The notes beneath the pieces are model-generated. The model searched no databases. It was not told the origin of the DNA and saw nothing but the letters and a program-made list of their open reading frames with translations. A stretch of 64,000 bases of DNA from Cellulosimicrobium cellulans (GTDB lineage Bacteria; Actinomycetota; Actinomycetes; Actinomycetales; Cellulomonadaceae), in contig NZ_JAFBCN010000001.1 of assembly GCF_016907755.1 (NCBI RefSeq), forward strand, positions 2,232,001 to 2,296,000, written 5' to 3'. The position numbers and the translations under genes were made by a program. Shown in pieces: positions 1-64,000 of the stretch; the stretch's first letter is position 1; every line of letters starts with the position of its first letter.

Positions 1-960
1 AGCTTCCTCGCGCCGGTCGACGTCGAGGGAGACCGCACCGACGCCTACCGCATCCTCGCGGACGGCGACGAGCGGCGGTGGCCCTCGCGCGCGACCGTCG
101 AGCTCGACGACGGCCTGCTGCTGCTCGCCGAGTCGCTCGCCCGCAGCGCGGAGCCGGACGGCCTCGAGGTCGTGCATCCCGAGGGGGAGGACGACGACGT
201 GCCGGTCGTCGTGACCGTTCCCGTCGACGACGGACTCCTCGTCGGCCAGCGCGGTGGCGCGATCCGGGCGGCCTCGGTGAGCGCCGTCCCCGACGGCGAC
301 GGCCCGGGTCTGCTGTTCACCGACGGAGGCGTGGTGACCACGGCCGACCTCGACGCGCTGTGGGGCCGGCTCCTCGATCCTGCCGCGGGGGCTCCGACCT
401 GGAGCGCGCTCCTGGGCGCCTACCACGGCACGGAGGAGCGGCGCCGGGCCGACCCGCCGGTCGCGGCGCTCTGGGACGGGTCGGCGCTCTCCGACGGCAC
501 GCCCCTGGCGGTCGTCGCGGTCACGACGAGCGCAGGGGACCCCCGGGCGTGGTGGGAGGTCTACGCCTCGAGGCCGGCCCCGGAGGCCGTCGACGGCGAG
601 GAGCCGGGCGACCCGCGGACGGACCGGCTCGGGGGCGGCGAGGTCGCGCCGGGGTGGCCGCTGGCGACACGCGTCCCGCCGCTCGTCGCGCAGTGGCTCG
701 ACGGCGGTCCCGGCGGCGACGCCGAGCGGCGGCCCGAGCTCGTGGTGGCGGGCGGGAACGAGGTCGTGCGGGTCGACGTCCTCGCGTCCGTGGACGGCAC
801 GAGCGTCGAGGGGTCCACGGTCACGTGGCCGCGCCCGGACCCGTCGACCTGGGCCCGCGACGCGGCCGACGTCGCACAGGTCGGCTCGACGGACCTGCCG
901 CCGGTGGTGGTGGTGGGTCGCACCGCCGACGGCACCCCCGTCCCCGTCCTCGCGGACTGA
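1..960 (+). CDS. Hypothetical protein, 3' part (start lies before the window)
   Basis: The reading frame is open from base 1 and ends at TGA 958-960, so only the last 319 codons are seen. The product is acidic and rich in Asp, Glu, Gly and Val, with many short beta-prone stretches and no obvious membrane segment. I recognise no catalytic motif or domain. Codon use is the normal C/G-ending pattern of the window, which supports real coding. The first internal start codon of note is at 172, but the frame continues upstream of it with good codon use, so the true start is outside. It converges on the GH10 xylanase gene with about 100 bp between them. Function unknown. Confidence 0.75.
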   Translation, partial: SFLAPVDVEGDRTDAYRILADGDERRWPSRATVELDDGLLLLAESLARSAEPDGLEVVHPEGEDDDVPVVVTVPVDDGLLVGQRGGAIRAASVSAVPDGDGPGLLFTDGGVVTTADLDALWGRLLDPAAGAPTWSALLGAYHGTEERRRADPPVAALWDGSALSDGTPLAVVAVTTSAGDPRAWWEVYASRPAPEAVDGEEPGDPRTDRLGGGEVAPGWPLATRVPPLVAQWLDGGPGGDAERRPELVVAGGNEVVRVDVLASVDGTSVEGSTVTWPRPDPSTWARDAADVAQVGSTDLPPVVVVGRTADGTPVPVLAD

Positions 961-1063
961 GCCGGGGGCGCGGCCGGGTCACCACGGTGTGGGAGCCTCC
1001 GCCGCGGCGAGGGGCGGACGCCGCCCGGGGCGGCCCCTGCGCGCCCCGGACGTCGCTCGTCGG

Positions 1064-2734
1064 TCAGACGACGTCGCAGGCGGCGCCGTCGAGCGTGAAG
1101 GAGCTCGGCTCGGTGTTGATCCCGGAGTGGGAGCCGTTGAAGCCGACGTCCACGCTCGCACCCGCGCCGAGCGTGGTGTTCCACGGCGCCGGCGTGACGG
1201 TGACGCTCGAGCCCTGCTGGGCGTACTGCGCGGACCAGCCCTGGGTGACGGTCTGCCCGTCCGGGAAGGCGAACGTCAGGGTCCAGCCGTGCAGCGCGAC
1301 GGCCGAGTCGTTGGTGATCCTGAGGGACCCGGTGAATCCGGTGTTCCAGGAGCTCGCCGCGTAGGCGACGGTGCAGGCCCCGGTGGGTCCGCCGCCAACC
1401 TCCGCGGTCTCGCCGGTCACGGTGCCGGACGTCGCGGAAGCGTTGCCCGCCGCGTCGACCGCCCGCACCGCGTAGACGTGCGAGGCGCCCGCCGCGAGGC
1501 CGGTGTCGGTGAACGACGTCCCGGAGACCTCGGCGACCTGGGTCCCGTCGCGGTACACGCGGTAGCCCGCGACGCCGACGTCGTCGCTCGAGGCGTTCCA
1601 CCCGAGCGAGATCGAGGAGGTCGTGGTGCCGGAGACTCGCAGGCCGGTCGGGGCCGACGGCGCCTGGTCGTCGCCGCCCGGTCCGTCGTCCTGGGCGCCG
1701 AGGACCTCGGCGATCGCCGCGTACGCGGGCTTGGGCGCGTACGCGTCGTCCCAGACGAGCGCGGCGCCCTGACCCGGGAAGACGCCCGGGATCCACGAGT
1801 ACCTGTCGGTGATGCCCCACAGCGTCACGCCCGTGCAGCGGTCGACGTCGAGGCAGGCCTGGAAGACCTTCGCGTAGTCGGACGCCTGCTGCGCGAGCCT
1901 CGACGCGTCGGCGGGGGTGTTCATGCGGATGTCGAGCTCGGTGATGCGCACGTCCACGCCGAGGTCGGCGAACCGCTGGAGGTTCTGGGTCAGCGTCGAC
2001 GGGACCTGGCCGACGATCAGGTGCGCCTGGAACCCGACGCAGTCGATCGGCACACCGCGAGACGTGAAGTCGGCGACGAGGTCGTAGATCGCCGTGCTCT
2101 TCGCGTTGATCCCGTCGGTGCTGTAGTCGTTGAGGCACAGGTCGGCGTCCGGGTCGGCAGCCCGCGCGGCGCGGAACGCGTCCTCGATGTAGCCGTCTCC
2201 GAGCCGCTGCTGGAAGACGCTCTGCCGTCGGGAGCCGTCGTCCTCGAAGGCCTCGTTGACGACGTCCCACGCCTCGACGTCGCCGGCGAAGTGCCCGGCG
2301 ACGGCGCGGACGTGGTCCGTCATGGCGGTACGCAGGTCCGCGCCCGTCAGGCCCTGGACCCACCCGGGGAGCTGTTGGTGCCACACGAGCGTGTGCCCGT
2401 AGAGGTCCGCGCCCTGCGCGGCCGCGTAGCTCGCGACCTGGTCCGCGGCCCCCCAGGAGAACGAGCCCCGGGAGGGTTCGGTCGCGTCCCACTTCATCGC
2501 GTTCTCCGCGACGACGAGCGAGAACTCGCGGTCGGCGACCGCCTGGTAGCTGCTCTCGGAGAGCCGGCCGGGGTCGAGCGCGAAGCCGATGGTCCTGCCG
2601 TGCCTGGCCGCGGCGTCGCCGAGCGGCTCGGTGGCGGCGGTCGCGGTCGTGGCGACCGGGAGGACGGTCGCGGCGACGAGCGCCGTGGTCGCGAGCGTCG
2701 TCGCGAGAGATCGTCTGAAGCTGGTGCTGCTCAT
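1064..2734 (-). CDS. Secreted GH10 endo-1,4-beta-xylanase with FN3 and CBM2 domains
   Basis: A 556-residue secreted enzyme predicted to cut xylan internally. Residues 1-34 form a signal peptide (basic RR, hydrophobic core, Ala-rich end). Residues 35-350 are the GH10 barrel: acid/base Glu161 in WDVVNEAF and nucleophile Glu266 in ITELDI, plus the substrate-subsite motifs HTLVWHQQ and LWGITD. A short GPGGDDQ linker leads to one FN3 domain (about 355-445) and a C-terminal CBM2 (about 455-556), which opens with ACTVAY and closes with a Cys. The start ATG has GGAGAG seven bases upstream. The gene lies 87 bp downstream of the GH6 gene on the same strand but behind a strong hairpin, so it probably has its own promoter. 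A 16-bp AT-rich palindrome sits just before the start. The FN3-CBM2 tail is nearly the same as that of the GH6 enzyme. Confidence 0.96.
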
Positions 2735-2750
2735 GGGTGCACTCTCCGGG

Positions 2751-2766
2751 TCGATATCGATATCGA
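2751..2766. promoter_or_regulatory. 16-bp perfect palindrome before the GH10 start, candidate operator
   Basis: TCGATATCGATATCGA is a perfect palindrome and also a tandem of CGATAT units, unusually AT-rich for this DNA. It lies 17-32 bp upstream of the GH10 ATG, between the GH6 terminator hairpin and the ribosome binding site, so it would fall in the promoter or 5' leader. A regulator-binding role is inference. It does not match the AAACGTTT palindromes near the GH6 and GH48 genes. Confidence 0.45.
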
Positions 2767-2775
2767 ACGTCGCAA

Positions 2776-2813
2776 GACCGGCGGCCGGGGCGTGAGAGCC
2801 CCGGCCGCCGGTC
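2776..2813 (-). terminator. Strong hairpin after the GH6 gene
   Basis: A perfect 16-bp stem (2776-2791 with 2798-2813) and a 6-base loop start 9 bp after the GH6 stop codon. There is no clear T run. It should end or weaken GH6 transcription before GH10. Confidence 0.75.
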
Positions 2814-2821
2814 GTCTCAGG

Positions 2822-5125
2822 TCAGCTGACGGTGCAGGCGGCGCCGTTCAGGGTGAAGGACGTGGGCTCGGTGTTGGTCCCGGCGTGGGACCCGTTGAAG
2901 CCGACCTCGACGCTCGCGCCCGCGCCGAGGGTGGTGTTCCACGCGGCGGGGGTCACGGTGACGGTCGAGCCGGACTGCGCGTACTGGGCGGACCAGCCCT
3001 GGGTGATCGTCTGGCCGTCCGCGAAGGAGAACGTCAGGGTCCAGCTCTGCAGGGCGGCGGCGGAGTCGTTGGTGATCCGCAGCGACCCCGTGAAGCCGGT
3101 GTTCCACGAGCTCGCGGTGTACGCGACGGTGCACGCACCGGGGGTGCCGCCCCCGTCCTGCGCCGTCGTGCCGGTCACGGTGCCCGACGTGGCGGACACG
3201 TTGCCCGCGGCGTCGAACGCCCGCACCGCGTAGACGTGCGCGGTGCCCGCCGCGAGGCCGGTGTCCGTGTACGACGTCGCGGTCACCTGCGCGACCTGCG
3301 TCCCGTCCCGGAAGACCCGGTAGCCGGTGACGCCGGTGTCGTCGGTGGACGCGTTCCACGCGAGCGCGACCGTGGAGGTCGTCACGCCGGAGACGCGCAG
3401 CCCGGTCGGGGCGGACGGCGCCTGGTCGTCGCCGCCGGGGCCGCCGTCCTCGTCCGTGGTCACGGTGAGCGGCGCGGACGCGGCGGAGACGTTGCCCGCG
3501 GCGTCGCGCGCGCGGACGGTCACGGCGTAGGACGTGCCCGCGTCGAGGCCGGTGACCGTGAACGAGGTCGTGGCCGTCGTACCCACGGCCGCGCCGTCGA
3601 CGAGCACGGTGTAGCCCGTGACGCCGCGGTCGTCGGTGGACGCGGTCCAGCTCACGCTCGCCGACGTCGTCGTGGTCGCGACGGCCGTGAGGCCCGTCGG
3701 GACCGACGGCGGGGTCGTGTCCGCCGGCCCGCCGCTCCCGTCGCCCTCGATCGCCGGGTAGGCGTTCTCGACGAGCATCCGGAACTGGGACTCGAACCAC
3801 TGGCCCGCGAGCGGGGCGTCAGGCAGGGCGCCGGTCAGCTGGTTGGCGAGCTTGGGCGAGACGAACGTCGGGTCGCACATGCGGTCGAACCGCTTGCCCT
3901 GGTCGTTCGGGATGTCGGACGACGCGCCGTCGGACTCGCCCGGAGGCTTGACCCACACGTAGGCGTGCAGGTGCGACTCAGGGAAGCCCGCGGGCGAGGC
4001 CTGCGGGCGCTCGCCGATCCCGGCGCCGGCCGGGTTGCACCACGCGCCGCGGTGGATCCGCCGGTCGACGCGCGACTCGTCCACGTAGGTGTTGAGGGTC
4101 GTCGACGTGCTCACCGCCGTCGGGCGGTCGTCGCCGCCCCAGCCGTTGCGCGAGGTGTCGACGAGCATGCCGATCGACGTCGGGAAGCCCTCCGCCACGA
4201 GCAGGTCGTAGAGGTGCGCCGTCCAGTCGGTCTCGTCGAAGTCGGCGTTCCACTCGTAGAAGCTCGCCGAGCGCACGGGCGTGCTGCCGAGCTGGACGTC
4301 CTCGAGGAACGGCTCGTGCAGCGGCGTGGAGTTGGCCGTGTTCGTGACGAACCCCGCGACCGACGCGTAGCCCGCGTCCGTCGACAGCACGACCTCCTTG
4401 AAGAGCTTCGCCGCCGGGCCGCCGTTGCTCGGCCAGCCGAGCCAGCCGGCGTGCGCCGCGTCGATGTAGGAGTACACGTTGCCGACGTCGTGGAGCGCGT
4501 CCAGCGCGTACTTCACGCCCTCGCGGTAGTACGGCGCCGACGCCTGGCAGTCGGGCGTGCTGATGTTCGTGATGAGGTTCGGCAGCGAGTCCGGCTCGAT
4601 GGTCGCGACGACGCGCAGGTCCTCGTAGGCGGGGTCGTCGAGGATGTCGGCGATGACGTCGATGTACTCGGTCTCGTACCGCGCCATGTCCGTCGCGTTC
4701 GGCTTGAGCTCGCCGTTGGACGCGAGCGCGTAGCAGTCGCGGCCGGGCAGGTCGTAGATCACGAGGTTGAAGACCATCGGCACGCCGGGCTGCTTCTGCG
4801 CGATCGCGGCGTCGAGGTGGTGCCGCAGGCCCGGGCCGTCGGCGTTGCCCTCGATCGCGCTGATGCGGTCCATCCAGACCGCGGTGGGCTCGTCGGCGAT
4901 GGCTCGCATGCGGGACCCGAGATCGCCGCCGGCTCGGTCGGCGGCGGCGGCGACGTTGGCGGACCAGAACTCGTTGACGTACTGCGTGGCACCGGCGAAC
5001 GGGTTGCTCACGCGAGGTTCGGCGGCGCTCGCCGGCGCGGCGGCCGCGACCAGCGGGGCGGCGAGCAGCGCGAGCGACGCGACGACGGCCGCGCCCCTGC
5101 GCGGTCGACTGGATCGGGATGGCAC
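2822..5125 (-). CDS. Secreted GH6 cellobiohydrolase with two FN3 domains and CBM2
   Basis: A 767-residue secreted cellulase, probably an exo-acting cellobiohydrolase releasing cellobiose from non-reducing chain ends (family knowledge; the long catalytic domain with loop insertions fits exo enzymes). The chosen start is GTG 5125, with TTGGAGGA five bases upstream; an in-frame start at 5167 lacks this. Residues 1-35 are a signal peptide ending ASA. The catalytic domain spans about 36-450 and shows the GH6 signatures YDLPGRDC (Asp of RDC) and IEPDSLPN (catalytic acid Asp). Two FN3 domains follow, then CBM2. An AAACGTTT-core palindrome lies about 100 bp upstream, at the end of the adjacent LacI gene, which suggests direct control by that regulator. 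Confidence 0.96.
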   Translation of the reverse strand: MPSRSSRPRRGAAVVASLALLAAPLVAAAAPASAAEPRVSNPFAGATQYVNEFWSANVAAAADRAGGDLGSRMRAIADEPTAVWMDRISAIEGNADGPGLRHHLDAAIAQKQPGVPMVFNLVIYDLPGRDCYALASNGELKPNATDMARYETEYIDVIADILDDPAYEDLRVVATIEPDSLPNLITNISTPDCQASAPYYREGVKYALDALHDVGNVYSYIDAAHAGWLGWPSNGGPAAKLFKEVVLSTDAGYASVAGFVTNTANSTPLHEPFLEDVQLGSTPVRSASFYEWNADFDETDWTAHLYDLLVAEGFPTSIGMLVDTSRNGWGGDDRPTAVSTSTTLNTYVDESRVDRRIHRGAWCNPAGAGIGERPQASPAGFPESHLHAYVWVKPPGESDGASSDIPNDQGKRFDRMCDPTFVSPKLANQLTGALPDAPLAGQWFESQFRMLVENAYPAIEGDGSGGPADTTPPSVPTGLTAVATTTTSASVSWTASTDDRGVTGYTVLVDGAAVGTTATTSFTVTGLDAGTSYAVTVRARDAAGNVSAASAPLTVTTDEDGGPGGDDQAPSAPTGLRVSGVTTSTVALAWNASTDDTGVTGYRVFRDGTQVAQVTATSYTDTGLAAGTAHVYAVRAFDAAGNVSATSGTVTGTTAQDGGGTPGACTVAYTASSWNTGFTGSLRITNDSAAALQSWTLTFSFADGQTITQGWSAQYAQSGSTVTVTPAAWNTTLGAGASVEVGFNGSHAGTNTEPTSFTLNGAACTVS

Positions 5126-5224
5126 GTGGTCCTCCAAGGGTCCGGGAGCGCGGACGGGTCCGCGCACCGGGCGGCTCTGCCCGGCGGGGACAACGTGACG
5201 AACCCGGGCCGTCGTCGGCTACCG

Positions 5225-5239
5225 CCTGAAACGTTTAGG
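5225..5239. promoter_or_regulatory. Putative LacI-type operator upstream of the GH6 gene
   Basis: CCTGAAACGTTTAGG has a perfect AAACGTTT core and shares GAAACGTTT with the site before the GH48 gene. A central CpG palindrome is typical of LacI-family operators. It lies 100-114 bp upstream of the GH6 start and overlaps the TAA stop of the LacI gene (5235-5237). An AT-rich 8-mer like this is rare in such DNA, and I noticed only two copies, both upstream of exo-cellulase genes. Binding by the neighbouring LacI protein is inference. Confidence 0.55.
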
Positions 5240-6371
5240 CGCCGCGCGGTGGCGCGGTCGTCCCCCGCAGGAGGAGGCGCGCGGCCGGGCGCTCGCGATC
5301 GACCGCCGGGCGGGTCGTGGCGGGGTCGGCGTCGGGGCGCGCGACCGGGCGCCCGAGGCCCAGCCGTGCGACGACGACGTCCGCGACGTGCGCTCCGAGC
5401 CGCTGGAACGGCCGGTGCACGGCGGTGAGCGCGGGCGCGACGAGCCGGCACGTCGCGGAGTCCTCGCCGGACAGCACCGACAGGTCCCACGGCACCTCGA
5501 GCCCCTGGCCCCGCCCGGCCTCGAGCACGGCGAGCGCAGCGACGTCCGTGTCGGTGAGCACGGCGGTGGGACGCGAGTCGTGCGCGACCAGCCGCGCCGC
5601 GCGCGAGCGCGTCTCCTCCCACGTGCGGCACTCGACGACGTCGACCCGGGTCTCCGGGCCGCCCGCGTCGCGCGCCGCCGCGACCAGGGTGCGCGCGAGC
5701 TCGTCCTGCGCGTCCGAGACGAGGACGGCGATCCGGCGGTGGCCGAGCTCGACGAGGTAGCGGGCCGCGCGGGCGTCCGCGTCGCCCGCGAACCAGGTCC
5801 GCACGCCGGGCGTGGCAGGGTCGGACGGGCCGGGCGTGACCTCGACGAGCGGGATCACGGCCTCGCGTGCTGCCCGGATCCGGGGGTCGCGCGCGTGGGC
5901 GTCGACCACGACGTACGCCGCGTGCCGCCGCTCGGACCAGCCTGCCTCGAGCTCCCGGGCGCCCTCGTCGCGGTCGTCGGTGACCTCGAGGCCGAGGGCG
6001 AGGTCGTGCTCCGTGAGGACGGCACGCATGCCCGCCGCGAGCGCCAGGGCGCGGTTCGGTCCGGCGGCCCCCTCGGCGGCGTGGACGACCTGGAGCGCCA
6101 CGCTGCGGGCGCTGGAGCGCAGCGAGCGGGCGGCCGCGCTCGGCCGCCAGCCGAGGTCGGCCGCGGTGCGCAGGACGTGCCGGCGGGTGCGCTCGGACAC
6201 CCCCGGCCGGCCGTTGAGGGCGTAGGAGACGACGGCGATCGACACCCCCGCCGCACGGGCGACGTCGGTGATCGTGATGCGCCGTGCGCTCGGACCGACG
6301 GCGCCGTGCGAGGCCGGTCCCGGGGACGAGTTGGTGGTCACGCTCCCACACTGTGCCCGGTTTGGGTGCAT
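5235..6371 (-). CDS. LacI-family transcriptional regulator
   Basis: A 378-residue regulator. Residues about 32-80 hold the LacI helix-turn-helix and hinge (ITITDVARAAGVSIAVVSYALNG, broken here as ITITDVARAAGVS and AVVSYALNG), followed by a sugar-binding effector domain to about residue 365. LacI proteins next to cellulases, such as CebR and CelR of other actinobacteria, repress in the absence of cello-oligosaccharides; that role is inferred here. The start may be ATG 6371 (GGTAGG upstream) or GTG 6341, which would still keep the whole DNA-binding domain. It is divergent from the sensor gene, with only about 30 bp between the two longest forms, and is followed 109 bp later by the GH6 gene, so readthrough is possible. 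Confidence 0.93.
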   Translation of the reverse strand: MHPNRAQCGSVTTNSSPGPASHGAVGPSARRITITDVARAAGVSIAVVSYALNGRPGVSERTRRHVLRTAADLGWRPSAAARSLRSSARSVALQVVHAAEGAAGPNRALALAAGMRAVLTEHDLALGLEVTDDRDEGARELEAGWSERRHAAYVVVDAHARDPRIRAAREAVIPLVEVTPGPSDPATPGVRTWFAGDADARAARYLVELGHRRIAVLVSDAQDELARTLVAAARDAGGPETRVDVVECRTWEETRSRAARLVAHDSRPTAVLTDTDVAALAVLEAGRGQGLEVPWDLSVLSGEDSATCRLVAPALTAVHRPFQRLGAHVADVVVARLGLGRPVARPDADPATTRPAVDRERPAARLLLRGTTAPPRGA

Positions 6372-6400
6372 GATGCCTACCAGGACTCGGTGACGATGAC

Positions 6401-9190
6401 GTGACGGGGACGGTGACGAGGATGTCGACGGACGCGACGAGGCGCCCGAGACAGGCGGGGGAGCACCTGACGTTCGGTGTGCTGTGCCCCGTGGTCGGAG
6501 GGTTCTACTTCGGGCGGTCCCTGGCGGGGATCGCCCGGGTCCTGCGGGCGCACGGGCACCGGGTGGTCGCCCTCCAGACCTACCCGGCGGACCTCGACCG
6601 CGACGAGTTCCCGGGACCGCCGGGCCGGCGGCCCCTGCTGGGGCGCTCGTCGTTCGACGGGTTCGTCGTGATGACGACGGCGCTCGCCGACGCCGAGCTG
6701 CGCGAGCTCGACGCGTCAGGCGTCCCGCTCGTGCTCCTGGGGGTGCGCGCGGACGGGCTGCGCGCGCCCGCGGTGTCCCCGGACAACGCGGGTGGCGTCC
6801 GCGCCGCCGTCGACCATCTCGTGGAGCACGGTCACGACCGCATCGGGTTCGTCGGCAACACCGAGCAGCGCGACACGCTCGAGAGGTACGACGCGTACCG
6901 TGCGGCGCTGGCCGCGCACGACCTCGCCTTCTCTCCCTCGTGGGTCTACCGCACGCGCGACAACCAGGAGGCGAGCGCCGAGGCCGCCGCGCGTCGGCTC
7001 GCGTCCCGCGGCCTGCCGACGACGGCGACGCTCGCCGCGACCGACCGCAACGCCATCGGCTTCATGCGGGGCCTGCAGGCCAGCGGGTTCGAGCTGCCCG
7101 CGGAGCAGGCCGTGGTCGGGTTCGACCACGCCGACTCGGGGGCGCGGGCGCGGCCCCGGCTCTCGACCGTCGACCCGCTGCACGACCAGGTCGGCGAGCG
7201 GGTCGCCGAGCTGCTCGTCGCGCGGGCACGCGGGGAGAACGTCGGCCGGGAGCACCGGCTGGGTCGCGCGGCCCTCATCCGGCGCGAGTCGTGCGGGTGC
7301 CTGGAGGGCACGCAGGGCGAGCTCATCGGCGGACCGGCCGCCCGGGTGGCGGCCGTGTCGGCGCCCGCGGACCCGGACCGGCCCCTCGACGAGGTCGCCC
7401 GGGTGGTCTTCGCCTCCGTCCTGGAGCGGTCCGACGTGCGCGGCGTCCAGCGCCGGCGCGCGTCGGACGGCGGCCAGCGCCCGGCTCCGGTCGACGCGTG
7501 GCTCCTGGTGCTGCGGCACCTGCTCCGGGGTGCCGCGGAGTCGGGCGTGGTGCCCCCGGCGGCGGCGCTGCGCTCGCTCGCGGACCGGACCGCGGCGCTG
7601 CGCCCGTCGCAGGAGGCGCTCGAGCAGATCGTGCCCGCGCTCGAGGCCGAGGTCGCCGCGCTCGTCCGGGAGGTGCGACGGCGCCGCCCGGTGGTGCGTG
7701 CGTCCCAGCTCGGTCGGACCGTGCTGTCGCGCAGCACCCACCGGGACCCCCCGGCGAGCTCCGCGGTCACGCGGGCCGACGCCGTCCGGGCGACCGCGGC
7801 CGAGGTGGTCGTCGCCGTCGCCCGGGGGTGCGCGCATGGCGCGGTCGCGCGCACGGGGCGGCTCGAGCAGGACCTGGTGGACCTCTACGAGGTCGACCTC
7901 GGCCTGCTGCGCGGCGACGGGGAGGGGCTGCGTCGCCTCGACTGGCTGCCGCGCGGCGTCGGCGGGACGGCGGCGCTCGCGCTGTGGGAGGACGCCGACG
8001 ACGGCTTCGGCCGCCGCGTGCTGCGGGTCGTCGGCGTCCGCGGCGGTGGGACGGCCGTCGAACGGCTCGCGGGGTCGGTCCTCGCGACGGCGCAGTTCCC
8101 TCCCCGCGAGCTCCTCGACCCGCGGTCGCTCACGGTCGTCGCGCCGGTCGCGTTCGGTCGGTCCGACTGGGGGTTCCTCGTGGTGGGCGGCCTCGTGGAC
8201 ACGCGCACGACGAGCACCCGCGAGCGGTACAACCACTGGGCGGCCATGCTCGCGGTCGCGCTGGACCGGGAGGCCCTGGTCACCTCGCTGCAGGAGCAGC
8301 AGCACGCGCTCGCCGACTCGGCCGAGCGCGTGCGCGCGCTGGCGCTCGAGGTCGAGGCGGGGGCCGAGCGCGCCGCGCTCGTGTCCATCGCGTCCCACGA
8401 CGGGACGTGGGACTGGGACGTCGAGACGGGGACCGTGCGCTGGTCGCCGGCGTGGGCCCGCATCGTGGGCTGCGACGTGGCCGACCTCCGGGACGACCCC
8501 GAGGAGTGGCTCGGCCGGGTGCACCCGGAGGACCTGCAGACCGTCCACGCCGCGGTCGCCGCGCAGCTCGCGGGCACGACGGAGCCGCTCGACGTCGAGC
8601 ACCGGCTGCGGTGCGCCGACGGCGAGCACGTGCGGGTCCGCTGCCGTGCCGTGACCGTGCTCGACGCCGGCGGGCGCCCGGCCCGCATGGTCGGCGCGCT
8701 CGCCGTCCTGTCCGACGTCGAGCGGTACCGCAGCGAGCTGCGCGGGCGGGCGCTCGTCGACCCCGACTCGGGCGTGCTGCACCGCTCGCTGTTCGTCGAC
8801 CGGCTCGAGCAGGCGATCGGTCGCGGTGGGCGGGTCCCGGGATACGGCGCGCACGTGCTCGCCGTCGGGCTCGACGCGCCGCCGACGGTCCCCGCGCTGC
8901 ACCGGCTCGCCGGCGCGCTGGGCGCCGCGGGCTCGCTGTGCGCGCTGGCGCCGACCGACCTCGTCGTGCTCCTCGACGGTGTGTCCGACGACGCCGCCCG
9001 CCACGCGGCGGTGCGTGCGGCGGGGGCGTGCGGGTCCGCCGTCGTCGAGCACCTGGGGGACGTCACGGGGGCGCCGGACGCGCTCGAGGTCCTGCGCCGC
9101 GCCGGGGTGGCGCTCGCGCGTCGGCGGGCGCGCGCGCTCGGCACGGTCGTGCCGTGGTCGGCGCCGTCCGAAACGTTTCGCGCGTTGTGA
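6401..9190 (+). CDS. HTH-less LacI-type sensor fused to PAS and degenerate GGDEF domains
   Basis: A 929-residue cytosolic protein with no signal peptide or membrane helix. Residues about 22-300 match the LacI/periplasmic-binding sugar fold (FGVLCPVVGGFYFG, HDRIGFVGN, VVGFDHAD), but there is no helix-turn-helix before it. Residues about 330-620 are a helical and possibly GAF-like region. A helical stretch (625-660) leads to a PAS domain (about 660-780, DGTWDWDVETG and VHPEDL). The tail (785-925) begins like a GGDEF domain (DPDSGVLHRSLFVDRLEQA), but where RLGGDEF should occur it reads CALAPTDLVVLL, so cyclase activity is unlikely. The start is GTG 6401 or ATG 6422; the latter follows GGGGA. Its 3' end carries an operator-like site before the GH48 gene. 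Probably a cytosolic sugar and redox or ligand sensor for the cellulase locus (inference). Confidence 0.85.
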   Translation: MTGTVTRMSTDATRRPRQAGEHLTFGVLCPVVGGFYFGRSLAGIARVLRAHGHRVVALQTYPADLDRDEFPGPPGRRPLLGRSSFDGFVVMTTALADAELRELDASGVPLVLLGVRADGLRAPAVSPDNAGGVRAAVDHLVEHGHDRIGFVGNTEQRDTLERYDAYRAALAAHDLAFSPSWVYRTRDNQEASAEAAARRLASRGLPTTATLAATDRNAIGFMRGLQASGFELPAEQAVVGFDHADSGARARPRLSTVDPLHDQVGERVAELLVARARGENVGREHRLGRAALIRRESCGCLEGTQGELIGGPAARVAAVSAPADPDRPLDEVARVVFASVLERSDVRGVQRRRASDGGQRPAPVDAWLLVLRHLLRGAAESGVVPPAAALRSLADRTAALRPSQEALEQIVPALEAEVAALVREVRRRRPVVRASQLGRTVLSRSTHRDPPASSAVTRADAVRATAAEVVVAVARGCAHGAVARTGRLEQDLVDLYEVDLGLLRGDGEGLRRLDWLPRGVGGTAALALWEDADDGFGRRVLRVVGVRGGGTAVERLAGSVLATAQFPPRELLDPRSLTVVAPVAFGRSDWGFLVVGGLVDTRTTSTRERYNHWAAMLAVALDREALVTSLQEQQHALADSAERVRALALEVEAGAERAALVSIASHDGTWDWDVETGTVRWSPAWARIVGCDVADLRDDPEEWLGRVHPEDLQTVHAAVAAQLAGTTEPLDVEHRLRCADGEHVRVRCRAVTVLDAGGRPARMVGALAVLSDVERYRSELRGRALVDPDSGVLHRSLFVDRLEQAIGRGGRVPGYGAHVLAVGLDAPPTVPALHRLAGALGAAGSLCALAPTDLVVLLDGVSDDAARHAAVRAAGACGSAVVEHLGDVTGAPDALEVLRRAGVALARRRARALGTVVPWSAPSETFRAL
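9169..9180. promoter_or_regulatory. Putative LacI-type operator upstream of the GH48 gene
   Basis: CGAAACGTTTCG is a perfect 12-bp palindrome, 117 bp before the GH48 ATG. It lies within the last codons (S-E-T-F-R) of the preceding sensor gene. It shares GAAACGTTT with the site upstream of the GH6 gene. Control by the nearby LacI protein is inferred. Confidence 0.6.
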
Positions 9191-9296
9191 GAGCCCGGCG
9201 TCCCCGCCGAGAGTCGATCGACCCGCGGGGGTGGGGACGCCGACGACGGCGTCCTCGTGACCGCCGCCGCGGGGCTCGACGACGAGAGGGAGCACG

Positions 9297-12020
9297 ATGC
9301 CACGCACGTCCCGGCGCGCAGCGCCACCACCCACCGCCCCGCACGCGCGAGCCGCGCGGGGGCGGCGTACGACGGCCGCCGCGCTCGCCGCGGGCGTCGT
9401 GCTCGCGGCCCTCGCCGCGGTCCCGCCGGCGAGCGCCGACCCTGCGGCACCACGGTCCACGTCGACGGCGGGCACGGCCGTGGCGCTCGTCGACGGCGAG
9501 TACACGCAGCGGTTCCTCGAGCTGTACGCGAAGGTCCACGACCCCGCGAACGGCTACTTCTCGCCCCAGGGCATCCCGTACCACGCGGTCGAGACGCTCA
9601 TGGTGGAGGCGCCGGACTACGGGCACGAGACGACGTCGGAGGCGTACTCCTTCTGGCTGTGGCTCGAGACGTCGTACGGTCAGGTGACCGGTGACTGGGA
9701 GCCGTTCAACCACGCGTGGGACACGCTCGAGGCGTACATGATCCCCACCACGGAGAACCAGCCCACCAACGGGGCGTACGACCCGGCCAAGCCCGCGACG
9801 TACGCGCCGGAGTTCAACCACCCGAGCCAGTACCCGTCGCAGCTCGACACGTCGGTGTCCGTCGGCACCGACCCGATCGCGGCCGAGCTGCGGTCGACCT
9901 ACGGCACGCCCGAGGTCTACGGAATGCACTGGCTCGCGGACGTCGACAACGTGTACGGCTTCGGTGCCGCACCGGGCTCCTCGACGCTGCTCGGGCCGGA
10001 CCACGAGGGCACGTCGTACATCAACACGTTCCAGCGCGGCCCGCAGGAGTCCGTCTGGGAGACGGTGCCCCAGCCGTCGATCGACGACTTCAGCTACGGC
10101 GGCGAGAACGGCTACCTCGACCTCTTCACGGGCGACGCGTCCTACGCGAAGCAGTGGAAGTACACCAACGCGCCCGACGCCGACGCGCGCGCGGTCGAGG
10201 CGGCCTACTGGGCGAACAAGTTCGCGACCGAGCAGGGCCAGCCCGAGGCCGTCGCCGACACGGTCGGCAAGGCCTCGAAGATGGGCGACTACCTGCGCTA
10301 CGCGCTGTTCGACAAGTACTTCAAGACGCCGGGCTGCGAGTCCACGTCGTGCGCCGCGGGGTCGGGCCGGAGCAGCGCGCACTACCTGCTGTCCTGGTAC
10401 TACGCGTGGGGCGGGGCGCTCGACACGTCCGGCCCGTGGGCCTGGCGCATCGGGTCGAGCCACGCGCACTTCGGGTACCAGAACCCGATGGCGGCCTGGG
10501 CGCTCGCGAACGACCCGGCGCTCCAGCCCGCGTCGCCGACGGCGAGCGACGACTGGGGCACGAGCCTCGACCGGCAGATCGAGCTCTTCCAGTGGCTCCA
10601 GTCGCCCGAGGGCGGGATCGCGGGCGGCAGCACGAACTCGTGGGACGGCCACTACGCCGACCGCCCCGACGACGTCGCGACGTTCTACGGCATGGCGTAC
10701 ACCGAGGCGCCCGTCTACCACGACCCGCCGTCCAACTCGTGGATGGGCATGCAGGGCTGGGGGGTCGAGCGCATCGCGCAGCTCTACGAGGAGACGGGCG
10801 ACGAGCGCGCCGAGGCGATCCTCGACAGGTGGGTGCCGTGGGTGATGGACCACGTCACGGTCACGGACGACTCCTGGCAGATCCCGTCCAACCTCGCGTG
10901 GTCGGGCCAGCCCGACGACTGGGACCCCGAGAACCCGGGCGACAACGCGGGCCTGAGCGTCGAGGTGACGGGCTACGGCCAGGACGTCGGCGTCGCCGGC
11001 GCGCTCGCGCGCTCGCTCATGTACTACGCGGCCGGCGGCGAGGGCCCGCAGCACGACGCGGCGCAGCAGGTCGCGCGCGAGCTGCTCGACGCGATCTGGG
11101 AGCAGAACAGCGACCCGGTCGGCGTCGCGACGACCGAGACGCGGGCGGACTACGCGCGCTTCGACGACGTCCTGACGTCGACCACGGGCGACGGGACGTA
11201 CGTACCGGCCGGGTGGACGGGGACCATGCCGAACGGCGACGTGATCGAGCCGGGCGCGTCGTTCCTCGACCTGCGGTCGTTCTACCTCGACGACCCGCAG
11301 TGGTCGAAGGTCGAGGCGCACCTCGACGGCGGGCCGGCCCCGGAGTTCACGTACCACCGGTTCTGGGCCCAGACCGCGGTCGCGACGGCGCTCGCCGACT
11401 ACGACCGCCTGTTCGGCGAGGACGTCCCGACGGAGCCGGACACCGAGGCGCCCACGACGCCGGCCGACCTCGCCGTGACGGGGACGACGGCCACGACCGC
11501 GTCGCTCGCGTGGACGGCGTCGACGGACGACGTCCGCGTGGTCGCGTACGACGTGCTGCGCGACGGGGAGGTGGTGGGCTCCACGCCGCGCACGACCTTC
11601 ACGGACGAGGACCTCACGCCCGAGACGACCTACCGGTACACGGTGCGGGCGCGCGACGCGGCGGGCAACCTCTCGCCGGTGTCCCTGGGGGCGCAGGCCA
11701 CGACGCTCGCGGACGACGGCGGCCCGGAGCCGGGGGCCTGCACCGCGACCTACCGGACGGCCGGGTCGTGGCAGGGCGGGTACCAGGGCGAGGTCACGGT
11801 CACGGCCGGCGCCTCCGGCGTCTCGGGCTGGACCGTGACGCTCGACCTCGCGCCGGGTGGCCTGTCGCAGGCGTGGAACGCGACGACCAGCGTGAGCGGG
11901 AGCGTCCTGACCGCGACGAACGTCGGCTGGAACGGCACGCTCGCCGCCGGCGGGACGACGTCGTTCGGGTTCATCGGGACGGGCGCGCCGCCGTCGTCAC
12001 CGGCGGTCGCGTGCGGCTGA
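9297..12020 (+). CDS. Secreted GH48 exocellulase with FN3 and CBM2 domains
   Basis: A 907-residue secreted processive cellulase acting on the reducing ends of cellulose chains (family knowledge). The signal peptide covers about residues 1-47 (RRAAPP, long basic n-region, Ala/Val core, ending ASA). The GH48 catalytic domain covers about 60-705: the proposed catalytic acid lies in HETTSEAYSFWLW, and PQGIPYHAVETLMVEAPDYG is diagnostic. An FN3 domain (about 717-800) and a divergent C-terminal CBM2 (about 815-907, SGWTVTL and VGWNGTLAAGG) follow. GAGGGAG precedes the ATG. GH48 and GH6 enzymes usually act together on crystalline cellulose, which suits their shared operator-like sites. The gene ends against tesB at a bidirectional terminator. 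Confidence 0.97.
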   Translation: MPRTSRRAAPPPTAPHARAARGRRTTAAALAAGVVLAALAAVPPASADPAAPRSTSTAGTAVALVDGEYTQRFLELYAKVHDPANGYFSPQGIPYHAVETLMVEAPDYGHETTSEAYSFWLWLETSYGQVTGDWEPFNHAWDTLEAYMIPTTENQPTNGAYDPAKPATYAPEFNHPSQYPSQLDTSVSVGTDPIAAELRSTYGTPEVYGMHWLADVDNVYGFGAAPGSSTLLGPDHEGTSYINTFQRGPQESVWETVPQPSIDDFSYGGENGYLDLFTGDASYAKQWKYTNAPDADARAVEAAYWANKFATEQGQPEAVADTVGKASKMGDYLRYALFDKYFKTPGCESTSCAAGSGRSSAHYLLSWYYAWGGALDTSGPWAWRIGSSHAHFGYQNPMAAWALANDPALQPASPTASDDWGTSLDRQIELFQWLQSPEGGIAGGSTNSWDGHYADRPDDVATFYGMAYTEAPVYHDPPSNSWMGMQGWGVERIAQLYEETGDERAEAILDRWVPWVMDHVTVTDDSWQIPSNLAWSGQPDDWDPENPGDNAGLSVEVTGYGQDVGVAGALARSLMYYAAGGEGPQHDAAQQVARELLDAIWEQNSDPVGVATTETRADYARFDDVLTSTTGDGTYVPAGWTGTMPNGDVIEPGASFLDLRSFYLDDPQWSKVEAHLDGGPAPEFTYHRFWAQTAVATALADYDRLFGEDVPTEPDTEAPTTPADLAVTGTTATTASLAWTASTDDVRVVAYDVLRDGEVVGSTPRTTFTDEDLTPETTYRYTVRARDAAGNLSPVSLGAQATTLADDGGPEPGACTATYRTAGSWQGGYQGEVTVTAGASGVSGWTVTLDLAPGGLSQAWNATTSVSGSVLTATNVGWNGTLAAGGTTSFGFIGTGAPPSSPAVACG

Positions 12021-12046
12021 CCCCCGGCTGACATCCCGCTGAAGAC

Positions 12047-12085
12047 GGTCCGCCTCCCGGCGCTCACAGCGCCGGGAGGCGGACC
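12047..12085. terminator. Bidirectional terminator between GH48 and tesB
   Basis: A perfect 18-bp stem (12047-12064 and 12068-12085) with a 3-base loop. It lies 26 bp after the GH48 stop and overlaps the last codons and stop of the convergent tesB gene. Confidence 0.8.
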
Positions 12086-13017
12086 ATGCCCTCCTGCGCG
12101 ATGGACGCGACGAGCGTCCCGTCCTGCGCGAACACGCGTGCCGCCCCGAGCCCGCGGCCGCCCTGGGCGCTCGACGCCGACTGCACGTAGAGCAGCCAGT
12201 CGTCGACCCGCGCGTCGCGGTGCCACCACATGGCGTGGTCGAGGCTCGCGATCGAGATGCCGGGCGTGACCCAGCTCGTGCCCGACTCGCGGAGGATCGG
12301 CTCGAGCATCACCTGGTCGCACGCGTAGGCCATGAGCGCACGGTGCAGCAGCTGGTCGTCGCCGACGTCGCCCCGCGCCCGCATCCACACCATCTGGTGG
12401 TCCGTGGGCTCGTGGTCGGGACCGAGGTAGAGCGAGCCGCCGACGTGCCGCAGCTCGAACGCCGAGTGGTGCGACCAGAAGCGTGCGATCGGGTGGTCGA
12501 TGCCGCCGAGCACGTCGAGGGCGGACCGCACGTCCTCCGGCGGCGGGGCGTCGGGCATGGGCGACGAGTGCTCGATGCCGCCCTGGTCCTCCTGGAACGA
12601 GGAGATCATCGACAGGATCGGCTTGCCGTGCTGGATCGCGTGCGTCCGGCGCGCGCTGAACGAGCGCCCGTCGCGCAGCCGCTCGACCGCGAAGTCGATC
12701 GGCACGTCGAGGCCGCCGGGCCGCAGGAAGTACCCGTGCAGCGAGTGGGGGAGACGGCCCTCGGGCACGGTGCGCCCGGCGGCGAGCACGGCCTGCGCGA
12801 GCACCTGGCCCCCGTAGACCCGGCCCGTCGGCTGGTGGACGCTCTCGCCGCGGAAGTGCTCGGGGTCGGCGGCGGACCCGTCACCGTCACCGACCCGCTC
12901 GAGGCGCAGGACGTCGAGGAGGTGGTTCAGCGGGTTGGGGACCTGCTCGCGCGGGGCGGCGTCCGACGTCGGGCCGGGGGAGGCCGAGGAGGGCGGCGGC
13001 GTGGGCTCGGGGGTCAC
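12064..13017 (-). CDS. tesB: Acyl-CoA thioesterase II (TesB family)
   Basis: A 317-residue protein predicted to hydrolyse acyl-CoA to free fatty acid and CoA in the cytosol. After a disordered Pro/Ser-rich N-terminus of about 25 residues it shows the double hot-dog fold of TesB: FRGESVHQPTGRVYGGQVLAQA in the first half (given in parts: GRVYGGQVLAQA is the key signature), HSLHGYFLRPG, then the second hot dog with SLDHAMWWHRD and the catalytic-region LLYVQSASSAQGGRGLGAARVF. Length is slightly above the usual 285-290, owing to the N-terminal tail. The ATG has GGAGC upstream. The globin gene lies 33 bp upstream on the same strand, so the two may be cotranscribed. Confidence 0.93.
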   Translation of the reverse strand: MTPEPTPPPSSASPGPTSDAAPREQVPNPLNHLLDVLRLERVGDGDGSAADPEHFRGESVHQPTGRVYGGQVLAQAVLAAGRTVPEGRLPHSLHGYFLRPGGLDVPIDFAVERLRDGRSFSARRTHAIQHGKPILSMISSFQEDQGGIEHSSPMPDAPPPEDVRSALDVLGGIDHPIARFWSHHSAFELRHVGGSLYLGPDHEPTDHQMVWMRARGDVGDDQLLHRALMAYACDQVMLEPILRESGTSWVTPGISIASLDHAMWWHRDARVDDWLLYVQSASSAQGGRGLGAARVFAQDGTLVASIAQEGMVRLPAL

Positions 13018-13050
13018 GGGTGGGGCTCCTTCGCTCGGGCGGCGGGTCGG

Positions 13051-13527
13051 TCAGTCCTCGAAGGTGTTGAGGAGCGAGTGCGCCGCGCGCTCCAGATAGT
13101 CCCACAGCGTCGCCTCGTGGATCGGTGCGAGGTCGAGGGTGTCGACGGCGGCGCGCATGTGGGCGAGCCAGCGGTCCCGCGCCTCGGGGTTGACCTTGAA
13201 CGGGGCGTGCCGCATCCGCAGGCGCGGGTGCCCGCGCTGCTCGCTGTACGTCGTCGGGCCACCCCAGTACTGCTCGAGGAACGCCGTCAGGCGCCAGCGC
13301 GCGGGGCCCAGGTCCTCCTCGGGGTACATCGGGCGCATGACCGGGTCGTCGGCGACGCCCTCGTAGAACGCGTCGACGAGGCGCACGAACGTCTCGTGGC
13401 CGCCGACCTCGTCGTAGAACGTGCGGCTCGGGCGCACCGGCGCGGCGTCGGTCGTCGGGCCGGTCGTCGGGCCGTTCGACAGGCCGGCGACGGGCAGCGT
13501 CGTGCGGGGGCTGGGCTCGGTCGTCAC
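13051..13527 (-). CDS. glbO: Group II truncated hemoglobin
   Basis: A 158-residue globin of the trHbII/GlbO type. After about 35 poorly conserved residues it shows FYDEVGGHETF (helix B region), MRPMYPEEDLGPA, FLEQYWGGP, then HPRLRMRHAPF, where the second His is the proximal heme ligand, and ARDRWLAHM with the Trp-G8 typical of the group. Such proteins bind O2 and take part in NO or peroxide chemistry; the exact role here is unknown. The start GTG 13527 gives the shortest sensible N-terminus. The gene sits between ptsI and tesB on the same strand, 33 bp before tesB. Confidence 0.93.
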   Translation of the reverse strand: MTTEPSPRTTLPVAGLSNGPTTGPTTDAAPVRPSRTFYDEVGGHETFVRLVDAFYEGVADDPVMRPMYPEEDLGPARWRLTAFLEQYWGGPTTYSEQRGHPRLRMRHAPFKVNPEARDRWLAHMRAAVDTLDLAPIHEATLWDYLERAAHSLLNTFED

Positions 13528-13610
13528 CGGCCCATCATCGCACCGGCGTCGCCGTCGTCCGGGCCGCGCGCGGCGACCCGGACGCACGTCACAGCGCGCG
13601 CCGGCGCGCG

Positions 13611-15314
13611 TCAGAGACCGAGCTCGGTGAGCACCGGCAGGTTCTCGCGGACGACGGCGCGAGCCTCGGCCGCGCTCTCGGCCTCGACGGCGAGCCGCGC
13701 GAGCCGCCGGCACTCGTCGACGTCGACCTCGCGCAGGAGCGCGGCGACGTCGGGGATCGCCCGGGCCGTCATGGAGAGCGACGACACCCCGAGCCCCACG
13801 AGCACGACGGCCAGCACCGGCTGCGAGGCCGCCTCGCCGCACACGCCCACGGGCCGACCCTGCTGCGCGCCGCCCGCGCACGTGGCCTCGACGAGCCGCA
13901 GCACCGCGGGCTGCCACGGGTCGCTCAGCTCGGCGAGCGACCCGAGAAGACGGTCGGCCGCCATCGTGTACTGCGTGAGGTCGTTCGTGCCGATCGACGC
14001 GAACGACGCGCGCGCGAGGATCGGCCCGGCGAGCAGCGCGGCGCTCGGGACCTCGACCATGACGCCCGCGACGTCGAGCCCGTGGGCACGGCAGCGCTCG
14101 ACGAACCACTCCGTCTCGCCGACGGTCGACACCATGGGCGCCATGACCCAGACCTCGGCCTCCTCCGCGGCGGCGGCCTGCGCGATCGCGTCGAGCTGCT
14201 GCTCGAGCAGCTCGGGCCACCGCGCGGCGGTGCGCAGCCCGCGCACGCCCAGCGCGGGGTTCTCCTCGTCGTCGACCGTGAGGAAGTGGAGCGGCTTGTC
14301 CGCGCCGGAGTCGAGCGTGCGGATGACGACCTTGCGCCCGCCGAACTCGCGGAACACCGTGCGGTAGGCGGTGACCTGCTCCTCGACCGTCGGCGGCTGC
14401 TCGCGGTCGAGGAAGCAGAACTCCGAGCGGAACAGCCCGACGCCCTCGGCGCCGGCCGCGGCGGCCGGCGCCGCGCCCGCGGGGTCGCCGACGTTCGCGA
14501 GGAGCTGGACGCGGTGCCCGTCGCGCGTGCGGCCGGTGCCGTCGAACGTGCGTACCTGCAGCGAGCGCGCCCGCGCTGCGGCGACCTGCTCCTCGGACGG
14601 GTGCACGACCACGGTCCCGGCGGCGCCGTCGACGAGGACGACGTCCTCCGGCGCGAGCGCCGCGCTCGCTCCCGTCGCGGCGACCACGGCCGGGATGCCC
14701 TTGGCGTTGGCGACGATGGCGGTGTGCGACGTCGGGCCGGCGCCGTCGGTGACGATCGCGAGCACGCGCGCCGGGTCGAGGGCAGCGGTGGCCGACGGCG
14801 CGAGGTCGGGCGCGACGAGCACGAACGGCTCCGCGTGCTCCGGGACCCCGGGCGCGGGGCGGTCCGTGAGCGCGGCGACGAGCCGGTCGCGCACGTCGGC
14901 GACGTCGCGGGCGCGCTCGGCGAAGTACCCGCCGAGCTCGGTGAACTGCCGCACGACCTCCTCCGCCGCCTCCCAGACCGCGCGCTCGGGCACCAGGTGC
15001 TCGTCGAGGACGCGGCGCCGCGCGTCGGCCGCCAGGGTGGGGTCGCCGGCCATCGCGGCGGTCGCCTCGAGCACGTCGCGCGTCTCGCCGTCGGCGGCGT
15101 CCGCGGCGCGCTGGAGGTCGGCGGCGACCTGCGCGGCCGCGGCGTCGACGCGACGCGCCTGCGCCTCGTGGTCCTCGCGCGGGCCCATCCGCAGCCCGGG
15201 TGCCGGCTCCGCGATCGGCTCCGGCATGAGCACCACCGGCCCGACCACCGTGCCGGGGCACACACCGATTCCCGTGATGACCTGCCGTGCCTCGTCCTGG
15301 GTTCCGCCCGTCAC
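13611..15314 (-). CDS. ptsI: Phosphoenolpyruvate-protein phosphotransferase (PTS enzyme I)
   Basis: A 567-residue enzyme that autophosphorylates with PEP and passes the phosphate to HPr. The start GTG 15314 is preceded by AGGAG eight bases away; longer in-frame forms add junk-like sequence. The active-site His is in GAGPTSHTAIVA, in the N-terminal half. The C-terminal PEP-binding barrel shows EGVGLFRSEFCF, RTLDSGADKP, GVRGLR and SIGTNDLTQYTMAADR, and the catalytic Cys is in GVCGEAAS. Length matches the family (about 560-575). It is divergent from a standalone glucose-type EIIB gene about 245 bp away, suggesting shared PTS control. HPr is not in the window. Confidence 0.97.
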   Translation of the reverse strand: MTGGTQDEARQVITGIGVCPGTVVGPVVLMPEPIAEPAPGLRMGPREDHEAQARRVDAAAAQVAADLQRAADAADGETRDVLEATAAMAGDPTLAADARRRVLDEHLVPERAVWEAAEEVVRQFTELGGYFAERARDVADVRDRLVAALTDRPAPGVPEHAEPFVLVAPDLAPSATAALDPARVLAIVTDGAGPTSHTAIVANAKGIPAVVAATGASAALAPEDVVLVDGAAGTVVVHPSEEQVAAARARSLQVRTFDGTGRTRDGHRVQLLANVGDPAGAAPAAAAGAEGVGLFRSEFCFLDREQPPTVEEQVTAYRTVFREFGGRKVVIRTLDSGADKPLHFLTVDDEENPALGVRGLRTAARWPELLEQQLDAIAQAAAAEEAEVWVMAPMVSTVGETEWFVERCRAHGLDVAGVMVEVPSAALLAGPILARASFASIGTNDLTQYTMAADRLLGSLAELSDPWQPAVLRLVEATCAGGAQQGRPVGVCGEAASQPVLAVVLVGLGVSSLSMTARAIPDVAALLREVDVDECRRLARLAVEAESAAEARAVVRENLPVLTELGL

Positions 15315-15558
15315 GACCTCGCTCCTGTCCGACTCGGGCGTGCGACCCGGGTGCCCGGGCCGGTGCGCACGCGTGCCCGTCGCCGCCCGACGAGGGGACT
15401 CGCGTGCGGCACAGCGTTGTTGCGGTGCCGTTGCGCTCCTGCGTCGATCCGGTGACAACCTCGCCAGGAGACTAGGCTGTTGCCAGGTGCACGGCACCCC
15501 GACACCCCGGATCCCCCGCGCGGATCCCACCCGCGACTCGCCTCAGGAGACACTTTCG

Positions 15559-15804
15559 ATGAGCACCCCCTCGGACCAGAAGGCACAGCAGATCCTCGAG
15601 GCCCTCGGGGGCCAGGGCAACGTCGTCGACCTGGAGCCGTGCATCACGCGCCTGCGCGTCGAGGTGACCGACCCGCAGCTCGTCGACGAGGCGCGCCTCA
15701 AGGCGACCGGCGCGTTCGGCGTCGTGCGCTCCGGCCGCGTCGTCCAGGTCATCGTCGGCCCGGAGGCCGACAACCTCGCCGCGGAGCTCGACGGACTGCG
15801 CTGA
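15559..15804 (+). CDS. Standalone glucose-family PTS EIIB protein
   Basis: An 81-residue domain-sized protein. EPCITRLRVEV contains the phosphorylated Cys of glucose/N-acetylglucosamine-type EIIB (usual motif CxTRLR), followed by the typical GAFGVV and VQVIVGPEAD. It receives phosphate from an EIIA partner and passes it to a sugar bound to EIIC. Here it stands alone, with no EIIC attached and none nearby. AGGAGA precedes the ATG. It is divergent from ptsI. It may pair with an EIIC elsewhere in the genome or act as a regulatory phosphate acceptor (inference). Confidence 0.9.
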   Translation: MSTPSDQKAQQILEALGGQGNVVDLEPCITRLRVEVTDPQLVDEARLKATGAFGVVRSGRVVQVIVGPEADNLAAELDGLR

Positions 15805-15810
15805 CCCCGC

Positions 15811-15835
15811 CCGGCCCTCCGGTCCGGAGGGCCGG
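15811..15835. terminator. Bidirectional hairpin between EIIB and mscS
   Basis: A 12-base arm repeated in inverse (15811-15822 and 15824-15835), so a stem of about 10-11 bp with a tiny loop, beginning 6 bp after the EIIB stop. The convergent mscS gene ends 39 bp further on. Confidence 0.6.
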
Positions 15836-15874
15836 TGCCGCCGGCGACGCACGTGCCCGACGGCGCCACCCGGC

Positions 15875-17011
15875 TCAGGCCGAGGGGCCCGCCGGACCGC
15901 CGGTCCGGTCCTGCACCGCGGCGGCCGCCGCGGCACCGCGCCGGTCGCGCGCCGCCTGCTCGTCCCGCGCCGCGGCGCGCGGACCGTCGTCCGGACCGTC
16001 GTCGGGCCGGTCGTCGGGCACCGACGGCGAGTGGTCGAGGACGACCACCTGCTGCGCCCCCGCCAGCGGGATCCGCGCGTCGGACAGCCCCTGCCGGACG
16101 CGGGCGCGCAGCGCGCGCGCCACCTCCCACTGCATCGCGGCCTGCGTCTTGACCTGCACCTTGAGCTGCAGCGCCTCGGCCGTCATCGACTCGATGCCCG
16201 TGACCTCGGGGGGCTCCAGGAAGTACGTCCCGAGCACGGGGTCGGCGCCGACGTCCTCGGCCGCGGCGAGCAGCGCCGCGCGGACCGCCTCCACGTCCGC
16301 CCAGTACGCCACGCGCACGTCGACCACGGCGCGGCCCCACTCCTGGGTCTTGTTGCCCGTGCGCAGGATCTCCCCGTTGCGCACGAACCACAGGGTCCCG
16401 TTGCCGTCGCGGACCTTGGTGACCCGCAGCGCGACCTCCTCGACGGTGCCCGTGACCTCGCCGAAGTCCACGGTGTCGCCCACGCCGTACTGGTCCTCGA
16501 GCAGCATGAACGTCCCGGACAGGAAGTCCTTGACCAGGCTCTGCGCACCGAAGCCGAGCGCGACGCCCGCGATGCCCGCCGACGCGAGGAACGGCGCGAT
16601 GTTCACACCGAGCTCGGTGAGGACCATGAGCACGATCGTCGCGCCGACGACGATGTTGGCGGTCGAGCGCAGCACGGACCCGACGGTGCGCGCGCGCTGC
16701 GCCCGCCGGGCGCTCGCGAGCGGGTTGGCCCGCAGCAGGACGGAGCCGACCTCCGACGACCCGATCCCCTGGAGGCGCTTGCTCCGCAGGGTCGGCGTCC
16801 CCTCGGCGATGTGCTCCGTGACCTTGCGGATCAACCGGCGCACGAGGGCGAGCACGATCGCGCCGATGCCGATGATGAGGAGCACGCGCAGCGGGACCCC
16901 GACGAACCACTCGAACCAGTCGTCGGGGTTGCTCGGGTCGAAGCCGTTGCGGACCTCTTCCGGGACCTCCGCGGGCACGCGCAGGACGGGGGCGAGAAGG
17001 GGGTGGGACAT
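15875..17011 (-). CDS. Small-conductance mechanosensitive channel (MscS family)
   Basis: A 378-residue inner-membrane channel that would open under membrane tension to release solutes in osmotic downshock. Three hydrophobic segments are visible near residues 38-58, 115-135 and 138-165. The pore-lining TM3 with FLASAGIAGVALGFGAQSLV and KDFLSG is the MscS hallmark, followed by the beta domain (GDTVDFGEVTGTVEEVALR, shown in part as VTGTVEEV) and an alpha/beta C-domain. The last 60 residues are charged and low in complexity (PDDRPDDGPDDGP). Start ATG 17011. It is divergent from malQ by 90 bp. Confidence 0.93.
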   Translation of the reverse strand: MSHPLLAPVLRVPAEVPEEVRNGFDPSNPDDWFEWFVGVPLRVLLIIGIGAIVLALVRRLIRKVTEHIAEGTPTLRSKRLQGIGSSEVGSVLLRANPLASARRAQRARTVGSVLRSTANIVVGATIVLMVLTELGVNIAPFLASAGIAGVALGFGAQSLVKDFLSGTFMLLEDQYGVGDTVDFGEVTGTVEEVALRVTKVRDGNGTLWFVRNGEILRTGNKTQEWGRAVVDVRVAYWADVEAVRAALLAAAEDVGADPVLGTYFLEPPEVTGIESMTAEALQLKVQVKTQAAMQWEVARALRARVRQGLSDARIPLAGAQQVVVLDHSPSVPDDRPDDGPDDGPRAAARDEQAARDRRGAAAAAAVQDRTGGPAGPSA

Positions 17012-17101
17012 GAGCGCAGGGTACCCGGGCCAGGTGGGCGGTCCCTGGGCGCGCCGGGCGAACGCGCTGCTCGCGGGCCCGCGTTCTGGCAGGATGCAGG
17101 C

Positions 17102-19285
17102 GTGAGCGAACCCCCGCAGACGGACCTGCCCGAGCCGTTGGTGCAGCTGGCCGACGCCCACGGTGTCGCGTCCGACTTCTGGGACTTCGACGGGTCGCGC
17201 CGCCAGGTCCGCGCGTCGACGCTCGTCGCCGTGCTCGAGGCCCTCGGCGTCCCGGCCTCGTCGCCCGAGAAGGTGGCGGTGAGCCTCGAGCACTCGCGCG
17301 ACGACGCGTGGCGCCAGATGCTGCCGCCGACCGTGGTCGTGCGGCAGGGCGACGCCGTCCCGCTCCCCGTGCACGTCGCCGACGGGTCCGCCGTCGAGGT
17401 GTGGGTCGAGCTCGAGGCCGAGCCGTCGCGGCACGGTGGCCAGGCGACCGGGCAGCACGCGGCACGGGCCGCGCGGGAGCGCCGCGACCTGGGCCAGCTC
17501 GACGTGTTCGTCGAGCCGCGGACGGTCGACGGCCGGCGCGTGGGTCGCGCGACGTTCGAGGTGCCCGCCGACCTGCCCCTGGGGTGGCACGACCTGCACG
17601 CCGAGAGCGACGGGACGCAGGCCCGCGCGACGCTCGTCGTGACGCCGCAGCGCCTCGAGCTCCCCGCCGCGGTCGTCGAGCGCCGCGCCTGGGGCTTCAT
17701 GGCCCAGCTCTACTCGGTGCGCTCGCGCGCCTCGTGGGGTGTCGGCGACCTCTCCGACCTCGCCGACCTCGCCTGGCTGTCCGCGCGCGAGGCCGGGGCC
17801 GACTTCGTGCTCGTCAACCCGCTGCACGCCGCCGAGCCGCGCACGCCGATGACGCCGTCGCCCTACCTGCCGACGAGCCGGCGCTTCGTCAACCCGATCT
17901 ACGTCCGGGTCGAGGACATCCGCGAGACCGGCTACCTGTCGGCCGCGGACCGCTCGCTCGTCGAGTGGGCGTTCGACCCGGTGCGCGACCTCGACACCGA
18001 CCCCGGTCCGATCGACCGGGACGCCGCCTGGGACGCCAAGAAGGCGGCGCTCGAGGTCGTCTTCGCCGCGCCCCGGTCGACCGCGCGCCAGGCGTCGCTC
18101 GACGCGTTCCGCGCCGAGCAGGGCCGGGGCCTCGAGGACTTCGCGACGTGGTGCGCGCTCGCCGACCACTACGGCGACCGCGACTGGCCCCCCGGCGCGT
18201 ACGACCCGCACGGGCCGACCGTCGCGGCCCTGCGCGACCAGCTCGCCGACCGGGTCGAGTTCTACTGCTGGCTCCAGTGGGTCGCCGACGAGCAGCTCCG
18301 CGCCGCCCAGCGCACCGCGCGCGAGGCGGGCATGTCCGTCGGGATCATGCACGACCTCGCCGTCGGGGTGCACCCCGAGGGCGCCGACGTGTGGGCGCAC
18401 CGCGGCGTCCTCGCCACCGGGGTCTCCGTCGGCGCGCCCCCGGACATGTACAACCAGCAGGGGCAGAACTGGTCCCAGCCGCCGTGGCACCCGCGCGCTC
18501 TCGCGCGCGCCGGGTACGCGCCCTACCGCGACATGCTGCGCACCGTCCTGCGGCACGCGGGCGCGATCCGCATCGACCACGTCATCGGGCTCTTCCGCCT
18601 GTGGTGGATCCCCGGCGGGGCGCGTGCCGACGCCGGTGCCTACGTCCGCTACGACCACGAGGCCCTGATCGGCATCCTCTGCCTCGAGGCGCAGCGCGCG
18701 GGGGCGATCGTCATCGGCGAGGACCTCGGCGTCTTCGAGCCGTGGGTCCGCGACTACCTCGCCGACCGCGGCGTGCTCGGCACCTCGGTGCTCTGGTTCG
18801 AGAAGACGTCCGACGGCGCGCCGCTGCCGCCCGAGGACTACCGTCGTCTCGCGCTCGCCACCGTCACGACCCACGACCTGCCGCCGTCCGCCGGGTACCT
18901 CGCGGGTGAGCACGTCGAGCTGCGCGACCGTCTCGGCGTCCTCACCGAGGACGTCGCCGACGTGCGCCGCGCGGCCCGTGCCGAGCGCGACGCCATGGTC
19001 GCGTTCCTGCGCGAGCGCGGGCTCGTCGGCGACGACCCGTCCGAGCGCGAGCTCGTCGAGGCCCTGCACCGCCTCGTCCGCAGCACGCCCGCCGTCCTGC
19101 TCGGCGTCTCGCTCGCCGACGCCGTGGGGGAGCGCCGCTCGCAGAACCAGCCCGGCACGGACCAGGAGTACCCCAACTGGAAGGTGCCGCTCGGCGACTC
19201 GTCGGGCAACGTCGTCCTGCTGGAGGACCTCTTCGACTCCGCCCGCCTGCGCTCCCTCGCGAAGGCCATGAACGACGCCCTCTGA
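17102..19285 (+). CDS. malQ: 4-alpha-glucanotransferase (amylomaltase, GH77)
   Basis: A 727-residue cytosolic enzyme that transfers maltodextrin segments between chains during glycogen and maltose use. Residues about 1-180 form the extra N-terminal domain seen in actinobacterial MalQ. The GH77 barrel follows: YLPTSRRFVNPIY, the nucleophile region IRIDHVIGLFRLWW with its Asp, the acid/base Glu in IVIGEDLG, the C-terminal TTHDLPPSAGYL, and NQPGTDQEYPNWKVPL. The start is GTG 17102, with GGCAGGATGCAGG upstream. Length fits the long actinobacterial form (about 700-730). It converges on pepN across a strong hairpin. Confidence 0.96.
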   Translation: MSEPPQTDLPEPLVQLADAHGVASDFWDFDGSRRQVRASTLVAVLEALGVPASSPEKVAVSLEHSRDDAWRQMLPPTVVVRQGDAVPLPVHVADGSAVEVWVELEAEPSRHGGQATGQHAARAARERRDLGQLDVFVEPRTVDGRRVGRATFEVPADLPLGWHDLHAESDGTQARATLVVTPQRLELPAAVVERRAWGFMAQLYSVRSRASWGVGDLSDLADLAWLSAREAGADFVLVNPLHAAEPRTPMTPSPYLPTSRRFVNPIYVRVEDIRETGYLSAADRSLVEWAFDPVRDLDTDPGPIDRDAAWDAKKAALEVVFAAPRSTARQASLDAFRAEQGRGLEDFATWCALADHYGDRDWPPGAYDPHGPTVAALRDQLADRVEFYCWLQWVADEQLRAAQRTAREAGMSVGIMHDLAVGVHPEGADVWAHRGVLATGVSVGAPPDMYNQQGQNWSQPPWHPRALARAGYAPYRDMLRTVLRHAGAIRIDHVIGLFRLWWIPGGARADAGAYVRYDHEALIGILCLEAQRAGAIVIGEDLGVFEPWVRDYLADRGVLGTSVLWFEKTSDGAPLPPEDYRRLALATVTTHDLPPSAGYLAGEHVELRDRLGVLTEDVADVRRAARAERDAMVAFLRERGLVGDDPSERELVEALHRLVRSTPAVLLGVSLADAVGERRSQNQPGTDQEYPNWKVPLGDSSGNVVLLEDLFDSARLRSLAKAMNDAL

Positions 19286-19289
19286 CCCG

Positions 19290-19310
19290 CCGAGGTAGCG
19301 CGCTGGCGGG
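19290..19310. repeat. Single copy of a 21-nt repeat unit
   Basis: Starts CCGAGGTAG four bases after the malQ stop and resembles the 21-nt units clustered after clpX (40744-41402). This copy is more diverged in its second half. It shows that the repeat family is dispersed, here also between two convergent genes. Confidence 0.45.
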
Positions 19311-19325
19311 TTCGAGACCGGTCCC

Positions 19326-19365
19326 ACGCTCCGGGCCGCTCCCTCGTGGGAGCGGCCCGGAGCGT
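19326..19365. terminator. Bidirectional terminator between malQ and pepN
   Basis: A perfect 18-bp stem (19326-19343 and 19348-19365) with a TCGT loop, centred between the two convergent stop codons. Confidence 0.8.
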
Positions 19366-19374
19366 CGGGGTGGG

Positions 19375-21954
19375 TCAGGCGTCGGCGGCCTGGGCGGTGA
19401 GGGCGCGCTCGACGCCGGCGAGGTTCTCGACGACGAGGCGGCGCAGCGCGGGGGCGGCGTCCGGGTTCGCGTCGAGCCAGGCCCGCGTGGCGTCACGCAG
19501 CTCGGCGGTGGCGAGCGGTGCGGGGTACAGGCCCGTGACCAGCGCCTCGGCGATGTGGTAGGACCGCTCCTCCCAGAGCGGCAGCAGCGCGTCGAAGTAC
19601 GGACCGACGAGAGGTGCGAGCGCCGCCGGGTCGTTGACGTGCTGGAACCCGAGCGTCGTGGCGCGCACGATCGCGTTGGGCGCGTCGTCGGAGCCGACGA
19701 GCCGGTCGAACGCCGCGCGCTTCGCCTCGGCGGTCGGGACGGTCGCGCGGGCGCGCGCGGCGGACTGCTGGCCGGTCGCCGTCGAGTCGGCGGCGAGGGT
19801 CGCGTCGATCTCGGCGTCGTCCGCGAGCCCGAGGAGCACGAGGCCTTCGAGGATCTCCCAGCGCAGGTCGGTGTCGATCTCGAGCCCGTCGAGGGTCTGC
19901 GTGCCGTCGAGGAGGGCGCGCAGCGCGGTCCCGTGCTCGGTCGTCGACGCGAGGTGGGCGAAGAACTTCACGAGCTGGAACTGCAGGTCGGAGCCGGGGG
20001 CGGCGTCCTGCGCGAGCGACCAGAGGACGTCGCCGGCGTGCGCGAGCGTGGCGGCGCGGCGCTCCGGCGCGACATACGTCTTCGCGGCGAGCGCGAGCTG
20101 GTTGAGCGTCGTGCGGATCGTCGTCGACTCGGTCTCGTGGGCGATGTTGCCGAGCACGAGGCGGACGTAGGCGCCCGCCGCCGTCTCGCCGTCGCGCGTC
20201 GCGTCCCACGCGGAGCCCCAGACGAGCGAGCGTGCGAGCGGGTCGGCCAGGTCGGCGAGGTGCTCGGTGGCGACCTGGAGAGACGCGTCGTCGAGGCGGA
20301 TCTTCGCGTAGGCGAGGTCGTCGTCGTTGAGGAGCACGAGCTGCGGACGGTCGAGCCCGAGGAGCTCGGGGATCTCGGTGCGGGCGCCGTCGACGTCGAC
20401 CTCGACACGGTGGACGCGCGTGAGGACGCCGTCGACGAGGTCGTAGAGGCCGATGCCGAGGCGGTGCGGACGCAGCGTCGGGTAGTCGGGCGCGGCGGAC
20501 TGCAGCACCGCGAACGTCGTGAAGCGGCCGTGCGCGTCGAGCTCGAACTCGGGGCGCAGCGTGTTCACGCCGGCCGTCTCGAGCCACAGGGCCGACCACT
20601 GGGAGAGGTCGCGGCCGCTCGTGGCCTCGAGCTCGACGAGCAGGTCCCGCAGCTCGGTGTTGCCCCACGCGTGCTTGCGGAAGTACGCGGCGACGCCCGC
20701 GAGGAACTGCTCCTTGCCGACCCACGCGACGAGCTGCTTGAGCACCGACGCGCCCTTGGCGTAGGTGATGCCGTCGAAGTTGACGAAGACGTCCTCGAGG
20801 TCGTTGATCGTCGCGACGATCGGGTGCGTCGAGGGGAGCTGGTCCTGGCGGTACGCCCACGACTTCTCCATCGCGGCGAACGTCGTCCACGCCTCGCGCC
20901 ACTCCGTCGCCTCGGCGGTCGCGAGCGTCGACGCGTACTCCGCGAAAGACTCGTTGAGCCACAGGTCGTTCCACCACTTCATGGTGACGAGGTCGCCGAA
21001 CCACATGTGCGCGAGCTCGTGGAGGATCGTCACGACGCGGCGCTCCTTGACGGCGTCGGTGACCTTGGACCGGAACACGTACGTCTCGGTGAACGTGACG
21101 CACCCGGCGTTCTCCATCGCGCCCATGTTGTACTCGGGCACGAAGAGCTGGTCGTACTTGTCGAACGGGTACGGGTGCTCGAACGCGGACTCGAAGAACG
21201 CGAAGCCCTCGCGCGTCTTGTCGAAGACGTAGTCGGCGTCCATGTGGTCCGCGAGCGAGGCGCGGCAGAAGACCCCGAGCGGGATGGTGCGGCCGTCGGA
21301 CGACGTGAGCTCGCTCCGCTCGACGACGTAGGGCCCCGCGACGAGCGCGGTGATGTACGACGAGATGCGCGGCGTCGGCTCGAACGCCCAGCGCGCGACC
21401 TCGACGTCGCCCGCGCCGGTGCCGGTCGGGTCGGGCTTGGTGCCGAGCGCCTCGGGCGCGGGCGTCGGCTGGTTGCTCACGACCTGCCACGCCGCGGGGG
21501 CCGTCACCGTGAACGCGAACGTCGCCTTGAGGTCGGGCTGCTCGAACACGGCGAACACGCGCCGCGAGTCGGGGACCTCGAACTGCGTGTAGAGGTAGAC
21601 CTCGCCGTCGACGGGGTCGACGAACCGGTGCAGGCCCTCGCCGGTGTTCGTGTACGCGCAGTCGGCGACGACGCGCAGCTCGTTGTCGGCCGCCAGGCCG
21701 TCGAGCGCGATGCGCGAGTCCGCGAAGACCTCCGCGGGGTCGAGCGCGCGGCCGTTGAGCACGACCTCGCGCACGGTCGGGGCGACGAGGTCGACGAAGG
21801 TGCTCGCCCCCTCGGTCGCGGTGAACCGCACCACGGTTGTCGACGCGAACGTCGTCGCCCCCGTCGTGAGGTCGAGCTCGACCTCGTAGGACTGGACGTC
21901 GACGGTCGCCGCGCGCTCGCTCGCCTCGGCGCGGGTGAGGTTCTCTCCGGGCAC
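19375..21954 (-). CDS. pepN: Aminopeptidase N (M1 zinc metallopeptidase)
   Basis: An 859-residue cytosolic aminopeptidase that removes N-terminal residues from peptides. The chosen start is GTG 21954, with GGAGATGCA just before it; the 19 codons before it look unlike coding sequence. The M1 signatures are clear: the substrate-binding exopeptidase motif GAMEN (in YNMGAMENAGCV) and the zinc site HELAHMWFGD with the second Glu 19 residues on in LNESFAEY. A long helical C-terminal domain (ERAP1-like) fills the last 330 residues. Length fits actinobacterial PepN. It is divergent from the DsbA-fold gene by 232 bp. Confidence 0.97.
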   Translation of the reverse strand: MPGENLTRAEASERAATVDVQSYEVELDLTTGATTFASTTVVRFTATEGASTFVDLVAPTVREVVLNGRALDPAEVFADSRIALDGLAADNELRVVADCAYTNTGEGLHRFVDPVDGEVYLYTQFEVPDSRRVFAVFEQPDLKATFAFTVTAPAAWQVVSNQPTPAPEALGTKPDPTGTGAGDVEVARWAFEPTPRISSYITALVAGPYVVERSELTSSDGRTIPLGVFCRASLADHMDADYVFDKTREGFAFFESAFEHPYPFDKYDQLFVPEYNMGAMENAGCVTFTETYVFRSKVTDAVKERRVVTILHELAHMWFGDLVTMKWWNDLWLNESFAEYASTLATAEATEWREAWTTFAAMEKSWAYRQDQLPSTHPIVATINDLEDVFVNFDGITYAKGASVLKQLVAWVGKEQFLAGVAAYFRKHAWGNTELRDLLVELEATSGRDLSQWSALWLETAGVNTLRPEFELDAHGRFTTFAVLQSAAPDYPTLRPHRLGIGLYDLVDGVLTRVHRVEVDVDGARTEIPELLGLDRPQLVLLNDDDLAYAKIRLDDASLQVATEHLADLADPLARSLVWGSAWDATRDGETAAGAYVRLVLGNIAHETESTTIRTTLNQLALAAKTYVAPERRAATLAHAGDVLWSLAQDAAPGSDLQFQLVKFFAHLASTTEHGTALRALLDGTQTLDGLEIDTDLRWEILEGLVLLGLADDAEIDATLAADSTATGQQSAARARATVPTAEAKRAAFDRLVGSDDAPNAIVRATTLGFQHVNDPAALAPLVGPYFDALLPLWEERSYHIAEALVTGLYPAPLATAELRDATRAWLDANPDAAPALRRLVVENLAGVERALTAQAADA

Positions 21955-22186
21955 TGCATCTCCTCGGTCTCGGGTCGGGCCGGGCGGCCTCGACGGCGGC
22001 CTGTGGGCCACGGACGATCATCCCACGGGTACCCGCGCCCGCCCCCGGGATTACCTCCCGGGAATACGCTGCGGGCGCCCGGTGTCGAGACTGGGTGGGC
22101 GACGGCGTCGGCCGTCCGCGCACGCCGCCCCGCCCCTCCGGCGACCCGGGTCCACCGGGCGCCGCCCACACGAAGGAGAGACGTCC

Positions 22187-22831
22187 GTGACCCTCACCGC
22201 GACGACCGAGAACACCGCGACCGACGACGACGTGCGCGTCGCCGACTTCTGGTTCGACCCCGTGTGCCCGTGGGCGTGGATGACTAGCCGCTGGATGGGG
22301 GAGGTCGAGCAGGTGCGCGACGTCACGGTCCGCTGGCACGTCATGAGCCTGGCGGTGCTCAACGAGGGCCGGGACCTGCCGGAGGAGTACCGCGAGCTCA
22401 TGGAGAAGGCGTGGGGCCCGGTGCGCGTGGTGACCGCCGCGCGCGTCGAGCACGGCGAGGGGGTCGTGAAGCCGCTCTACGACGCGATCGGGACGCGCCT
22501 GCACCCGGGCGGACGCACGGACTACGACGCCGTCGTGGCCGAGGCGCTGGCCGAGGTCGGGCTGCCCGCGTCGCTGGCCGACGCCGCGGGGTCCGACGCG
22601 TACGACGAGCAGCTCCGGGCCTCGCACGCCGAGGGGATCGGGCGCGTCGGCGAGGACGTCGGCACGCCGGTCGTCGCGTTCGGCGGCACCGCGTTCTTCG
22701 GCCCCGTCGTGACGCCGGCGCCGAAGGGCGAAGCCGCAGGTCGGCTCTGGGACGGGTGCGTGCTCGTCGCGAGCACGCCCGGCTTCTTCGAGATCAAGCG
22801 CACGCGGACCCAGGGGCCGGTCTTCGACTGA
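22187..22831 (+). CDS. DsbA-fold oxidoreductase, mycothiol-dependent nitroreductase type
   Basis: A 214-residue thioredoxin-fold protein of the Rv2466c kind. The N-terminal motif FWFDPVCPWAWMTSRW contains a single Cys; in the Mycobacterium tuberculosis protein the motif is CPWC, so here the second Cys is Ala. The later VGTPVVAFGG gives the cis-Pro of the thioredoxin fold. Family members use mycothiol to reduce substrates; with one Cys a monothiol mechanism is likely (inference). The start GTG 22187 follows AAGGAGAG. It is followed by its own hairpin terminator. Divergent from pepN. Confidence 0.88.
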   Translation: MTLTATTENTATDDDVRVADFWFDPVCPWAWMTSRWMGEVEQVRDVTVRWHVMSLAVLNEGRDLPEEYRELMEKAWGPVRVVTAARVEHGEGVVKPLYDAIGTRLHPGGRTDYDAVVAEALAEVGLPASLADAAGSDAYDEQLRASHAEGIGRVGEDVGTPVVAFGGTAFFGPVVTPAPKGEAAGRLWDGCVLVASTPGFFEIKRTRTQGPVFD

Positions 22832-22846
22832 CGCCGTCCGCCCGGG

Positions 22847-22882
22847 ACCCCGCCGACGGGACGGTCCGACCGTCGGCGGGGT
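22847..22882 (+). terminator. Hairpin after the DsbA-fold gene
   Basis: A 13-bp stem (22847-22859 and 22870-22882) with a 10-base loop, 16 bp after the stop codon. Confidence 0.65.
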
Positions 22883-22994
22883 TCGACCCGCACGGGTGCC
22901 TCGTGCCATGCTTCGTCAGGTTGCGGGCGGTGTCAGGAGCGCCCGCCGCCCGGTCGTGCCGGGTGAGTCCGACGAGGAGCCCGCGAGGAGCCGC

Positions 22995-24179
22995 ATGTCC
23001 CCGAACGCACCCGTGCCACCACCGCCGCCGCCCCCTGGCGGCGTGCCGGGGCCCGTGGTCCGTCGGGACGACGCGCAGCCGACCCAGGCGTTCGCCGGAC
23101 CGGTACCGGGTGCCGTGACGGCCGCGCCGCCGTCCTTCGCGCCCACGAGCGGGCCGACCGCCCAGGCGCCCCGGTCCACGCCGGCGGACGGGCAGCCGAC
23201 CGTCGTCGCGTCGTCGTTCCAGCCGACGACCGTCCAGCACGTCACACCGATCACGGAGCTCCCGACCGCGGCCCAGCCCGCGGTACCCGCACCGGTGCCC
23301 CCGCAGCGGGTGCGCTACGCGACCGAGCAGAACGGGTTCGGCGTCGCCGCTCCCGTGGGGACGGCCGCGAGCCGACCGGCCTACGCGCCGGGGGACGCGG
23401 CGGCGACCGGCTACGCGCCGGCGGGTGCGTACGCGGCGTCGGTCGCTCCGGCGTACGACCCCGGGGCGCAGGCGGGCTACGCCTCGGCCGCTCCCCAGCA
23501 GCCCCAGCCGGCCTACCACCCGCCGGCCGCGGTCGCGCCGACCGCGGCCGCGCCCCGCGCCGGGGCCGGTGCGGGCGGCTCGGGCGCGACGCCCCGACCG
23601 CCGGCCGGACGCGGCGGGAGCAACGGTGGCGGTGGCGGCAGGTCTGACCGGCTGAGCCCCGGGTGGATCGCGTTCATCGTGGTCGACGCGCTGCTCGTCA
23701 TCGGGGCGATCGTCTTCGCGATCTCGCTGCTCGGGGGCGGCGACGACGATCCCGCAGGCGGCGCGACCACGCCGCCGTCCGCGACCGCCACGGAGGGTAC
23801 GGAGGAGACGCCCGCGGCCGAGCCCACCGTGTCCGAGACGTTCGCGTCGGAGTCACGCAACATCACGTGCGAGGTGACCGACGTCAGCGCGACGTGCGTG
23901 ATCGCCCAGCTCGGGACCCAGCCGGTCCCGGTGGACGGCTGCGACGGCACCGTCGGGTACAAGGTGGTCCTCGGCGCCGACGGCAGCGTCGAGCAGCCGT
24001 GCGTCCCGGCGGCCGAGCAGCCGCAGCCCGCGCCTGGCGACACCGCGATCCTGGACTACGGCACGTCCAAGACGGTCGGTCCGTTCACGTGCGACAGCGC
24101 CGAGACGGGCATGACGTGCCGCGACGACGCGACGGGCAAGGGCTTCACGATCGCCCGCGCCGGCATCCGGACGCTCTGA
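22995..24179 (+). CDS. Membrane-anchored protein with proline-rich cytosolic part
   Basis: A 394-residue protein. Residues 1-220 are disordered and rich in Pro, Ala, Tyr and Gln (a PPPPPPPGG run and repeated PAYAPG-like units). One membrane segment follows near residue 230 (GWIAFIVVDALLVIGAIVFA), then a Thr/Glu-rich linker and a C-terminal extracytoplasmic domain with six Cys, some in the pairs ITCEVTDVSATC and FTCDSAETGMTC, probably disulfide-bonded. GAGGAG lies before ATG 22995. I do not recognise a function; this layout is common among actinobacterial cell-envelope proteins. It is convergent with the M13 peptidase gene. Confidence 0.85.
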   Translation: MSPNAPVPPPPPPPGGVPGPVVRRDDAQPTQAFAGPVPGAVTAAPPSFAPTSGPTAQAPRSTPADGQPTVVASSFQPTTVQHVTPITELPTAAQPAVPAPVPPQRVRYATEQNGFGVAAPVGTAASRPAYAPGDAAATGYAPAGAYAASVAPAYDPGAQAGYASAAPQQPQPAYHPPAAVAPTAAAPRAGAGAGGSGATPRPPAGRGGSNGGGGGRSDRLSPGWIAFIVVDALLVIGAIVFAISLLGGGDDDPAGGATTPPSATATEGTEETPAAEPTVSETFASESRNITCEVTDVSATCVIAQLGTQPVPVDGCDGTVGYKVVLGADGSVEQPCVPAAEQPQPAPGDTAILDYGTSKTVGPFTCDSAETGMTCRDDATGKGFTIARAGIRTL

Positions 24180-24228
24180 GAGGTCCCGAGCACCGCTGAG
24201 CACGGCACCGGGGTCGACCCGGCGCGCA

Positions 24229-24267
24229 CGAAGGGCCCGCGGCGGGCGAACCGCCGCGGGCCCTTCG
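24229..24267. terminator. Bidirectional terminator
   Basis: A perfect 17-bp stem (24229-24245 and 24251-24267) with a 5-base loop, between the proline-rich protein gene and the convergent M13 peptidase gene. Confidence 0.8.
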
Positions 24268-24277
24268 CGCGCTCGCG

Positions 24278-26341
24278 TCACCAGATGCGCACGCGCTCCT
24301 CGGGCGCGAGGTACAGCGCGTCGCCCGGCTGCACGTCGTAGGCCGCGTAGAACTCGTCGACGTTGCGGACCACGCCGTTGCAGCGGAACTCGTTGGGGGA
24401 GTGCGGGTCGGTCGCGATCCGCCGCACGACCTCCTCGTCGCGGCCCTTGGACTGCCAGACCTGCGCCCAGCCGAGGAACACGCGCTCGATCCCCGTGAGC
24501 CCGTCGACGACCGGAGCCTCGGCGAGCGGGCGACCGAGCGCGATCCGGTAGGCCTTGAGCGCGATCGACAGCCCGCCGAGGTCGCCGATGTTCTCACCGA
24601 TCGTCAGCGCACCGTTGACGTGCGGCCCGTCCTCGCCGAGCTGGGCGGGGCGGAACGCGTCGTACTGGGCGATGAGGGCCTTGGTGCGCTTCTCGAACTC
24701 CTCGCGGTCCGTCGTCGTCCACCAGTCCTCGAGACGGCCGGCGCCGTCGTACTTGGAGCCCTGGTCGTCGAACCCGTGGCCGATCTCGTGCCCGATCACC
24801 GCGCCGATGCCGCCGTAGTTCACCGCGTCCTCGGCCTCGGGGTCGAAGAACGGGGGCTGGAGGATCGCCGCGGGGAAGACGATCTCGTTCATGCCCGGGT
24901 TGTAGTAGGCGTTGACGGTCTGCGGGGTCATGAACCACTCGTCGCGGTCCAGCGGCCGGCCGATCTTGCCGAGCTCGCGGTCCTGCTCGAACGCGTGGGC
25001 CCGGCGGACGTTGCCGACGAGGTCGTCGGCCTCGACGACGAGCGCCGAGTAGTCGCGCCACCGCACCGGGTAGCCGATCTTGGGCGTGAAGGCCTCGAGC
25101 TTGGCGAGCGCCTTCTCCTGGGTCTCCGCCGTCATCCAGTCGAGCGTGGTGATCGACTCGCGGTAGGCGGCGACGAGGTAGGCGACGAGCTCCTCCATGC
25201 GCGCCTTGTGCGCGGGCGGGAAGTGCCGGGCGACGTACTGCGCGCCCACGGCCTCGCCGAGCGCGCCCTCGACGACGGAGACGCCGCGCTTCCAGCGCTC
25301 GCGCACCTCCTGCGCGCCCGACAGCGTGCGGCCGTAGAAGTCGAAGTTCGCCTCGACGAGCTCGTCCGCGAGGTACGGCGCGCGGGCGGTGACCAGGTGG
25401 TACACCATCCACAGCTTCCAGTCCTCGAGCGGCTCGCTCGCCCAGAGTGCGGCGAACCCGGACGCGAAGTCGGGCTCGCGCACGACGACGTCGTCCAGCG
25501 AGCCCTCCGGCGCGCCGAGGGCGAGGACCCAGGCACGCCAGTCGAAGCCGGGGGCCTCGTCGACGAGCGCGGCGAGCGTGCGCGGGTTGTAGGTGAGGTC
25601 GGCGTCGCGGTCGCGGACGACGTCCCAGTGCTTCGCGGCGAGCCTCGTCTCGAGCGCGAGGACCCGCTCGGCCGCGTCCTCGGGGGTCGCGCCCCAGGTC
25701 TCGGCGGTGACGCCCGCGAGGGCGAGCATGCGCGCGACGTGCGGCACGTACTTCTCGCGCACCGGGGCGTACTGGTCCTCGCGGTAGTACGCCTCGTCGG
25801 GGAGCCCGAGCCCGGACTGGTAGAGGTAGGCGACGTAGCGCTCGGGGTCCTTGGCGTCGTTGTCGACCCAGAAGCCGACGGCGCCCGCGCCACCGGTGCG
25901 CTGCAGCGCACCGAGCACGCCGGTGAGCTCCGCCTGGGTCGTCGCGGACGCGACGAGCGCGAGGTCCGCCTGCAGCGGGGCCGTGCCGAGGGCCTCGATC
26001 CGGTCGGTGTCCATGAAGCTCGCGTAGAGCGCGCCGACCTTCGCGGCGTCCGCACCGACGTCCGTGGCACCCGAGGCCACCTGCGCGCCGAGGTCCGTGA
26101 TGATCTCGCGCACGTGGACCTCGGCCTGGTCGTGCAGCGCGCGGAACGCGCCGTCCATGGCGCGGTCGGCGGGGATCTCGTGCGTCGCGAGCCAGCGCCC
26201 GTTGACGTGGCGGTACAGGTCGTCCTGCGGCCGGACGACGGGGTCCAGCGCGCCGAGGTCGATGCCGGAGCGCTCGGTGCCGACGGTGCCGGTGGTGCCG
26301 GACGAGGACGCGGACGTGGACGTCGGGGAGGTCTGTGTCAT
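24278..26341 (-). CDS. pepO: M13 family zinc metallopeptidase (PepO/neprilysin-like)
   Basis: A 687-residue endopeptidase, probably cytosolic because no signal peptide is seen; the N-terminus is Ser/Thr-rich. Family landmarks are VNAYYNPGMNEIVFPA for substrate binding, the zinc site GHEIGHGFDDQG (HEIGH), and the third ligand Glu in GENIGDLGG. It ends PEERVRIW, close to the conserved C-terminal CxxW of the family, with Val in place of Cys. M13 enzymes cleave oligopeptides at hydrophobic residues. ATG 26341 begins MTQTSPTST. Divergent from rpiB by 60 bp. Confidence 0.96.
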   Translation of the reverse strand: MTQTSPTSTSASSSGTTGTVGTERSGIDLGALDPVVRPQDDLYRHVNGRWLATHEIPADRAMDGAFRALHDQAEVHVREIITDLGAQVASGATDVGADAAKVGALYASFMDTDRIEALGTAPLQADLALVASATTQAELTGVLGALQRTGGAGAVGFWVDNDAKDPERYVAYLYQSGLGLPDEAYYREDQYAPVREKYVPHVARMLALAGVTAETWGATPEDAAERVLALETRLAAKHWDVVRDRDADLTYNPRTLAALVDEAPGFDWRAWVLALGAPEGSLDDVVVREPDFASGFAALWASEPLEDWKLWMVYHLVTARAPYLADELVEANFDFYGRTLSGAQEVRERWKRGVSVVEGALGEAVGAQYVARHFPPAHKARMEELVAYLVAAYRESITTLDWMTAETQEKALAKLEAFTPKIGYPVRWRDYSALVVEADDLVGNVRRAHAFEQDRELGKIGRPLDRDEWFMTPQTVNAYYNPGMNEIVFPAAILQPPFFDPEAEDAVNYGGIGAVIGHEIGHGFDDQGSKYDGAGRLEDWWTTTDREEFEKRTKALIAQYDAFRPAQLGEDGPHVNGALTIGENIGDLGGLSIALKAYRIALGRPLAEAPVVDGLTGIERVFLGWAQVWQSKGRDEEVVRRIATDPHSPNEFRCNGVVRNVDEFYAAYDVQPGDALYLAPEERVRIW

Positions 26342-26401
26342 GCGTCTCAGGCTACGGCCTCCCCCCGACGCCCAGGTGTCCCGCTGGGGCATGATGGGCG
26401 C

Positions 26402-26863
26402 ATGCGCGTTCACATCGCCGCGGACCACGCGGGCTACGAGCTCAAGACCCATCTCGTCGAGCACCTCGAGGCCGCGGGGCACGACGTCGTCGACCACGGG
26501 GCCCACACGTACGACGCGCAGGACGACTACCCGTCCTTCTGCTTCGCCGCGGGCGAGGCCGTCGCGGCCGAGCCGGGCTCGCTCGGCGTGGTCATCGGAG
26601 GGTCGGGCAACGGCGAGCAGATCGCCGCGAACAAGGTCGTCGGGGTGCGGGCCGCGCTCGCGTGGAACCTCGAGACCGCGCGCCTCGGCCGCCAGCACAA
26701 CGACGCGAACGTCGTCGCGGTGGGCGCACGCCAGCACTCGGTCGACGAGGCCGTCGAGCTCGTCGACGCGTTCCTCGCCGAGCCGTTCAGCGGTGACCCG
26801 CGCCACCAGCGCCGGATCGACCAGCTCGCGGCGTACGAGACGACGCGCGGCGCCTCCGCCTGA
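26402..26863 (+). CDS. rpiB: Ribose-5-phosphate isomerase B
   Basis: A 153-residue enzyme interconverting ribose-5-phosphate and ribulose-5-phosphate in the pentose phosphate pathway. The N-terminus AADHAGYELK and the central GGSGNGEQIAANKVVGVRAA are the RpiB phosphate-binding and active-site segments; RQHNDANVVAVGAR is also conserved. The usual catalytic Cys of the E. coli enzyme is replaced by Ser in GGSGNG, as in mycobacterial RpiB. It lies one base before the nei gene, so the two are probably coupled. Confidence 0.95.
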   Translation: MRVHIAADHAGYELKTHLVEHLEAAGHDVVDHGAHTYDAQDDYPSFCFAAGEAVAAEPGSLGVVIGGSGNGEQIAANKVVGVRAALAWNLETARLGRQHNDANVVAVGARQHSVDEAVELVDAFLAEPFSGDPRHQRRIDQLAAYETTRGASA

Positions 26864-26864
26864 C

Positions 26865-27920
26865 GTGCCGGAGGGTCACACCGTCCACCGGCTCGCGCGA
26901 GCCTTCGGCGAGCTCTTCACGGGCGAGACGCTCGCGGTGAGCAGCCCGCAGGGTCGTTTCGCCGCGGGCGCCGCCGTGCTCGACGGGCACGTGCTCGTCG
27001 CGAGCGAGGCGTGGGGCAAGCAGCTCTTCCTCGGATTCGGCGACCCGGCGCGCCTCGCGGCCGGGACGACCGAGCGGCCCGACGACGTGCGCTGGCTCCG
27101 CGTCCACCTCGGCCTGTACGGGGCGTGGACGTTCGCGGGCGACGGCAGCACGGCCGTCGTGCACGCGATCGGGGCCCCTCGGCGGCGCATCGGCGAGCGC
27201 GAGACCGTCCCGGCGGGCCCGGGCGGGGCTCCCGCGGCCGGGTCCGACGACGCGTGGTCGCCCCCGCCGCCGCGCGGGGCGGTACGCGTGCGGCTCGTCG
27301 GGACGCACGCGGTCGCGGACCTCACCGGGCCGACGGCGTGCGAGGTCGTCACGGGCGAGGAGAAGCGGGCCGTCGAGGACCGGCTCGGTCCCGACCCGAT
27401 CCGCGACGCCGCACCCGCCGAGGGCGACCCGCGCGAGGAGTTCGTGACCGCCGTGCGGCGCTCGCGCAGCCCCGTCGGGCTGCTGCTCATGAACCAGGAC
27501 GTCGTTGCCGGCGTGGGCAACATCTACCGCGCGGAGTCGCTGTTCCGCGCGCGGCTCGACCCGATGCGGCCTGGTCGCGACGTGCCCGGCGAGCACCTGC
27601 GCGCGCTGTGGGACGACCTCGTCGTGCTCATGCGCGAGGGCACCCGGACGGGCGCCATCGTCACGACCCGGCCGGAGGACCGCGACGGCTCCGGCACCGA
27701 GCCGGGCACCGGCGACGGCCCACCGGACGGCGCCGACGGGCCGCCCGGGCGCCGCCGCGTGCGGCAGAACACCGACGACGCGCCCGACGCGGTCCCGGCG
27801 GACGAGGCGTTCTACGTCTACCACCGCGACGGTCTCCCGTGCCGCGTGTGCGGCACGCCCGTGCTGCTCAAGGAGCTCGCCGGCCGCAACCTCTACTGGT
27901 GCGGCGTCTGCCAGGCGTGA
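26865..27920 (+). CDS. nei: Fpg/Nei family DNA glycosylase (endonuclease VIII type)
   Basis: A 351-residue base-excision repair enzyme that removes oxidised bases and nicks the abasic site. The start GTG 26865 encodes (M)PEGHTVHR; after Met removal Pro1 and Glu2 are the catalytic pair. The helix-two-turn-helix region LLLMNQDVVAGVGNIYRAE is present, and the zinc finger CRVCG...YWCGVCQ closes the protein. It is longer than typical Nei (about 265) because of Gly/Pro-rich inserts near residues 110-135 and 265-305. It starts one base after the rpiB stop, with no ribosome binding site of its own, so translational coupling is likely. Confidence 0.95.
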   Translation: MPEGHTVHRLARAFGELFTGETLAVSSPQGRFAAGAAVLDGHVLVASEAWGKQLFLGFGDPARLAAGTTERPDDVRWLRVHLGLYGAWTFAGDGSTAVVHAIGAPRRRIGERETVPAGPGGAPAAGSDDAWSPPPPRGAVRVRLVGTHAVADLTGPTACEVVTGEEKRAVEDRLGPDPIRDAAPAEGDPREEFVTAVRRSRSPVGLLLMNQDVVAGVGNIYRAESLFRARLDPMRPGRDVPGEHLRALWDDLVVLMREGTRTGAIVTTRPEDRDGSGTEPGTGDGPPDGADGPPGRRRVRQNTDDAPDAVPADEAFYVYHRDGLPCRVCGTPVLLKELAGRNLYWCGVCQA

Positions 27921-27923
27921 GCC

Positions 27924-29264
27924 TCAGAAGACCCAGCTGCACACCGGGGCGACGGGCCAGCCGAACGCCGCGCCCGCGAGGGCGAGGGCGCCAGGGGAGT
28001 GCTCGGTGACGAGACCCGCCGCGCCGAGGGCCGCGAGCGGCGTCCCGCCGAGGTAGGCGGCGCCGAGCTCGCGCACGTCCAGCGACAGGTCCGCGGCGTC
28101 ATCGGTGCGTTCGGCGACGGCGTCGCCGAACGCCGGGGCGCGCAGCCGCCAGCGGCCCGCGTTGTCCGGGAGGCGCGCGTCCGTCACGTGCACGACGACG
28201 TCCAGGTCCGCCGCGTAGCGGCGCGCGGCGAGCGCGGCCGGCACGTCCACGAGGCGCACCCAGAGGTTGTCCGCGAGGCGCGGCGACGCCGAGCGCGGGT
28301 CCACGAGGAGGCTCGTGACGACGTCGTCGACCGGCAGCATGAAGGGCGTCACCTCGTGCGTGAGGTCGAGGTCGGTGAGCACCCCCCACAGCGCGCGCGC
28401 GGCCGCGGCGTCCAGCGCGACGACCTCTCCCGTGCTCACCGGGCCGCGCGGGCCGGTGGCCTCCCAGGACAGCTTGCGGTGGAACCGCGCGTACCCGCGC
28501 GGCTCGCCGTCGAGCTCGACGATCGCGATGCGCGTGGGCTCGCGGTCCTTGCGCCACACCTTCGCGTCGTCCCAGAACGTGGCCTGGAGCTCGGGCGTCT
28601 CGCGCGTCGCCCAGCCCGGGCGGTTGATCCCCGCGCCCTGGCCCGTCGGGTCCGTGCCGGCGAGCTCGTGGAGCGTCGCGACGAGCTCTCCGTGCCGCGC
28701 CCGGTCGGCGCGCTCGATGCGCACGGTGTGGCGGTCGGCGCCGGGGACGTCGCGCAGCGCGACCCCGCGCGGGACGGTGAGACGGACGTCGTCCGCGGCC
28801 TTGCCGTAGCCGAAGCGCCCGTAGATCGCCGCCTCCGCCGCGAAGAGCGCCGAGAGCGGCTCGCCGCGCTCGCGGCACCGTGCGAGGTGCGTGTCGATCA
28901 TCGCGCTGAGGATCCCGCGGCGCCGGTGCCCGGGGTGCACCCCGACCCACGTGAGACCCGCGACCGGTGCCGTCGACCCCGGGACGGGGAACCGCGAGAA
29001 CGGGTACGACGCGTGCATCGCGACGAGGTCGCGGCGCACCGGCCGCGCTCCGTCGACGGGCGGCGCGTCGTCGTCCTCGTGCTCCTGGGTGACGCCGAGG
29101 GCGCGGTCCCACGTGAGCGGGAAGGGGAGGTCGACGAGCTCGTCGACCTCGACCGGGGACGGGAACGTCGTGGTGTCCAGCTCCAGCACGTCGCGGAGGT
29201 CGGACGCGGAGAGAGGGACGAGCTCGTAGCCGTCGGGGAGGCGCGCGGGGCGGTGGTCGCTCAT
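27924..29264 (-). CDS. Eis-like GNAT N-acetyltransferase
   Basis: A 446-residue protein of the Eis family: an N-terminal GNAT domain (acetyl-CoA loop VHPGHRRRGILSAM, near residues 105-125), a second degenerate GNAT fold, and a C-terminal sterol-carrier-like domain. The chain ends in Phe (CSWVF), as in Eis, where the terminal carboxylate is catalytic. Mycobacterial Eis acetylates aminoglycosides and proteins at several amines; the substrate here is not known. ATG 29264 follows GGAGG. It converges on nei with only 3 bp between the stops, and is divergent from the alkyltransferase-like gene by 66 bp. Confidence 0.92.
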   Translation of the reverse strand: MSDHRPARLPDGYELVPLSASDLRDVLELDTTTFPSPVEVDELVDLPFPLTWDRALGVTQEHEDDDAPPVDGARPVRRDLVAMHASYPFSRFPVPGSTAPVAGLTWVGVHPGHRRRGILSAMIDTHLARCRERGEPLSALFAAEAAIYGRFGYGKAADDVRLTVPRGVALRDVPGADRHTVRIERADRARHGELVATLHELAGTDPTGQGAGINRPGWATRETPELQATFWDDAKVWRKDREPTRIAIVELDGEPRGYARFHRKLSWEATGPRGPVSTGEVVALDAAAARALWGVLTDLDLTHEVTPFMLPVDDVVTSLLVDPRSASPRLADNLWVRLVDVPAALAARRYAADLDVVVHVTDARLPDNAGRWRLRAPAFGDAVAERTDDAADLSLDVRELGAAYLGGTPLAALGAAGLVTEHSPGALALAGAAFGWPVAPVCSWVF

Positions 29265-29330
29265 GGCCTCGATCCTCCTGGCTCGGCACGCGTCGCGCCA
29301 GGACAAATGCGGCGGCTAGGGTCGGGACCC

Positions 29331-29762
29331 ATGGCAGGGCTCGAGGCAGGACGCACGCACGGCCGCACGACGGGCGCCGCCGCCGACGGCGCGACGGCGG
29401 GGACCGACCGCACGGCGCTCGCGGCGGAGTACGCGACCTCCGTGCTCGCGCTCGTCCGGCAGATCCCGGCCGCGCGCGCCATGACCTACGGGCTCGTCGC
29501 GGAGGTCGTCGCCGAGTCGCTGCACCGGGGTGGCCCGCGCCAGGTCGGCCAGGTGCTCGCGGGGTCGTCCGGCGTGGACGACGACGGCGCGCCGGTCCCG
29601 TGGTGGCGCGTCGTCAACGCGGCCGGCTCTCCGCCCGCGCACCACCTCGACGCGGCGCTCACCGAGCTGCGCGCCGAGGGGTGCCCGCTGTCGCGCGACG
29701 GCCGCCGTGTCGACCTGCGCCGCGCCGTCTGGTTCCCCGAGAGCGACACCCCCGACCGCTGA
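29331..29762 (+). CDS. Alkyltransferase-like protein (ATL), catalytic Cys replaced by Trp
   Basis: A 143-residue homologue of the DNA-binding domain of O6-methylguanine-DNA methyltransferase. Where active enzymes have PCHRV, this one has PWWRVVNAAG, so it cannot accept alkyl groups. The helix-turn-helix region and arginine finger remain (MTYGLVAEVV and RQVGQVL). ATL proteins bind alkylated guanine and direct the lesion to nucleotide excision repair (known from E. coli and Schizosaccharomyces homologues). The N-terminal 30 residues are low-complexity. The stop codon lies inside a terminator hairpin shared with the convergent LLM gene. Confidence 0.92.
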   Translation: MAGLEAGRTHGRTTGAAADGATAGTDRTALAAEYATSVLALVRQIPAARAMTYGLVAEVVAESLHRGGPRQVGQVLAGSSGVDDDGAPVPWWRVVNAAGSPPAHHLDAALTELRAEGCPLSRDGRRVDLRRAVWFPESDTPDR

Positions 29763-29819
29763 GTGCGGGGTGTCTGTCGTCCGAGCGGCTGCGGGACGAC
29801 GAAGACCCCGCACTCAGCG
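29757..29819. terminator. Long bidirectional hairpin covering both convergent stops
   Basis: A 15-bp perfect stem (29757-29771 and 29805-29819) continues after a mismatch with 7 more pairs (29776-29782 and 29794-29800). It includes the stop codons of both the ATL gene (29760-29762) and the LLM gene (29814-29816). Confidence 0.75.
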
Positions 29820-30857
29820 CGGGGGCGCGAGGAGCGGGGCGAGCGTCTGGACGGCCGTCGCGTCGCCCTGGACGAGGAGCGTGGTGACCGCGGTCTCGCG
29901 CCATGCGGCGAGGTCGCGGGCGATCTTCTCCGGCGGGCCGACGAGCGCGACGTCCTCGACCATCGCCGTCGGGACGGCGGCGGCCGCGAGGTCCTTGCGC
30001 CCGGCGAGGTAGTGCGCCTGGATCTCGTCGCACGCCTCGGCGTACCCGAGCCGGTCGAGCGCGTCGCGGTGGAAGTTCGCGCCCTTGGCGCCCATGCCGC
30101 CCACGTACAGCGCGAGGAACGGGCGCACCTGGTCCGCCGCCTGCTCGACGTGCTCCCGCACGACGACGGGCACCGTCGCGCTCACCTCGAACGCGGCCTC
30201 GGGGGAACGCTCGGGAGAGCGGCGCGCGAAGCCGTCGGCGAGGAGCTCGCGGAACGTCGCGTCCATGCGGGGCGAGTAGAAGAGCGGGAGCCACCCGTCG
30301 GCGATCTCGGCCGCGAGCGCGACGTTCTTGGGTCCTTCGGCCGCCAGGTGGATCGGCAGGTCCGCGCGCAGCGGGTGCACGGTCGCGCGCAACGGCTTGC
30401 CGAGCCCCGTCCCCGTGCCCTCGGGCAGGGGAAGCGGGTAGTGCGGGCCGGACGACGTCACGGGCGTCTCCCGGCGCAGCACGTCGCGCACGACCTGGAC
30501 GTACTCGCGCGTGCGGGCGAGCGGGCGGGCGTACGGCTGCCCGTACCAGCCCTCGACGACCTGCGGTCCCGAGACGCCGAGCCCGAGGACGAACCGGCCG
30601 CCCGAGAGGTGGTCCATCGTCAGCGCGGCCATCGCCGTCGCGGTCGGGGTGCGGGCGGAGAGCTGCGCGACGGCGGTCCCGAGCCGGATCCGGGTCGTGC
30701 GCGAGCCCCACCACGCGAGCGGCGTGAAGGCGTCGGAGCCGTAGGCCTCCGCGGTCCACACGGAGTCGACGCCGAGGCGGTCCGCCGCCACGATCGCGTC
30801 CTGGATGCCGGCCGGGGGACCGGCCGACCAGTAGCCGGTGTGGATGCCGAGACGCAT
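29814..30857 (-). CDS. LLM-class F420-dependent oxidoreductase
   Basis: A 347-residue luciferase-like barrel protein. The N-terminus MRLGIHTGYW, the early DSVWTAEAYGSDAFTPLAW, and the mid-chain LSGGRFVLGLGVSGPQVVEGWYG match F420-binding family members of actinobacteria; PIHLAAEGPKNVALAAEIADGW (as IHLAAEGPKN) is the later cofactor-loop region. The substrate is unknown. ATG 30857 follows GGAGGAG. It is monocistronic as far as can be seen. Another F420 oxidoreductase plus cofE are found at 51-53 kb, which supports F420 being made in this organism. Confidence 0.9.
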   Translation of the reverse strand: MRLGIHTGYWSAGPPAGIQDAIVAADRLGVDSVWTAEAYGSDAFTPLAWWGSRTTRIRLGTAVAQLSARTPTATAMAALTMDHLSGGRFVLGLGVSGPQVVEGWYGQPYARPLARTREYVQVVRDVLRRETPVTSSGPHYPLPLPEGTGTGLGKPLRATVHPLRADLPIHLAAEGPKNVALAAEIADGWLPLFYSPRMDATFRELLADGFARRSPERSPEAAFEVSATVPVVVREHVEQAADQVRPFLALYVGGMGAKGANFHRDALDRLGYAEACDEIQAHYLAGRKDLAAAAVPTAMVEDVALVGPPEKIARDLAAWRETAVTTLLVQGDATAVQTLAPLLAPPR

Positions 30858-31125
30858 GCGGGCTCCTCCTCGTCGAGGGTCGTCGTACGGGTGCGCCCGC
30901 GCACCGGGCGCCGGCGTCGTGCCGGGGCGTCGTGCGCGGGGACGGGTGCGGGCGGTACCCGGTCGCGCGCCGGGCAGGGGGTATCCGGTACGCGGAGTCT
31001 CGGGTACCGCCCGGCTCCAGACTAGCCGATCCGCCGCCGGTCGCGGGTGCGCCCGGGAGCCGCCGCGCCGGACTCGGGACCGGACGGGGCGTCGATGCCA
31101 CGGCGCGACACGTCGACGCCGAGGG

Positions 31126-32142
31126 TCAGCGGCGTGCTCGGTCGGCGAGGGTGTTGAGGAGCGCCGCCGCGGTCCCGGCGTCGTCGACCGTGACGACGAG
31201 CGCGCGACCGCCGGTGCGCTCGACGCGCAGCGACTCGCCGGCCCGCACGACGATGCCGACGGCGCCTTCCCGGCCGGCGCGCCAGCCCCAGCCGCCGAAG
31301 TCGCGCAGCGGCGAGACCTCGGTGACGTCGGCCCGCACGACCTCGTCCACCGGGACGCGCGTGCGGGGGAACCCGAGCGTCGACCGGACCGAGAGCCCGC
31401 CCTCGTCGACGCGGACGACCCACGACATCATCGCGGCGAGCAGCAGCCCCAGGACCACCGGCACGAGGAGGAGCGCCCACTCGCGCAGGACGAGCGCCAG
31501 GACCGTGGTGAGGACGATCGCGCCCATCGCGACGAGCACCGTCGGCCCGCCGCTCACGCGCCCGACCCAGGCCGCCCGCTCGCCCGGTCGGAGCGTGACC
31601 CGGGGCGCGTCGTCGGGGACCCCGGCGTCGGTCGGGTCCGGGCGGTCGCCCGGGATCAGCACCCCGACCGCGACGCCCACGAGGAGCCCGGCGCCCAGCG
31701 CGACGGCGGTGACGGCGCTCACGCCGCCGACGTCGTGGGCGTCGGCGAGGCCACGCTGGATCCAGAGCGACCCGAGGGTGAGGACGGCGAGCATGACCGG
31801 GAGGCCGACGGCGACCGCCGCGGCGACCCGCCGGTTCGCGGCCGAGCGCCCCAGGAACGCCGTCATCGCGGCGAACCCCGCGGAGGTGAGGAGGCCCAGG
31901 GCCGTGCTTCCCGCCACCGCCGCACCGAGCGACGCGAAGCCGTCGGCGCCGCCCGTGCCCCAGTGGATCGCCACGGGGTCGGGGAGGTCCGCGGACCAGG
32001 TCAGCGCGACGAGCGCCGCGACCACGGTGACGACCGCACCCGCGACGCCGACGAGGAGCGCGAGGGTGCGGTGGTCACCGGGTCGGGGGCGACCGTCCTC
32101 GGTCGGTCGTCCGGGGGAGCGGCGCGGGGCGGCTCGGGTCAT
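31126..32142 (-). CDS. DUF1648 membrane protein
   Basis: A 338-residue membrane protein. The N-terminal part carries the DUF1648 pattern [18 protein letters not shown] after a first hydrophobic segment, then helices near residues 70-95, 105-125 and 140-165. A second hydrophobic pair (about 205-240) leads to a C-terminal PH-like beta domain with [14 protein letters not shown]. The start ATG overlaps the gntR stop in ATGA, so the two are translated together. GntR-DUF1648 pairs are common in Gram-positive bacteria; the role is unknown, perhaps envelope stress or peptide tolerance. Confidence 0.88.
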
Positions 32143-32489
32143 CGGAGGGCCTCCTTCACGAGGGTCAGGACGGTCTCGGGCGGCAGGGCGAGGGCGCGTG
32201 CCTCGGCCGCGACGCGGTCCACCGCGGCCCGCAGCGACGTGAGGTCGACGGCGGGCGGCGCCGTGACGACGGCGCCGCGCCCGCGGCGGAGGTCGACGAG
32301 GCCCTCGTCGCGCAGCTCCTGGTAGGCGCGCAGCACGGTGTGCACGTTGACGTCCAGCGCCTCGGCGAGCTCGCGGGCCGCGGGGAGCCGCTCGCCCGGC
32401 GCGAGCCGCCCCTGGACGACGCCGAGGCGCACCTGGGCGACGAGCTGCGCGAACAGCGGCTCGTCGGCCTGCGGGTCGATGCGGAACAT
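32139..32489 (-). CDS. GntR-family regulator, short YtrA type
   Basis: A 116-residue regulator that is almost only a winged helix: [20 protein letters not shown], then [37 protein letters not shown] and a wing at [10 protein letters not shown], followed by a short helical tail for dimerisation with no room for a ligand domain. This is the YtrA subfamily layout. The start is ATG 32489, or GTG 32492 just before it. A perfect inverted repeat overlaps its promoter about 17-40 bp upstream, which points to autorepression of gntR and the coupled DUF1648 gene. Confidence 0.93.
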
Positions 32490-32505
32490 CACGACCCCAG
32501 TCTAG

Positions 32506-32528
32506 TTGTTCTAGCGAAACTAGAACAA
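32506..32528 (-). promoter_or_regulatory. Promoter and palindromic operator of the gntR operon
   Basis: TTGTTCTAG (32506-32514) and CTAGAACAA (32520-32528) form a perfect 9-bp inverted repeat around CGAAA. On the minus strand a -35 TTGTTC lies inside the right arm, and a -10 TAGACT (32500-32505) follows 18 bp later, so a bound repressor would block the polymerase. The leader would be only about 5-10 nt long. Confidence 0.75.
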
Positions 32529-32535
32529 ACAGCGA

Positions 32536-32577
32536 GGACGAGGGGCCGCCGTCATGCTCGACGGCGGCCCCTCGTCC
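32536..32577 (-). terminator. Terminator of the cysK-cysE operon
   Basis: A perfect 18-bp stem (32536-32553 and 32560-32577) with a 6-base loop, 6 bp after the cysE stop, followed on the minus strand by a T-rich stretch (TGTTTGTTC) that belongs to the gntR promoter. Confidence 0.85.
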
Positions 32578-32583
32578 GTGCGA

Positions 32584-33213
32584 TCAGATGACGTACTCGA
32601 TGAGGAGCGACGGGTCCTCGACGACGTCCCGCGCCGCGGGCGCGGCGGCGGGCATGCGGATCGTGGCCGGGACACCGACCGCGACCGCCCCGGCGGGCAC
32701 GTCCTTCACGACGACGGCGTTGGCCCCCACCTGCACGTCGTCGCCGATCCAGACCGGCCCGAGGATCTTCGCCCCCGCCCCGACGACGACGCGGTCCCCG
32801 AGCGTCGGGTGCCGCTTGCCGCGCTTCATCGACCGCCCGCCGAGCGTCGACGTGTGGAAGAGCACGACGTCGTCGCCGACGACCGCCGTCTCGCCCACGA
32901 CGACCCCCATGCCGTGGTCGATGAACAGGCGCCGGCCGATGCGCGCTCCCGGGTGGATCTCCACGCCGGTCAGGGCCCGCGCCACCTGCGACACGAGCCG
33001 CGCCGGGAGGCGCAGCAGGGGCTCGCGCCACATGCGGTGCGCGAGCCGGTAGGCCCACACGGCGTGCACGCCCGGGTACGCCAGCGCGACCTCGAGACGG
33101 CTGCGCGCGGCGGGGTCCCGCCGTCGGGCCGCCTCGAGGTCCTCGTCGAGCACGCGCACGAACCGGCGCAGCCGGTAGCCGACCGTCCGGTGGTGGGGTC
33201 GTGGGTCGGTCAC
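32584..33213 (-). CDS. cysE: Serine O-acetyltransferase
   Basis: A 209-residue enzyme making O-acetylserine, the substrate of CysK. The C-terminal left-handed beta helix is clear from hexapeptide repeats and [21 protein letters not shown], with the catalytic His in [33 protein letters not shown] follows (as [15 protein letters not shown]). It is a shorter form lacking part of the N-terminal helical domain of E. coli CysE. The start GTG 33213 lies 1 bp after the cysK stop, so the two are coupled. A strong terminator follows. Confidence 0.95.
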
Positions 33214-33214
33214 G

Positions 33215-34150
33215 TCAGTCCAGCAGGTCGGAGTACAGGATCGTCGAGAGGTAGCGCTCGCCGAAGTCCGGCACGACCGTGACGATGAGCTTGCCCTTGT
33301 TCTCGGGGCGCTTCGCGAGCTGGATCGCGGCCTCGATGGCGGCACCCGAGGAGATGCCCACGAGGAGGCCCTCCTCCTTCGCCGCGGCCCGGGCCGTCGC
33401 GACCGCGGTCTCGGCGTCGATGTCGATGACCTCGTCGTAGACCTCGCGGTCCAGGATGTCGGGCACGAAGTTCGCGCCCAGACCCTGGATCTTGTGCGGG
33501 CCGGGCTGGCCGCCGTTGAGGATGGGGGACTCGGCCGGCTCGACCGCGACGATCCGCACCTCGGGCTTGCGCTCCTTGAGCACCTGCCCGACGCCGGAGA
33601 TCGTGCCGCCCGTGCCGATACCGGACACGACGATGTCGACCTCGCCGTCCGTGTCCGCCCAGATCTCCTCGGCCGTCGTGCGGCGGTGGACGTCCACGTT
33701 CGCCGGGTTGGCGAACTGGCGCGCGAGGATGGCGCCCGGGCGCTCCGCGGCGATCCGCTCGGCGGCTGCGACGGCGCCCTTCATGCCCTCGGAGCCGGGG
33801 GTGAGGACGAGCTCGGCGCCGTACGCGCGCAGCAGCGCGCGGCGCTCCTTGGACATGGTCTCCGGCATCGCGAGCACGACGTTGTAGCCGCGGGCCGCGC
33901 CGACCCACGCCAGCGCGATGCCGGTGTTGCCCGACGTGCCCTCGACGATCGTGCCGCCCGGCTGGAGCTCGCCCGACGCCTCGGCGGCGTCGATGATCGA
34001 CACGCCGATGCGGTCCTTCACCGAGTTCGCCGGGTTGTAGAACTCGAGCTTCGCGACGACCGTGGCCTCGAGGCCCTCGGTGAGCCGGTTCAGGCGCACG
34101 AGGGGGGTGTTGCCGATGAGCTTCGTGGCGTCGTCGTAGATGCGTGCCAT
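33215..34150 (-). CDS. cysK: Cysteine synthase A
   Basis: A 311-residue PLP enzyme making cysteine from O-acetylserine and sulfide. The PLP lysine is in [11 protein letters not shown] (about residue 43-45), the substrate loop is [12 protein letters not shown], the PLP phosphate loop is [13 protein letters not shown], and near the end SSGAAIEAA is conserved. ATG 34150 follows AGAGGAAG. The 5' leader is about 350 nt and contains a Cys-rich leader ORF and at least one hairpin, indicating attenuation by cysteine supply. Operon with cysE. Confidence 0.97.
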
Positions 34151-34352
34151 GTCTTCCTCTTCTGTCGACGGCTCGGGGTGAGCCGGGGTGGGGGTACCGA
34201 TCAGGGGACGAGGGCCGTCGCGGTCCGCGGCCACGGTGCTCAGCGTCTCGCGGGGACGCTGCGGGCGCGCGGGCACGACGGCGGGTGCGGGCTCGGGCGG
34301 ACGGGGCGGCCTGGTGCGGCGCGGCGGTGCGCGCGGGGTCGGCGGCGGGTCG
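34151..34352 (-). promoter_or_regulatory. Leader between Cys-rich peptide and cysK, candidate attenuator
   Basis: About 200 nt with no protein gene. It contains a 7-bp hairpin (CAGCGTC with GACGCTG, 34241-34261) and several other GC-rich self-complementary stretches, such as 34171-34186. Together with the upstream Cys-rich ORF it has the layout of a cysteine-responsive attenuator, where ribosome stalling changes RNA folding. The exact alternative structures cannot be settled by eye. Confidence 0.45.
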
Positions 34353-34436
34353 TCAGCGACAGCCGAGACAGCGACAACAGGAGACGCGCGACACGGCGCG
34401 GTGCAGCGGTGCGGGACGCGCGATCGTCGCGGTCAT
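34353..34436 (-). CDS. Cys-rich leader peptide upstream of cysK
   Basis: A 27-codon ORF starting ATG 34436, with AGGAGG nine bases before it, ending ...SCCRCLGCR and TGA at 34353-34355. Four of the last eight residues are Cys. Short ORFs with terminal Cys clusters occur upstream of sulfur-assimilation genes in actinobacteria, including mycobacteria, where ribosomes stall when charged tRNA-Cys is scarce. Its position, strand and strong ribosome binding site before cysK-cysE fit that role. The start of the peptide, [15 protein letters not shown], is less constrained. Confidence 0.8.
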
Positions 34437-34510
34437 TCCTCGCTCCTCCTGGTCGGTCGCGCCGCGTGTGCCCGACGGTCCGGGGCGTGCGCGCGGCGCG
34501 TGTGACCCCG

Positions 34511-34540
34511 AGGCTATCGGTCCGCGTCCGGACCCTGCAA
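34511..34540 (-). promoter_or_regulatory. Candidate promoter of the cysK leader transcript
   Basis: On the minus strand TTGCAG (34535-34540) and TAGCCT (34511-34516) are 18 bp apart, close to the -35 and -10 pattern of primary sigma factors. Transcription would begin near 34504 and give about 68 nt before the leader ORF. It lies between the tRNA-Gly terminator and the ORF, the only space available. Confidence 0.5.
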
Positions 34541-34595
34541 CGCCGTCCACGAGACGGTCGTCCGGTCGGTGGACCGCCGGTGTGCGGGCGAGACG

Positions 34596-34633
34596 ACGAG
34601 GGGCGCCCTGCCGGCCTGGCGGGCGCCCCTCGT
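34596..34633 (-). terminator. Terminator of tRNA-Gly
   Basis: A 13-bp perfect stem (34596-34608 and 34621-34633), with a loop that can itself pair GCC with GGC, 44 bp after the 3' end of the tRNA. Confidence 0.7.
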
Positions 34634-34676
34634 GACGTTCGGGATCCACGGCCGGGACGGAGCCGGAGCGTGTGGG

Positions 34677-34747
34677 AGCGGGCGACGGGAATCGAACCCG
34701 CGTAGCCAGTTTGGAAGACTGGGGCTCTACCATTGAGCTACGCCCGC
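34677..34747 (-). tRNA. tRNA-Gly (anticodon TCC)
   Basis: The minus strand reads GCGGGCGTAGCTCAATGGTA and onward, with acceptor arms GCGGGCG and CGCCCGC, anticodon loop CTTCCAA (TCC), and T-arm GGGTTCGATTCCC. Length 71 nt with discriminator T; CCA is not encoded. It reads glycine codons GGA and GGG. Confidence 0.95.
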
Positions 34748-34940
34748 GCGGGCCGTGGAACCGGGGCCCGGGCTCCTCGGCAGGAGGAGCGAGGACCGGC
34801 GCGGCGCCGACCTGCGGCCGCAACCTTAGCAAACGTCGGTGGCGTGGACGCGCCGCCCACCTGCGGCAGCGGTCGCGCGCCGACGAGAGCGACCCGCTCC
34901 CGCCAGTACACTTGCCCTGGCCCGCCGCCGCGGCGGGCGA

Positions 34941-35016
<76 letters not shown>

Positions 35017-35099
35017 TTCGCGCGGCGCCCCTCCGGGGGCGTCGTGGGGCGTCGACGACGTCCGGGCCGCGTCGACGGCCTCGTCCTCGAGAGGTGCCC

Positions 35100-36053
35100 G
35101 TGACCTTGTCCACGCCCGCGGCCGGACCCGCGACCCGCGTCACCCTCGCGGCGCTGGTCGCCGCGGGCAGCGGCGCGGTGCTGTCGCTCCAGGGTCGTCT
35201 CAACGGCGACCTCGCCGCCGCCGGGACCGGGCCCGTGGTCGCGGCATGGCTCTCCTACGTCGGGACCCTCCTCGCGACCGTGCTCGTCGTGGTCGCCCGC
35301 CGCCGGGTCCGCTCCACGCTCCACGTCCTGCGCACCTCCGCGTCCTGGTGGTGGTTCGCGGTCGGGCTGTGCAGCGTCCCGATCGTCGTCGCCATGGCCG
35401 CCGGGATCCCGCTCGTCGGCGTCGCGGTCGCGTCGGTCTGCTCGGTCGCGGGCCAGACGGTCGCCGGTCTCGCCCTCGACGCGCGGGGTGTCGGCCTCCC
35501 CGCGCCGCTGCGGCTCACGCCCCGCCGCGCCGCCGCGGGTCTCGCGGCGCTCGTCGGCCTGGGTGTCGCGGTGCTCGGCGGCGCGACGACCGACGCGGGG
35601 TGGGGCGCCGTCGTCGCCGGGGTCGCGCTGTTCGTCGGCGGCGCCGTCCTCTGCGGGCAGCAGGCCGGGAACGGCCGGGTCACGCAGCTCACGGGCGACC
35701 CGGTCGTCGCGACGCTCACCTCGGTCTCGGGCGGGCTCGTGGGCATCTCCGTCGTCTGCGCGCTGGCCGCGCCCCTCGGCGGGCTCGACGGCGTCACGCT
35801 GCCCGGGCAGTGGTGGCTCTACCTGGGCGGCCCGCTGGGGACGCTCATCACGGTGGCCGCCGCGTTCGCGGTGCGCCACCTCGGCACGTTCGTCCTCACG
35901 CTGACGGTCGTCGGCGGCCAGATGGTCATGGCCGTGCTGCTCGACGTCCTGGGCGTCGTGGGGCTGCGGTGGCAGACCGTCGTCGCGACCGCCGTCGTCG
36001 GCGTGGCGGTCCTGCTCGTCGTCCGGCGCCCGGGCGCGCGCACGTCCGCCTGA
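35100..36053 (+). CDS. DMT-superfamily membrane transporter (YdcZ/DUF606-like)
   Basis: A 317-residue protein with about ten hydrophobic segments in two similar halves of five. GAVLSLQGRLNGDL in the first segment and the matching GGAVLCGQQAGNGRV opening the second half are the repeated Gly/Gln/Asn signature of the YdcZ (DUF606) family. Other conserved pieces are SWWWFAVGLCSVPIVV and GGPLGTLITVAAAF, and GGQMVMAVLLDVLG near the end. Substrate unknown. The start GTG 35100 follows GAGAGG. It lies just after tRNA-Pro and before tig. Confidence 0.88.
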   Translation: MTLSTPAAGPATRVTLAALVAAGSGAVLSLQGRLNGDLAAAGTGPVVAAWLSYVGTLLATVLVVVARRRVRSTLHVLRTSASWWWFAVGLCSVPIVVAMAAGIPLVGVAVASVCSVAGQTVAGLALDARGVGLPAPLRLTPRRAAAGLAALVGLGVAVLGGATTDAGWGAVVAGVALFVGGAVLCGQQAGNGRVTQLTGDPVVATLTSVSGGLVGISVVCALAAPLGGLDGVTLPGQWWLYLGGPLGTLITVAAAFAVRHLGTFVLTLTVVGGQMVMAVLLDVLGVVGLRWQTVVATAVVGVAVLLVVRRPGARTSA

Positions 36054-36162
36054 CCGCGACGCTTGACCGCTCGCGTACGATGGAACGGTTGCCCGTACGC
36101 CTGCGTGCGGAGCCGTCCCTGGCCGGACGCCGGCCCACCCCGATCAGTTGGAGATCATCGAA

Positions 36163-37572
36163 GTGAAGAGCGCCGTCGAGACCCTGGACCCCACCAAGGT
36201 CAAGCTGACCGTCGAGGTGGAGTACGACGAGCTCAAGCCGAGCATCGAGCACGCCTACCAGCACATCGCGGAGCAGGTGAACATCCCCGGCTTCCGCAAG
36301 GGCAAGGTCCCGCCGCGCGTGATCGACCAGCGCGTCGGCTGGGGCGCCGTCATCGAGCACGCCGTGAACGACGGCCTCTCCGGCTTCTACCGCCAGGCCG
36401 CGAGCGAGGAGAGCCTGCGTCCGCTCGGCCAGCCCGAGGTCGAGGTCACCGAGATCCCGGCCAAGGCCGGCGAGGGCCAGCTGGTCTTCACCGCCGAGGT
36501 CGAGGTCCGCCCCGAGATCACGCTGCCCTCCCTCGACTCGCTCGCCATCACGGTCGAGCCCGCCGAGGTCACGGACGAGGACGTCACCGAGCGCCTCGAC
36601 GCGCTGCGCGAGCGCTTCGGCACCCTCGTCGGCGTCGACCGCCCCGCGGCCGAGGGCGACTTCGTCGTGCTCGACCTCACGGCCGAGATCGACGGCGACG
36701 AGGTCGACTCCGTCTCCGGCGTCAGCTACCAGATCGGCTCGGGCAACATGCTCGAGGGCCTCGACGAGGCGCTGACCGGCCTCTCGGCCGACGAGACGAC
36801 GACGTTCAACGCCCCGCTGGCCGGCGGCGAGCACGAGGGCAAGGAGGCGTCCGTCACCGTCACGGCGACCTCCGTCAAGCAGCGCGACCTGCCTGAGGCG
36901 GACGACGACTTCGCCCAGCTCGCGTCCGAGTTCGACACGCTCGAGGAGCTCACCGCCGACCTGCGCGAGCAGGTCGCGAGCATCAAGACCTCGAACCAGG
37001 CCGTCGCCGCGCGCGACGAGCTCCTCAAGGCGCTCAACGACGCCGTCGAGATCCCGGTGCCGTCGGGCGTCGTCGAGGCCGAGGTGCACCGCCACCTCGA
37101 GTCCGAGGGCCGCCTGGAGGACGAGACGCACCGCGCCGAGGTCGCCGTCGAGGCGACCGACGCCATCCGCAACCAGATCCTGCTCGACACCCTCGCCGAG
37201 CAGCTCGAGATCAAGGTCGCGCAGAACGAGCTCCTCGAGTACCTCGTGAGCGCGTCGCGCCAGTACGGGATGGACCCGAACCAGTTCATCCAGTCGCTCG
37301 ACCAGGGCGGGCAGATCCCCGCGATGGTCGGCGAGGTCGCGCGCTCGAAGTCGCTCGCCGTCGCGCTGCGCCAGATCGAGGTCAAGGACTCCGCCGGCAA
37401 CGTCGTCGACCTCACCGAGTTCATCGGCTCGGACGACGAGGACGCCGCCGCGGACGAGTCGGTCGCGGACGTCGCGGCCGAGCCCGTCGAGGAGGCGCTC
37501 GTCGACGACTCCGCCGCCGCCGCGGCCGAGGCGCCGGTCGAGGACGACGAGAAGGACTCGACGAAGGCCTGA
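36163..37572 (+). CDS. tig: Trigger factor (ribosome-associated chaperone, PPIase)
   Basis: A 469-residue chaperone binding nascent chains at the ribosome exit. The N-terminal domain has the ribosome-docking signature GFRKGKVP (in IPGFRKGKVPPRV); the FKBP-type domain follows around residues 160-245 (EGDFVVLDL, IGSGNMLEGLDEAL); then comes a helical C-terminal domain and a very acidic tail rich in Ala, Asp and Glu. The start is GTG 36163, with GGAG nine bases before; TTG 36148 just upstream is less likely. It precedes clpP1, the usual order tig-clpP-clpX, although a hairpin separates it from clpP1. Confidence 0.97.
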   Translation: MKSAVETLDPTKVKLTVEVEYDELKPSIEHAYQHIAEQVNIPGFRKGKVPPRVIDQRVGWGAVIEHAVNDGLSGFYRQAASEESLRPLGQPEVEVTEIPAKAGEGQLVFTAEVEVRPEITLPSLDSLAITVEPAEVTDEDVTERLDALRERFGTLVGVDRPAAEGDFVVLDLTAEIDGDEVDSVSGVSYQIGSGNMLEGLDEALTGLSADETTTFNAPLAGGEHEGKEASVTVTATSVKQRDLPEADDDFAQLASEFDTLEELTADLREQVASIKTSNQAVAARDELLKALNDAVEIPVPSGVVEAEVHRHLESEGRLEDETHRAEVAVEATDAIRNQILLDTLAEQLEIKVAQNELLEYLVSASRQYGMDPNQFIQSLDQGGQIPAMVGEVARSKSLAVALRQIEVKDSAGNVVDLTEFIGSDDEDAAADESVADVAAEPVEEALVDDSAAAAAEAPVEDDEKDSTKA

Positions 37573-37605
37573 CACGCCGCCGGCCGGTCGGCCGGAGCAG
37601 GTCCC

Positions 37606-37646
37606 ACGACGGCCCGCACCCTCCGCGCGAGGGGGCGGGCCGTCGT
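37606..37646 (+). terminator. Terminator after tig
   Basis: 12 bp plus 5 bp of stem around one mismatch (37606-37623 with 37629-37646), 34 bp after the tig stop. It indicates that clpP1 has its own promoter. Confidence 0.7.
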
Positions 37647-37682
37647 CGTGCCCGTGCCGTGCCGGCGTGCACCGGCCGCCTG

Positions 37683-37701
37683 GTGCGCCGTCAGCGAAAA
37701 C
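37683..37701. promoter_or_regulatory. Possible regulator box before clpP1 (ClgR-like)
   Basis: GTGCGC-CGTCA-GCGAAAAC has CGC and GCG arms spaced by five bases, resembling the spaced CGC/GCG sites bound by ClgR, which activates clp genes in actinobacteria. About 136 bp upstream of the clpP1 start. The match is short and could be chance. Confidence 0.25.
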
Positions 37702-37836
37702 GCGCGCTATCGGGACGAACGCCGGGCACGGACCGCGTTAGGGTCACTGCAGCACGGCTGGACCGGGACACCTTCCCGGTACCGGCCAGGGCAGCGCAGG
37801 CGGGGGCGACCCGCGGGAGCGACGAAGGAGATGGAA

Positions 37837-38478
37837 GTGAACGAGCTGTACCTGCCGTCCGACGCGACGGCCCCGGTCAACCGCGCGGAGGGTCCGGGCT
37901 TCGGACTCAACGACTCCATCTACAACCGGCTCCTCAAGGAGCGCATCATCTGGCTCGGCTCGGAGGTGCGCGACGAGAACGCGAACGCCATCTGCGCCCA
38001 GATGATGCTGCTCGCCGCGGAGGACCCGGAGAAGGACATCTGGCTGTACATCAACTCGCCCGGCGGGTCGATCACGGCCGGCATGGCGATCTACGACACC
38101 ATGCAGTACATCCAGCCTGACGTCGCGACCATCGCGATGGGCATGGCCGCCTCGATGGGGCAGTTCCTGCTCTCGTCCGGCACCAAGGGCAAGCGGTACG
38201 CGACGCCGCACGCGCGCGTCATGATGCACCAGCCCTCCGGCGGCATCGGCGGCACGGCCACCGACGTGCGCATCAACGCGCAGCTCATCATGCACATGAA
38301 GCAGGTGCTCTCCGAGCTGACGGCCGAGCAGACCGGCAAGCCCCTCGAGCAGATCCTCAAGGACAACGACCGCGACAGCTGGTTCACGGCCGAGGAGGCG
38401 CTGGAGTACGGCTTCATCGACCACGTCGTCACCAACGCGTCGTCCGTGACCGGCGGCGGCGGCACCACGGGTTCCTGA
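37837..38478 (+). CDS. clpP1: ATP-dependent Clp protease proteolytic subunit 1
   Basis: A 213-residue serine protease subunit. The catalytic Ser is in [14 protein letters not shown] (AASMG), the His in [11 protein letters not shown], and the Asp follows near DRDSW. The start is GTG 37837, six bases after AAGGAG; the ATG at 37831 touches the ribosome binding site and is unlikely. In actinobacteria two different ClpP proteins form a mixed 14-mer, and the pair clpP1-clpP2 here (38 bp apart, no terminator) fits that. Confidence 0.97.
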
Positions 38479-38516
38479 CCCCCGCACCGGACACCAGACT
38501 TCACCGAGGAGAACCC

Positions 38517-39233
38517 GTGAGCTTCAGCGCCGAGTCCCAGTACCTGTCCACCGCGCAGCGCCTCGCCGGCGCGGGCGCGCGCCCCGGCGGCATCGCGCTG
38601 CCGGGCGGCGCGCCGTCGGCCCGCTACGTGCTCCCGCAGTTCGAGGAGCGCACCGCGTACGGCTTCAAGCGGCAGGACCCCTACACCAAGCTGTTCGAGG
38701 ACCGCATCATCTTCCTGGGCGTCCAGGTCGACGACGCGTCCGCCGACGACGTCATGGCCCAGCTCCTCGTGCTCGAGAGCCAGGACCCCGACCGCGACGT
38801 CATCCTCTACATCAACTCGCCGGGCGGGTCGTTCACCGCGATGACCGCGCTCTACGACACGATGCAGTACATCAAGCCCCAGATCCAGACGGTCTGCCTG
38901 GGCCAGGCGGCGTCCGCCGCCGCGGTCCTGCTCGCCGCCGGCCAGCCGGGCAAGCGCCTCGCCCTGCCGAACGCCCGCGTGCTCATCCACCAGCCCGCGA
39001 TGGAGGGCGGCGGCTACGCCCAGGCGTCGGACATCGAGATCCACGCGAACGAGCTCATCCGCATGCGCGAGTGGCTCGAGGACACGCTGGCCCTGCACTC
39101 GGGCAAGTCGGTCGAGCAGGTCCGCCAGGACATCGAGCGCGACAAGATCCTCACCGCCGCGCAGGCGAAGGAGTACGGCCTCGTGGACCAGGTCCTCGAG
39201 AGCCGCAAGGCCGTCGCGATCAACAAGCCCTGA
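38517..39233 (+). CDS. clpP2: ATP-dependent Clp protease proteolytic subunit 2
   Basis: A 238-residue second ClpP, with a longer N-terminus rich in Gly/Ala than clpP1. The catalytic Ser lies in [15 protein letters not shown] (AASAA), the His in [16 protein letters not shown] 38517 follows GAGGAG. It forms a mixed complex with ClpP1 and works with the ClpX and ClpC unfoldases. A hairpin (39264-39298) follows before clpX, so clpX expression may be partly separate. Confidence 0.97.
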
Positions 39234-39263
39234 TCCGACCGCCCGACCCGCATGACCTCACGC

Positions 39264-39298
39264 CGCGCCGCCGTCCCCCGCCGGGGGGCGGCGGCGCG
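39264..39298 (+). terminator. Hairpin between clpP2 and clpX
   Basis: Ten pairs (39264-39273 and 39289-39298) plus about four C-G pairs beyond a one-base bulge, 31 bp after the clpP2 stop. Confidence 0.55.
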
Positions 39299-39445
39299 AC
39301 ACGTTGCGCCCCGTCCGGGGAGCCCACCTGACAACGGGGGCCCCGTGGTGTGGAATGGGGAGCAGGACTCGCTCGGCCGTGCCCGGGCCCCGCGCCGTCG
39401 ACCCCGACGGCAGGAGGCCTCGGCACCGGGACAAGGAGACGCGTA

Positions 39446-40732
39446 GTGGCTCGTATCTCAGACGGCGCCGACCTGCTGAAGTGCTCGTTCTGCGGCAAGT
39501 CGCAGAAGCAGGTCAAGAAGCTCATCGCGGGCCCCGGTGTGTACATCTGCGACGAGTGCATCGACCTGTGCAACGAGATCATCGAGGAGGAGCTCGCCGA
39601 GGCGACCGAGCTCGGCCTCACGGAGCTGCCCAAGCCCAAGGAGATCTTCGAGTTCCTCGAGCAGTACGTCATCGGCCAGGACGCCGCCAAGCGGGCCCTG
39701 GCCGTCGCCGTCTACAACCACTACAAGCGCGTCCAGGCGGGCGAGCAGTCCAAGCCGTCGAGCCCCGACGACCCGGACTACGTGGAGCTGGCGAAGTCGA
39801 ACATCTTGTTGATCGGTCCGACGGGGACGGGTAAGACGTATCTGGCGCAGACGTTGGCGCGGATGTTGAACGTGCCTTTTGCGATCGCGGATGCGACGGC
39901 GCTCACCGAGGCGGGGTATGTCGGTGAGGACGTGGAGAACATCTTGTTGAAGCTGGTGCAGGCGGCGGACTTCGACGTGAAGAAGGCTGAGACGGGCATC
40001 ATCTATATCGATGAGATCGACAAGGTGGCTCGGAAGGCGGAGAACCCGTCGATCACGCGTGATGTGTCGGGTGAGGGTGTGCAGCAGGCGTTGTTGAAGA
40101 TCATCGAGGGGACGTCTGCGTCGGTGCCGCCGCAGGGTGGTCGGAAGCATCCGCATCAGGAGTTTATCCAGGTGGACACGTCGAACGTGTTGTTCATCGT
40201 GGCGGGGGCGTTTGCGGGGTTGGATGACATCGTGGCGGCGCGGGCGCGTAAGCGGGGTGTGGGGTTTGGTGCGCCGATCGAGACGGGTGCGGGGGAGGAT
40301 CTGTTCGCGCAGGTGCGTCCGGAGGATCTGCACCGGTTCGGGTTGATCCCGGAGTTCATCGGGCGTCTTCCGGTGATCGCGTCGGTGTCGGCGTTGGATG
40401 CGGAGGCGTTGGTGCGGATTCTGACGCAGCCGCGGAATGCGTTGGTGAAGCAGTATCAGCGGATGTTCGCGATCGACGGGGTGGAGCTGGAGTTCACCTC
40501 CGGTGCGGTGGAGGCGGTCGCGGAGCAGGCGTTGTTGCGCGGGACGGGGGCGCGGGGGTTGCGGGCGATCATGGAGGAGGTGTTGCAGCAGGTGATGTTC
40601 GACGTGCCGTCTCGTGATGACGTGGAGCGGGTCGTGATCACGCGTGAGGTCGTGCTGGACAACGTGAACCCCACGATCGTGCCGCGCACGACTGCTGCAC
40701 GGTCGCGGACCCCGCGGGAGAAGTCCGCCTGA
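39446..40732 (+). CDS. clpX: ATP-dependent Clp protease ATP-binding subunit ClpX
   Basis: A 428-residue AAA+ unfoldase that feeds substrates to ClpP. The N-terminal zinc domain has CSFCG and CDECIDLC; Walker A is GPTGTGKT, the pore loop GYVGED, Walker B IIYIDEID, the ClpP-binding loop lies near the IGF-type site (the RKRGVGFGA region), and sensor 2 is in [16 protein letters not shown] 39446 follows AAGGAG. The protein looks intact, but codon use changes sharply: codons before about 39795 and in neighbouring genes prefer C- or G-ending CTC/CTG with no TTG, while from there to about 40640 I count 18 TTG leucine codons with many GGT, GAT, CGT and TAT. This is a strong sign of a recombined segment. 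Confidence 0.97.
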
Positions 40733-40743
40733 CCTGCGACCTG

Positions 40744-40785
40744 CCGAGGTAGAGCCCTGGTCCGCTGAGGTAGAGGCGTGGTCGG
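40744..40785 (+). repeat. Two tandem 21-nt repeat units
   Basis: Begins 11 bp after the clpX stop. Each unit starts C(C/T)GAGGTAGAG and ends GTGGTCGG or CTGGTCCG. Confidence 0.75.
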
Positions 40786-40972
40786 GTTTCGGGGGCCCGC
40801 GTGGTCGGGTCCGCGGTGGGGGTGGGCTCGGTGCTCGGGGCTGCCGCGCCGTCACCGTGGTCTGTCGGGTGTGGGTTCTAGGAGCGCCGCTTTGACGCCC
40901 TTTCGCATCCGAGCCCACCCCCACCGCTCGGCCGTCGCCGCACCGCGGCTCGGGCTCGCCCGGGCCAACTCG
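40786..40972. other. Non-coding spacer after clpX
   Basis: Part of a roughly 670-bp gap (40733-41402). No ORF here has normal codon use or a credible start. Apart from the repeats listed separately I see no promoter, RNA or gene. Confidence 0.5.
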
Positions 40973-41035
40973 CCGAGGTAGACCCGTGGTCCGCCGAGGT
41001 AGACCCGTGGCCTGCCGAGGCAGAGGCCTGGTCCG
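40973..41035 (+). repeat. Three tandem 21-nt repeat units
   Basis: Exactly three units (40973, 40994, 41015), each beginning CCGAGG(T/C)AGA, in the same orientation as the two units at 40744. Confidence 0.75.
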
Positions 41036-41190
41036 ACGACGTCCGCTCGCCCTGCGCTGCAGCGTCGCCGACGGCCGACGGCCGACGGCCGACGGTCCGG
41101 TCGCCCAGGAGGCGCCGGCGGCGACCCCCGGCTGGACCGACACCGCGGGCGGTCGCCCGGGGTGCGCGACGACCAGGGCGAGATGACGCC

Positions 41191-41287
41191 GGCGGGGTGG
41201 GTGGTGGTGCCGCGTCGTGGCGGGCCTGGCGGGAGCCGCGAGGAACGAGCGGCGGATGGTAGACGCGGCACCACCACCCACCCCGCC
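41191..41287. repeat. 26-bp perfect inverted repeat with 45-nt loop
   Basis: 41191-41216 and 41262-41287 are exact reverse complements. The pair lies in the middle of the clpX-fadD gap, between the forward and reverse blocks of 21-nt repeats. It could fold as a large hairpin in either transcript, so it may act as a bidirectional terminator, or be a remnant of a small non-autonomous element; no transposase or clear target duplication is seen. Confidence 0.7.
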
Positions 41288-41318
41288 ACCCAAGGTGACC
41301 AGACCGCTGTCGGACTAG

Positions 41319-41402
41319 CCGACCACGCCCCTACCTCGGCGGACCAGGGCTCTACCTGGGCGGACCAGGGTTCTCCCTCGGCGGAGCGGGCTCTGCCTCG
41401 GG
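41319..41402 (-). repeat. Four tandem 21-nt repeat units, reverse orientation
   Basis: Units at 41319, 41340, 41361 and 41382, reverse complements of the units after clpX. The last touches the fadD stop codon at 41403. Thus each gene end in this convergent pair carries units oriented outward from its own stop. Confidence 0.75.
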
Positions 41403-43220
41403 TCAGGCGTCGGCGCCGACCTTGGAGCCGTAGAGGGTGTCGATCGTGTCGGCGAAGTCCTTGATGACGAGCCCGCGCTTCACCTTGAGGGACGGGGTGA
41501 GGTAGCCGTTCTGCTCGGTGAAGTCCGTGGTCAGCACCGTGATCTTGCGGATCGACTCGGCGCGGGAGACGGCCTCGTTGGCGTGCGCGACGGCGCGGTC
41601 GAGAGCGGCGAGGACGTCGGGGTCCTGCGCGGCGGTGTCGACGTCCATGGCCGGCAGGCCGTGGGTCGAGAGCCAGCCGGGCAGCATCTCGGCGTCGAGC
41701 GTGACGAGGGCGCCGATGAAGGGGCGCTGGTCGCCCACGACGACGACCTGGCTCACGAGCGGGTGGGCGCGCAGGCGGTCCTCGAGCACGGCGGGGGCGA
41801 CGTTCTTGCCGCCGGCGGTGACGATGATCTCCTTCTTGCGGCCGGTGATCCGCAGGTACCCGTCGTCGTCGAACGCACCGAGGTCGCCGGTGCGGAACCA
41901 GCCGTCCTGGAGCGCCTCGGCGGTGAGGTCGGGCTGGTTGCGGTAGCCGCGGAACACGTGGTCGCCCTTGACGAGCAGCTCGCCGTCGTCGTCGATGCGC
42001 AGCGAGGTGCCGGGGAACGCGGGCCCGACGGTGCCGATCTTGGTGAGGCCGGGCAGGTTCACGGCCGTGGGGGCGGTCGTCTCGGTGAGGCCGTAGCCCT
42101 CGAGGATGCGCAGCCCGACGCCGCGGTAGAAGTGGCCGAGCCGCTCGCCGAGGGGCGCGCCGCCGGAGATCGAGTACGTGAGCTGCCCGCCCATCGCCGC
42201 CCGCAGGGTCGAGTAGACGAGCCGGTCGGCGACGGCGTGCTGGACGCGCAGCCCGAACGACGGTCCGCCGGCGGTGTCGAGCGCGCGCGACCAGGTGATG
42301 GCGACCTTCGCGGCCCAGTGGAAGATCTTGCGCTTGGCGCCCGTCCCGGTCTTCTGCTCGGCCGTGTTGTAGACCTTCTCGAAGACGCGCGGCACGGCCA
42401 GCAGGAACGTGGGGTGGAACGTCCCGAGGTCGGCGACGAGGTTCTTCGTGTCCCACGAGTGCGCCAGCACGGCGTTCGACGCGACGACGACGACCTGGAT
42501 GAAGCGCGCGAAGACGTGGGCGAGCGGCAGGAAGAGGAGGGTGCGGGCGCCGTCGGAGTCGAGGATCTCGGCGAGCCCTGCGCGGCCGTTCAGCGCGAGG
42601 TGGACGAAGTTCCGGTGCGTGAGCTCGACGCCCTTGGGCCGCCCGGTCGAGCCGGAGGTGTAGATGACCGTCGCGAGGTCGTCGACCCGCTGGGCGGCGC
42701 GACGGCGGTCGATCTCCGCGGCGGGGACGTCGGCGCCCGCGGCGCGCAGGGCGTCCACGGCGCCGTCCTCGACGACGAGCACGTCCTCCAGGTCCGGGAG
42801 GCGGTCGCGGACGGTCGCGATCTCGGCGGCGTGGGACGCGGTCTCCACGACGGCGAGGCGGACCGCGGCGTCGGAGCAGATCCAGTGCACCTGCTCGGCC
42901 GACGACGTCTCGTAGACGGGCACGGGGACGGCGCCGACGGCCCACGTGGCGAAGTCGAGGAGCGTCCACTCGTAGCGCGTGCGGGACATGATCGCGACGT
43001 GGTCGCCGGGCTCGATGCCCCGGGCCACGAGCCCGCGCGCGACGGCGACGACGTCCGCCTCGAACTCCTGCGCGGTGACGGGCTCCCAGGGGCCGTCCGC
43101 GGTGGTCCGGCGCTCGACGAGCGTCGCGTGGGGACCACGGGCGACGCGGTCGGTGAGGAGGGTGCTGATGGTCGCCGTGGGGGAGACCTCGACGAGGCTC
43201 GGCGACGCGTGTTCCGTCAT
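41403..43220 (-). CDS. fadD: Long-chain fatty-acid-CoA ligase
   Basis: A 605-residue AMP-forming synthetase that activates fatty acids to acyl-CoA. Motif A5-like YTSGSTGRPKGVELTH binds ATP, GYGLTETTAP is the adenylate site, and RTGDLGAFDDDGYLRITGRK (as TGDLGAFDDDGYL) and the catalytic Lys region near the end (SLKVKRG) are present. It resembles the FadD15 group of mycobacteria. ATG 43220 follows CGGAGAG. A short palindrome, TACTCCGAGTA, lies upstream, between it and the divergent chorismate mutase gene. Confidence 0.95.
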   Translation of the reverse strand: MTEHASPSLVEVSPTATISTLLTDRVARGPHATLVERRTTADGPWEPVTAQEFEADVVAVARGLVARGIEPGDHVAIMSRTRYEWTLLDFATWAVGAVPVPVYETSSAEQVHWICSDAAVRLAVVETASHAAEIATVRDRLPDLEDVLVVEDGAVDALRAAGADVPAAEIDRRRAAQRVDDLATVIYTSGSTGRPKGVELTHRNFVHLALNGRAGLAEILDSDGARTLLFLPLAHVFARFIQVVVVASNAVLAHSWDTKNLVADLGTFHPTFLLAVPRVFEKVYNTAEQKTGTGAKRKIFHWAAKVAITWSRALDTAGGPSFGLRVQHAVADRLVYSTLRAAMGGQLTYSISGGAPLGERLGHFYRGVGLRILEGYGLTETTAPTAVNLPGLTKIGTVGPAFPGTSLRIDDDGELLVKGDHVFRGYRNQPDLTAEALQDGWFRTGDLGAFDDDGYLRITGRKKEIIVTAGGKNVAPAVLEDRLRAHPLVSQVVVVGDQRPFIGALVTLDAEMLPGWLSTHGLPAMDVDTAAQDPDVLAALDRAVAHANEAVSRAESIRKITVLTTDFTEQNGYLTPSLKVKRGLVIKDFADTIDTLYGSKVGADA

Positions 43221-43274
43221 GGGACTCTCCGCTGAGTGGGACGGCAGGTAGGGACGGCGTGACACTTTACTCCG

Positions 43275-43285
43275 TACTCCGAGTA
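43275..43285. promoter_or_regulatory. Short palindrome between fadD and chorismate mutase
   Basis: TACTCCGAGTA is an 11-base palindrome with a repeated TACTCC just before it, in an AT-richer patch between divergent genes. It could be an operator for a lipid regulator of the TetR type, which often controls fadD genes. Low certainty. Confidence 0.3.
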
Positions 43286-43327
43286 TCGCGTTCCTCGGCG
43301 GTCGCCGGGCGCGCCTAGGATCGGTGG

Positions 43328-43675
43328 GTGACGAACCAGCCCGGCCCGCCCGCCGTCCCCGCCGAGATCCTCACGCTGCGCGCGAGCATCGACAACATCG
43401 ACGCCGCGCTCATGCACCTGCTCGCGGAGCGCTTCAAGTTCACGCGCCGCGTCGGGGAGCTCAAGGCACAGGGCGGGCTGCCTCCGGCCGACCCGGACCG
43501 GGACCGGCAGCAGATCGCGCGACTCACGGGGATCGCCGACGCCGCGGGCCTCGACCCGGAGTTCGCGGAGCAGTTCCGTGAGTTCATCGTCCGCGAGGTC
43601 ATCCGCCACCACGAGCGGATCGCGGCGGAGCACGCCTCGGGCGAGGGCGCACCTGTCCTCGACACCTACTCCTGA
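43328..43675 (+). CDS. Chorismate mutase (AroQ type)
   Basis: A 115-residue all-helical enzyme converting chorismate to prephenate for phenylalanine and tyrosine. The first helix has LRASIDNIDAALMHLLAERF with the active-site Arg and Lys in FTRRVGELKA, and the last helix FREFIVREVIRHHERI. The size and the standalone form match actinobacterial chorismate mutases that need the DAHP synthase for full activity. GTG 43328. The next gene starts 165 bp later. Confidence 0.92.
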   Translation: MTNQPGPPAVPAEILTLRASIDNIDAALMHLLAERFKFTRRVGELKAQGGLPPADPDRDRQQIARLTGIADAAGLDPEFAEQFREFIVREVIRHHERIAAEHASGEGAPVLDTYS

Positions 43676-43840
43676 CGGCGTCCTGACCGTCGGCGTCCGC
43701 CGGGGCCCACCCCGACGCGCGGTGGCGACGGTGGTCGATCTGACCGACCCTGGAGGGGTCCCAGGGTGGGCCCCGGCGTCGGCAGGACCTGCACGCCGGG
43801 CGGCCCGCCCGCCACGCCGACGGACGCTAGAGGTGTTCGC

Positions 43841-45040
43841 ATGAAGATCGATTGGCTCAAGCCCCTCCTCGGCCACCCGGGCCCCTTCGCGACGGTGTAC
43901 ATCGACGCGACGCGGGCCAACGAGGCCGGGGACCGCGAGGTCGAGAACCGCTGGAAGGGCGTGCGGCGCACGTTGCGCCAGGAAGGCGCGCCCGACGCCG
44001 TCCTCGACGACCTCGAGGAGGTGGTGCTGCGGCCGACGCGGGTCGGCGGCACCCACGGGCGCGTGCTGATCGCGGACGACACGGGCGTCCTCGTCGACCG
44101 CGTCGTCAAGGACCCGCCGGCGCTCACGAAGGGCTCGTGGGGGCCCGTCCCCGCGCTGCTCCAGGCGGCGCGCGCGGCGGACGAGTCCGTCGACTACGTG
44201 CGCGTCGTCGTCGACCGCCAGGGCGCGGACCTCACGTGGTCCGTCGCGGGGGGACACCTGCCGTACGCGGAGCCGGAGTCGGTCGAGGGCGGCCACGACG
44301 TGATCAACAAGGTCCGGACCGGCGGCCTGTCCCACAAGCGCATCGAGTCGCGCGCGGAGGACTCGTGGGAGCGCAACGCGGAGGCGGTGGCGGCCGAGCT
44401 CGAGCGCCAGGCGGCGGAGTACCACCCCGAGCTCGTCCTCCTCACCGGGGACGTGCGCGCGGTGCCCCTCGTGCGCGGGGCGCTGGGCCGTGCGACGGCG
44501 GAGCGCGTCGTCGAGGTCCCGGGCGGCGGCCGAGGCCCGGGCATCAACGAGGCGGCGTTCGAGTCGAACGTCGCCGACGCGCTCGACAGCTTCCGCGAGC
44601 GGCGGCGCGAGAAGGTCCTCGCAGAGTTCCGCCAGGAGCAGGGCCGCGAGTCGGGCGCCGTGACCTCCGTCGAGGACGTCGTCGCGGTCCTCGCGCGCGG
44701 CCAGGTGAAGGAGCTCGTCCTGGCGGACGAGTACGGGCAGGACGCCGCGCTCGACGGCCGCACGCTCTGGATCGGGCCGAGCCCGATGCACATCGCGGCG
44801 TCGCGCGAGGAGATCCAGGACCTCGGTGTCACGGAGGGTCTGGAGAAGCTCCCCGCGACGGTCGCGCTCGTGCGCGCCGCGATCGGCCAGGACGCCGGGC
44901 TGACGTTCGCGCCCGAGGGGAGCGTCGAGCTCATCGAGGGTGTGGGGGCGACCCTGCGCTGGGCCGACGAGGGCACGCCGCGCGAGGTCGCGGCGACGAT
45001 GTCCGGCGACGACGCGCGGCTGCGCGGCGAGATCATCTGA
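43841..45040 (+). CDS. Bacterial eRF1-like protein (baeRF, Rv2629 type)
   Basis: A 399-residue protein matching the actinobacterial family of Rv2629. It has the domain order of archaeal and eukaryotic release factor eRF1: an N-terminal alpha/beta domain (PFATVYIDATRANEAGDREV, seen in part), a middle domain with PGGGRGPGINEAAF in the place where eRF1 carries GGQ, and a C-terminal L7Ae-like part (GQVKELVLADEYG, TVALVRAAIGQDAG). A role in ribosome rescue or hibernation under stress is proposed for the family; nothing here proves it. ATG 43841 follows AGAGG. Confidence 0.85.
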   Translation: MKIDWLKPLLGHPGPFATVYIDATRANEAGDREVENRWKGVRRTLRQEGAPDAVLDDLEEVVLRPTRVGGTHGRVLIADDTGVLVDRVVKDPPALTKGSWGPVPALLQAARAADESVDYVRVVVDRQGADLTWSVAGGHLPYAEPESVEGGHDVINKVRTGGLSHKRIESRAEDSWERNAEAVAAELERQAAEYHPELVLLTGDVRAVPLVRGALGRATAERVVEVPGGGRGPGINEAAFESNVADALDSFRERRREKVLAEFRQEQGRESGAVTSVEDVVAVLARGQVKELVLADEYGQDAALDGRTLWIGPSPMHIAASREEIQDLGVTEGLEKLPATVALVRAAIGQDAGLTFAPEGSVELIEGVGATLRWADEGTPREVAATMSGDDARLRGEII

Positions 45041-45053
45041 CCCGTCGGCGGCT

Positions 45054-45109
45054 GTGGGCATGGAATGGGCCCGGTTCTGACCGCAGAACCGGGCCCATTC
45101 CATGCCCAC
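45054..45109. terminator. 25-bp perfect hairpin between baeRF and valS
   Basis: 45054-45078 pairs exactly with 45085-45109, with a 6-base loop, and lies between convergent stop codons. It is longer and less GC-only than the other terminators here, and so looks like a specific repeated element. Confidence 0.8.
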
Positions 45110-45121
45110 GACGGGTGGGGG

Positions 45122-47929
45122 TCAGGCCTTCTTGCGGGCCTCGGGCTCGCCGAGCTCGGAGGAGACGACGACGATCCCGCCCTGGACGGCCGGGTCGCCC
45201 TGGCCCTCCGTCGTCGCGACGAGGTCGAGCGTGCCGGTGACGCGCCCGCCGTTGCGGACGTCGACGACCGACGCCTCGACGCCCGCGAGGGACACCGTCG
45301 GGACGGCGACCTGCGCGGCGAGGATCGGCGTGCGCATGGAGACCTTCGCCTCGGACTTGATCTTGCGCAGCGCGGCGAGCGCGTGGCCCGCGGCCGTGAG
45401 CACGGCAGGGTCGGCGTCGCCGGCGGCCGTGCGCGCGACGTCGGAGGTCGGCCACGGCGCGCGGTGGATCGAGCCCTCCGACGCGCGCCACCACGACCAG
45501 ACCTCCTCGGTCGCGAACGGCACGAACGGCGCGAAGAGGCGCAGCAGCGTGTCGAGCGCGATCGCGAGCGCGACGCGCGCGGACCGGGTCTCGGCCGAGA
45601 CGTCGGACGCTGCGGCCCCGGCGCCGTACGCGCGGTCCTTGACGAGCTCGAGGTAGTCGTCGCAGAACGTCCAGAAGAACGTCTCCGTGGTCTCGAGGGC
45701 GCGCGTGTGGTCGTACGCCTCGAACGCCTCGGTCGCCTTCTCGACGACGGACGCGAGGCCCGCGAGCATCGCGCGGTCGAGCGTCTCGGTGACGAGCGCG
45801 GGGTCGAGGACGATCTCGCCCGTCCCGGTCTCGGCGTCGACCCCGAACGACAGCGCGAACTTCGACGCGTTGAGGATCTTGATCGCGAGGCGGCGGCCGA
45901 TCTTCATCTGGCCGACCTCGAACGCCGCGTCGGTGCCCAGGCGGGCCGAGGCGGCCCAGTACCGGACGGCGTCGGAGCCGTGCTCCTCGAGCAGGCCCAT
46001 GGGCGTGACGACGTTGCCCTTGGACTTCGACATCTTCTTGCGGTCGGGGTCGAGGATCCAGCCGGAGATCGCCGCGTTCTTCCACGGCAGCGAGCCGAAC
46101 TCGAGGTGCGAGCGCACGACGGTCGAGAAGAGCCAGGTCCGGATGATGTCCTGGCCCTGCGGGCGCAGGTCCATGGGGAACACCCGCTCGAACAGGTCGG
46201 GGTCGACCTCCCAGCCGCCCGCGATCTGCGGCGTCAGCGACGACGTCGCCCACGTGTCCATGATGTCGTTCTCGCCGACGAACCCGCCCGGCACGCCGCG
46301 CTGGTCCTCGGAGTACCCGGCGGGCACGTCGGACGACGGGTCGACCGGAAGGACGGCCTCCGACGGGACGAGCGGGTGGTCGTGGTCGATCTCGCCCGAC
46401 TCCAGCACCGGGTACCAGAGCGGGATCGCCACGCCGAAGAAGCGCTGGCGCGAGACGAGCCAGTCGCCGTTGAGGCCGCCGACCCAGTTCTCGTAGCGCA
46501 CGCGCATGAAGTCGGGGTGGAACGCGAGCTCCTTGCCCCGGCCGAGCAGCTCGGCGCGCAGGTCGCGGCGCGTGCCGTCCGCGGCGACCCAGTCGCGGCC
46601 GCCGTTCCGGATGTACCACTGGCGCGAGGTGACGATCTCGAGCGGCTTGTCGCCCTTCTCGAAGAAGTTCGCCTTGCGCTGCGTGGCGACCGGCTCGCCG
46701 TCGAGGTCGCCCGCGTCCCGCAGGGCGTCGACGACGACCTGGCGCGCGGAGAACGTCGTCTTGCCCTCGAGCTCGGCGAACACGCCCTGCCCGGAGTGCG
46801 ACGTGATCCAGTCCGGCGTCTCGCGCACGATGCGCCCGTCGCGCGTGATGATCGAGCGCGTCGGGAGCTGCAGCTCGCGCCACCACTGCACGTCGGTGAG
46901 GTCGCCGAACGTGCAGCACATCGCGATGCCCGCGCCCTTGTCGCGCTCCGCGGCGGGGTGGGCGAGGACGGGCAGCTCGACGTCGAACAGCGGCGAGCGC
47001 ACCGTCGTGCCGAACAGGTGCTGGTAGCGCTCGTCGTCCGGGTGCGCGACGAGCGCGACGCACGCGGCGAGCAGCTCAGGGCGCGTCGTCTCGATGAAGA
47101 CGGGTGCGCCGTCGTCGGGCGTGCCCGGCGCGACACGGTGGAACGCGACCTTGTGGAAGTGCCCGGGGTAGTCGCGCGCCTCGAGCTCGGCCTGCGCGAC
47201 CGCCGTCTGGAACGTCACGTCCCACAGCCCCGGCGCCTCGGCCTGGTAGGCCTCGCCGCGGCCGAGGTTGCGCAGGAACGCGCGCTGCGCGGCCGTGCGC
47301 GACCGCGCGTCGATGGTCTGGTAGTGCTGCGCCCAGTCGACCGAGAGCCCGAGCCGGCGCCACAGCGCCTCGAACTGCTTCTCGTCCTCGGCGGTCAGGC
47401 GCTCGCACAGCTCGATGAAGTTGCGGCGGCTCACCGGCACCTGGTCCGCGGCCTTGACCGACTTGCCCTCGCCGCCCTCGTGCGGGGGCTCGAAGCCCTC
47501 GACGTAGGGGAGGGTGGGGTCGCAGCGCACGCCGTAGTAGTTCTGCACGCGGCGCTCGGTGGGCAGGCCGTTGTCGTCCCAGCCCATCGGGTAGAACACC
47601 TCGAGGCCGCGCATGCGCTGGAACCGCGCGACGACGTCGGTGTGCGTGTAGGAGAACACGTGCCCCACGTGGAGGGAGCCGGAGACCGTCGGTGGCGGGG
47701 TGTCGATGGAGAAGACCTGCTCGCGGGTCTTCGAGCGGTCGAACGCGTACGTCCCCTGCTCGGCCCAGCGGGCGTCGTACGTCTCCTCGAGCCCGTCGAG
47801 GCTCACCCGGTCGGGTACTCCCGCGACCACCGCGCGGACGACGTCGCCGGCTACGCGGCCGGCGGAGGAGGTCGTTGCTGCAGTGGCATCGGCCGCGCCC
47901 GTCGGCGCGTTCGTCGGGAAGTCGCTCAT
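45122..47929 (-). CDS. valS: Valyl-tRNA synthetase
   Basis: A 935-residue class I synthetase. The HIGH motif is PPPTVSGSLHVGHVFSY (HVGH), and KMSKS is intact in RKKMSKSKGNVV. The editing domain and the DALALV-type anticodon region are present. ATG 47929, MSDFPTNAPTG, with a low-complexity N-terminus of about 45 residues. Slightly longer than E. coli ValS. It is preceded on the same strand by a small membrane protein gene ending 64 bp upstream. Confidence 0.97.
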   Translation of the reverse strand: MSDFPTNAPTGAADATAATTSSAGRVAGDVVRAVVAGVPDRVSLDGLEETYDARWAEQGTYAFDRSKTREQVFSIDTPPPTVSGSLHVGHVFSYTHTDVVARFQRMRGLEVFYPMGWDDNGLPTERRVQNYYGVRCDPTLPYVEGFEPPHEGGEGKSVKAADQVPVSRRNFIELCERLTAEDEKQFEALWRRLGLSVDWAQHYQTIDARSRTAAQRAFLRNLGRGEAYQAEAPGLWDVTFQTAVAQAELEARDYPGHFHKVAFHRVAPGTPDDGAPVFIETTRPELLAACVALVAHPDDERYQHLFGTTVRSPLFDVELPVLAHPAAERDKGAGIAMCCTFGDLTDVQWWRELQLPTRSIITRDGRIVRETPDWITSHSGQGVFAELEGKTTFSARQVVVDALRDAGDLDGEPVATQRKANFFEKGDKPLEIVTSRQWYIRNGGRDWVAADGTRRDLRAELLGRGKELAFHPDFMRVRYENWVGGLNGDWLVSRQRFFGVAIPLWYPVLESGEIDHDHPLVPSEAVLPVDPSSDVPAGYSEDQRGVPGGFVGENDIMDTWATSSLTPQIAGGWEVDPDLFERVFPMDLRPQGQDIIRTWLFSTVVRSHLEFGSLPWKNAAISGWILDPDRKKMSKSKGNVVTPMGLLEEHGSDAVRYWAASARLGTDAAFEVGQMKIGRRLAIKILNASKFALSFGVDAETGTGEIVLDPALVTETLDRAMLAGLASVVEKATEAFEAYDHTRALETTETFFWTFCDDYLELVKDRAYGAGAAASDVSAETRSARVALAIALDTLLRLFAPFVPFATEEVWSWWRASEGSIHRAPWPTSDVARTAAGDADPAVLTAAGHALAALRKIKSEAKVSMRTPILAAQVAVPTVSLAGVEASVVDVRNGGRVTGTLDLVATTEGQGDPAVQGGIVVVSSELGEPEARKKA

Positions 47930-47993
47930 GGTCGCCCATTCTCCCAGATCTCGGGGCCGCTCCCGACGGCGTCTCGCGTCCCGGCCGCCGTCG

Positions 47994-48977
47994 TCACCGG
48001 GTGCCGGGCGCGGCCCCCGGACCGCCGGGCCCGTCCGTGCGGGACAGCCGCGCGGCCAGGTCGGTGGCCGTCCCCAGGAGGCGTTCCCAGACCGCGGGGT
48101 CGAGCAGGTCGAGCGCGCGCTCGCTGAACAGGAAGAGCCGGTCCCCGGACACCTCGGCCGCGAGCGGGAGGGGACCGCGGACGAGCGTCTCGACGATCTC
48201 CGGGGAGAAGACGGCGCGCGCCGTGCCGGTCGGGGACCGTACGGGTCCGTAAGCCTGGTGGCGGTCGCCGAACGGGCCGTCGACCGGCAGCTCCCACACG
48301 CGCTCGACGCCCCGCGGAGCCCGGGCGCCCCGCATCCCCCGGGCGGGCATCGTCTCCACGACGACGCGCGGCAGGGCGCGGTCGAGGGCGACCATGGCGT
48401 ACGTGAACGCGAAGGGCTCGCCGTTGCGGTAGCCGGCGCTGTAGGTGTAGGTGGCGACCTCGACGGGGCGGCGACCGCCGGTGCGGACCACGTTCCGGGC
48501 GACACGAAGGATGCCCAGGTGGAACGCCCCGCTGGGCAGGTCGGGCTCGTCGACCCGCGGTGCGACGTCGAACCCGTTCGCCGCGGCGAACCGGCTCAGC
48601 CGGTACGCCAGCTCCCGACCGTCCTGCGACGAACGGCGAGCCCCGCGCACGACGAGCAGGGCGACGAGGGTCGTGACGGCCGCCAGCACCAGGACGACGA
48701 GCGGGCGCCCGGCGCCGAGGGCCGTCAGACCGAAGGCGAGGAAGCCGTAGACCACGGTGACGCACAGCGCGGCGACGGCCACCAGGAACGCGACGAGCAC
48801 GACGCGCAGCACGAGACCGAGCACCTGGAGGGCGACCGACGTCGAGGGACGCGTCCGTGCGTCCCTGGCGTGCTGCCGCAGGGAGCGGTGGTGCGCGCGT
48901 GCCGCACCACGGTCGAGGGGCTCGACGAGGGCTCGCGTGTCGAGGGTCGCGGGACCCGCGGGAGTGGTGCTCACCAC
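47994..48977 (-). CDS. Membrane protein of unknown function
   Basis: A 327-residue protein with a charged N-terminus, two adjacent membrane segments (about residues 52-75 and 85-110), and a soluble C-terminal part of about 210 residues that may be cytosolic. Parts such as FAFTYAMVALDRALPRVVVE and DRLFLFSERALDLLDP occur in hypothetical proteins of other actinobacteria, which I recall only in general. The start may be GTG 48977 or 48974. No function assigned. Confidence 0.8.
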   Translation of the reverse strand: MVSTTPAGPATLDTRALVEPLDRGAARAHHRSLRQHARDARTRPSTSVALQVLGLVLRVVLVAFLVAVAALCVTVVYGFLAFGLTALGAGRPLVVLVLAAVTTLVALLVVRGARRSSQDGRELAYRLSRFAAANGFDVAPRVDEPDLPSGAFHLGILRVARNVVRTGGRRPVEVATYTYSAGYRNGEPFAFTYAMVALDRALPRVVVETMPARGMRGARAPRGVERVWELPVDGPFGDRHQAYGPVRSPTGTARAVFSPEIVETLVRGPLPLAAEVSGDRLFLFSERALDLLDPAVWERLLGTATDLAARLSRTDGPGGPGAAPGTR

Positions 48978-49178
48978 GAGAGGCTAACGGTCGTCTGGTG
49001 GGGACGGTCCGGCCGTCGTGCCGGGTGGCGAGCGGACGTGTCCGTGACGGGCCCGCGTCATCACGGGTCCAAAGTCCCTGGGGAAGATTGGTCATCGACT
49101 CGTAACCTGCACGCAAAGGTACGGGTGCTCGTGGGCGCACCTCGATCTGATCCTCGCGCCGACCACCTGGGAGCAGCC

Positions 49179-51107
49179 ATGACCCTCACGACCACCGACA
49201 GCGCGCGCACGACCGGGGCGCTGCCGCCCGGCGTCGTCCTCCCGCCCGCGCTCGCGGCGGCGCTCGCGGCGTGCCCGGACCTCGTCGTCCCGTCCTCGCG
49301 CGACGAGCTGTACCGCCTCGCGCTGGGGCCCGACGGCGGTCCGCGGTTCGTCGTCGAGTACGACGCCGACGGCACGCTCGTTCCCGAGGCCGAGGTGGTG
49401 CGGTGCCGGAACGGCATCGCCGTGAACTACCCCGAGGACTACATGCGCCGGCGCGACCCGGACTGCATGCGCATCGCCGACGACCTGCCCACCGACAAGC
49501 CGCGCTACCGCGACGTCTTCGGGACCGGGTTCGGCGCCGTGAAGGACGAGACCCTCGCGTGGCTCGCGACCCAGGAGCTGGTGGTCGTGCCGTTCCGTGC
49601 GGGCGGGCGGACCCACGGCTACCCGTCGCTCGCCGTCTGCCCGGTCAACGCGGCGTTCTTCGCCCTCGCCCTCGTCGACCTGCAGGGGTGGACCACGTTC
49701 GACGAGCTCGGGCCGTTCGAGCCGCGCTCGATCCTCTACGTCGCCCCGCCGTTCCGCCACACGCGCTTCGACGGGCGCCAGGTCGTCGTGCACGACCGCT
49801 CCGAGACGCTGCACGAGGTCTTCGCCTACAACCTCTACCCCGGTCCGAGCGCGAAGAAGGGGGTGTTCTCCGTCCTGCTCGACGTCGGCGAGCGCGAGGG
49901 GTGGGTCACGGCCCACGCCTCGTCGGTCCGCGTCACCACGCCGTACGAGAACGAGACCGTCGTCATGCACGAGGGGGCGTCGGGCGGCGGCAAGTCCGAG
50001 ATGTGCCAGGAGATCCGGCGCCAGGAGGACGGGCGGATCCTGCTCGGCACGAACGTCGTGACCGACGAGCCCTACGTCATCACGCTGGGGGAGACGAGCG
50101 CGCTCGACCCCGTCACCGACGACATGACCCTGTGCCACGCCGCGCTCCAGACGGGTGACGGCCGCCTCGTCGTCACGGACGCGGAAGAGGGGTGGTTCGT
50201 GCGCGTCGACAACCTGACCGGCTACGGGCAGGACGCGCACCTGGAGCGCGCGTGCATCCACCCCGACGTCCCCCTCGTCTTCTTCAACATCGACGGCGTC
50301 CCCGACGCCACGGTGCTGCCGTGGGAGCACTCCCTCGACTCCGACGGCCGGCGGTGCCCCAACCCGCGGGTCGTCGTGCCCCGCCACCTGCTGACCGACG
50401 TCGAAGGTCCGGCGGAGGTCGACGTCCGGACCTTCGGCGCCCGCATGCCGGCCTGCACCCGGGACCACCCGACCTACGGGATCATGGGCATGACCCACGT
50501 CGTCCCCGCCTCGCTCGCGTGGATCTGGCGGCTCGTCGCGCCGCGCGGGGACAAGAACCCGTCGATCGGCGAGTCGCGGTCGGCGACGGAGGCCCTGGCC
50601 CACGGCGGGATGGTCGCGGAGGGCGTCGGGTCGTACTGGCCGTTCGCGACCGGGACGAAGGTCGCGGCCGCGAACCTCCTGCTGCGCCAGCTCGTGGAGA
50701 CGGACCGGACCCGGTACGTCCTGACGCCGAACCAGCACATCGGCGCGTACAAGGTCGACTTCGCCGCCGAGTGGCTCACGCGCGAGTACCTCGCGCGGCG
50801 CGGCGGCGGGCGCCTGCGCCCCGAGGAGCTCACCCCGGCCCGCTGCCCGCTGTTCGGGTACACGCTCACGGAGATGAAGATCGACGGCCAGCTCGTGCGA
50901 CCCACGTTCCTGCGGCCCGAGCTCCAGTCCCAGGTCGGGCTGGAAGCCTACGACGCCGGGGCGCGGATCATCACCGACTTCTTCGCCAGCGAGCTGCGGC
51001 AGTTCCTCACCGACGACCTCGACCCGCTGGGGCGGCAGATCATCGAGGTCTGCCTGCGCAACGGCTCCGTCGAGGAGTACGCGGCCCTGACCCCCGTCTA
51101 CGTCTGA
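49179..51107 (+). CDS. DUF4914 P-loop protein, PEPCK-like
   Basis: A 642-residue cytosolic protein of the DUF4914 family. A phosphate-binding loop EGASGGGKSEMCQ at about residues 265-277 resembles the kinase loop of phosphoenolpyruvate carboxykinases and HPr kinases, and conserved acidic-aromatic pieces follow (FFNIDGVPDATVLPWEHS as FFNIDGVPDA, TYGIMGMTHVVPASLAWIW as MGMTHVVPASLAW). It may phosphorylate a metabolite or a protein; no substrate is known. GGGAGCAG precedes ATG 49179. It stands alone, before a hairpin and the F420 oxidoreductase. Confidence 0.85.
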   Translation: MTLTTTDSARTTGALPPGVVLPPALAAALAACPDLVVPSSRDELYRLALGPDGGPRFVVEYDADGTLVPEAEVVRCRNGIAVNYPEDYMRRRDPDCMRIADDLPTDKPRYRDVFGTGFGAVKDETLAWLATQELVVVPFRAGGRTHGYPSLAVCPVNAAFFALALVDLQGWTTFDELGPFEPRSILYVAPPFRHTRFDGRQVVVHDRSETLHEVFAYNLYPGPSAKKGVFSVLLDVGEREGWVTAHASSVRVTTPYENETVVMHEGASGGGKSEMCQEIRRQEDGRILLGTNVVTDEPYVITLGETSALDPVTDDMTLCHAALQTGDGRLVVTDAEEGWFVRVDNLTGYGQDAHLERACIHPDVPLVFFNIDGVPDATVLPWEHSLDSDGRRCPNPRVVVPRHLLTDVEGPAEVDVRTFGARMPACTRDHPTYGIMGMTHVVPASLAWIWRLVAPRGDKNPSIGESRSATEALAHGGMVAEGVGSYWPFATGTKVAAANLLLRQLVETDRTRYVLTPNQHIGAYKVDFAAEWLTREYLARRGGGRLRPEELTPARCPLFGYTLTEMKIDGQLVRPTFLRPELQSQVGLEAYDAGARIITDFFASELRQFLTDDLDPLGRQIIEVCLRNGSVEEYAALTPVYV

Positions 51108-51114
51108 GGCGCAC

Positions 51115-51146
51115 GGCCGGGACCGCCGCCGCAGGCGGCCCCGGCC
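51115..51146 (+). terminator. Hairpin after the DUF4914 gene
   Basis: 7 plus 5 bp of stem around one mismatch (51115-51127 with 51134-51146), 8 bp after the stop. Confidence 0.55.
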
Positions 51147-51188
51147 CGCTCGGGCGAGTCCTCGCCCGGCGCGTACTAGGGTCGGAGC

Positions 51189-52187
51189 ATGGGTCTGACG
51201 ATCGGCTATGCCGCCATGCTCGAGCAGTTCCACCCGACCGAGGCCGTCGCGCTCTCGGCCTACGCGGAGGCGCACGGCTTCTCCGGCACCATGGCGGCCG
51301 ACCACTTCCAGCCGTGGGTCCCGGCGCAGGGCGAGTCGTCCTTCGTGTGGAACGTGCTCACCGCGCTCGGCGAGCGCACGACGGGCGACCTCGGGCCGGG
51401 CGTCACCGCGCCGACGTTCCGCTGGCACCCCGCGATGGTCGCGCAGGCCTCGGCGACGCTCGCCGCGATGTACCCCGGGCGGCACTGGCTCGGCCTGGGC
51501 TCGGGCGAGGCGCTCAACGAGCACGTCGTCGCGGGCTACTGGCCCGAGGCGCCCGAGCGCATCAACCGCATGTTCGAGGCGATCGACGTCATCAAGAAGC
51601 TGTTCCAGTCCGGGCTCGACAACAAGGACGTCAAGCACTCCGGGCAGTTCTACAAGATGGAGTCCACGCGCCTGTGGACCATGCCCGAGGCCGCGCCCGA
51701 GATCCTCGTCGCGACGGCGGGACCCGTGACGGCCAGGCGCGCCGGGCGGCACGCCGACGGCCTCATCACCGTCGGCGCGCCGCTGGAGAAGATCTCGATG
51801 CTGTTCGGCAAGTTCGACGACGGCGTCCGCGAGTCCGGCCGCGACCCGCAGGCGATGCCGAAGGTGCTGCAGCTCCACCTGTCCTGGGCGGCGACGGACG
51901 AGGAGGCGCTCGCGAACGCGATGACCGAGTGGCCCAACGGCGGCATGAAGTTCCCCAAGGCCGACATCCGCTCGCCGCACGACTTCGAGCAGATGGCCAA
52001 GCTCGTGCGCCCCGAGGACTTCGAGGGCCGGATGGTGATCTCGGCCGACCCCGACGCGCACCGCGCGTACATCCAGAAGTTCGTGGACCTCGGCTTCGAC
52101 CGGATCTACCTCCACAACGTGGGCCGCAACCAGCGTGAGTGGATCGAGGTCTTCGGTCGCGAGGTCCTGCCGAAGCTGGCGCGATGA
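51189..52187 (+). CDS. F420-dependent LLM oxidoreductase, glucose-6-phosphate dehydrogenase type
   Basis: A 332-residue barrel enzyme close to the FGD/TIGR03557 group. It opens [18 protein letters not shown], has [20 protein letters not shown] (as [12 protein letters not shown]), [25 protein letters not shown] and, late, [17 protein letters not shown], which are typical of this group. FGD reduces F420 using glucose-6-phosphate; other members act on other substrates, so the exact reaction is open. It overlaps cofE by the ATGA junction, which ties it to F420 metabolism. Confidence 0.93.
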
Positions 52188-53056
52188 CGCCCGGCGCAGG
52201 TCCCCTCGTGCCCGACGACGTCGCGCGCGAGGGCGGCGAGGCGCGCCTGTCCGCGTGGGCGCCGTCGGGCCTCGGCGAGGTGCGTCCGGGCGACGACCTC
52301 GCCGCGCTCGTCGGCGACCTGCTCGCCGCGGCGGCGGCGGGCGACGCGCTCGTGGAGGGCGACGTCGTCGTGGTGACGAGCAAGGTCGTGTCCAAGGCGG
52401 AGGGCCGCGTCGTCGCCGCCGCCGACCGCGAGCAGGCGATCACGGACGAGACGGTGCGCGTCGTCGCGACGCGCGAGCGCCCGGGACAGCCCCCGCTGCG
52501 CATCGTCGAGAACCACCTGGGCCTCGTCATGGCCGCCGCAGGGGTCGACGCCTCCAACACGCCCGAGGGGACGGTGCTGCTCCTCCCGCTCGACCCGGAC
52601 GCCTCGGCCCGGGCGCTGCGGAACGCGCTGCGGGCCCGGTTCGGTCTCGCCCGCCTCGGCGTCGTCGTCACGGACACCGCCGGCCGTGCGTGGCGCGACG
52701 GGCTGGTCGACGTCGCCATCGGTGCGGCGGGGATCGTCGTGGCCGAGGACCTGCGCGGCGGCGTGGACGCGCACGGCCGCCCCCTCTCCGTCACGGTCAC
52801 GGCCGTCGCCGACGAGGTGGCCTCCGCGAGCGAGCTCGTGCGCGGCAAGGCCGCGGGCCGGCCGGTCGCCGTCGTGCGGGGGCTGGGCCGGTACGTGGGC
52901 GACGACGACGGCCCGGGGGCGCGCACGCTCGTCCGACCCTCCGCCGACGACCTCTTCCGGGAGGGGAGCGCCGAGGCCTACGACCGCGGGTACCGGGACG
53001 GGTTCGGCGAGGGCTTCCGCGAGGGGTCGGGGAACGAGCCCCTCCCCGCCGGCTGA
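52184..53056 (+). CDS. cofE: Coenzyme F420-0:L-glutamate ligase
   Basis: A 290-residue enzyme adding glutamates to F420-0 with GTP. The N-terminal [17 protein letters not shown] with the Lys-rich SKVVSK motif, [18 protein letters not shown] and [21 protein letters not shown] (as [12 protein letters not shown]) are typical of CofE. Mycobacterial FbiB fuses this domain to a nitroreductase-like one; here only the CofE part is present. The C-terminal 40 residues hold a Gly/Arg/Glu tail ([14 protein letters not shown]). Starts inside the stop of the upstream F420 oxidoreductase gene. Confidence 0.93.
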
Positions 53057-53117
53057 CCCGCGCGGGACGGGCGGCAATCTCCTGGCTCGCGGGTCGACCG
53101 GCGGCTAGCCTGCCGGG

Positions 53118-53501
53118 ATGCTGCCCGCCGAGTGGATCCCGCACCGCCGCCCCGACGACCGTGAGCACGTCGGCTGGATCCGTCCCGACGGCGACGCCTG
53201 GGTCGCCGTCTCGCTCCTCGGGCGCGAGCTGACCGGCCCGGTGGACTGGCTCGAGGCCGAGGAAGCTCTCGACGGGCTCAGCCTCGCGTGGCTGGCCGAG
53301 GTGTGGATGCTCGAGCAGGAGGACGCGCCGCCGCTGCGCGTCCGGCTGGTCGAGGTCACCCCGGACGGCGTGGTCGTGCAGACCGACGACTTCGGCGCGA
53401 TCGACGTCCCCGTCGAGCGCTACGACCTCCCGTGGCCGCCTCCGGCGACGCTCCGGCCACGCCGGCCCGGCGACCCGGACGGTCGTGTGCTGTCGCTCTG
53501 A
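53118..53501 (+). CDS. Small hypothetical protein
   Basis: A 127-residue soluble protein with Trp-rich stretches (DAWVAVSLLG, GPVDWLEAEEAL, LSLAWLAEVWMLEQ). Codon use is normal. I know no motif. It may be co-transcribed with cofE, 61 bp upstream. Confidence 0.75.
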   Translation: MLPAEWIPHRRPDDREHVGWIRPDGDAWVAVSLLGRELTGPVDWLEAEEALDGLSLAWLAEVWMLEQEDAPPLRVRLVEVTPDGVVVQTDDFGAIDVPVERYDLPWPPPATLRPRRPGDPDGRVLSL

Positions 53502-53536
53502 CCGCGACGACCGCCCGGGCGAGCACGCCGGCGCGG

Positions 53537-53902
53537 TCAGCCCGCGTCCGTCGTGCCCTCGTAGAGGCCGATCTGGTTCCCGTCGGCGTCCTCGAACGCC
53601 GCCCACCAGGACGTCGGGCTGATCTCGGACTTCTCCAGGATCACGCTGCCCCCGAGCTCGCGGACCTTCGCGAGCGTGTCCTCGATCGAGTCGACCTCGA
53701 CGTAGCTGCGGGGGGTCGTGAACCCCTCCGACCGCGGCGCGAGCCCGCCGCCGCTGATCTGGTTCGGGGCGCGCCACATGGGGTAGCCCTCGAAGCCCGG
53801 GATCTCCGCGATCTGCCAGCCGAAGAGCTCGCCGTAGAACTGCGTGGCCCGGCCGCTGTCGCTCACCGGGATGTCGATGTGCGTGATGTCTCCGTGCGCC
53901 AT
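53537..53902 (-). CDS. VOC-family (glyoxalase-like) protein
   Basis: A 121-residue protein with two beta-alpha-beta-beta-beta modules. HIDIPVSDSGRATQFYGELFGW opens it (as VSDSGRATQFYGELFGW), and the closing DADGNQIGLYEG gives the usual last metal-ligand Glu region. Such proteins bind metals and small molecules; no substrate can be named. GGGGAGG precedes ATG 53902. Confidence 0.9.
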   Translation of the reverse strand: MAHGDITHIDIPVSDSGRATQFYGELFGWQIAEIPGFEGYPMWRAPNQISGGGLAPRSEGFTTPRSYVEVDSIEDTLAKVRELGGSVILEKSEISPTSWWAAFEDADGNQIGLYEGTTDAG

Positions 53903-53987
53903 GGTTCCTCCCCGTGCCGGTGACGGGCGGACACCCGCCGTCTGCCAGCCTAAGGACCACCGACGCGGTCGCAACACCGGTGCGCGG

Positions 53988-55193
53988 CTACGCCGTCTCC
54001 GGGGCGGGGGCGCCCTCCGTCGGCGAACTCTCGGGCTGGACCTGAGGGTCACGCTCGGACTCCGGTCCGGGGCCGGCATCCCGGCGGGAGGCGACCTCGT
54101 CGCCCTCCACCGCGCCGGGTGCAGGGCTCGCCGTCCCGCCGTCCCGGGGCACGTCGTCACCCGAGAGCCAGCGCAGCCAGCCCGAGCCGGGGTCGGGCTC
54201 CAGCACGAGCGCGCGCACGAGCAGCGTGAGCGGGATCGCGAGGATCGCCCCGAGCGGCCCGATGACGAACGTCCAGAACACGACGGAGACGAAGCTGAGG
54301 GTCAGGCTGAGGTTCACGGCGTCGGCCACGAACTTGGGCTGGACGAGCACCTGGAGCACGACGTTCACGACGCAGTAGACCGCGACGACGGCGAGCGCGA
54401 GCTGCCACCCGCCGACGACGAACGCCATGATCGCGGGCGGGACGAGGCCGAGCACGAAGCCGATGTTGGGGATGAAGTTGGTGACGAACGCGAGGATCGC
54501 CCACACCGTCGGAGCCGGGACGGAGAGCAGCCAGAGCGCGACGCCGTCGACGACCGCCACGACGGCGCCGAACGACGCGTTGACGACGAAGTAGCGCCGC
54601 ACGCCGCCGCTGAACCGGGACGCGCGGTCGATCGTCGCGGCACGCTCGGTGCCGAAGACCGTGGTCGCGGTCGAGTACCGCGCGGCGTCGGCCGCCATGA
54701 AGATCGCGTAGGCGAGCACGAAGAAGAAGGCCGTCGCGATGCCGAGCGCCATGCCCGAGACGTTCCCGGCGAGGCTGAGGACCCGGGCGGGCTCCAGCCA
54801 GGACGTCGCCGCCTCCGCGACGTCCGTGTCGATCCCGACGGCGGAGAGCTGGTCGACGACGTCCTCGACCGAGCGCACCAGCGCCGGCAGGTACTCGCGC
54901 ACCAGGTCGGCGAACCGGAAGCCCGCGAACACGAGCATCGCGACGAGCACGGCGAGGATGAGGTAGGCGACCACCACGACCGCCGTCGTCGCGGCCCACC
55001 GGGGCCAGCCCCGGCGCTCGAGCGGGAACCGCACGGGGTGGCAGATGATGACGATCACCGCCGCGAGGAGGATCGGCGCGAGCACCTCCCGGGCCGTGTG
55101 GACCCCCGCGAGCACCACCACGCCTGCGGCGAGCGCCAGGAGCGTGCGGGTGGAGGGAGGCAGCGCCGAGGCGCGCGACGTCGTCGTGGTCAC
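53988..55193 (-). CDS. AI-2E family transporter (TqsA/PerM-like)
   Basis: A 401-residue membrane protein with about eight hydrophobic segments, opening with a Thr/Ser-rich tail and a helix at residues 17-50. FNIGFVLGLVPPAIMAFVVGG (as IGFVLGLVPPAIMAF), VVLQVLVQPKFVADAVNLSL and GPLGAILAIPLTLLVRAL are the conserved family C-terminal loop and last helices. Members export small molecules or ions; the ligand is unknown. The last 60 residues are an acidic Pro/Ser/Glu tail. The start is GTG 55193. Confidence 0.9.
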   Translation of the reverse strand: MTTTTSRASALPPSTRTLLALAAGVVVLAGVHTAREVLAPILLAAVIVIICHPVRFPLERRGWPRWAATTAVVVVAYLILAVLVAMLVFAGFRFADLVREYLPALVRSVEDVVDQLSAVGIDTDVAEAATSWLEPARVLSLAGNVSGMALGIATAFFFVLAYAIFMAADAARYSTATTVFGTERAATIDRASRFSGGVRRYFVVNASFGAVVAVVDGVALWLLSVPAPTVWAILAFVTNFIPNIGFVLGLVPPAIMAFVVGGWQLALAVVAVYCVVNVVLQVLVQPKFVADAVNLSLTLSFVSVVFWTFVIGPLGAILAIPLTLLVRALVLEPDPGSGWLRWLSGDDVPRDGGTASPAPGAVEGDEVASRRDAGPGPESERDPQVQPESSPTEGAPAPETA

Positions 55194-55269
55194 GCGCCGA
55201 CGATAGCGGCCGGGCGCCGTCGCGCACCCCCGCGTCCGTCGAGCTGCGGCCGACGCCGTGCCCGCGCGG

Positions 55270-55875
55270 TCAGGACTTCGCGGCCTTCGCCGCGGCCTTC
55301 TGCGCCTTCTTGAACGTGCGGACCTCCGCGAGCGACTCCGGGCTCGTGACGTCGGCGATGGACCGACGCGACCCCTCGTCCCCGTAGTGCCCCGCCGCCT
55401 CGCGCCACCCCGCGGGCTGCACGTCGCGCTGCTTGCCGAGGAGCGCGAGGAAGATCCTGGCCTTCTGGTCGCCGTACCCGGGCAGCGCGCGCAGCCGGGC
55501 GAGGACCTCCGCGCCGGTGGGCGCCGCCGTGCCGTCGTCACCGGCGCCGGGCGCGGTCCAGATCCGGGTCGCGTCGCCGTCGTACTCGTCGACGACGACG
55601 CGCGCCAGGTCCTGCACCCGGGCTGCCATCGAGCGTCCGTAGCGGTGGATGGCCGGCGGCGTCGTGGCGAGCGTGACGAACGCGTTGGGGTCCGCCTCCG
55701 CCACGGCGCGCGGGTCGATGGAGCCCAGGCGGTCACGGATCTTGCGCGGTCCCGCGAACGCGTGCTCCATCGGGTACTGCTGGTCGAGGAGCATGCCGAC
55801 GAGGAGGGCGAACGCGTCGTCGCTGAGGAGCGCGTCCGCGTCGGGGTCGCCGGTGATCCAGAGCTGGTCGGTCAT
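55270..55875 (-). CDS. HhH-GPD-type base-excision DNA repair protein
   Basis: A 201-residue protein of the actinobacterial HhH-GPD group. LLVGMLLDQQYPMEHAFAGP and the helix-hairpin-helix LPGYGDQKARIFLALLGKQ are clear. It is short and lacks the FeS cluster of endonuclease III. The C-terminus has a Lys/Ala tail (KKAQKAAAKAAKS). The start is ATG 55875, or ATG 55884 three codons earlier. Divergent from the chitinase gene. Confidence 0.88.
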   Translation of the reverse strand: MTDQLWITGDPDADALLSDDAFALLVGMLLDQQYPMEHAFAGPRKIRDRLGSIDPRAVAEADPNAFVTLATTPPAIHRYGRSMAARVQDLARVVVDEYDGDATRIWTAPGAGDDGTAAPTGAEVLARLRALPGYGDQKARIFLALLGKQRDVQPAGWREAAGHYGDEGSRRSIADVTSPESLAEVRTFKKAQKAAAKAAKS

Positions 55876-55958
55876 GCCGTCCATCATGGCAGGACGGCGG
55901 CGCTCGCGTCCGGTCGCGGGCTCCGCGGAGCCGCGCACGGAGTCGTCGCCCGGGGCAT

Positions 55959-56006
55959 CCGTATACGGGGTGCTACGGACGCGTAGATCGCGAAAGATAC
56001 GCGATC
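55959..56006. promoter_or_regulatory. Palindromes in the chitinase promoter region
   Basis: CCGTATACGG (55959-55968) is a 10-bp palindrome, and GATCGCG (55986-55992) with CGCGATC (56000-56006) forms a 7-bp inverted repeat around AAAGATA. They lie 115-160 bp upstream of the chitinase start, in an AT-richer stretch, and may be operators or promoter elements. Not tested. Confidence 0.35.
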
Positions 56007-56744
56007 GCACCGATGGGCCCAGGTCGCGGACGCCGTAGCGTCGATCCGTCGGTCGCCCGGTGCGCCGACGTCTCCCGCACCCGGCGCCACGGACGACGCC
56101 GGCCTGGACCGGAGGTTCCCATGTTCCGAAGGAAGCTGCTCACGCTCGCGACTACGACGGCGCTCGCCGTCGGCGCGGCCGTCGGCCTCGTCGCGCAACC
56201 GGCGTCCGCCGCGACGCCCGTCCCCGACCACGTCTTCTCGCCGTACTACGAGATGTGGCTGGGCGACGACATCAGTGCCGTGTCCCAGCAGGCGGGCGCC
56301 GACCACGTCACGCTGGCGTTCGCCCAGACCGAGCGACAGGGGTCGTGCACGCTCTACTGGAACGGCGACACGTCGCTGCCGATCGCGCAGTCGAGCTTCG
56401 GCGCCCAGGTCGACGCGATCCAGGCGCGCGGCGGCAACGTCATCCCGTCCCTCGGCGGCTGGACGGCCGACGACGCGACCGAGGACGGACAGCTCACGGA
56501 GCTGGCGGACTCGTGCACGGACGTGAACACGATCGCGGCGCAGATCGAGAAGCTCATCACGACGTACGACGTCGAGCGCATCGACTTCGACATCGAGGCG
56601 GACTCGATCAACAGCAGCGCCGGGGTGGACCGTCGCAACAAGGCGCTGAAGATCGTGCAGGACTGGGCCAAGGCCAACGGTCGGACGTTCGAGGTCCAGT
56701 ACACGCTGCCCACCACGACGCAGGGCCTGGCCGCGGCGGGCAAG

Positions 56745-56754
56745 AACCTAACCT
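56745..56754. repeat. Tandem AACCT duplication that breaks the chitinase
   Basis: AACCTAACCT, where the family frame expects a single AACCT before GCTGCGC. The 5-bp gain shifts the reading frame. Confidence 0.75.
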
Positions 56755-57176
56755 GCTGCGCAACGCCGTGACGAACGGCGTCGAGGTCTCGGTCGTCAAC
56801 GTCATGACGTTCGACTACTGGGAGGGCGACCGCGCGAACATGGCGCAGGACACCGTCACCGCGACGACCGGCCTGGTGAGCTTCCTCAGGACGATCTACC
56901 CGTCGAAGACCGACGCGCAGCTCTGGGGGATGGTCGGCATCACGGAGATGATCGGCGTCTCCGACTGGGGCGTCGGGGAGACGTTCTCCCTCGCGAACGC
57001 CGACTCGGTGCTCGCCTTCGCACAGCAGAAGGGCGTCGCCTACCTGTCGTTCTGGGCGCTGCACCGCGACACCGGCGGCTGTGCGGGTGCGCAGACGACG
57101 CAGGACGACTGCTCCGGCCTGGCCCAGCAGAAGTTCGAGTTCTCGAAGAAGTTCGCCGCGTTCACCTCCGGCGCGA

Positions 57177-57240
57177 CGGACCCGACGGACCCGACCGATC
57201 CGACGGACCCGACGGACCCGACCGACCCGACGGACCCGAC
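57177..57240. repeat. 9-bp repeats coding Asp-Pro-Thr linker
   Basis: Seven copies of a 9-base unit (GACCCGACG and near variants) give seven Asp-Pro-Thr triplets, a flexible spacer between catalytic domain and CBM. Such arrays tend to change copy number. Confidence 0.85.
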
Positions 57241-57407
57241 CTGCACGGCGGCGCCGTGGAGCGCGTCGCAGGTGTACGTGGGCGGGGCGACGGCGTCCTT
57301 CGAGGGCCACACGTGGAAGGCCACGTGGTGGACGCTCGGAGAGAAGCCGGGCGCCGCGACCTGGGGCCCGTGGACCGACCTCGGCGCGTGCTGAGCAGCT
57401 TGCGTGC

Positions 57408-57443
57408 GCGGACGCCCGGTCGGACTCTCGGCCGGGCGTCCGC
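57408..57443. terminator. Hairpin between chitinase and DDN genes
   Basis: A perfect 12-bp stem (57408-57419 and 57432-57443) with a 12-base loop, 13 bp after the chitinase stop; the convergent gene ends 50 bp on. Confidence 0.7.
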
Positions 57444-57493
57444 CGTCTCGAGGCGCACGACCGTCGGCCGGACGCCGCGGCACGGGCGCGGCG

Positions 57494-57916
57494 CTACGCG
57501 GACGTCGCGACGGGCGCCCGCAGGAGTCTCCCGGTCCGGAACCGGTCCACTCCCGTGCGGCGCAGGACGGCGCTCGTCCAGCCGGGCACGAGCCGCAGGC
57601 CGTCCTCGCCCTCGACGCGTCGCACGTCGACGACGCGGAACTCCTCGCCCCGGCGCTCCAGCACGAACTCGCCCGCGGCGTCGACGTTGCGCACCCAGTC
57701 GACGTCCGGCCCGTACGTGAGGGCGAGGACGACGCGGACCGGGTCGGCCGGCGAGTCGCGGTACGCGAACGCGAAGACGGGAGTGCGGTAGACGCGGCCG
57801 CTGCGTCGGCCGACGTGGCGCACGACCGCCATCGGCCCGACCCCCGTCGCGACGCGCAGCATCACGGGGTTCAGGAAACGCTTGTTGCTCCGGGTCACCC
57901 AGTGCGGGATCGGCAT
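57494..57916 (-). CDS. DDN-like deazaflavin (F420)-dependent nitroreductase/quinone reductase
   Basis: A 140-residue split-barrel protein. RHVGRRSGRVYRTPVFAF is the Ddn-family F420-phosphate binding segment, and VDWVRNVDAAGEFVLERRG a later conserved one. ATG 57916 gives nine bases of spacing from GGCAGG, better than ATG 57925. Members reduce quinones or nitro compounds with reduced F420. It lies just after the AraC gene on the same strand, 35 bp apart, so AraC may control it. Confidence 0.88.
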   Translation of the reverse strand: MPIPHWVTRSNKRFLNPVMLRVATGVGPMAVVRHVGRRSGRVYRTPVFAFAYRDSPADPVRVVLALTYGPDVDWVRNVDAAGEFVLERRGEEFRVVDVRRVEGEDGLRLVPGWTSAVLRRTGVDRFRTGRLLRAPVATSA

Positions 57917-57951
57917 GGCGACCATCCTGCCCGGGTCCGGCGTCGTCCGCC

Positions 57952-58902
57952 TCAGGCGGCGCCCGCGCGCGCCCGGTGCGCGGCGGGGCTCACCCCGCGC
58001 ACGCGCTTGAAGGCGGCGCTCAGCGCGAACGGAGACGCGTACCCCACGGCGCGTGCGACGGACGTCAGCGTGGCGTCGGGCTCGAGCAGCAGGTCCGCGG
58101 CGAGATCGAGGCGCCAGCCCGTGAGATAGCCCATGGGCGGCTCGCCGACGAGCGCGGTGAAGCGCCGCGAGAAGGCCGCACGCGAGAGCCCGACCTGCCG
58201 TGCGAGCGAGTCGACGGTCCAGGCGCGGGCCGGGTCGTGGTGGATGAGGCGGAGCGCCGCGCCGACCACCGGGTCCGCGTCGGCGCTGTACCAGCCCGGC
58301 GCGTCGTCGCGCGAGAGCCAGGTGCGCAGGCAGGAGATGAGGAGCAGGTCGAGCAGGCGGTCGAGCACCGCCTCCTGCCCGGGCAGGTCCTGCACGACCT
58401 CGCGCGCGAGCATCTCGACGAGCGTGCCGTCGACGTCGCGGCTGCGCAGCACCACCCGCTGCGGCAGCACGCGCAGCACCCGACGGCCCACCTCGCCGTC
58501 GAGCGGGTAGGTGCCCGTGATGATGACGGTCTCGCCGCCGGGGTCGTTGCCCCACGAGCGCACGCCGAGCACCGTCATGGGGGAGGGCCCGCCGTCGACC
58601 GCGCGGCACATGTCGGACTCCGGTCCGACGACCACCTGGGGCGCGGTCGTCGGCGCGTCCGCCACGACGTAGTGGGCAGGACCGCGCAGCAGCACGACGT
58701 CCCCCGCCCCGACCTGCACGCCCGGGTCCGTCCCGTCGTCGCCCACGGCCGGCCCGACCCAGCCCGACCCGCGCAGCACGGGCACGATCGTCAGCGGCGC
58801 CTCGTCCTCGATGCGCATGCCCCAGGGGGCGCGGAGGTGGCTGCGCAGGAGGAAGGCGCCGCGGGCGCGCGGCCCGTCGAGCAGCCCGGCGACGACGTCC
58901 AT
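57952..58902 (-). CDS. AraC-family regulator with cupin domain
   Basis: A 316-residue regulator. An N-terminal cupin (about 10-170, RSHLRAPWGMRIEDEAPL and DVVLLRGPAHYV) is followed by two helix-turn-helix units (WTVDSLARQVGLSRAAFSRRF, seen in part, and VARAVGYASPFALSAAFKRV). The ATG 58902 start is preferred over longer in-frame forms whose extra sequence overlaps the divergent promoter. It is divergent from the NAD(P)-binding gene by about 170 bp, and AraC regulators with this cupin type often control such a neighbour (inference). Confidence 0.92.
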   Translation of the reverse strand: MDVVAGLLDGPRARGAFLLRSHLRAPWGMRIEDEAPLTIVPVLRGSGWVGPAVGDDGTDPGVQVGAGDVVLLRGPAHYVVADAPTTAPQVVVGPESDMCRAVDGGPSPMTVLGVRSWGNDPGGETVIITGTYPLDGEVGRRVLRVLPQRVVLRSRDVDGTLVEMLAREVVQDLPGQEAVLDRLLDLLLISCLRTWLSRDDAPGWYSADADPVVGAALRLIHHDPARAWTVDSLARQVGLSRAAFSRRFTALVGEPPMGYLTGWRLDLAADLLLEPDATLTSVARAVGYASPFALSAAFKRVRGVSPAAHRARAGAA

Positions 58903-59072
58903 CCGGTCAGGGTACGCACCGTCCCGGAGCCGGAGCCGGGGCCAGAGACCGAGGCGTCGAAGGACCGCGAGACGATCACGTATGGAGACGAGCGCCGGAG
59001 CCATGTCGCGTCTCGCTGATGCCCGGTTGACTGGCATTCGTCCCCGCACCAACCCTCGACAGGAGAGACGCC

Positions 59073-60002
59073 ATGAGCGCCACGACACCGCGCCCGGCAG
59101 ATGCCGCGTTCCCCGCCTCGACCGACGCCTCGACCGACGCCCCGACCGCTGCCCCGGCCTCCGGCCCGGTCCTCGTCCTCGGCGCGACGGGCAAGACCGG
59201 CCGCCGGGTCGCCGACCGCCTGGACGCCCTCGGGCTCCCTGTGCGGCGCGCGTCCCGCTCCGGGGCCGTCCGCTTCGACTGGGAGGACGAGACCACGTGG
59301 GGCCCTGCCGTCGCCGGGGCCGAGGCGGTGTACGTGGTGTACGTGCCCGACCTCGCGGTCCCGGGCTCCCCGGAGACCGTCGCCCGGTTCGCGGCGCTCG
59401 CCCGGGAGGCGGGCGTGCGTCGGCTCGTCCTGCTCTCGGGCCGCGGCGAGGTCGAGGCGCAGCGCGCGGAGGTGCTCGTCGCCGACGCGTTCCCCGGCCG
59501 CACCGTGGTCCGGTGCGCGTTCTTCGACCAGAGCTTCAGCGAGAGCTTCCTGCTCGAGCCGGTGCTCGACGGCGTCCTCGCACTGCCGGTGGACCGGGTC
59601 GCCGAGCCGTTCGTCGACCTCGAGGACGTCGCGGACGTCGCGGTCGCGGCGCTCGTCGACGACGCGCACGCCGGCCGGGTCTACGAGCTCACCGGTCCGC
59701 GCGCGATCACGTTCGCCGAGGCCGTGGCTCAGATCGCGGCCGCGAGCGGCCACGACGTGCGGTTCGCGCCGATCACCATGGACGAGTTCGTCGCGGGGCT
59801 GCGGGCGATCGGGCTGCCCGACGACGTCGTGGGACTCATGCGCTACCTCTTCACCGAGGTGCTCGACGGGCGCGGGACCCCGGTCGCCGACGGCGTCCGG
59901 CAGGCGCTGGGCCGTGAGCCGCGCGACTTCCGCGAGTTCGCGGTGCGCGAGGCGAAGACCTGGTCGGCGACGGTCCCGTCGACGGCCGGGCAGTCGTCGT
60001 GA
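59073..60002 (+). CDS. NmrA-like NAD(P)-binding protein (atypical SDR)
   Basis: A 309-residue Rossmann protein. After an Ala/Thr-rich tail of about 30 residues the dinucleotide loop is VLVLGATGKTGRRVADRL, followed by VYVPDLAVPG and, later, LSGRGEVEAQ and YELTGPRAITFAEAV, typical of the NmrA/HSCARG group. Some of these bind NADPH and sense redox state; the reaction is unknown. AGGAGAG precedes ATG 59073. The stop overlaps the next gene by four bases (GTGA), so the two form an operon facing away from the AraC gene. Confidence 0.9.
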   Translation: MSATTPRPADAAFPASTDASTDAPTAAPASGPVLVLGATGKTGRRVADRLDALGLPVRRASRSGAVRFDWEDETTWGPAVAGAEAVYVVYVPDLAVPGSPETVARFAALAREAGVRRLVLLSGRGEVEAQRAEVLVADAFPGRTVVRCAFFDQSFSESFLLEPVLDGVLALPVDRVAEPFVDLEDVADVAVAALVDDAHAGRVYELTGPRAITFAEAVAQIAAASGHDVRFAPITMDEFVAGLRAIGLPDDVVGLMRYLFTEVLDGRGTPVADGVRQALGREPRDFREFAVREAKTWSATVPSTAGQSS

Positions 60003-60469
60003 GCGTCTTCACCGCGCTCGTGGTCGCGAGCGCGGTCGCGACGGGGCTCGCGGGTGGGGTGCTCTTCGCCTTCTCCACGTTCGTGCTGGGCGGCCTGCGC
60101 CGCCTCCCTGCCGCCGACGGCGCCGCGGCCATGGTCGCGATCAACCGGGACGCGCTGCGACCCCCGCTCATGCTCCTGCTCGCGGCGAGCGTGCTCGTGC
60201 CCGCGGCGGCGGCCGTCGTCGGCCTGGTCGGCGGGGCGTCCGGCGCGGGGTGGGCGCTCGCGGGCGCGCTGGTCTCCGTCGTCGGGATCCTCGGCGTCAC
60301 GGCCGTGGGCAACGTTCCCCTCAACGAGCGCCTCGACGCGGCGGCGGCCCGGCCCGAGGACCTCGCCGCCGCGTGGGGTGCGTTCCTCCCGCGCTGGCTC
60401 GCGTGGAACCACGTGCGGACGGTCGCCGGCGCGGCGGCCACCGCGCTCCTCGCGCTCGCGCTCGTCTGA
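59999..60469 (+). CDS. DUF1772 membrane protein (anthrone-oxygenase-like)
   Basis: A 156-residue protein with four hydrophobic helices (near 5-30, 55-75, 80-100, 140-156) and the DUF1772 parts GGVLFAFSTFVLGGL, NVPLNERL and WLAWNHVRTVAG. Fungal relatives oxidise anthrones; bacterial function is unclear. GTG start inside the stop of the upstream gene. Confidence 0.88.
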   Translation: MSVFTALVVASAVATGLAGGVLFAFSTFVLGGLRRLPAADGAAAMVAINRDALRPPLMLLLAASVLVPAAAAVVGLVGGASGAGWALAGALVSVVGILGVTAVGNVPLNERLDAAAARPEDLAAAWGAFLPRWLAWNHVRTVAGAAATALLALALV

Positions 60470-60483
60470 CCTGCCCCTGGCGC

Positions 60484-60520
60484 CGGGCCCCCGTCGCGGA
60501 ATAGCTGCGGCGGGGGCCCG
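60484..60520 (+). terminator. Hairpin after the DUF1772 gene
   Basis: A 10-bp perfect outer stem (60484-60493 and 60511-60520) with imperfect inner pairing, 15 bp after the stop and 12 bp before the next ATG. Confidence 0.55.
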
Positions 60521-60532
60521 GTTGGGCACGAC

Positions 60533-60985
60533 ATGAGCGACGTCGCAGCGGCCGTGCCGGCCGACGAGCAGGAGACCATCCGTCGGGTGCTCGAGGGCAC
60601 CGAGACCTGGGCCGTCGTCGGCCTGTCGAACAACACGTCGCGTGCCGCGTACGGCGTGGCGCGCGTGCTCCAGCAGCACGGCAAGCGCATCGTCCCCGTC
60701 CACCCGTCCGCGGAGACCGTGCACGGCGAGCAGGGCTACGCGACGCTCGCGGACGTCCCGTTCCCCGTCGACGTCGTCGACGTGTTCGTGCGTTCCGAGC
60801 TCGCGGGCGACGTCGCCGACCAGGCCGTCGCGACGGGCGCGCAGGCCGTCTGGTTCCAGCTCGACGTGATCGACGAGGACGCCGCTCGCCGCGTCCGTGA
60901 GGCCGGGCTCGACATGGTCATGGACCGCTGCCCGGCGATCGAGCTGCCGCGCCTGGCCGCGACCAGCACGCCGAACGAGGCGTGA
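60533..60985 (+). CDS. CoA-binding protein (YccU-like)
   Basis: A 150-residue Rossmann-fold protein of the YccU type. AVVGLSNNTSRAAYGVARVL binds the nucleotide, then VPVHPSAETVHGEQGY, DVPFPVDVVDVFV and AVWFQLDVIDEDAARRVREAGL are the family order, with the MDRCPAIELPRL end. Role not known in detail. It overlaps the next gene by four bases. Confidence 0.92.
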   Translation: MSDVAAAVPADEQETIRRVLEGTETWAVVGLSNNTSRAAYGVARVLQQHGKRIVPVHPSAETVHGEQGYATLADVPFPVDVVDVFVRSELAGDVADQAVATGAQAVWFQLDVIDEDAARRVREAGLDMVMDRCPAIELPRLAATSTPNEA

Positions 60986-61413
60986 CCGTGACCGCGATCG
61001 ACACCACGTCCGACCTGGGCTCGCGCGCCGCGACCCGTCTCACCGACGAGCTGGTCCTGTGGTTCGTGACCGTCGACCCGCACGACGCCCCCCAGCCGAC
61101 CCCCGTGTGGTTCCTGTGGGACGGCGCGGACGAGGTCGTGGTGAAGTCCCAGCCGCGCACCGCGAAGCTCCGCAACGTCCGCGGGAACCACCGCGTCGCC
61201 GTGCACCTCAACAGCACCCGGTCGGGGGACGACGTCGTCGTCCTCACGGGCACGGCCGTGATCGACGACGGTGGTCTCACGCCCGACGAGCGCGTCGCGT
61301 ACGACGCGAAGTACGACGAGGGGATCCGCGGCCTCGGCATGACACCCGACGGCTTCCACGGGGACTACTCCGTCACCGTGCGCGTCCGGCTGGAGCGCCT
61401 CCGCGGCTACTGA
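60982..61413 (+). CDS. PPOX-class F420-dependent oxidoreductase
   Basis: A 143-residue split-barrel flavin/deazaflavin reductase-like protein. PQPTPVWFLWDGADEVVVKSQPRTAKLRNVRGNHRVAVHL is the typical run (key parts PTPVWFLWDG and RTAKLRNVR). Most relatives in actinobacteria use F420 and belong to the TIGR03667-type set. The GTG start is within the stop of the CoA-binding gene; a second GTG two codons on is also possible. Confidence 0.88.
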   Translation: MTVTAIDTTSDLGSRAATRLTDELVLWFVTVDPHDAPQPTPVWFLWDGADEVVVKSQPRTAKLRNVRGNHRVAVHLNSTRSGDDVVVLTGTAVIDDGGLTPDERVAYDAKYDEGIRGLGMTPDGFHGDYSVTVRVRLERLRGY

Positions 61414-61424
61414 GCGAGCACCGC

Positions 61425-61958
61425 TCAGCGCTCGAGGCGGGCGGTGGCCTGGTCGAGGGCGGTGCCGAGCTCGTCCTTCGGGATGCGCAGCTCGCCGAGC
61501 GAGAGCATGAAGGGTGACTCGTCCAGCCCGAGGGCCCGCGTCGCGGGTTCGAGGTCGAGGCCTTCGCCGTCCTCGGAGACCCCGGTCCTGACGTAGACCG
61601 GCATGCCCGACACCTCGGGCAGCACGACCACGAGCACCGCGGCCAGCGCGTCCGGGTGCAGGTCGGGGCGCTCCGCGTCCTCGGCCGGGAGCAGGCTCAC
61701 CCCGACGCCCAGGTCGCACGCACCCTCGCAGTTTCTCGAGCCGGTGTAGAGGCTCGCCTCGACGGGGAGGTCGGCCTCGTCCAGCGCGTCCTGGACCGCG
61801 GGCAGCGCCCGTTCGACGTCCGCGTACGAGACGTTCGAGGTGTCGAACGGGGAGCGCCCGTCGAGCACCGCGCAGCCGGAGACGGACACGACGCACGTCG
61901 CGACCAGCGCGGCCGCGACGAGCGTCCGCGAGGCGCGGGGGACCGGGGAGAGGCACAC
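61425..61958 (-). CDS. Putative lipoprotein
   Basis: A 177-residue protein with a short charged start, a hydrophobic stretch LVAAALVATCVVSVS and a lipobox-like SVSGC, so it is probably lipid-anchored at the cell surface. Two further Cys (NCEGACDLG) may pair. No known domain. The start GTG 61958 is the best available, as no ATG is in this frame; upstream ribosome binding is weak. It lies 17 bp from the ABC transporter gene. Confidence 0.78.
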   Translation of the reverse strand: MCLSPVPRASRTLVAAALVATCVVSVSGCAVLDGRSPFDTSNVSYADVERALPAVQDALDEADLPVEASLYTGSRNCEGACDLGVGVSLLPAEDAERPDLHPDALAAVLVVVLPEVSGMPVYVRTGVSEDGEGLDLEPATRALGLDESPFMLSLGELRIPKDELGTALDQATARLER

Positions 61959-61975
61959 GCGCAGAGAGTACGCGC

Positions 61976-62872
61976 TCAGGCCTGCGGTGCGAAGGTCAGC
62001 ACCGGCCGGCCCGTGCGCGGGTGCGTCAGCACCTCGCACCGCACGCCGTAGACCGGGTCCAGCACCTCGGGGACCAGGACCTCGCGCACGTCGCCCGCGG
62101 CGACGACCCGGCCGTCCGCGAGCACGACGACGTGGTCGCACGTCTGGGCCGCGAGGTTGAGGTCGTGGAGCGCGGCGAGGACGGTCACGCCGTCGTCGGC
62201 GAGGTCGCGCAGGACGCGCATCGTGTCGAGCTGCGCGGCGATGTCGAGGTGGTTGGTCGGCTCGTCGAGCAGGAGCAGCGCGGGCTCCTGCGCGAGCGCG
62301 CGCGCCAGGTGCACGCGCTGGCGCTCGCCGCCGGAGAGCGTCGCGACCTCCCGCTCGGCGAACGCGGCCACGCCCGCGCGGGCGAGCGCCGCGGACGCGA
62401 CCTCCCGGTCGTGCGCGGAGTCGCCCGCGAGGAGCGAGCGGTGCGGGATGCGACCCAGCAGGACGGCGTCGAGCACGGAGAGCGGGAGGTCGGTCGTCGC
62501 GTCCTGCTCGACGAGCGCGAGCACGCGCGCGCGCCTCCGCCGCGGCATCGCGAGAAGGTCCGCGCCGCCGAAGCGCACGTGCGCGGCGTCGTCGGGCCCG
62601 GGGGCGCGCACCCCGGCGAGCACGCGCAGGAGCGTCGACTTGCCGGACCCGTTGGGCCCGAGCAGCCCGCTCACCGCGCCGGTCGGGGCCGTGCAGTCGA
62701 CCCCGTCGAGGATCAGGCGGCCGTCGACCGACCACGACACGCGCGCGGCGTCCAGCCCGCCGGGGCTCCGCGGATCCGAGGCGCGCGAGGCGGCGTCGTC
62801 GAGACGGTCCCGTACGTCGTCCTCGCCGACCGCGGGCGCCTCCTGAGCCGTCGTGCGCGTCGTCTCGCTCAT
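61976..62872 (-). CDS. Iron-chelate ABC transporter ATP-binding protein (FecE/HmuV type)
   Basis: A 298-residue ATPase for ferric siderophore or heme import. Walker A is GPNGSGKST, the signature is LSGGERQRVHLARAL, and Walker B LLLDEPTNHLDI. The first 45 residues are an extra acidic tail. ATG 62872 follows GGAGGAAGG. The gene overlaps the upstream permease gene by four bases (ATGA), so the two are made together. Confidence 0.95.
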   Translation of the reverse strand: MSETTRTTAQEAPAVGEDDVRDRLDDAASRASDPRSPGGLDAARVSWSVDGRLILDGVDCTAPTGAVSGLLGPNGSGKSTLLRVLAGVRAPGPDDAAHVRFGGADLLAMPRRRRARVLALVEQDATTDLPLSVLDAVLLGRIPHRSLLAGDSAHDREVASAALARAGVAAFAEREVATLSGGERQRVHLARALAQEPALLLLDEPTNHLDIAAQLDTMRVLRDLADDGVTVLAALHDLNLAAQTCDHVVVLADGRVVAAGDVREVLVPEVLDPVYGVRCEVLTHPRTGRPVLTFAPQA

Positions 62873-63957
62873 GCGGCCTTCCTCCCGCGCCACAGCAGCA
62901 GCGCGAACACCGGGGCGCCGATCGCGGCGGTGACGATCCCCACGGGCAGCTCGCGCGGCGCGAACACGGTGCGTGCGAGCGTGTCCGCCCAGACGAGGAA
63001 CGTCGCGCCGAACAGTGCGGACAGCGGCAGCAGGAGCCGGTGCCGCGCGCCTGTGAGGAGCCGGACCGCGTGCGGCAGGATCAGCCCGACGAACCCGATC
63101 GACCCGGACTGCGAGACGAGCGCCCCCGTGAGCAGCGCGACGCCCACGAGCAGCGTCCAGCGCACGCGCGCGACGTCGACCCCGAGCGTGGACGCCGCGG
63201 TGTCGCCGAACGTGAAGGCGTCCAGCAGGGAGCCGGTCGAGGCGAGCAGCGTCCCGAGCACGAGGGTCGCGCCGCCAGCGACCGCGACGGACGTCCACGT
63301 CGCTCCCGCGACGGACCCCATGAGCCACGAGAGGATCTCGCGGTAGGAGTCGCCGGTCGCGGACCAGAAGATGACGAAGCTGGTCGCGGCGGCGGCGAGC
63401 TGGCTCACCGCGAGGCCCGCGAGCACGGTCCGCGTGGGCGTGAGCGCGCCGAGCGCGCCCGCGAGCCCGAGCGCCGCGACGAGCGCCAGCACGGCGCCCC
63501 CGAACGCGGCGACCGGCAGGAGCACGGTCCACCCGGCGACCAGCACGAGCACCGCGCCGAGCGACGCGCCCGACGACAGCCCGAGGAGGTACGGATCTGC
63601 GAGGGGGTTGCGCGTGAGCGACTGCATGACCACGCCGCACACGGCCAGACCTGCGCCCACGGCCGCGGCGGTGAGCACCCGGGGGAGGCGGAGCTGCCAC
63701 ACCATGCCGTCCTGCAGCGCGCCGAGCGGCTCGAGGCCGAGCAGCCCGCCGAGCCCGAGGTGCGTCGCGACCGAGCGCCACACGTCCCCGACCGCGAGGT
63801 CCGCCGGCCCGATCGTCACCGTCACGAGGACCGTCACGACGAGGGCGCCGACGCCGGCCGGCACCCACCAGCCCGCGCCACGGCGCGCGCGGGCCCCCGC
63901 CCGGCCGTCCGGTCGGGCGGGGGGAGCGGGAGCGGGCCGGGTGCGCAGCGTCGTCAC
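62869..63957 (-). CDS. FecCD-type iron-chelate ABC transporter permease
   Basis: A 362-residue membrane protein with about ten helices. MQSLTRNPLADPYLLGLSSGA is the FecCD signature (as TRNPLADPYLLGLSSGA), and GSIGFVGLILPHAVRLL the conserved region near the ATPase contact; RELPVGIVTAAIGAPVF closes it. It opens with a charged cytosolic tail. The start GTG 63957 is in the GTGA overlap with the gene at the window edge. Confidence 0.96.
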   Translation of the reverse strand: MTTLRTRPAPAPPARPDGRAGARARRGAGWWVPAGVGALVVTVLVTVTIGPADLAVGDVWRSVATHLGLGGLLGLEPLGALQDGMVWQLRLPRVLTAAAVGAGLAVCGVVMQSLTRNPLADPYLLGLSSGASLGAVLVLVAGWTVLLPVAAFGGAVLALVAALGLAGALGALTPTRTVLAGLAVSQLAAAATSFVIFWSATGDSYREILSWLMGSVAGATWTSVAVAGGATLVLGTLLASTGSLLDAFTFGDTAASTLGVDVARVRWTLLVGVALLTGALVSQSGSIGFVGLILPHAVRLLTGARHRLLLPLSALFGATFLVWADTLARTVFAPRELPVGIVTAAIGAPVFALLLWRGRKAA

Positions 63958-64000
63958 AGGTCGAGCGCCTCCAGCTGCGCCGCGAGGTCCACGACGGCGT
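63954..64000 (-). CDS. C-terminus of a gene cut by the window edge, probable substrate-binding protein
   Basis: The last 14 complete codons read AVVDLAAQLEALDL then TGA (63954-63956). The stop overlaps the permease start (GTGA), so the gene is part of the same operon. In FecCD operons this is usually the siderophore- or heme-binding lipoprotein; only the tail is visible, so this is inference. Confidence 0.55.
   Translation of the reverse strand, partial: AVVDLAAQLEALDL

Follow-up and report, generated by a model that had tools for sequence, protein, structure and literature searches.

A putative two-protein control unit for cellulase genes in Cellulosimicrobium cellulans: a LacI-family protein and a sensor with a degenerate GGDEF domain

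A LacI-family gene and a divergently transcribed gene for a sensor protein that lacks a helix-turn-helix (HTH) may together control cellulase genes as a two-protein unit, the sensor acting most probably as an anti-repressor by direct contact with the LacI protein; we give this reading about an even chance of being correct. The genes lie in a stretch of 64,000 nucleotides (the window), positions 2232001-2296000 of the C. cellulans genome, which is a single contig of 4,788,922 bases, and the closest named relatives found for the sensor are in C. cellulans strains (92 to 94% identity) and C. funkei. A sequence-only reading had placed the sensor divergent from a true LacI regulator and amid cellulase genes, and this is how the locus is built, with GH6, GH48 and GH10 genes (Table 1) and a GH9 gene just left of the window. 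That reading suggested an action of the sensor on the LacI protein, which now has the best support, given co-inheritance and divergent pairing, and the finding is stronger than first stated as regards both the pairing and the operators; the molecular link between the two proteins is one that we infer. No description of the sensor-LacI pair was found in the open-licence literature searched.

Table 1. Features of the sensor/LacI locus, in window coordinates
Feature	Position	Strand	Basis or remark
GH10-CBM2 xylanase-type gene	1064..2734	-	
GH6-CBM2 cellulase gene	2822..5167	-	Pfam; downstream of LacI; gene model start 5011
Candidate operator AAACGTTT (CCTAAACGTTTCAG on - strand), 5' of GH6	5229..5236	.	
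Partner LacI-family repressor gene	5235..6371	-	Pfam PF00356 and Peripla_BP_3
HTH of partner LacI, recognition helix VSIAVVSY	6138..6275	-	
Conserved block in divergent LacI/sensor promoter region (GTGGTCACGCTCCCACACTGT)	6334..6354	.	
HTH-less sensor gene	6401..9190	+	929-codon ORF; probable start ATG 6422, 922 aa
LacI/Peripla_BP-type sugar-binding domain, residues 15-293 of 922	6464..7300	+	Pfam, PDB sequence matches, fold match
Helical linker, GAF-like domain (about 446-600), long helix (about 601-655)	7301..8386	+	
PAS_3 domain, residues 656-768	8387..8725	+	
Degenerate GGDEF-derived domain, residues 769-907	8726..9142	+	Alignment, PF00990 in orthologues, fold matches
Candidate operator AAACGTTT (CGAAACGTTTCG), 5' of GH48, within the last codons of the sensor gene	9171..9178	.	
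GH48-CBM2 cellulase gene	9297..12020	+	Pfam; downstream of sensor

Architecture and ancestry of the sensor

The probable start of the sensor aligns with a conserved Met of its orthologues and is also the start picked by the gene model. Pfam places Peripla_BP_3 at residues 137-298 (E 4.6e-27) and PAS_3 at 679-766 (E 8.2e-20), and a fold match for the sugar-binding domain spans residues 14-293. Compared with LacI/GalR transcription factors, the sensor has the Peripla_BP-type effector domain and lacks the HTH (PF00356). The sequence-only reading had named an N-terminal HTH beforehand as a finding that would speak against it; Pfam gives no HTH match in the window sensor at E<=1, and the orthologue N-termini examined are likewise without one. 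No NCBIfam model matches the window sensor at its cut-off, and no membrane helix is prominent, the top 19-residue Kyte-Doolittle mean being 1.76 and the two windows above 1.6 both lying within the GGDEF-derived part. Pfam, alignment and fold matches thus bear out the earlier description of a LacI-type sensor that has PAS and degenerate GGDEF domains but no HTH.

The C terminus of the sensor is GGDEF-derived. All five Cellulomonas orthologues scanned match PF00990 above its cut-off of 23.8 (34.9 bits in L029, 39.1 in L030, 32.5 in L038, 39.1 in L048, and 25.0 in L044), and the predicted structure of the window protein resembles solved GGDEF domains over residues 763-905 (5m3c/4yme); neither the window protein nor the single Isoptericola orthologue scanned (L025) gives a Pfam GGDEF (PF00990) match. 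In place of the GGDEF signature the window has CALAPTDLVVLL at 8939-8974, for which the Cellulomonas equivalent is RIAEDDFVVLL. GG[DE]EF occurs in none of the 60 distinct orthologues that adjoin a partner LacI, a set made up of 58 plus two of a lower-GC genus, with near-identical strains among them. The sensor therefore has the fold and ancestry of a diguanylate cyclase and lacks the signature. The other outcome named beforehand as counting against the reading, homologues that are without exception ordinary active diguanylate cyclases away from sugar genes, did not appear, as these orthologues beside a LacI never have an intact motif. Of the same 60 proteins, 10 have no C-terminal domain at all; among the 50 that keep it, an RxxD resembling the c-di-GMP I-site precedes the lost signature in 27 and is missing in 23, the window sensor being one of the latter. 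Since the motif is missing throughout and the domain itself is absent in 10 of 60, c-di-GMP synthesis is unlikely to be the output of the sensor.

At E<=1e-10, a profile of the sensor middle region matches 120 of the 221 family genomes, of which the best 90 hold close orthologues under 13 genus labels (E<=2.2e-46; next best, 1.9e-39); a sample of 396 genomes from the order gives no more than distant matches beyond the family, the best at 1.1e-45. Distant relatives combine Peripla_BP_3 with GGDEF and EAL (L136, L138, L140, and L205) or with GGDEF (L201, L200, and two proteins of L206), and GG[DE]EF is kept in all those sampled and in tandem copies in L134. The domain order, which the sequence-only reading had called rare, is not so, as the distant actinobacterial relatives scanned are organized as Peripla_BP_3-(PAS_3)-GGDEF or -GGDEF-EAL with intact motifs. 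The sensor shares domain order and sequence ancestry with these actinobacterial enzymes, but those scanned retain GG[DE]EF, and several EAL, whereas in the sensor orthologues the motif is gone and the LacI partner is fixed; none of the sensor orthologues scanned matches EAL. The unusual feature is thus loss of the catalytic motif combined with a fixed LacI partner, not the order of domains, and with its distant relatives intact and its orthologues stripped of the motif the sensor is best regarded as belonging to a c-di-GMP enzyme family but retired from its original role. A degenerate GGDEF domain can sense GTP in FimX, as described in the available part of PMC8846402, and the Cellulomonas versions of the sensor may by analogy do the same.

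Pairing of the sensor with a LacI-family protein

The partner LacI has both an HTH and an effector domain (PF00356 and PF13377), and its recognition helix reads VS[IT]AVVSY at 59 of the 60 loci, with VSISVVSY at the other. A profile built from 29 partner LacIs recovers 89 genomes at E<=4.2e-111, separated by a clear gap from the next best match (4.2e-96). Among the 221 family genomes the sensor is found in 90 and the partner LacI in 89, all of them shared, and 88 of the 89 pairs are divergent and adjacent, the other (G082) being split over two contigs. No LacI of this score occurs without the sensor in the 221 genomes, and a sensor with no partner LacI found occurs once, in G186, a genome that is 83% complete; since the profiles were made from such pairs, far-drifted partners might escape these counts.

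A survey of how regularly the pair sits beside cellulases, as proposed in the sequence-only reading, finds it conserved over 13 genus labels, with GH6 directly beyond LacI in 54 of 60 loci; three of the six loci without this order (L035, L040, and L051) have a piece of GH6 at a contig end. Orthologue conservation, co-occurrence and gene order all exceed chance. Downstream of the sensor, GH48 genes are present in Cellulosimicrobium, Isoptericola, L118, L119, and L133, and within the genus GH48 is present in exactly those genomes that have the sensor/LacI locus (9 of 17 have both, and 8 have neither). This identical pattern of presence is what would be expected if the genes simply traveled together as a cellulose island with no functional contact, an explanation that we consider very improbable: the divergent sensor-LacI-GH6 order is kept across genera while the outer genes differ, and Cellulomonas has the pair with no GH48 catalytic domain seen in the flanks examined.

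The amlR-amlE-ACSP50_2473 cluster of Actinoplanes similarly brings together genes for a LacI-type repressor, a glycoside hydrolase and a GGDEF-EAL protein, with feedback on the LacI protein suggested (PMC6828939). ACSP50_2473 differs in that its GGDEF is conserved, EAL is present as well, and a membrane helix is predicted, with no sugar-binding domain reported in the available part of that source, and the cluster concerns maltose rather than cellulose (PMC6828939).

Candidate operators at cellulase genes

The sites 5' of GH6 and GH48 are LacI-type palindromes with a central CG, and the TAA stop codon of the window LacI gene forms part of the GH6 site. TAAWCGNTT is present 5' of GH6 in 49 of 52 loci, compared with 5 of 10,400 shuffled upstream sequences, and a looser form in 51 of 52. 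In the 4.79-Mb genome AAACGTTT occurs in only six places, four of them before GH9, GH6, GH48, and a second GH6 gene and the other two before a LacI-ABC-ADP-ribosylglycohydrolase operon; two more AAACGATT sites are near ABC-transporter and Usp genes and near an MFS gene. The pattern YTAAACGNTTM, which several GH6 sites escape, was run on three other genomes: G202 has five distinct sites, four of them before GH6, second GH6, LPMO10, and GH5 genes; G058 has a single site, before GH9; and G115 has five, of which just two precede carbohydrate-enzyme genes (GH9 and GH62). The motif is found in none of 58 LacI/sensor promoters, and autoregulation of the pair is thus not seen.

Variation in the site follows the first variable residue of the LacI recognition helix, which is Thr or Ile. 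The right end of the site is TTA in 7 of 12 Thr-helix loci and 0 of 39 Ile-helix loci (Fisher p = 7e-6; ancestry uncorrected), and AATCG sites occur at 5 of 12 and 2 of 39, respectively (p = 0.005; ancestry uncorrected). Supported by this covariation, the partner LacI is likely the protein that binds the cellulase palindromes. The presence of GH48 tracks the locus within the genus, so loss of sites along with the locus is uninformative on who binds. At the locus of L148, the closest LacI-family paralogue in the genome, AAACGTTT does not occur.

Another LacI-family protein could instead bind these palindromes, leaving the sensor-LacI pair to act elsewhere, and the obvious candidate is the LacI of the ADP-ribosylglycohydrolase operon (LacI2). 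Its own operon has two GGAAACGTTTCC sites that share the core AAACGTTT, and the sensor/LacI divergent promoter is without such a site. We regard this as rather improbable, however, since the LacI2 operon codes for ABC transport, ADP-ribosylglycohydrolases, and a PfkB kinase with no cellulose functions, the GG/CC flanks of the LacI2 sites are absent from the four cellulase sites, site variation tracks the recognition-helix residue of the partner LacI, and the LacI-GH6 order is kept, with the window site overlapping the LacI stop codon.

The four cellulase palindromes are also distinct from the sites of the CelR type (TGGGAGCGCTCCCA): the genome has 12 CelR-like sites at up to one mismatch, and none of these is at the palindromes. 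A better fit is Cellulomonas flavigena, in which 15 CNAA(T/A)CGNTTA/C sites, unrelated to that of CelR, precede almost all cellulases (PMC3377646); this sequence fits the motif before the GH6, GH48, GH9, LPMO10, GH5, and GH62 genes described here. The C. flavigena site was published in 2012, and the available text of PMC3377646 names no regulator for it; a testable regulator, the LacI, and its partner sensor can now be proposed.

Sugar perception and a possible anti-repressor mechanism

The sugar domain of the sensor matches Thermobifida fusca CelR, in its structure with cellobiose (5ysz), with 70 bits by sequence and 31% identity in a fold alignment. Compared over one set of 28 loci, the LacI HTH has a mean identity of 0.83 and the LacI effector domain 0.43, whereas sensor residues 60-293 have 0.58. 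The position of LacI Asp274, which we take to be the canonical sugar-contact residue, carries the equivalent Asp in 59 of 60 sensors, the remaining row being a piece of a split gene (L026), and in 0 of 60 partner LacIs compared with 18 of 19 other LacI-type proteins of the window genome; the aromatic residue preceding this position is gone in all 60 partner LacIs. These patterns suggest that the sensor is likely the ligand-binding half of the pair. In a further reading, a single cellulose regulator has been split into two proteins, one that perceives sugar and one that binds DNA: the LacI sugar pocket would have decayed, and the sensor, with its LacI-type pocket and its GAF and PAS inputs, would be the obligatory ligand half across the Cellulomonas/Cellulosimicrobium family. 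This is plausible but tentative, at somewhat less than an even chance. Like CelR, the system would provide LacI-type, cellobiose-responsive control of cellulases (PMC3377646), but in CelR a single chain carries both the HTH and the sugar domain, and here the two tasks would fall to separate proteins.

The effector domain of the partner LacI is not wholly degraded: it keeps an Asp equivalent to D275 in 60 of 60 loci, an Arg aligned with Arg197 in 43 of 60, and an invariant Trp265 (numbered in the partner LacI alignment), and with these residues retained it may have its own ligand. In the alignment the D274-equivalent Asp is missing also from 4o5a, a LacI-family protein of solved structure that stands alone. 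The retained residues fit an arrangement that we consider unlikely, in which LacI responds to an altered ligand as a normal repressor that needs no partner, and the sensor is a separate sugar- or nucleotide-gated receptor or scaffold in c-di-GMP signaling, co-selected with cellulose use. The I-site-like RxxD in 27 of the 50 orthologues that retain the domain points the same way, as does the prevalence of PBP-clan domains in GGDEF/EAL proteins, according to the available part of PMC8846402. However, the RxxD is missing in the other 23, including the window sensor, the GGDEF-derived domain is gone in 10 of 60 sensors that LacI still adjoins, and the partner LacI never occurs without the sensor in the 221 genomes, with the sensor lacking LacI only once.

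In the favored reading, in which the sensor acts on the LacI protein, the partner LacI would repress GH6, GH48, GH9, and other cellulase genes by binding the TAAWCGNTT-type operators that precede them. The sensor probably derives, as a soluble protein that lost the catalytic motif, from Peripla_BP-PAS-GGDEF(-EAL) c-di-GMP enzymes. Through its LacI-type domain it would bind a sugar, for which a product of cellulose degradation is the likeliest candidate, and its GAF-like and PAS domains may contribute a second input; the sequence-only reading had suggested redox or ligand state as such an input. It would then contact LacI directly and alter its hold on DNA, most likely as an anti-repressor that frees the cellulase operators. 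Sugar binding by the sensor, the contact with LacI, and the sign of that contact are all predicted features of this reading.

The opposite sign, with the sensor as a sugar-dependent co-repressor or LacI as an activator and with the same partners, is improbable; nothing in the sequence fixes the sign, but LacI/GalR family members are commonly repressors (PMC6828939), and BluF of Escherichia coli, the closest degenerate-enzyme precedent, is an antagonist. BluF is a degenerate EAL protein, proposed to descend from a light-regulated phosphodiesterase, that directly antagonizes the repressor BluR, as described in the available part of PMC3509220. The pair described here is similar to BluF-BluR in that a sensor with a degenerate c-di-GMP enzyme domain has its gene linked to that of a DNA-binding repressor. 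It differs in that BluF-BluR uses blue light, an EAL domain, and a MerR-like partner, whereas here there are sugar-binding and PAS domains, a GGDEF-derived domain, and a LacI partner, with a predicted contact; Pfam finds neither a BLUF light sensor nor a MerR partner at this locus. If the sensor does act on LacI, the pair would add, after BluF-BluR, another dead c-di-GMP enzyme as the ligand-sensing half of a regulator, in this case for sugar, and would offer a handle to control cellulase induction.

Divergent promoter of the sensor and its partner LacI gene

The HTH-less sensor gene and its partner LacI gene share a divergent promoter with a conserved block, whose Cellulomonas form is TGTGA-N6-TCAC in 15 of the 58 divergent promoter regions; this form resembles a CRP/GlxR site.

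Feature coordinates (window, locus or genome numbering as indicated)
Feature	Sequence	Position
Conserved block, LacI/sensor divergent promoter	window	6334-6354
Peripla_BP-GGDEF-EAL protein, divergent LacI, GH6	L205	2264-8554
Three tandem sensor relatives	L134	3997-14297
Two GGAAACGTTTCC sites	L074	9527 and 9562 (genome 4754526 and 4754561)
Two CelR-like sites, one mismatch each	G000	1195661 and 1195705

Degenerate and intact GGDEF domains

An RxxD motif precedes the ruined GGDEF signature in 27 of the 50 orthologues that still have the domain, among them Cellulomonas orthologues such as that of locus L033, and its spacing is that of a c-di-GMP inhibitory site. The sensor reading frame is in two pieces in one Cellulosimicrobium genome (loci L016/L017 and L026), through either mutation or assembly error.

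Locus L134 carries three tandem sensor relatives, in all of which the GGDEF motif is intact and an EAL-like motif is present as well. GGDEF is also intact in the Peripla_BP-GGDEF-EAL protein of locus L205, from another family of the same order, whose gene is divergent from a LacI gene other than the sensor's partner, with a GH6 gene past that LacI; this arrangement may represent an ancestral or a parallel link.

Paired sites elsewhere

A LacI-ABC-ADP-ribosylglycohydrolase-PfkB operon (locus L074) is preceded by two GGAAACGTTTCC sites spaced by 35 bases. Four members of the genus without the cellulase locus (G001, G008, G009, and G010) also have AAACGTTT pairs, spaced by 34 to 35 bases. Genome G000 has a pair of sites like those of CelR, the cellobiose-responsive cellulase regulator of Thermobifida fusca, with a spacing of 44 bases.
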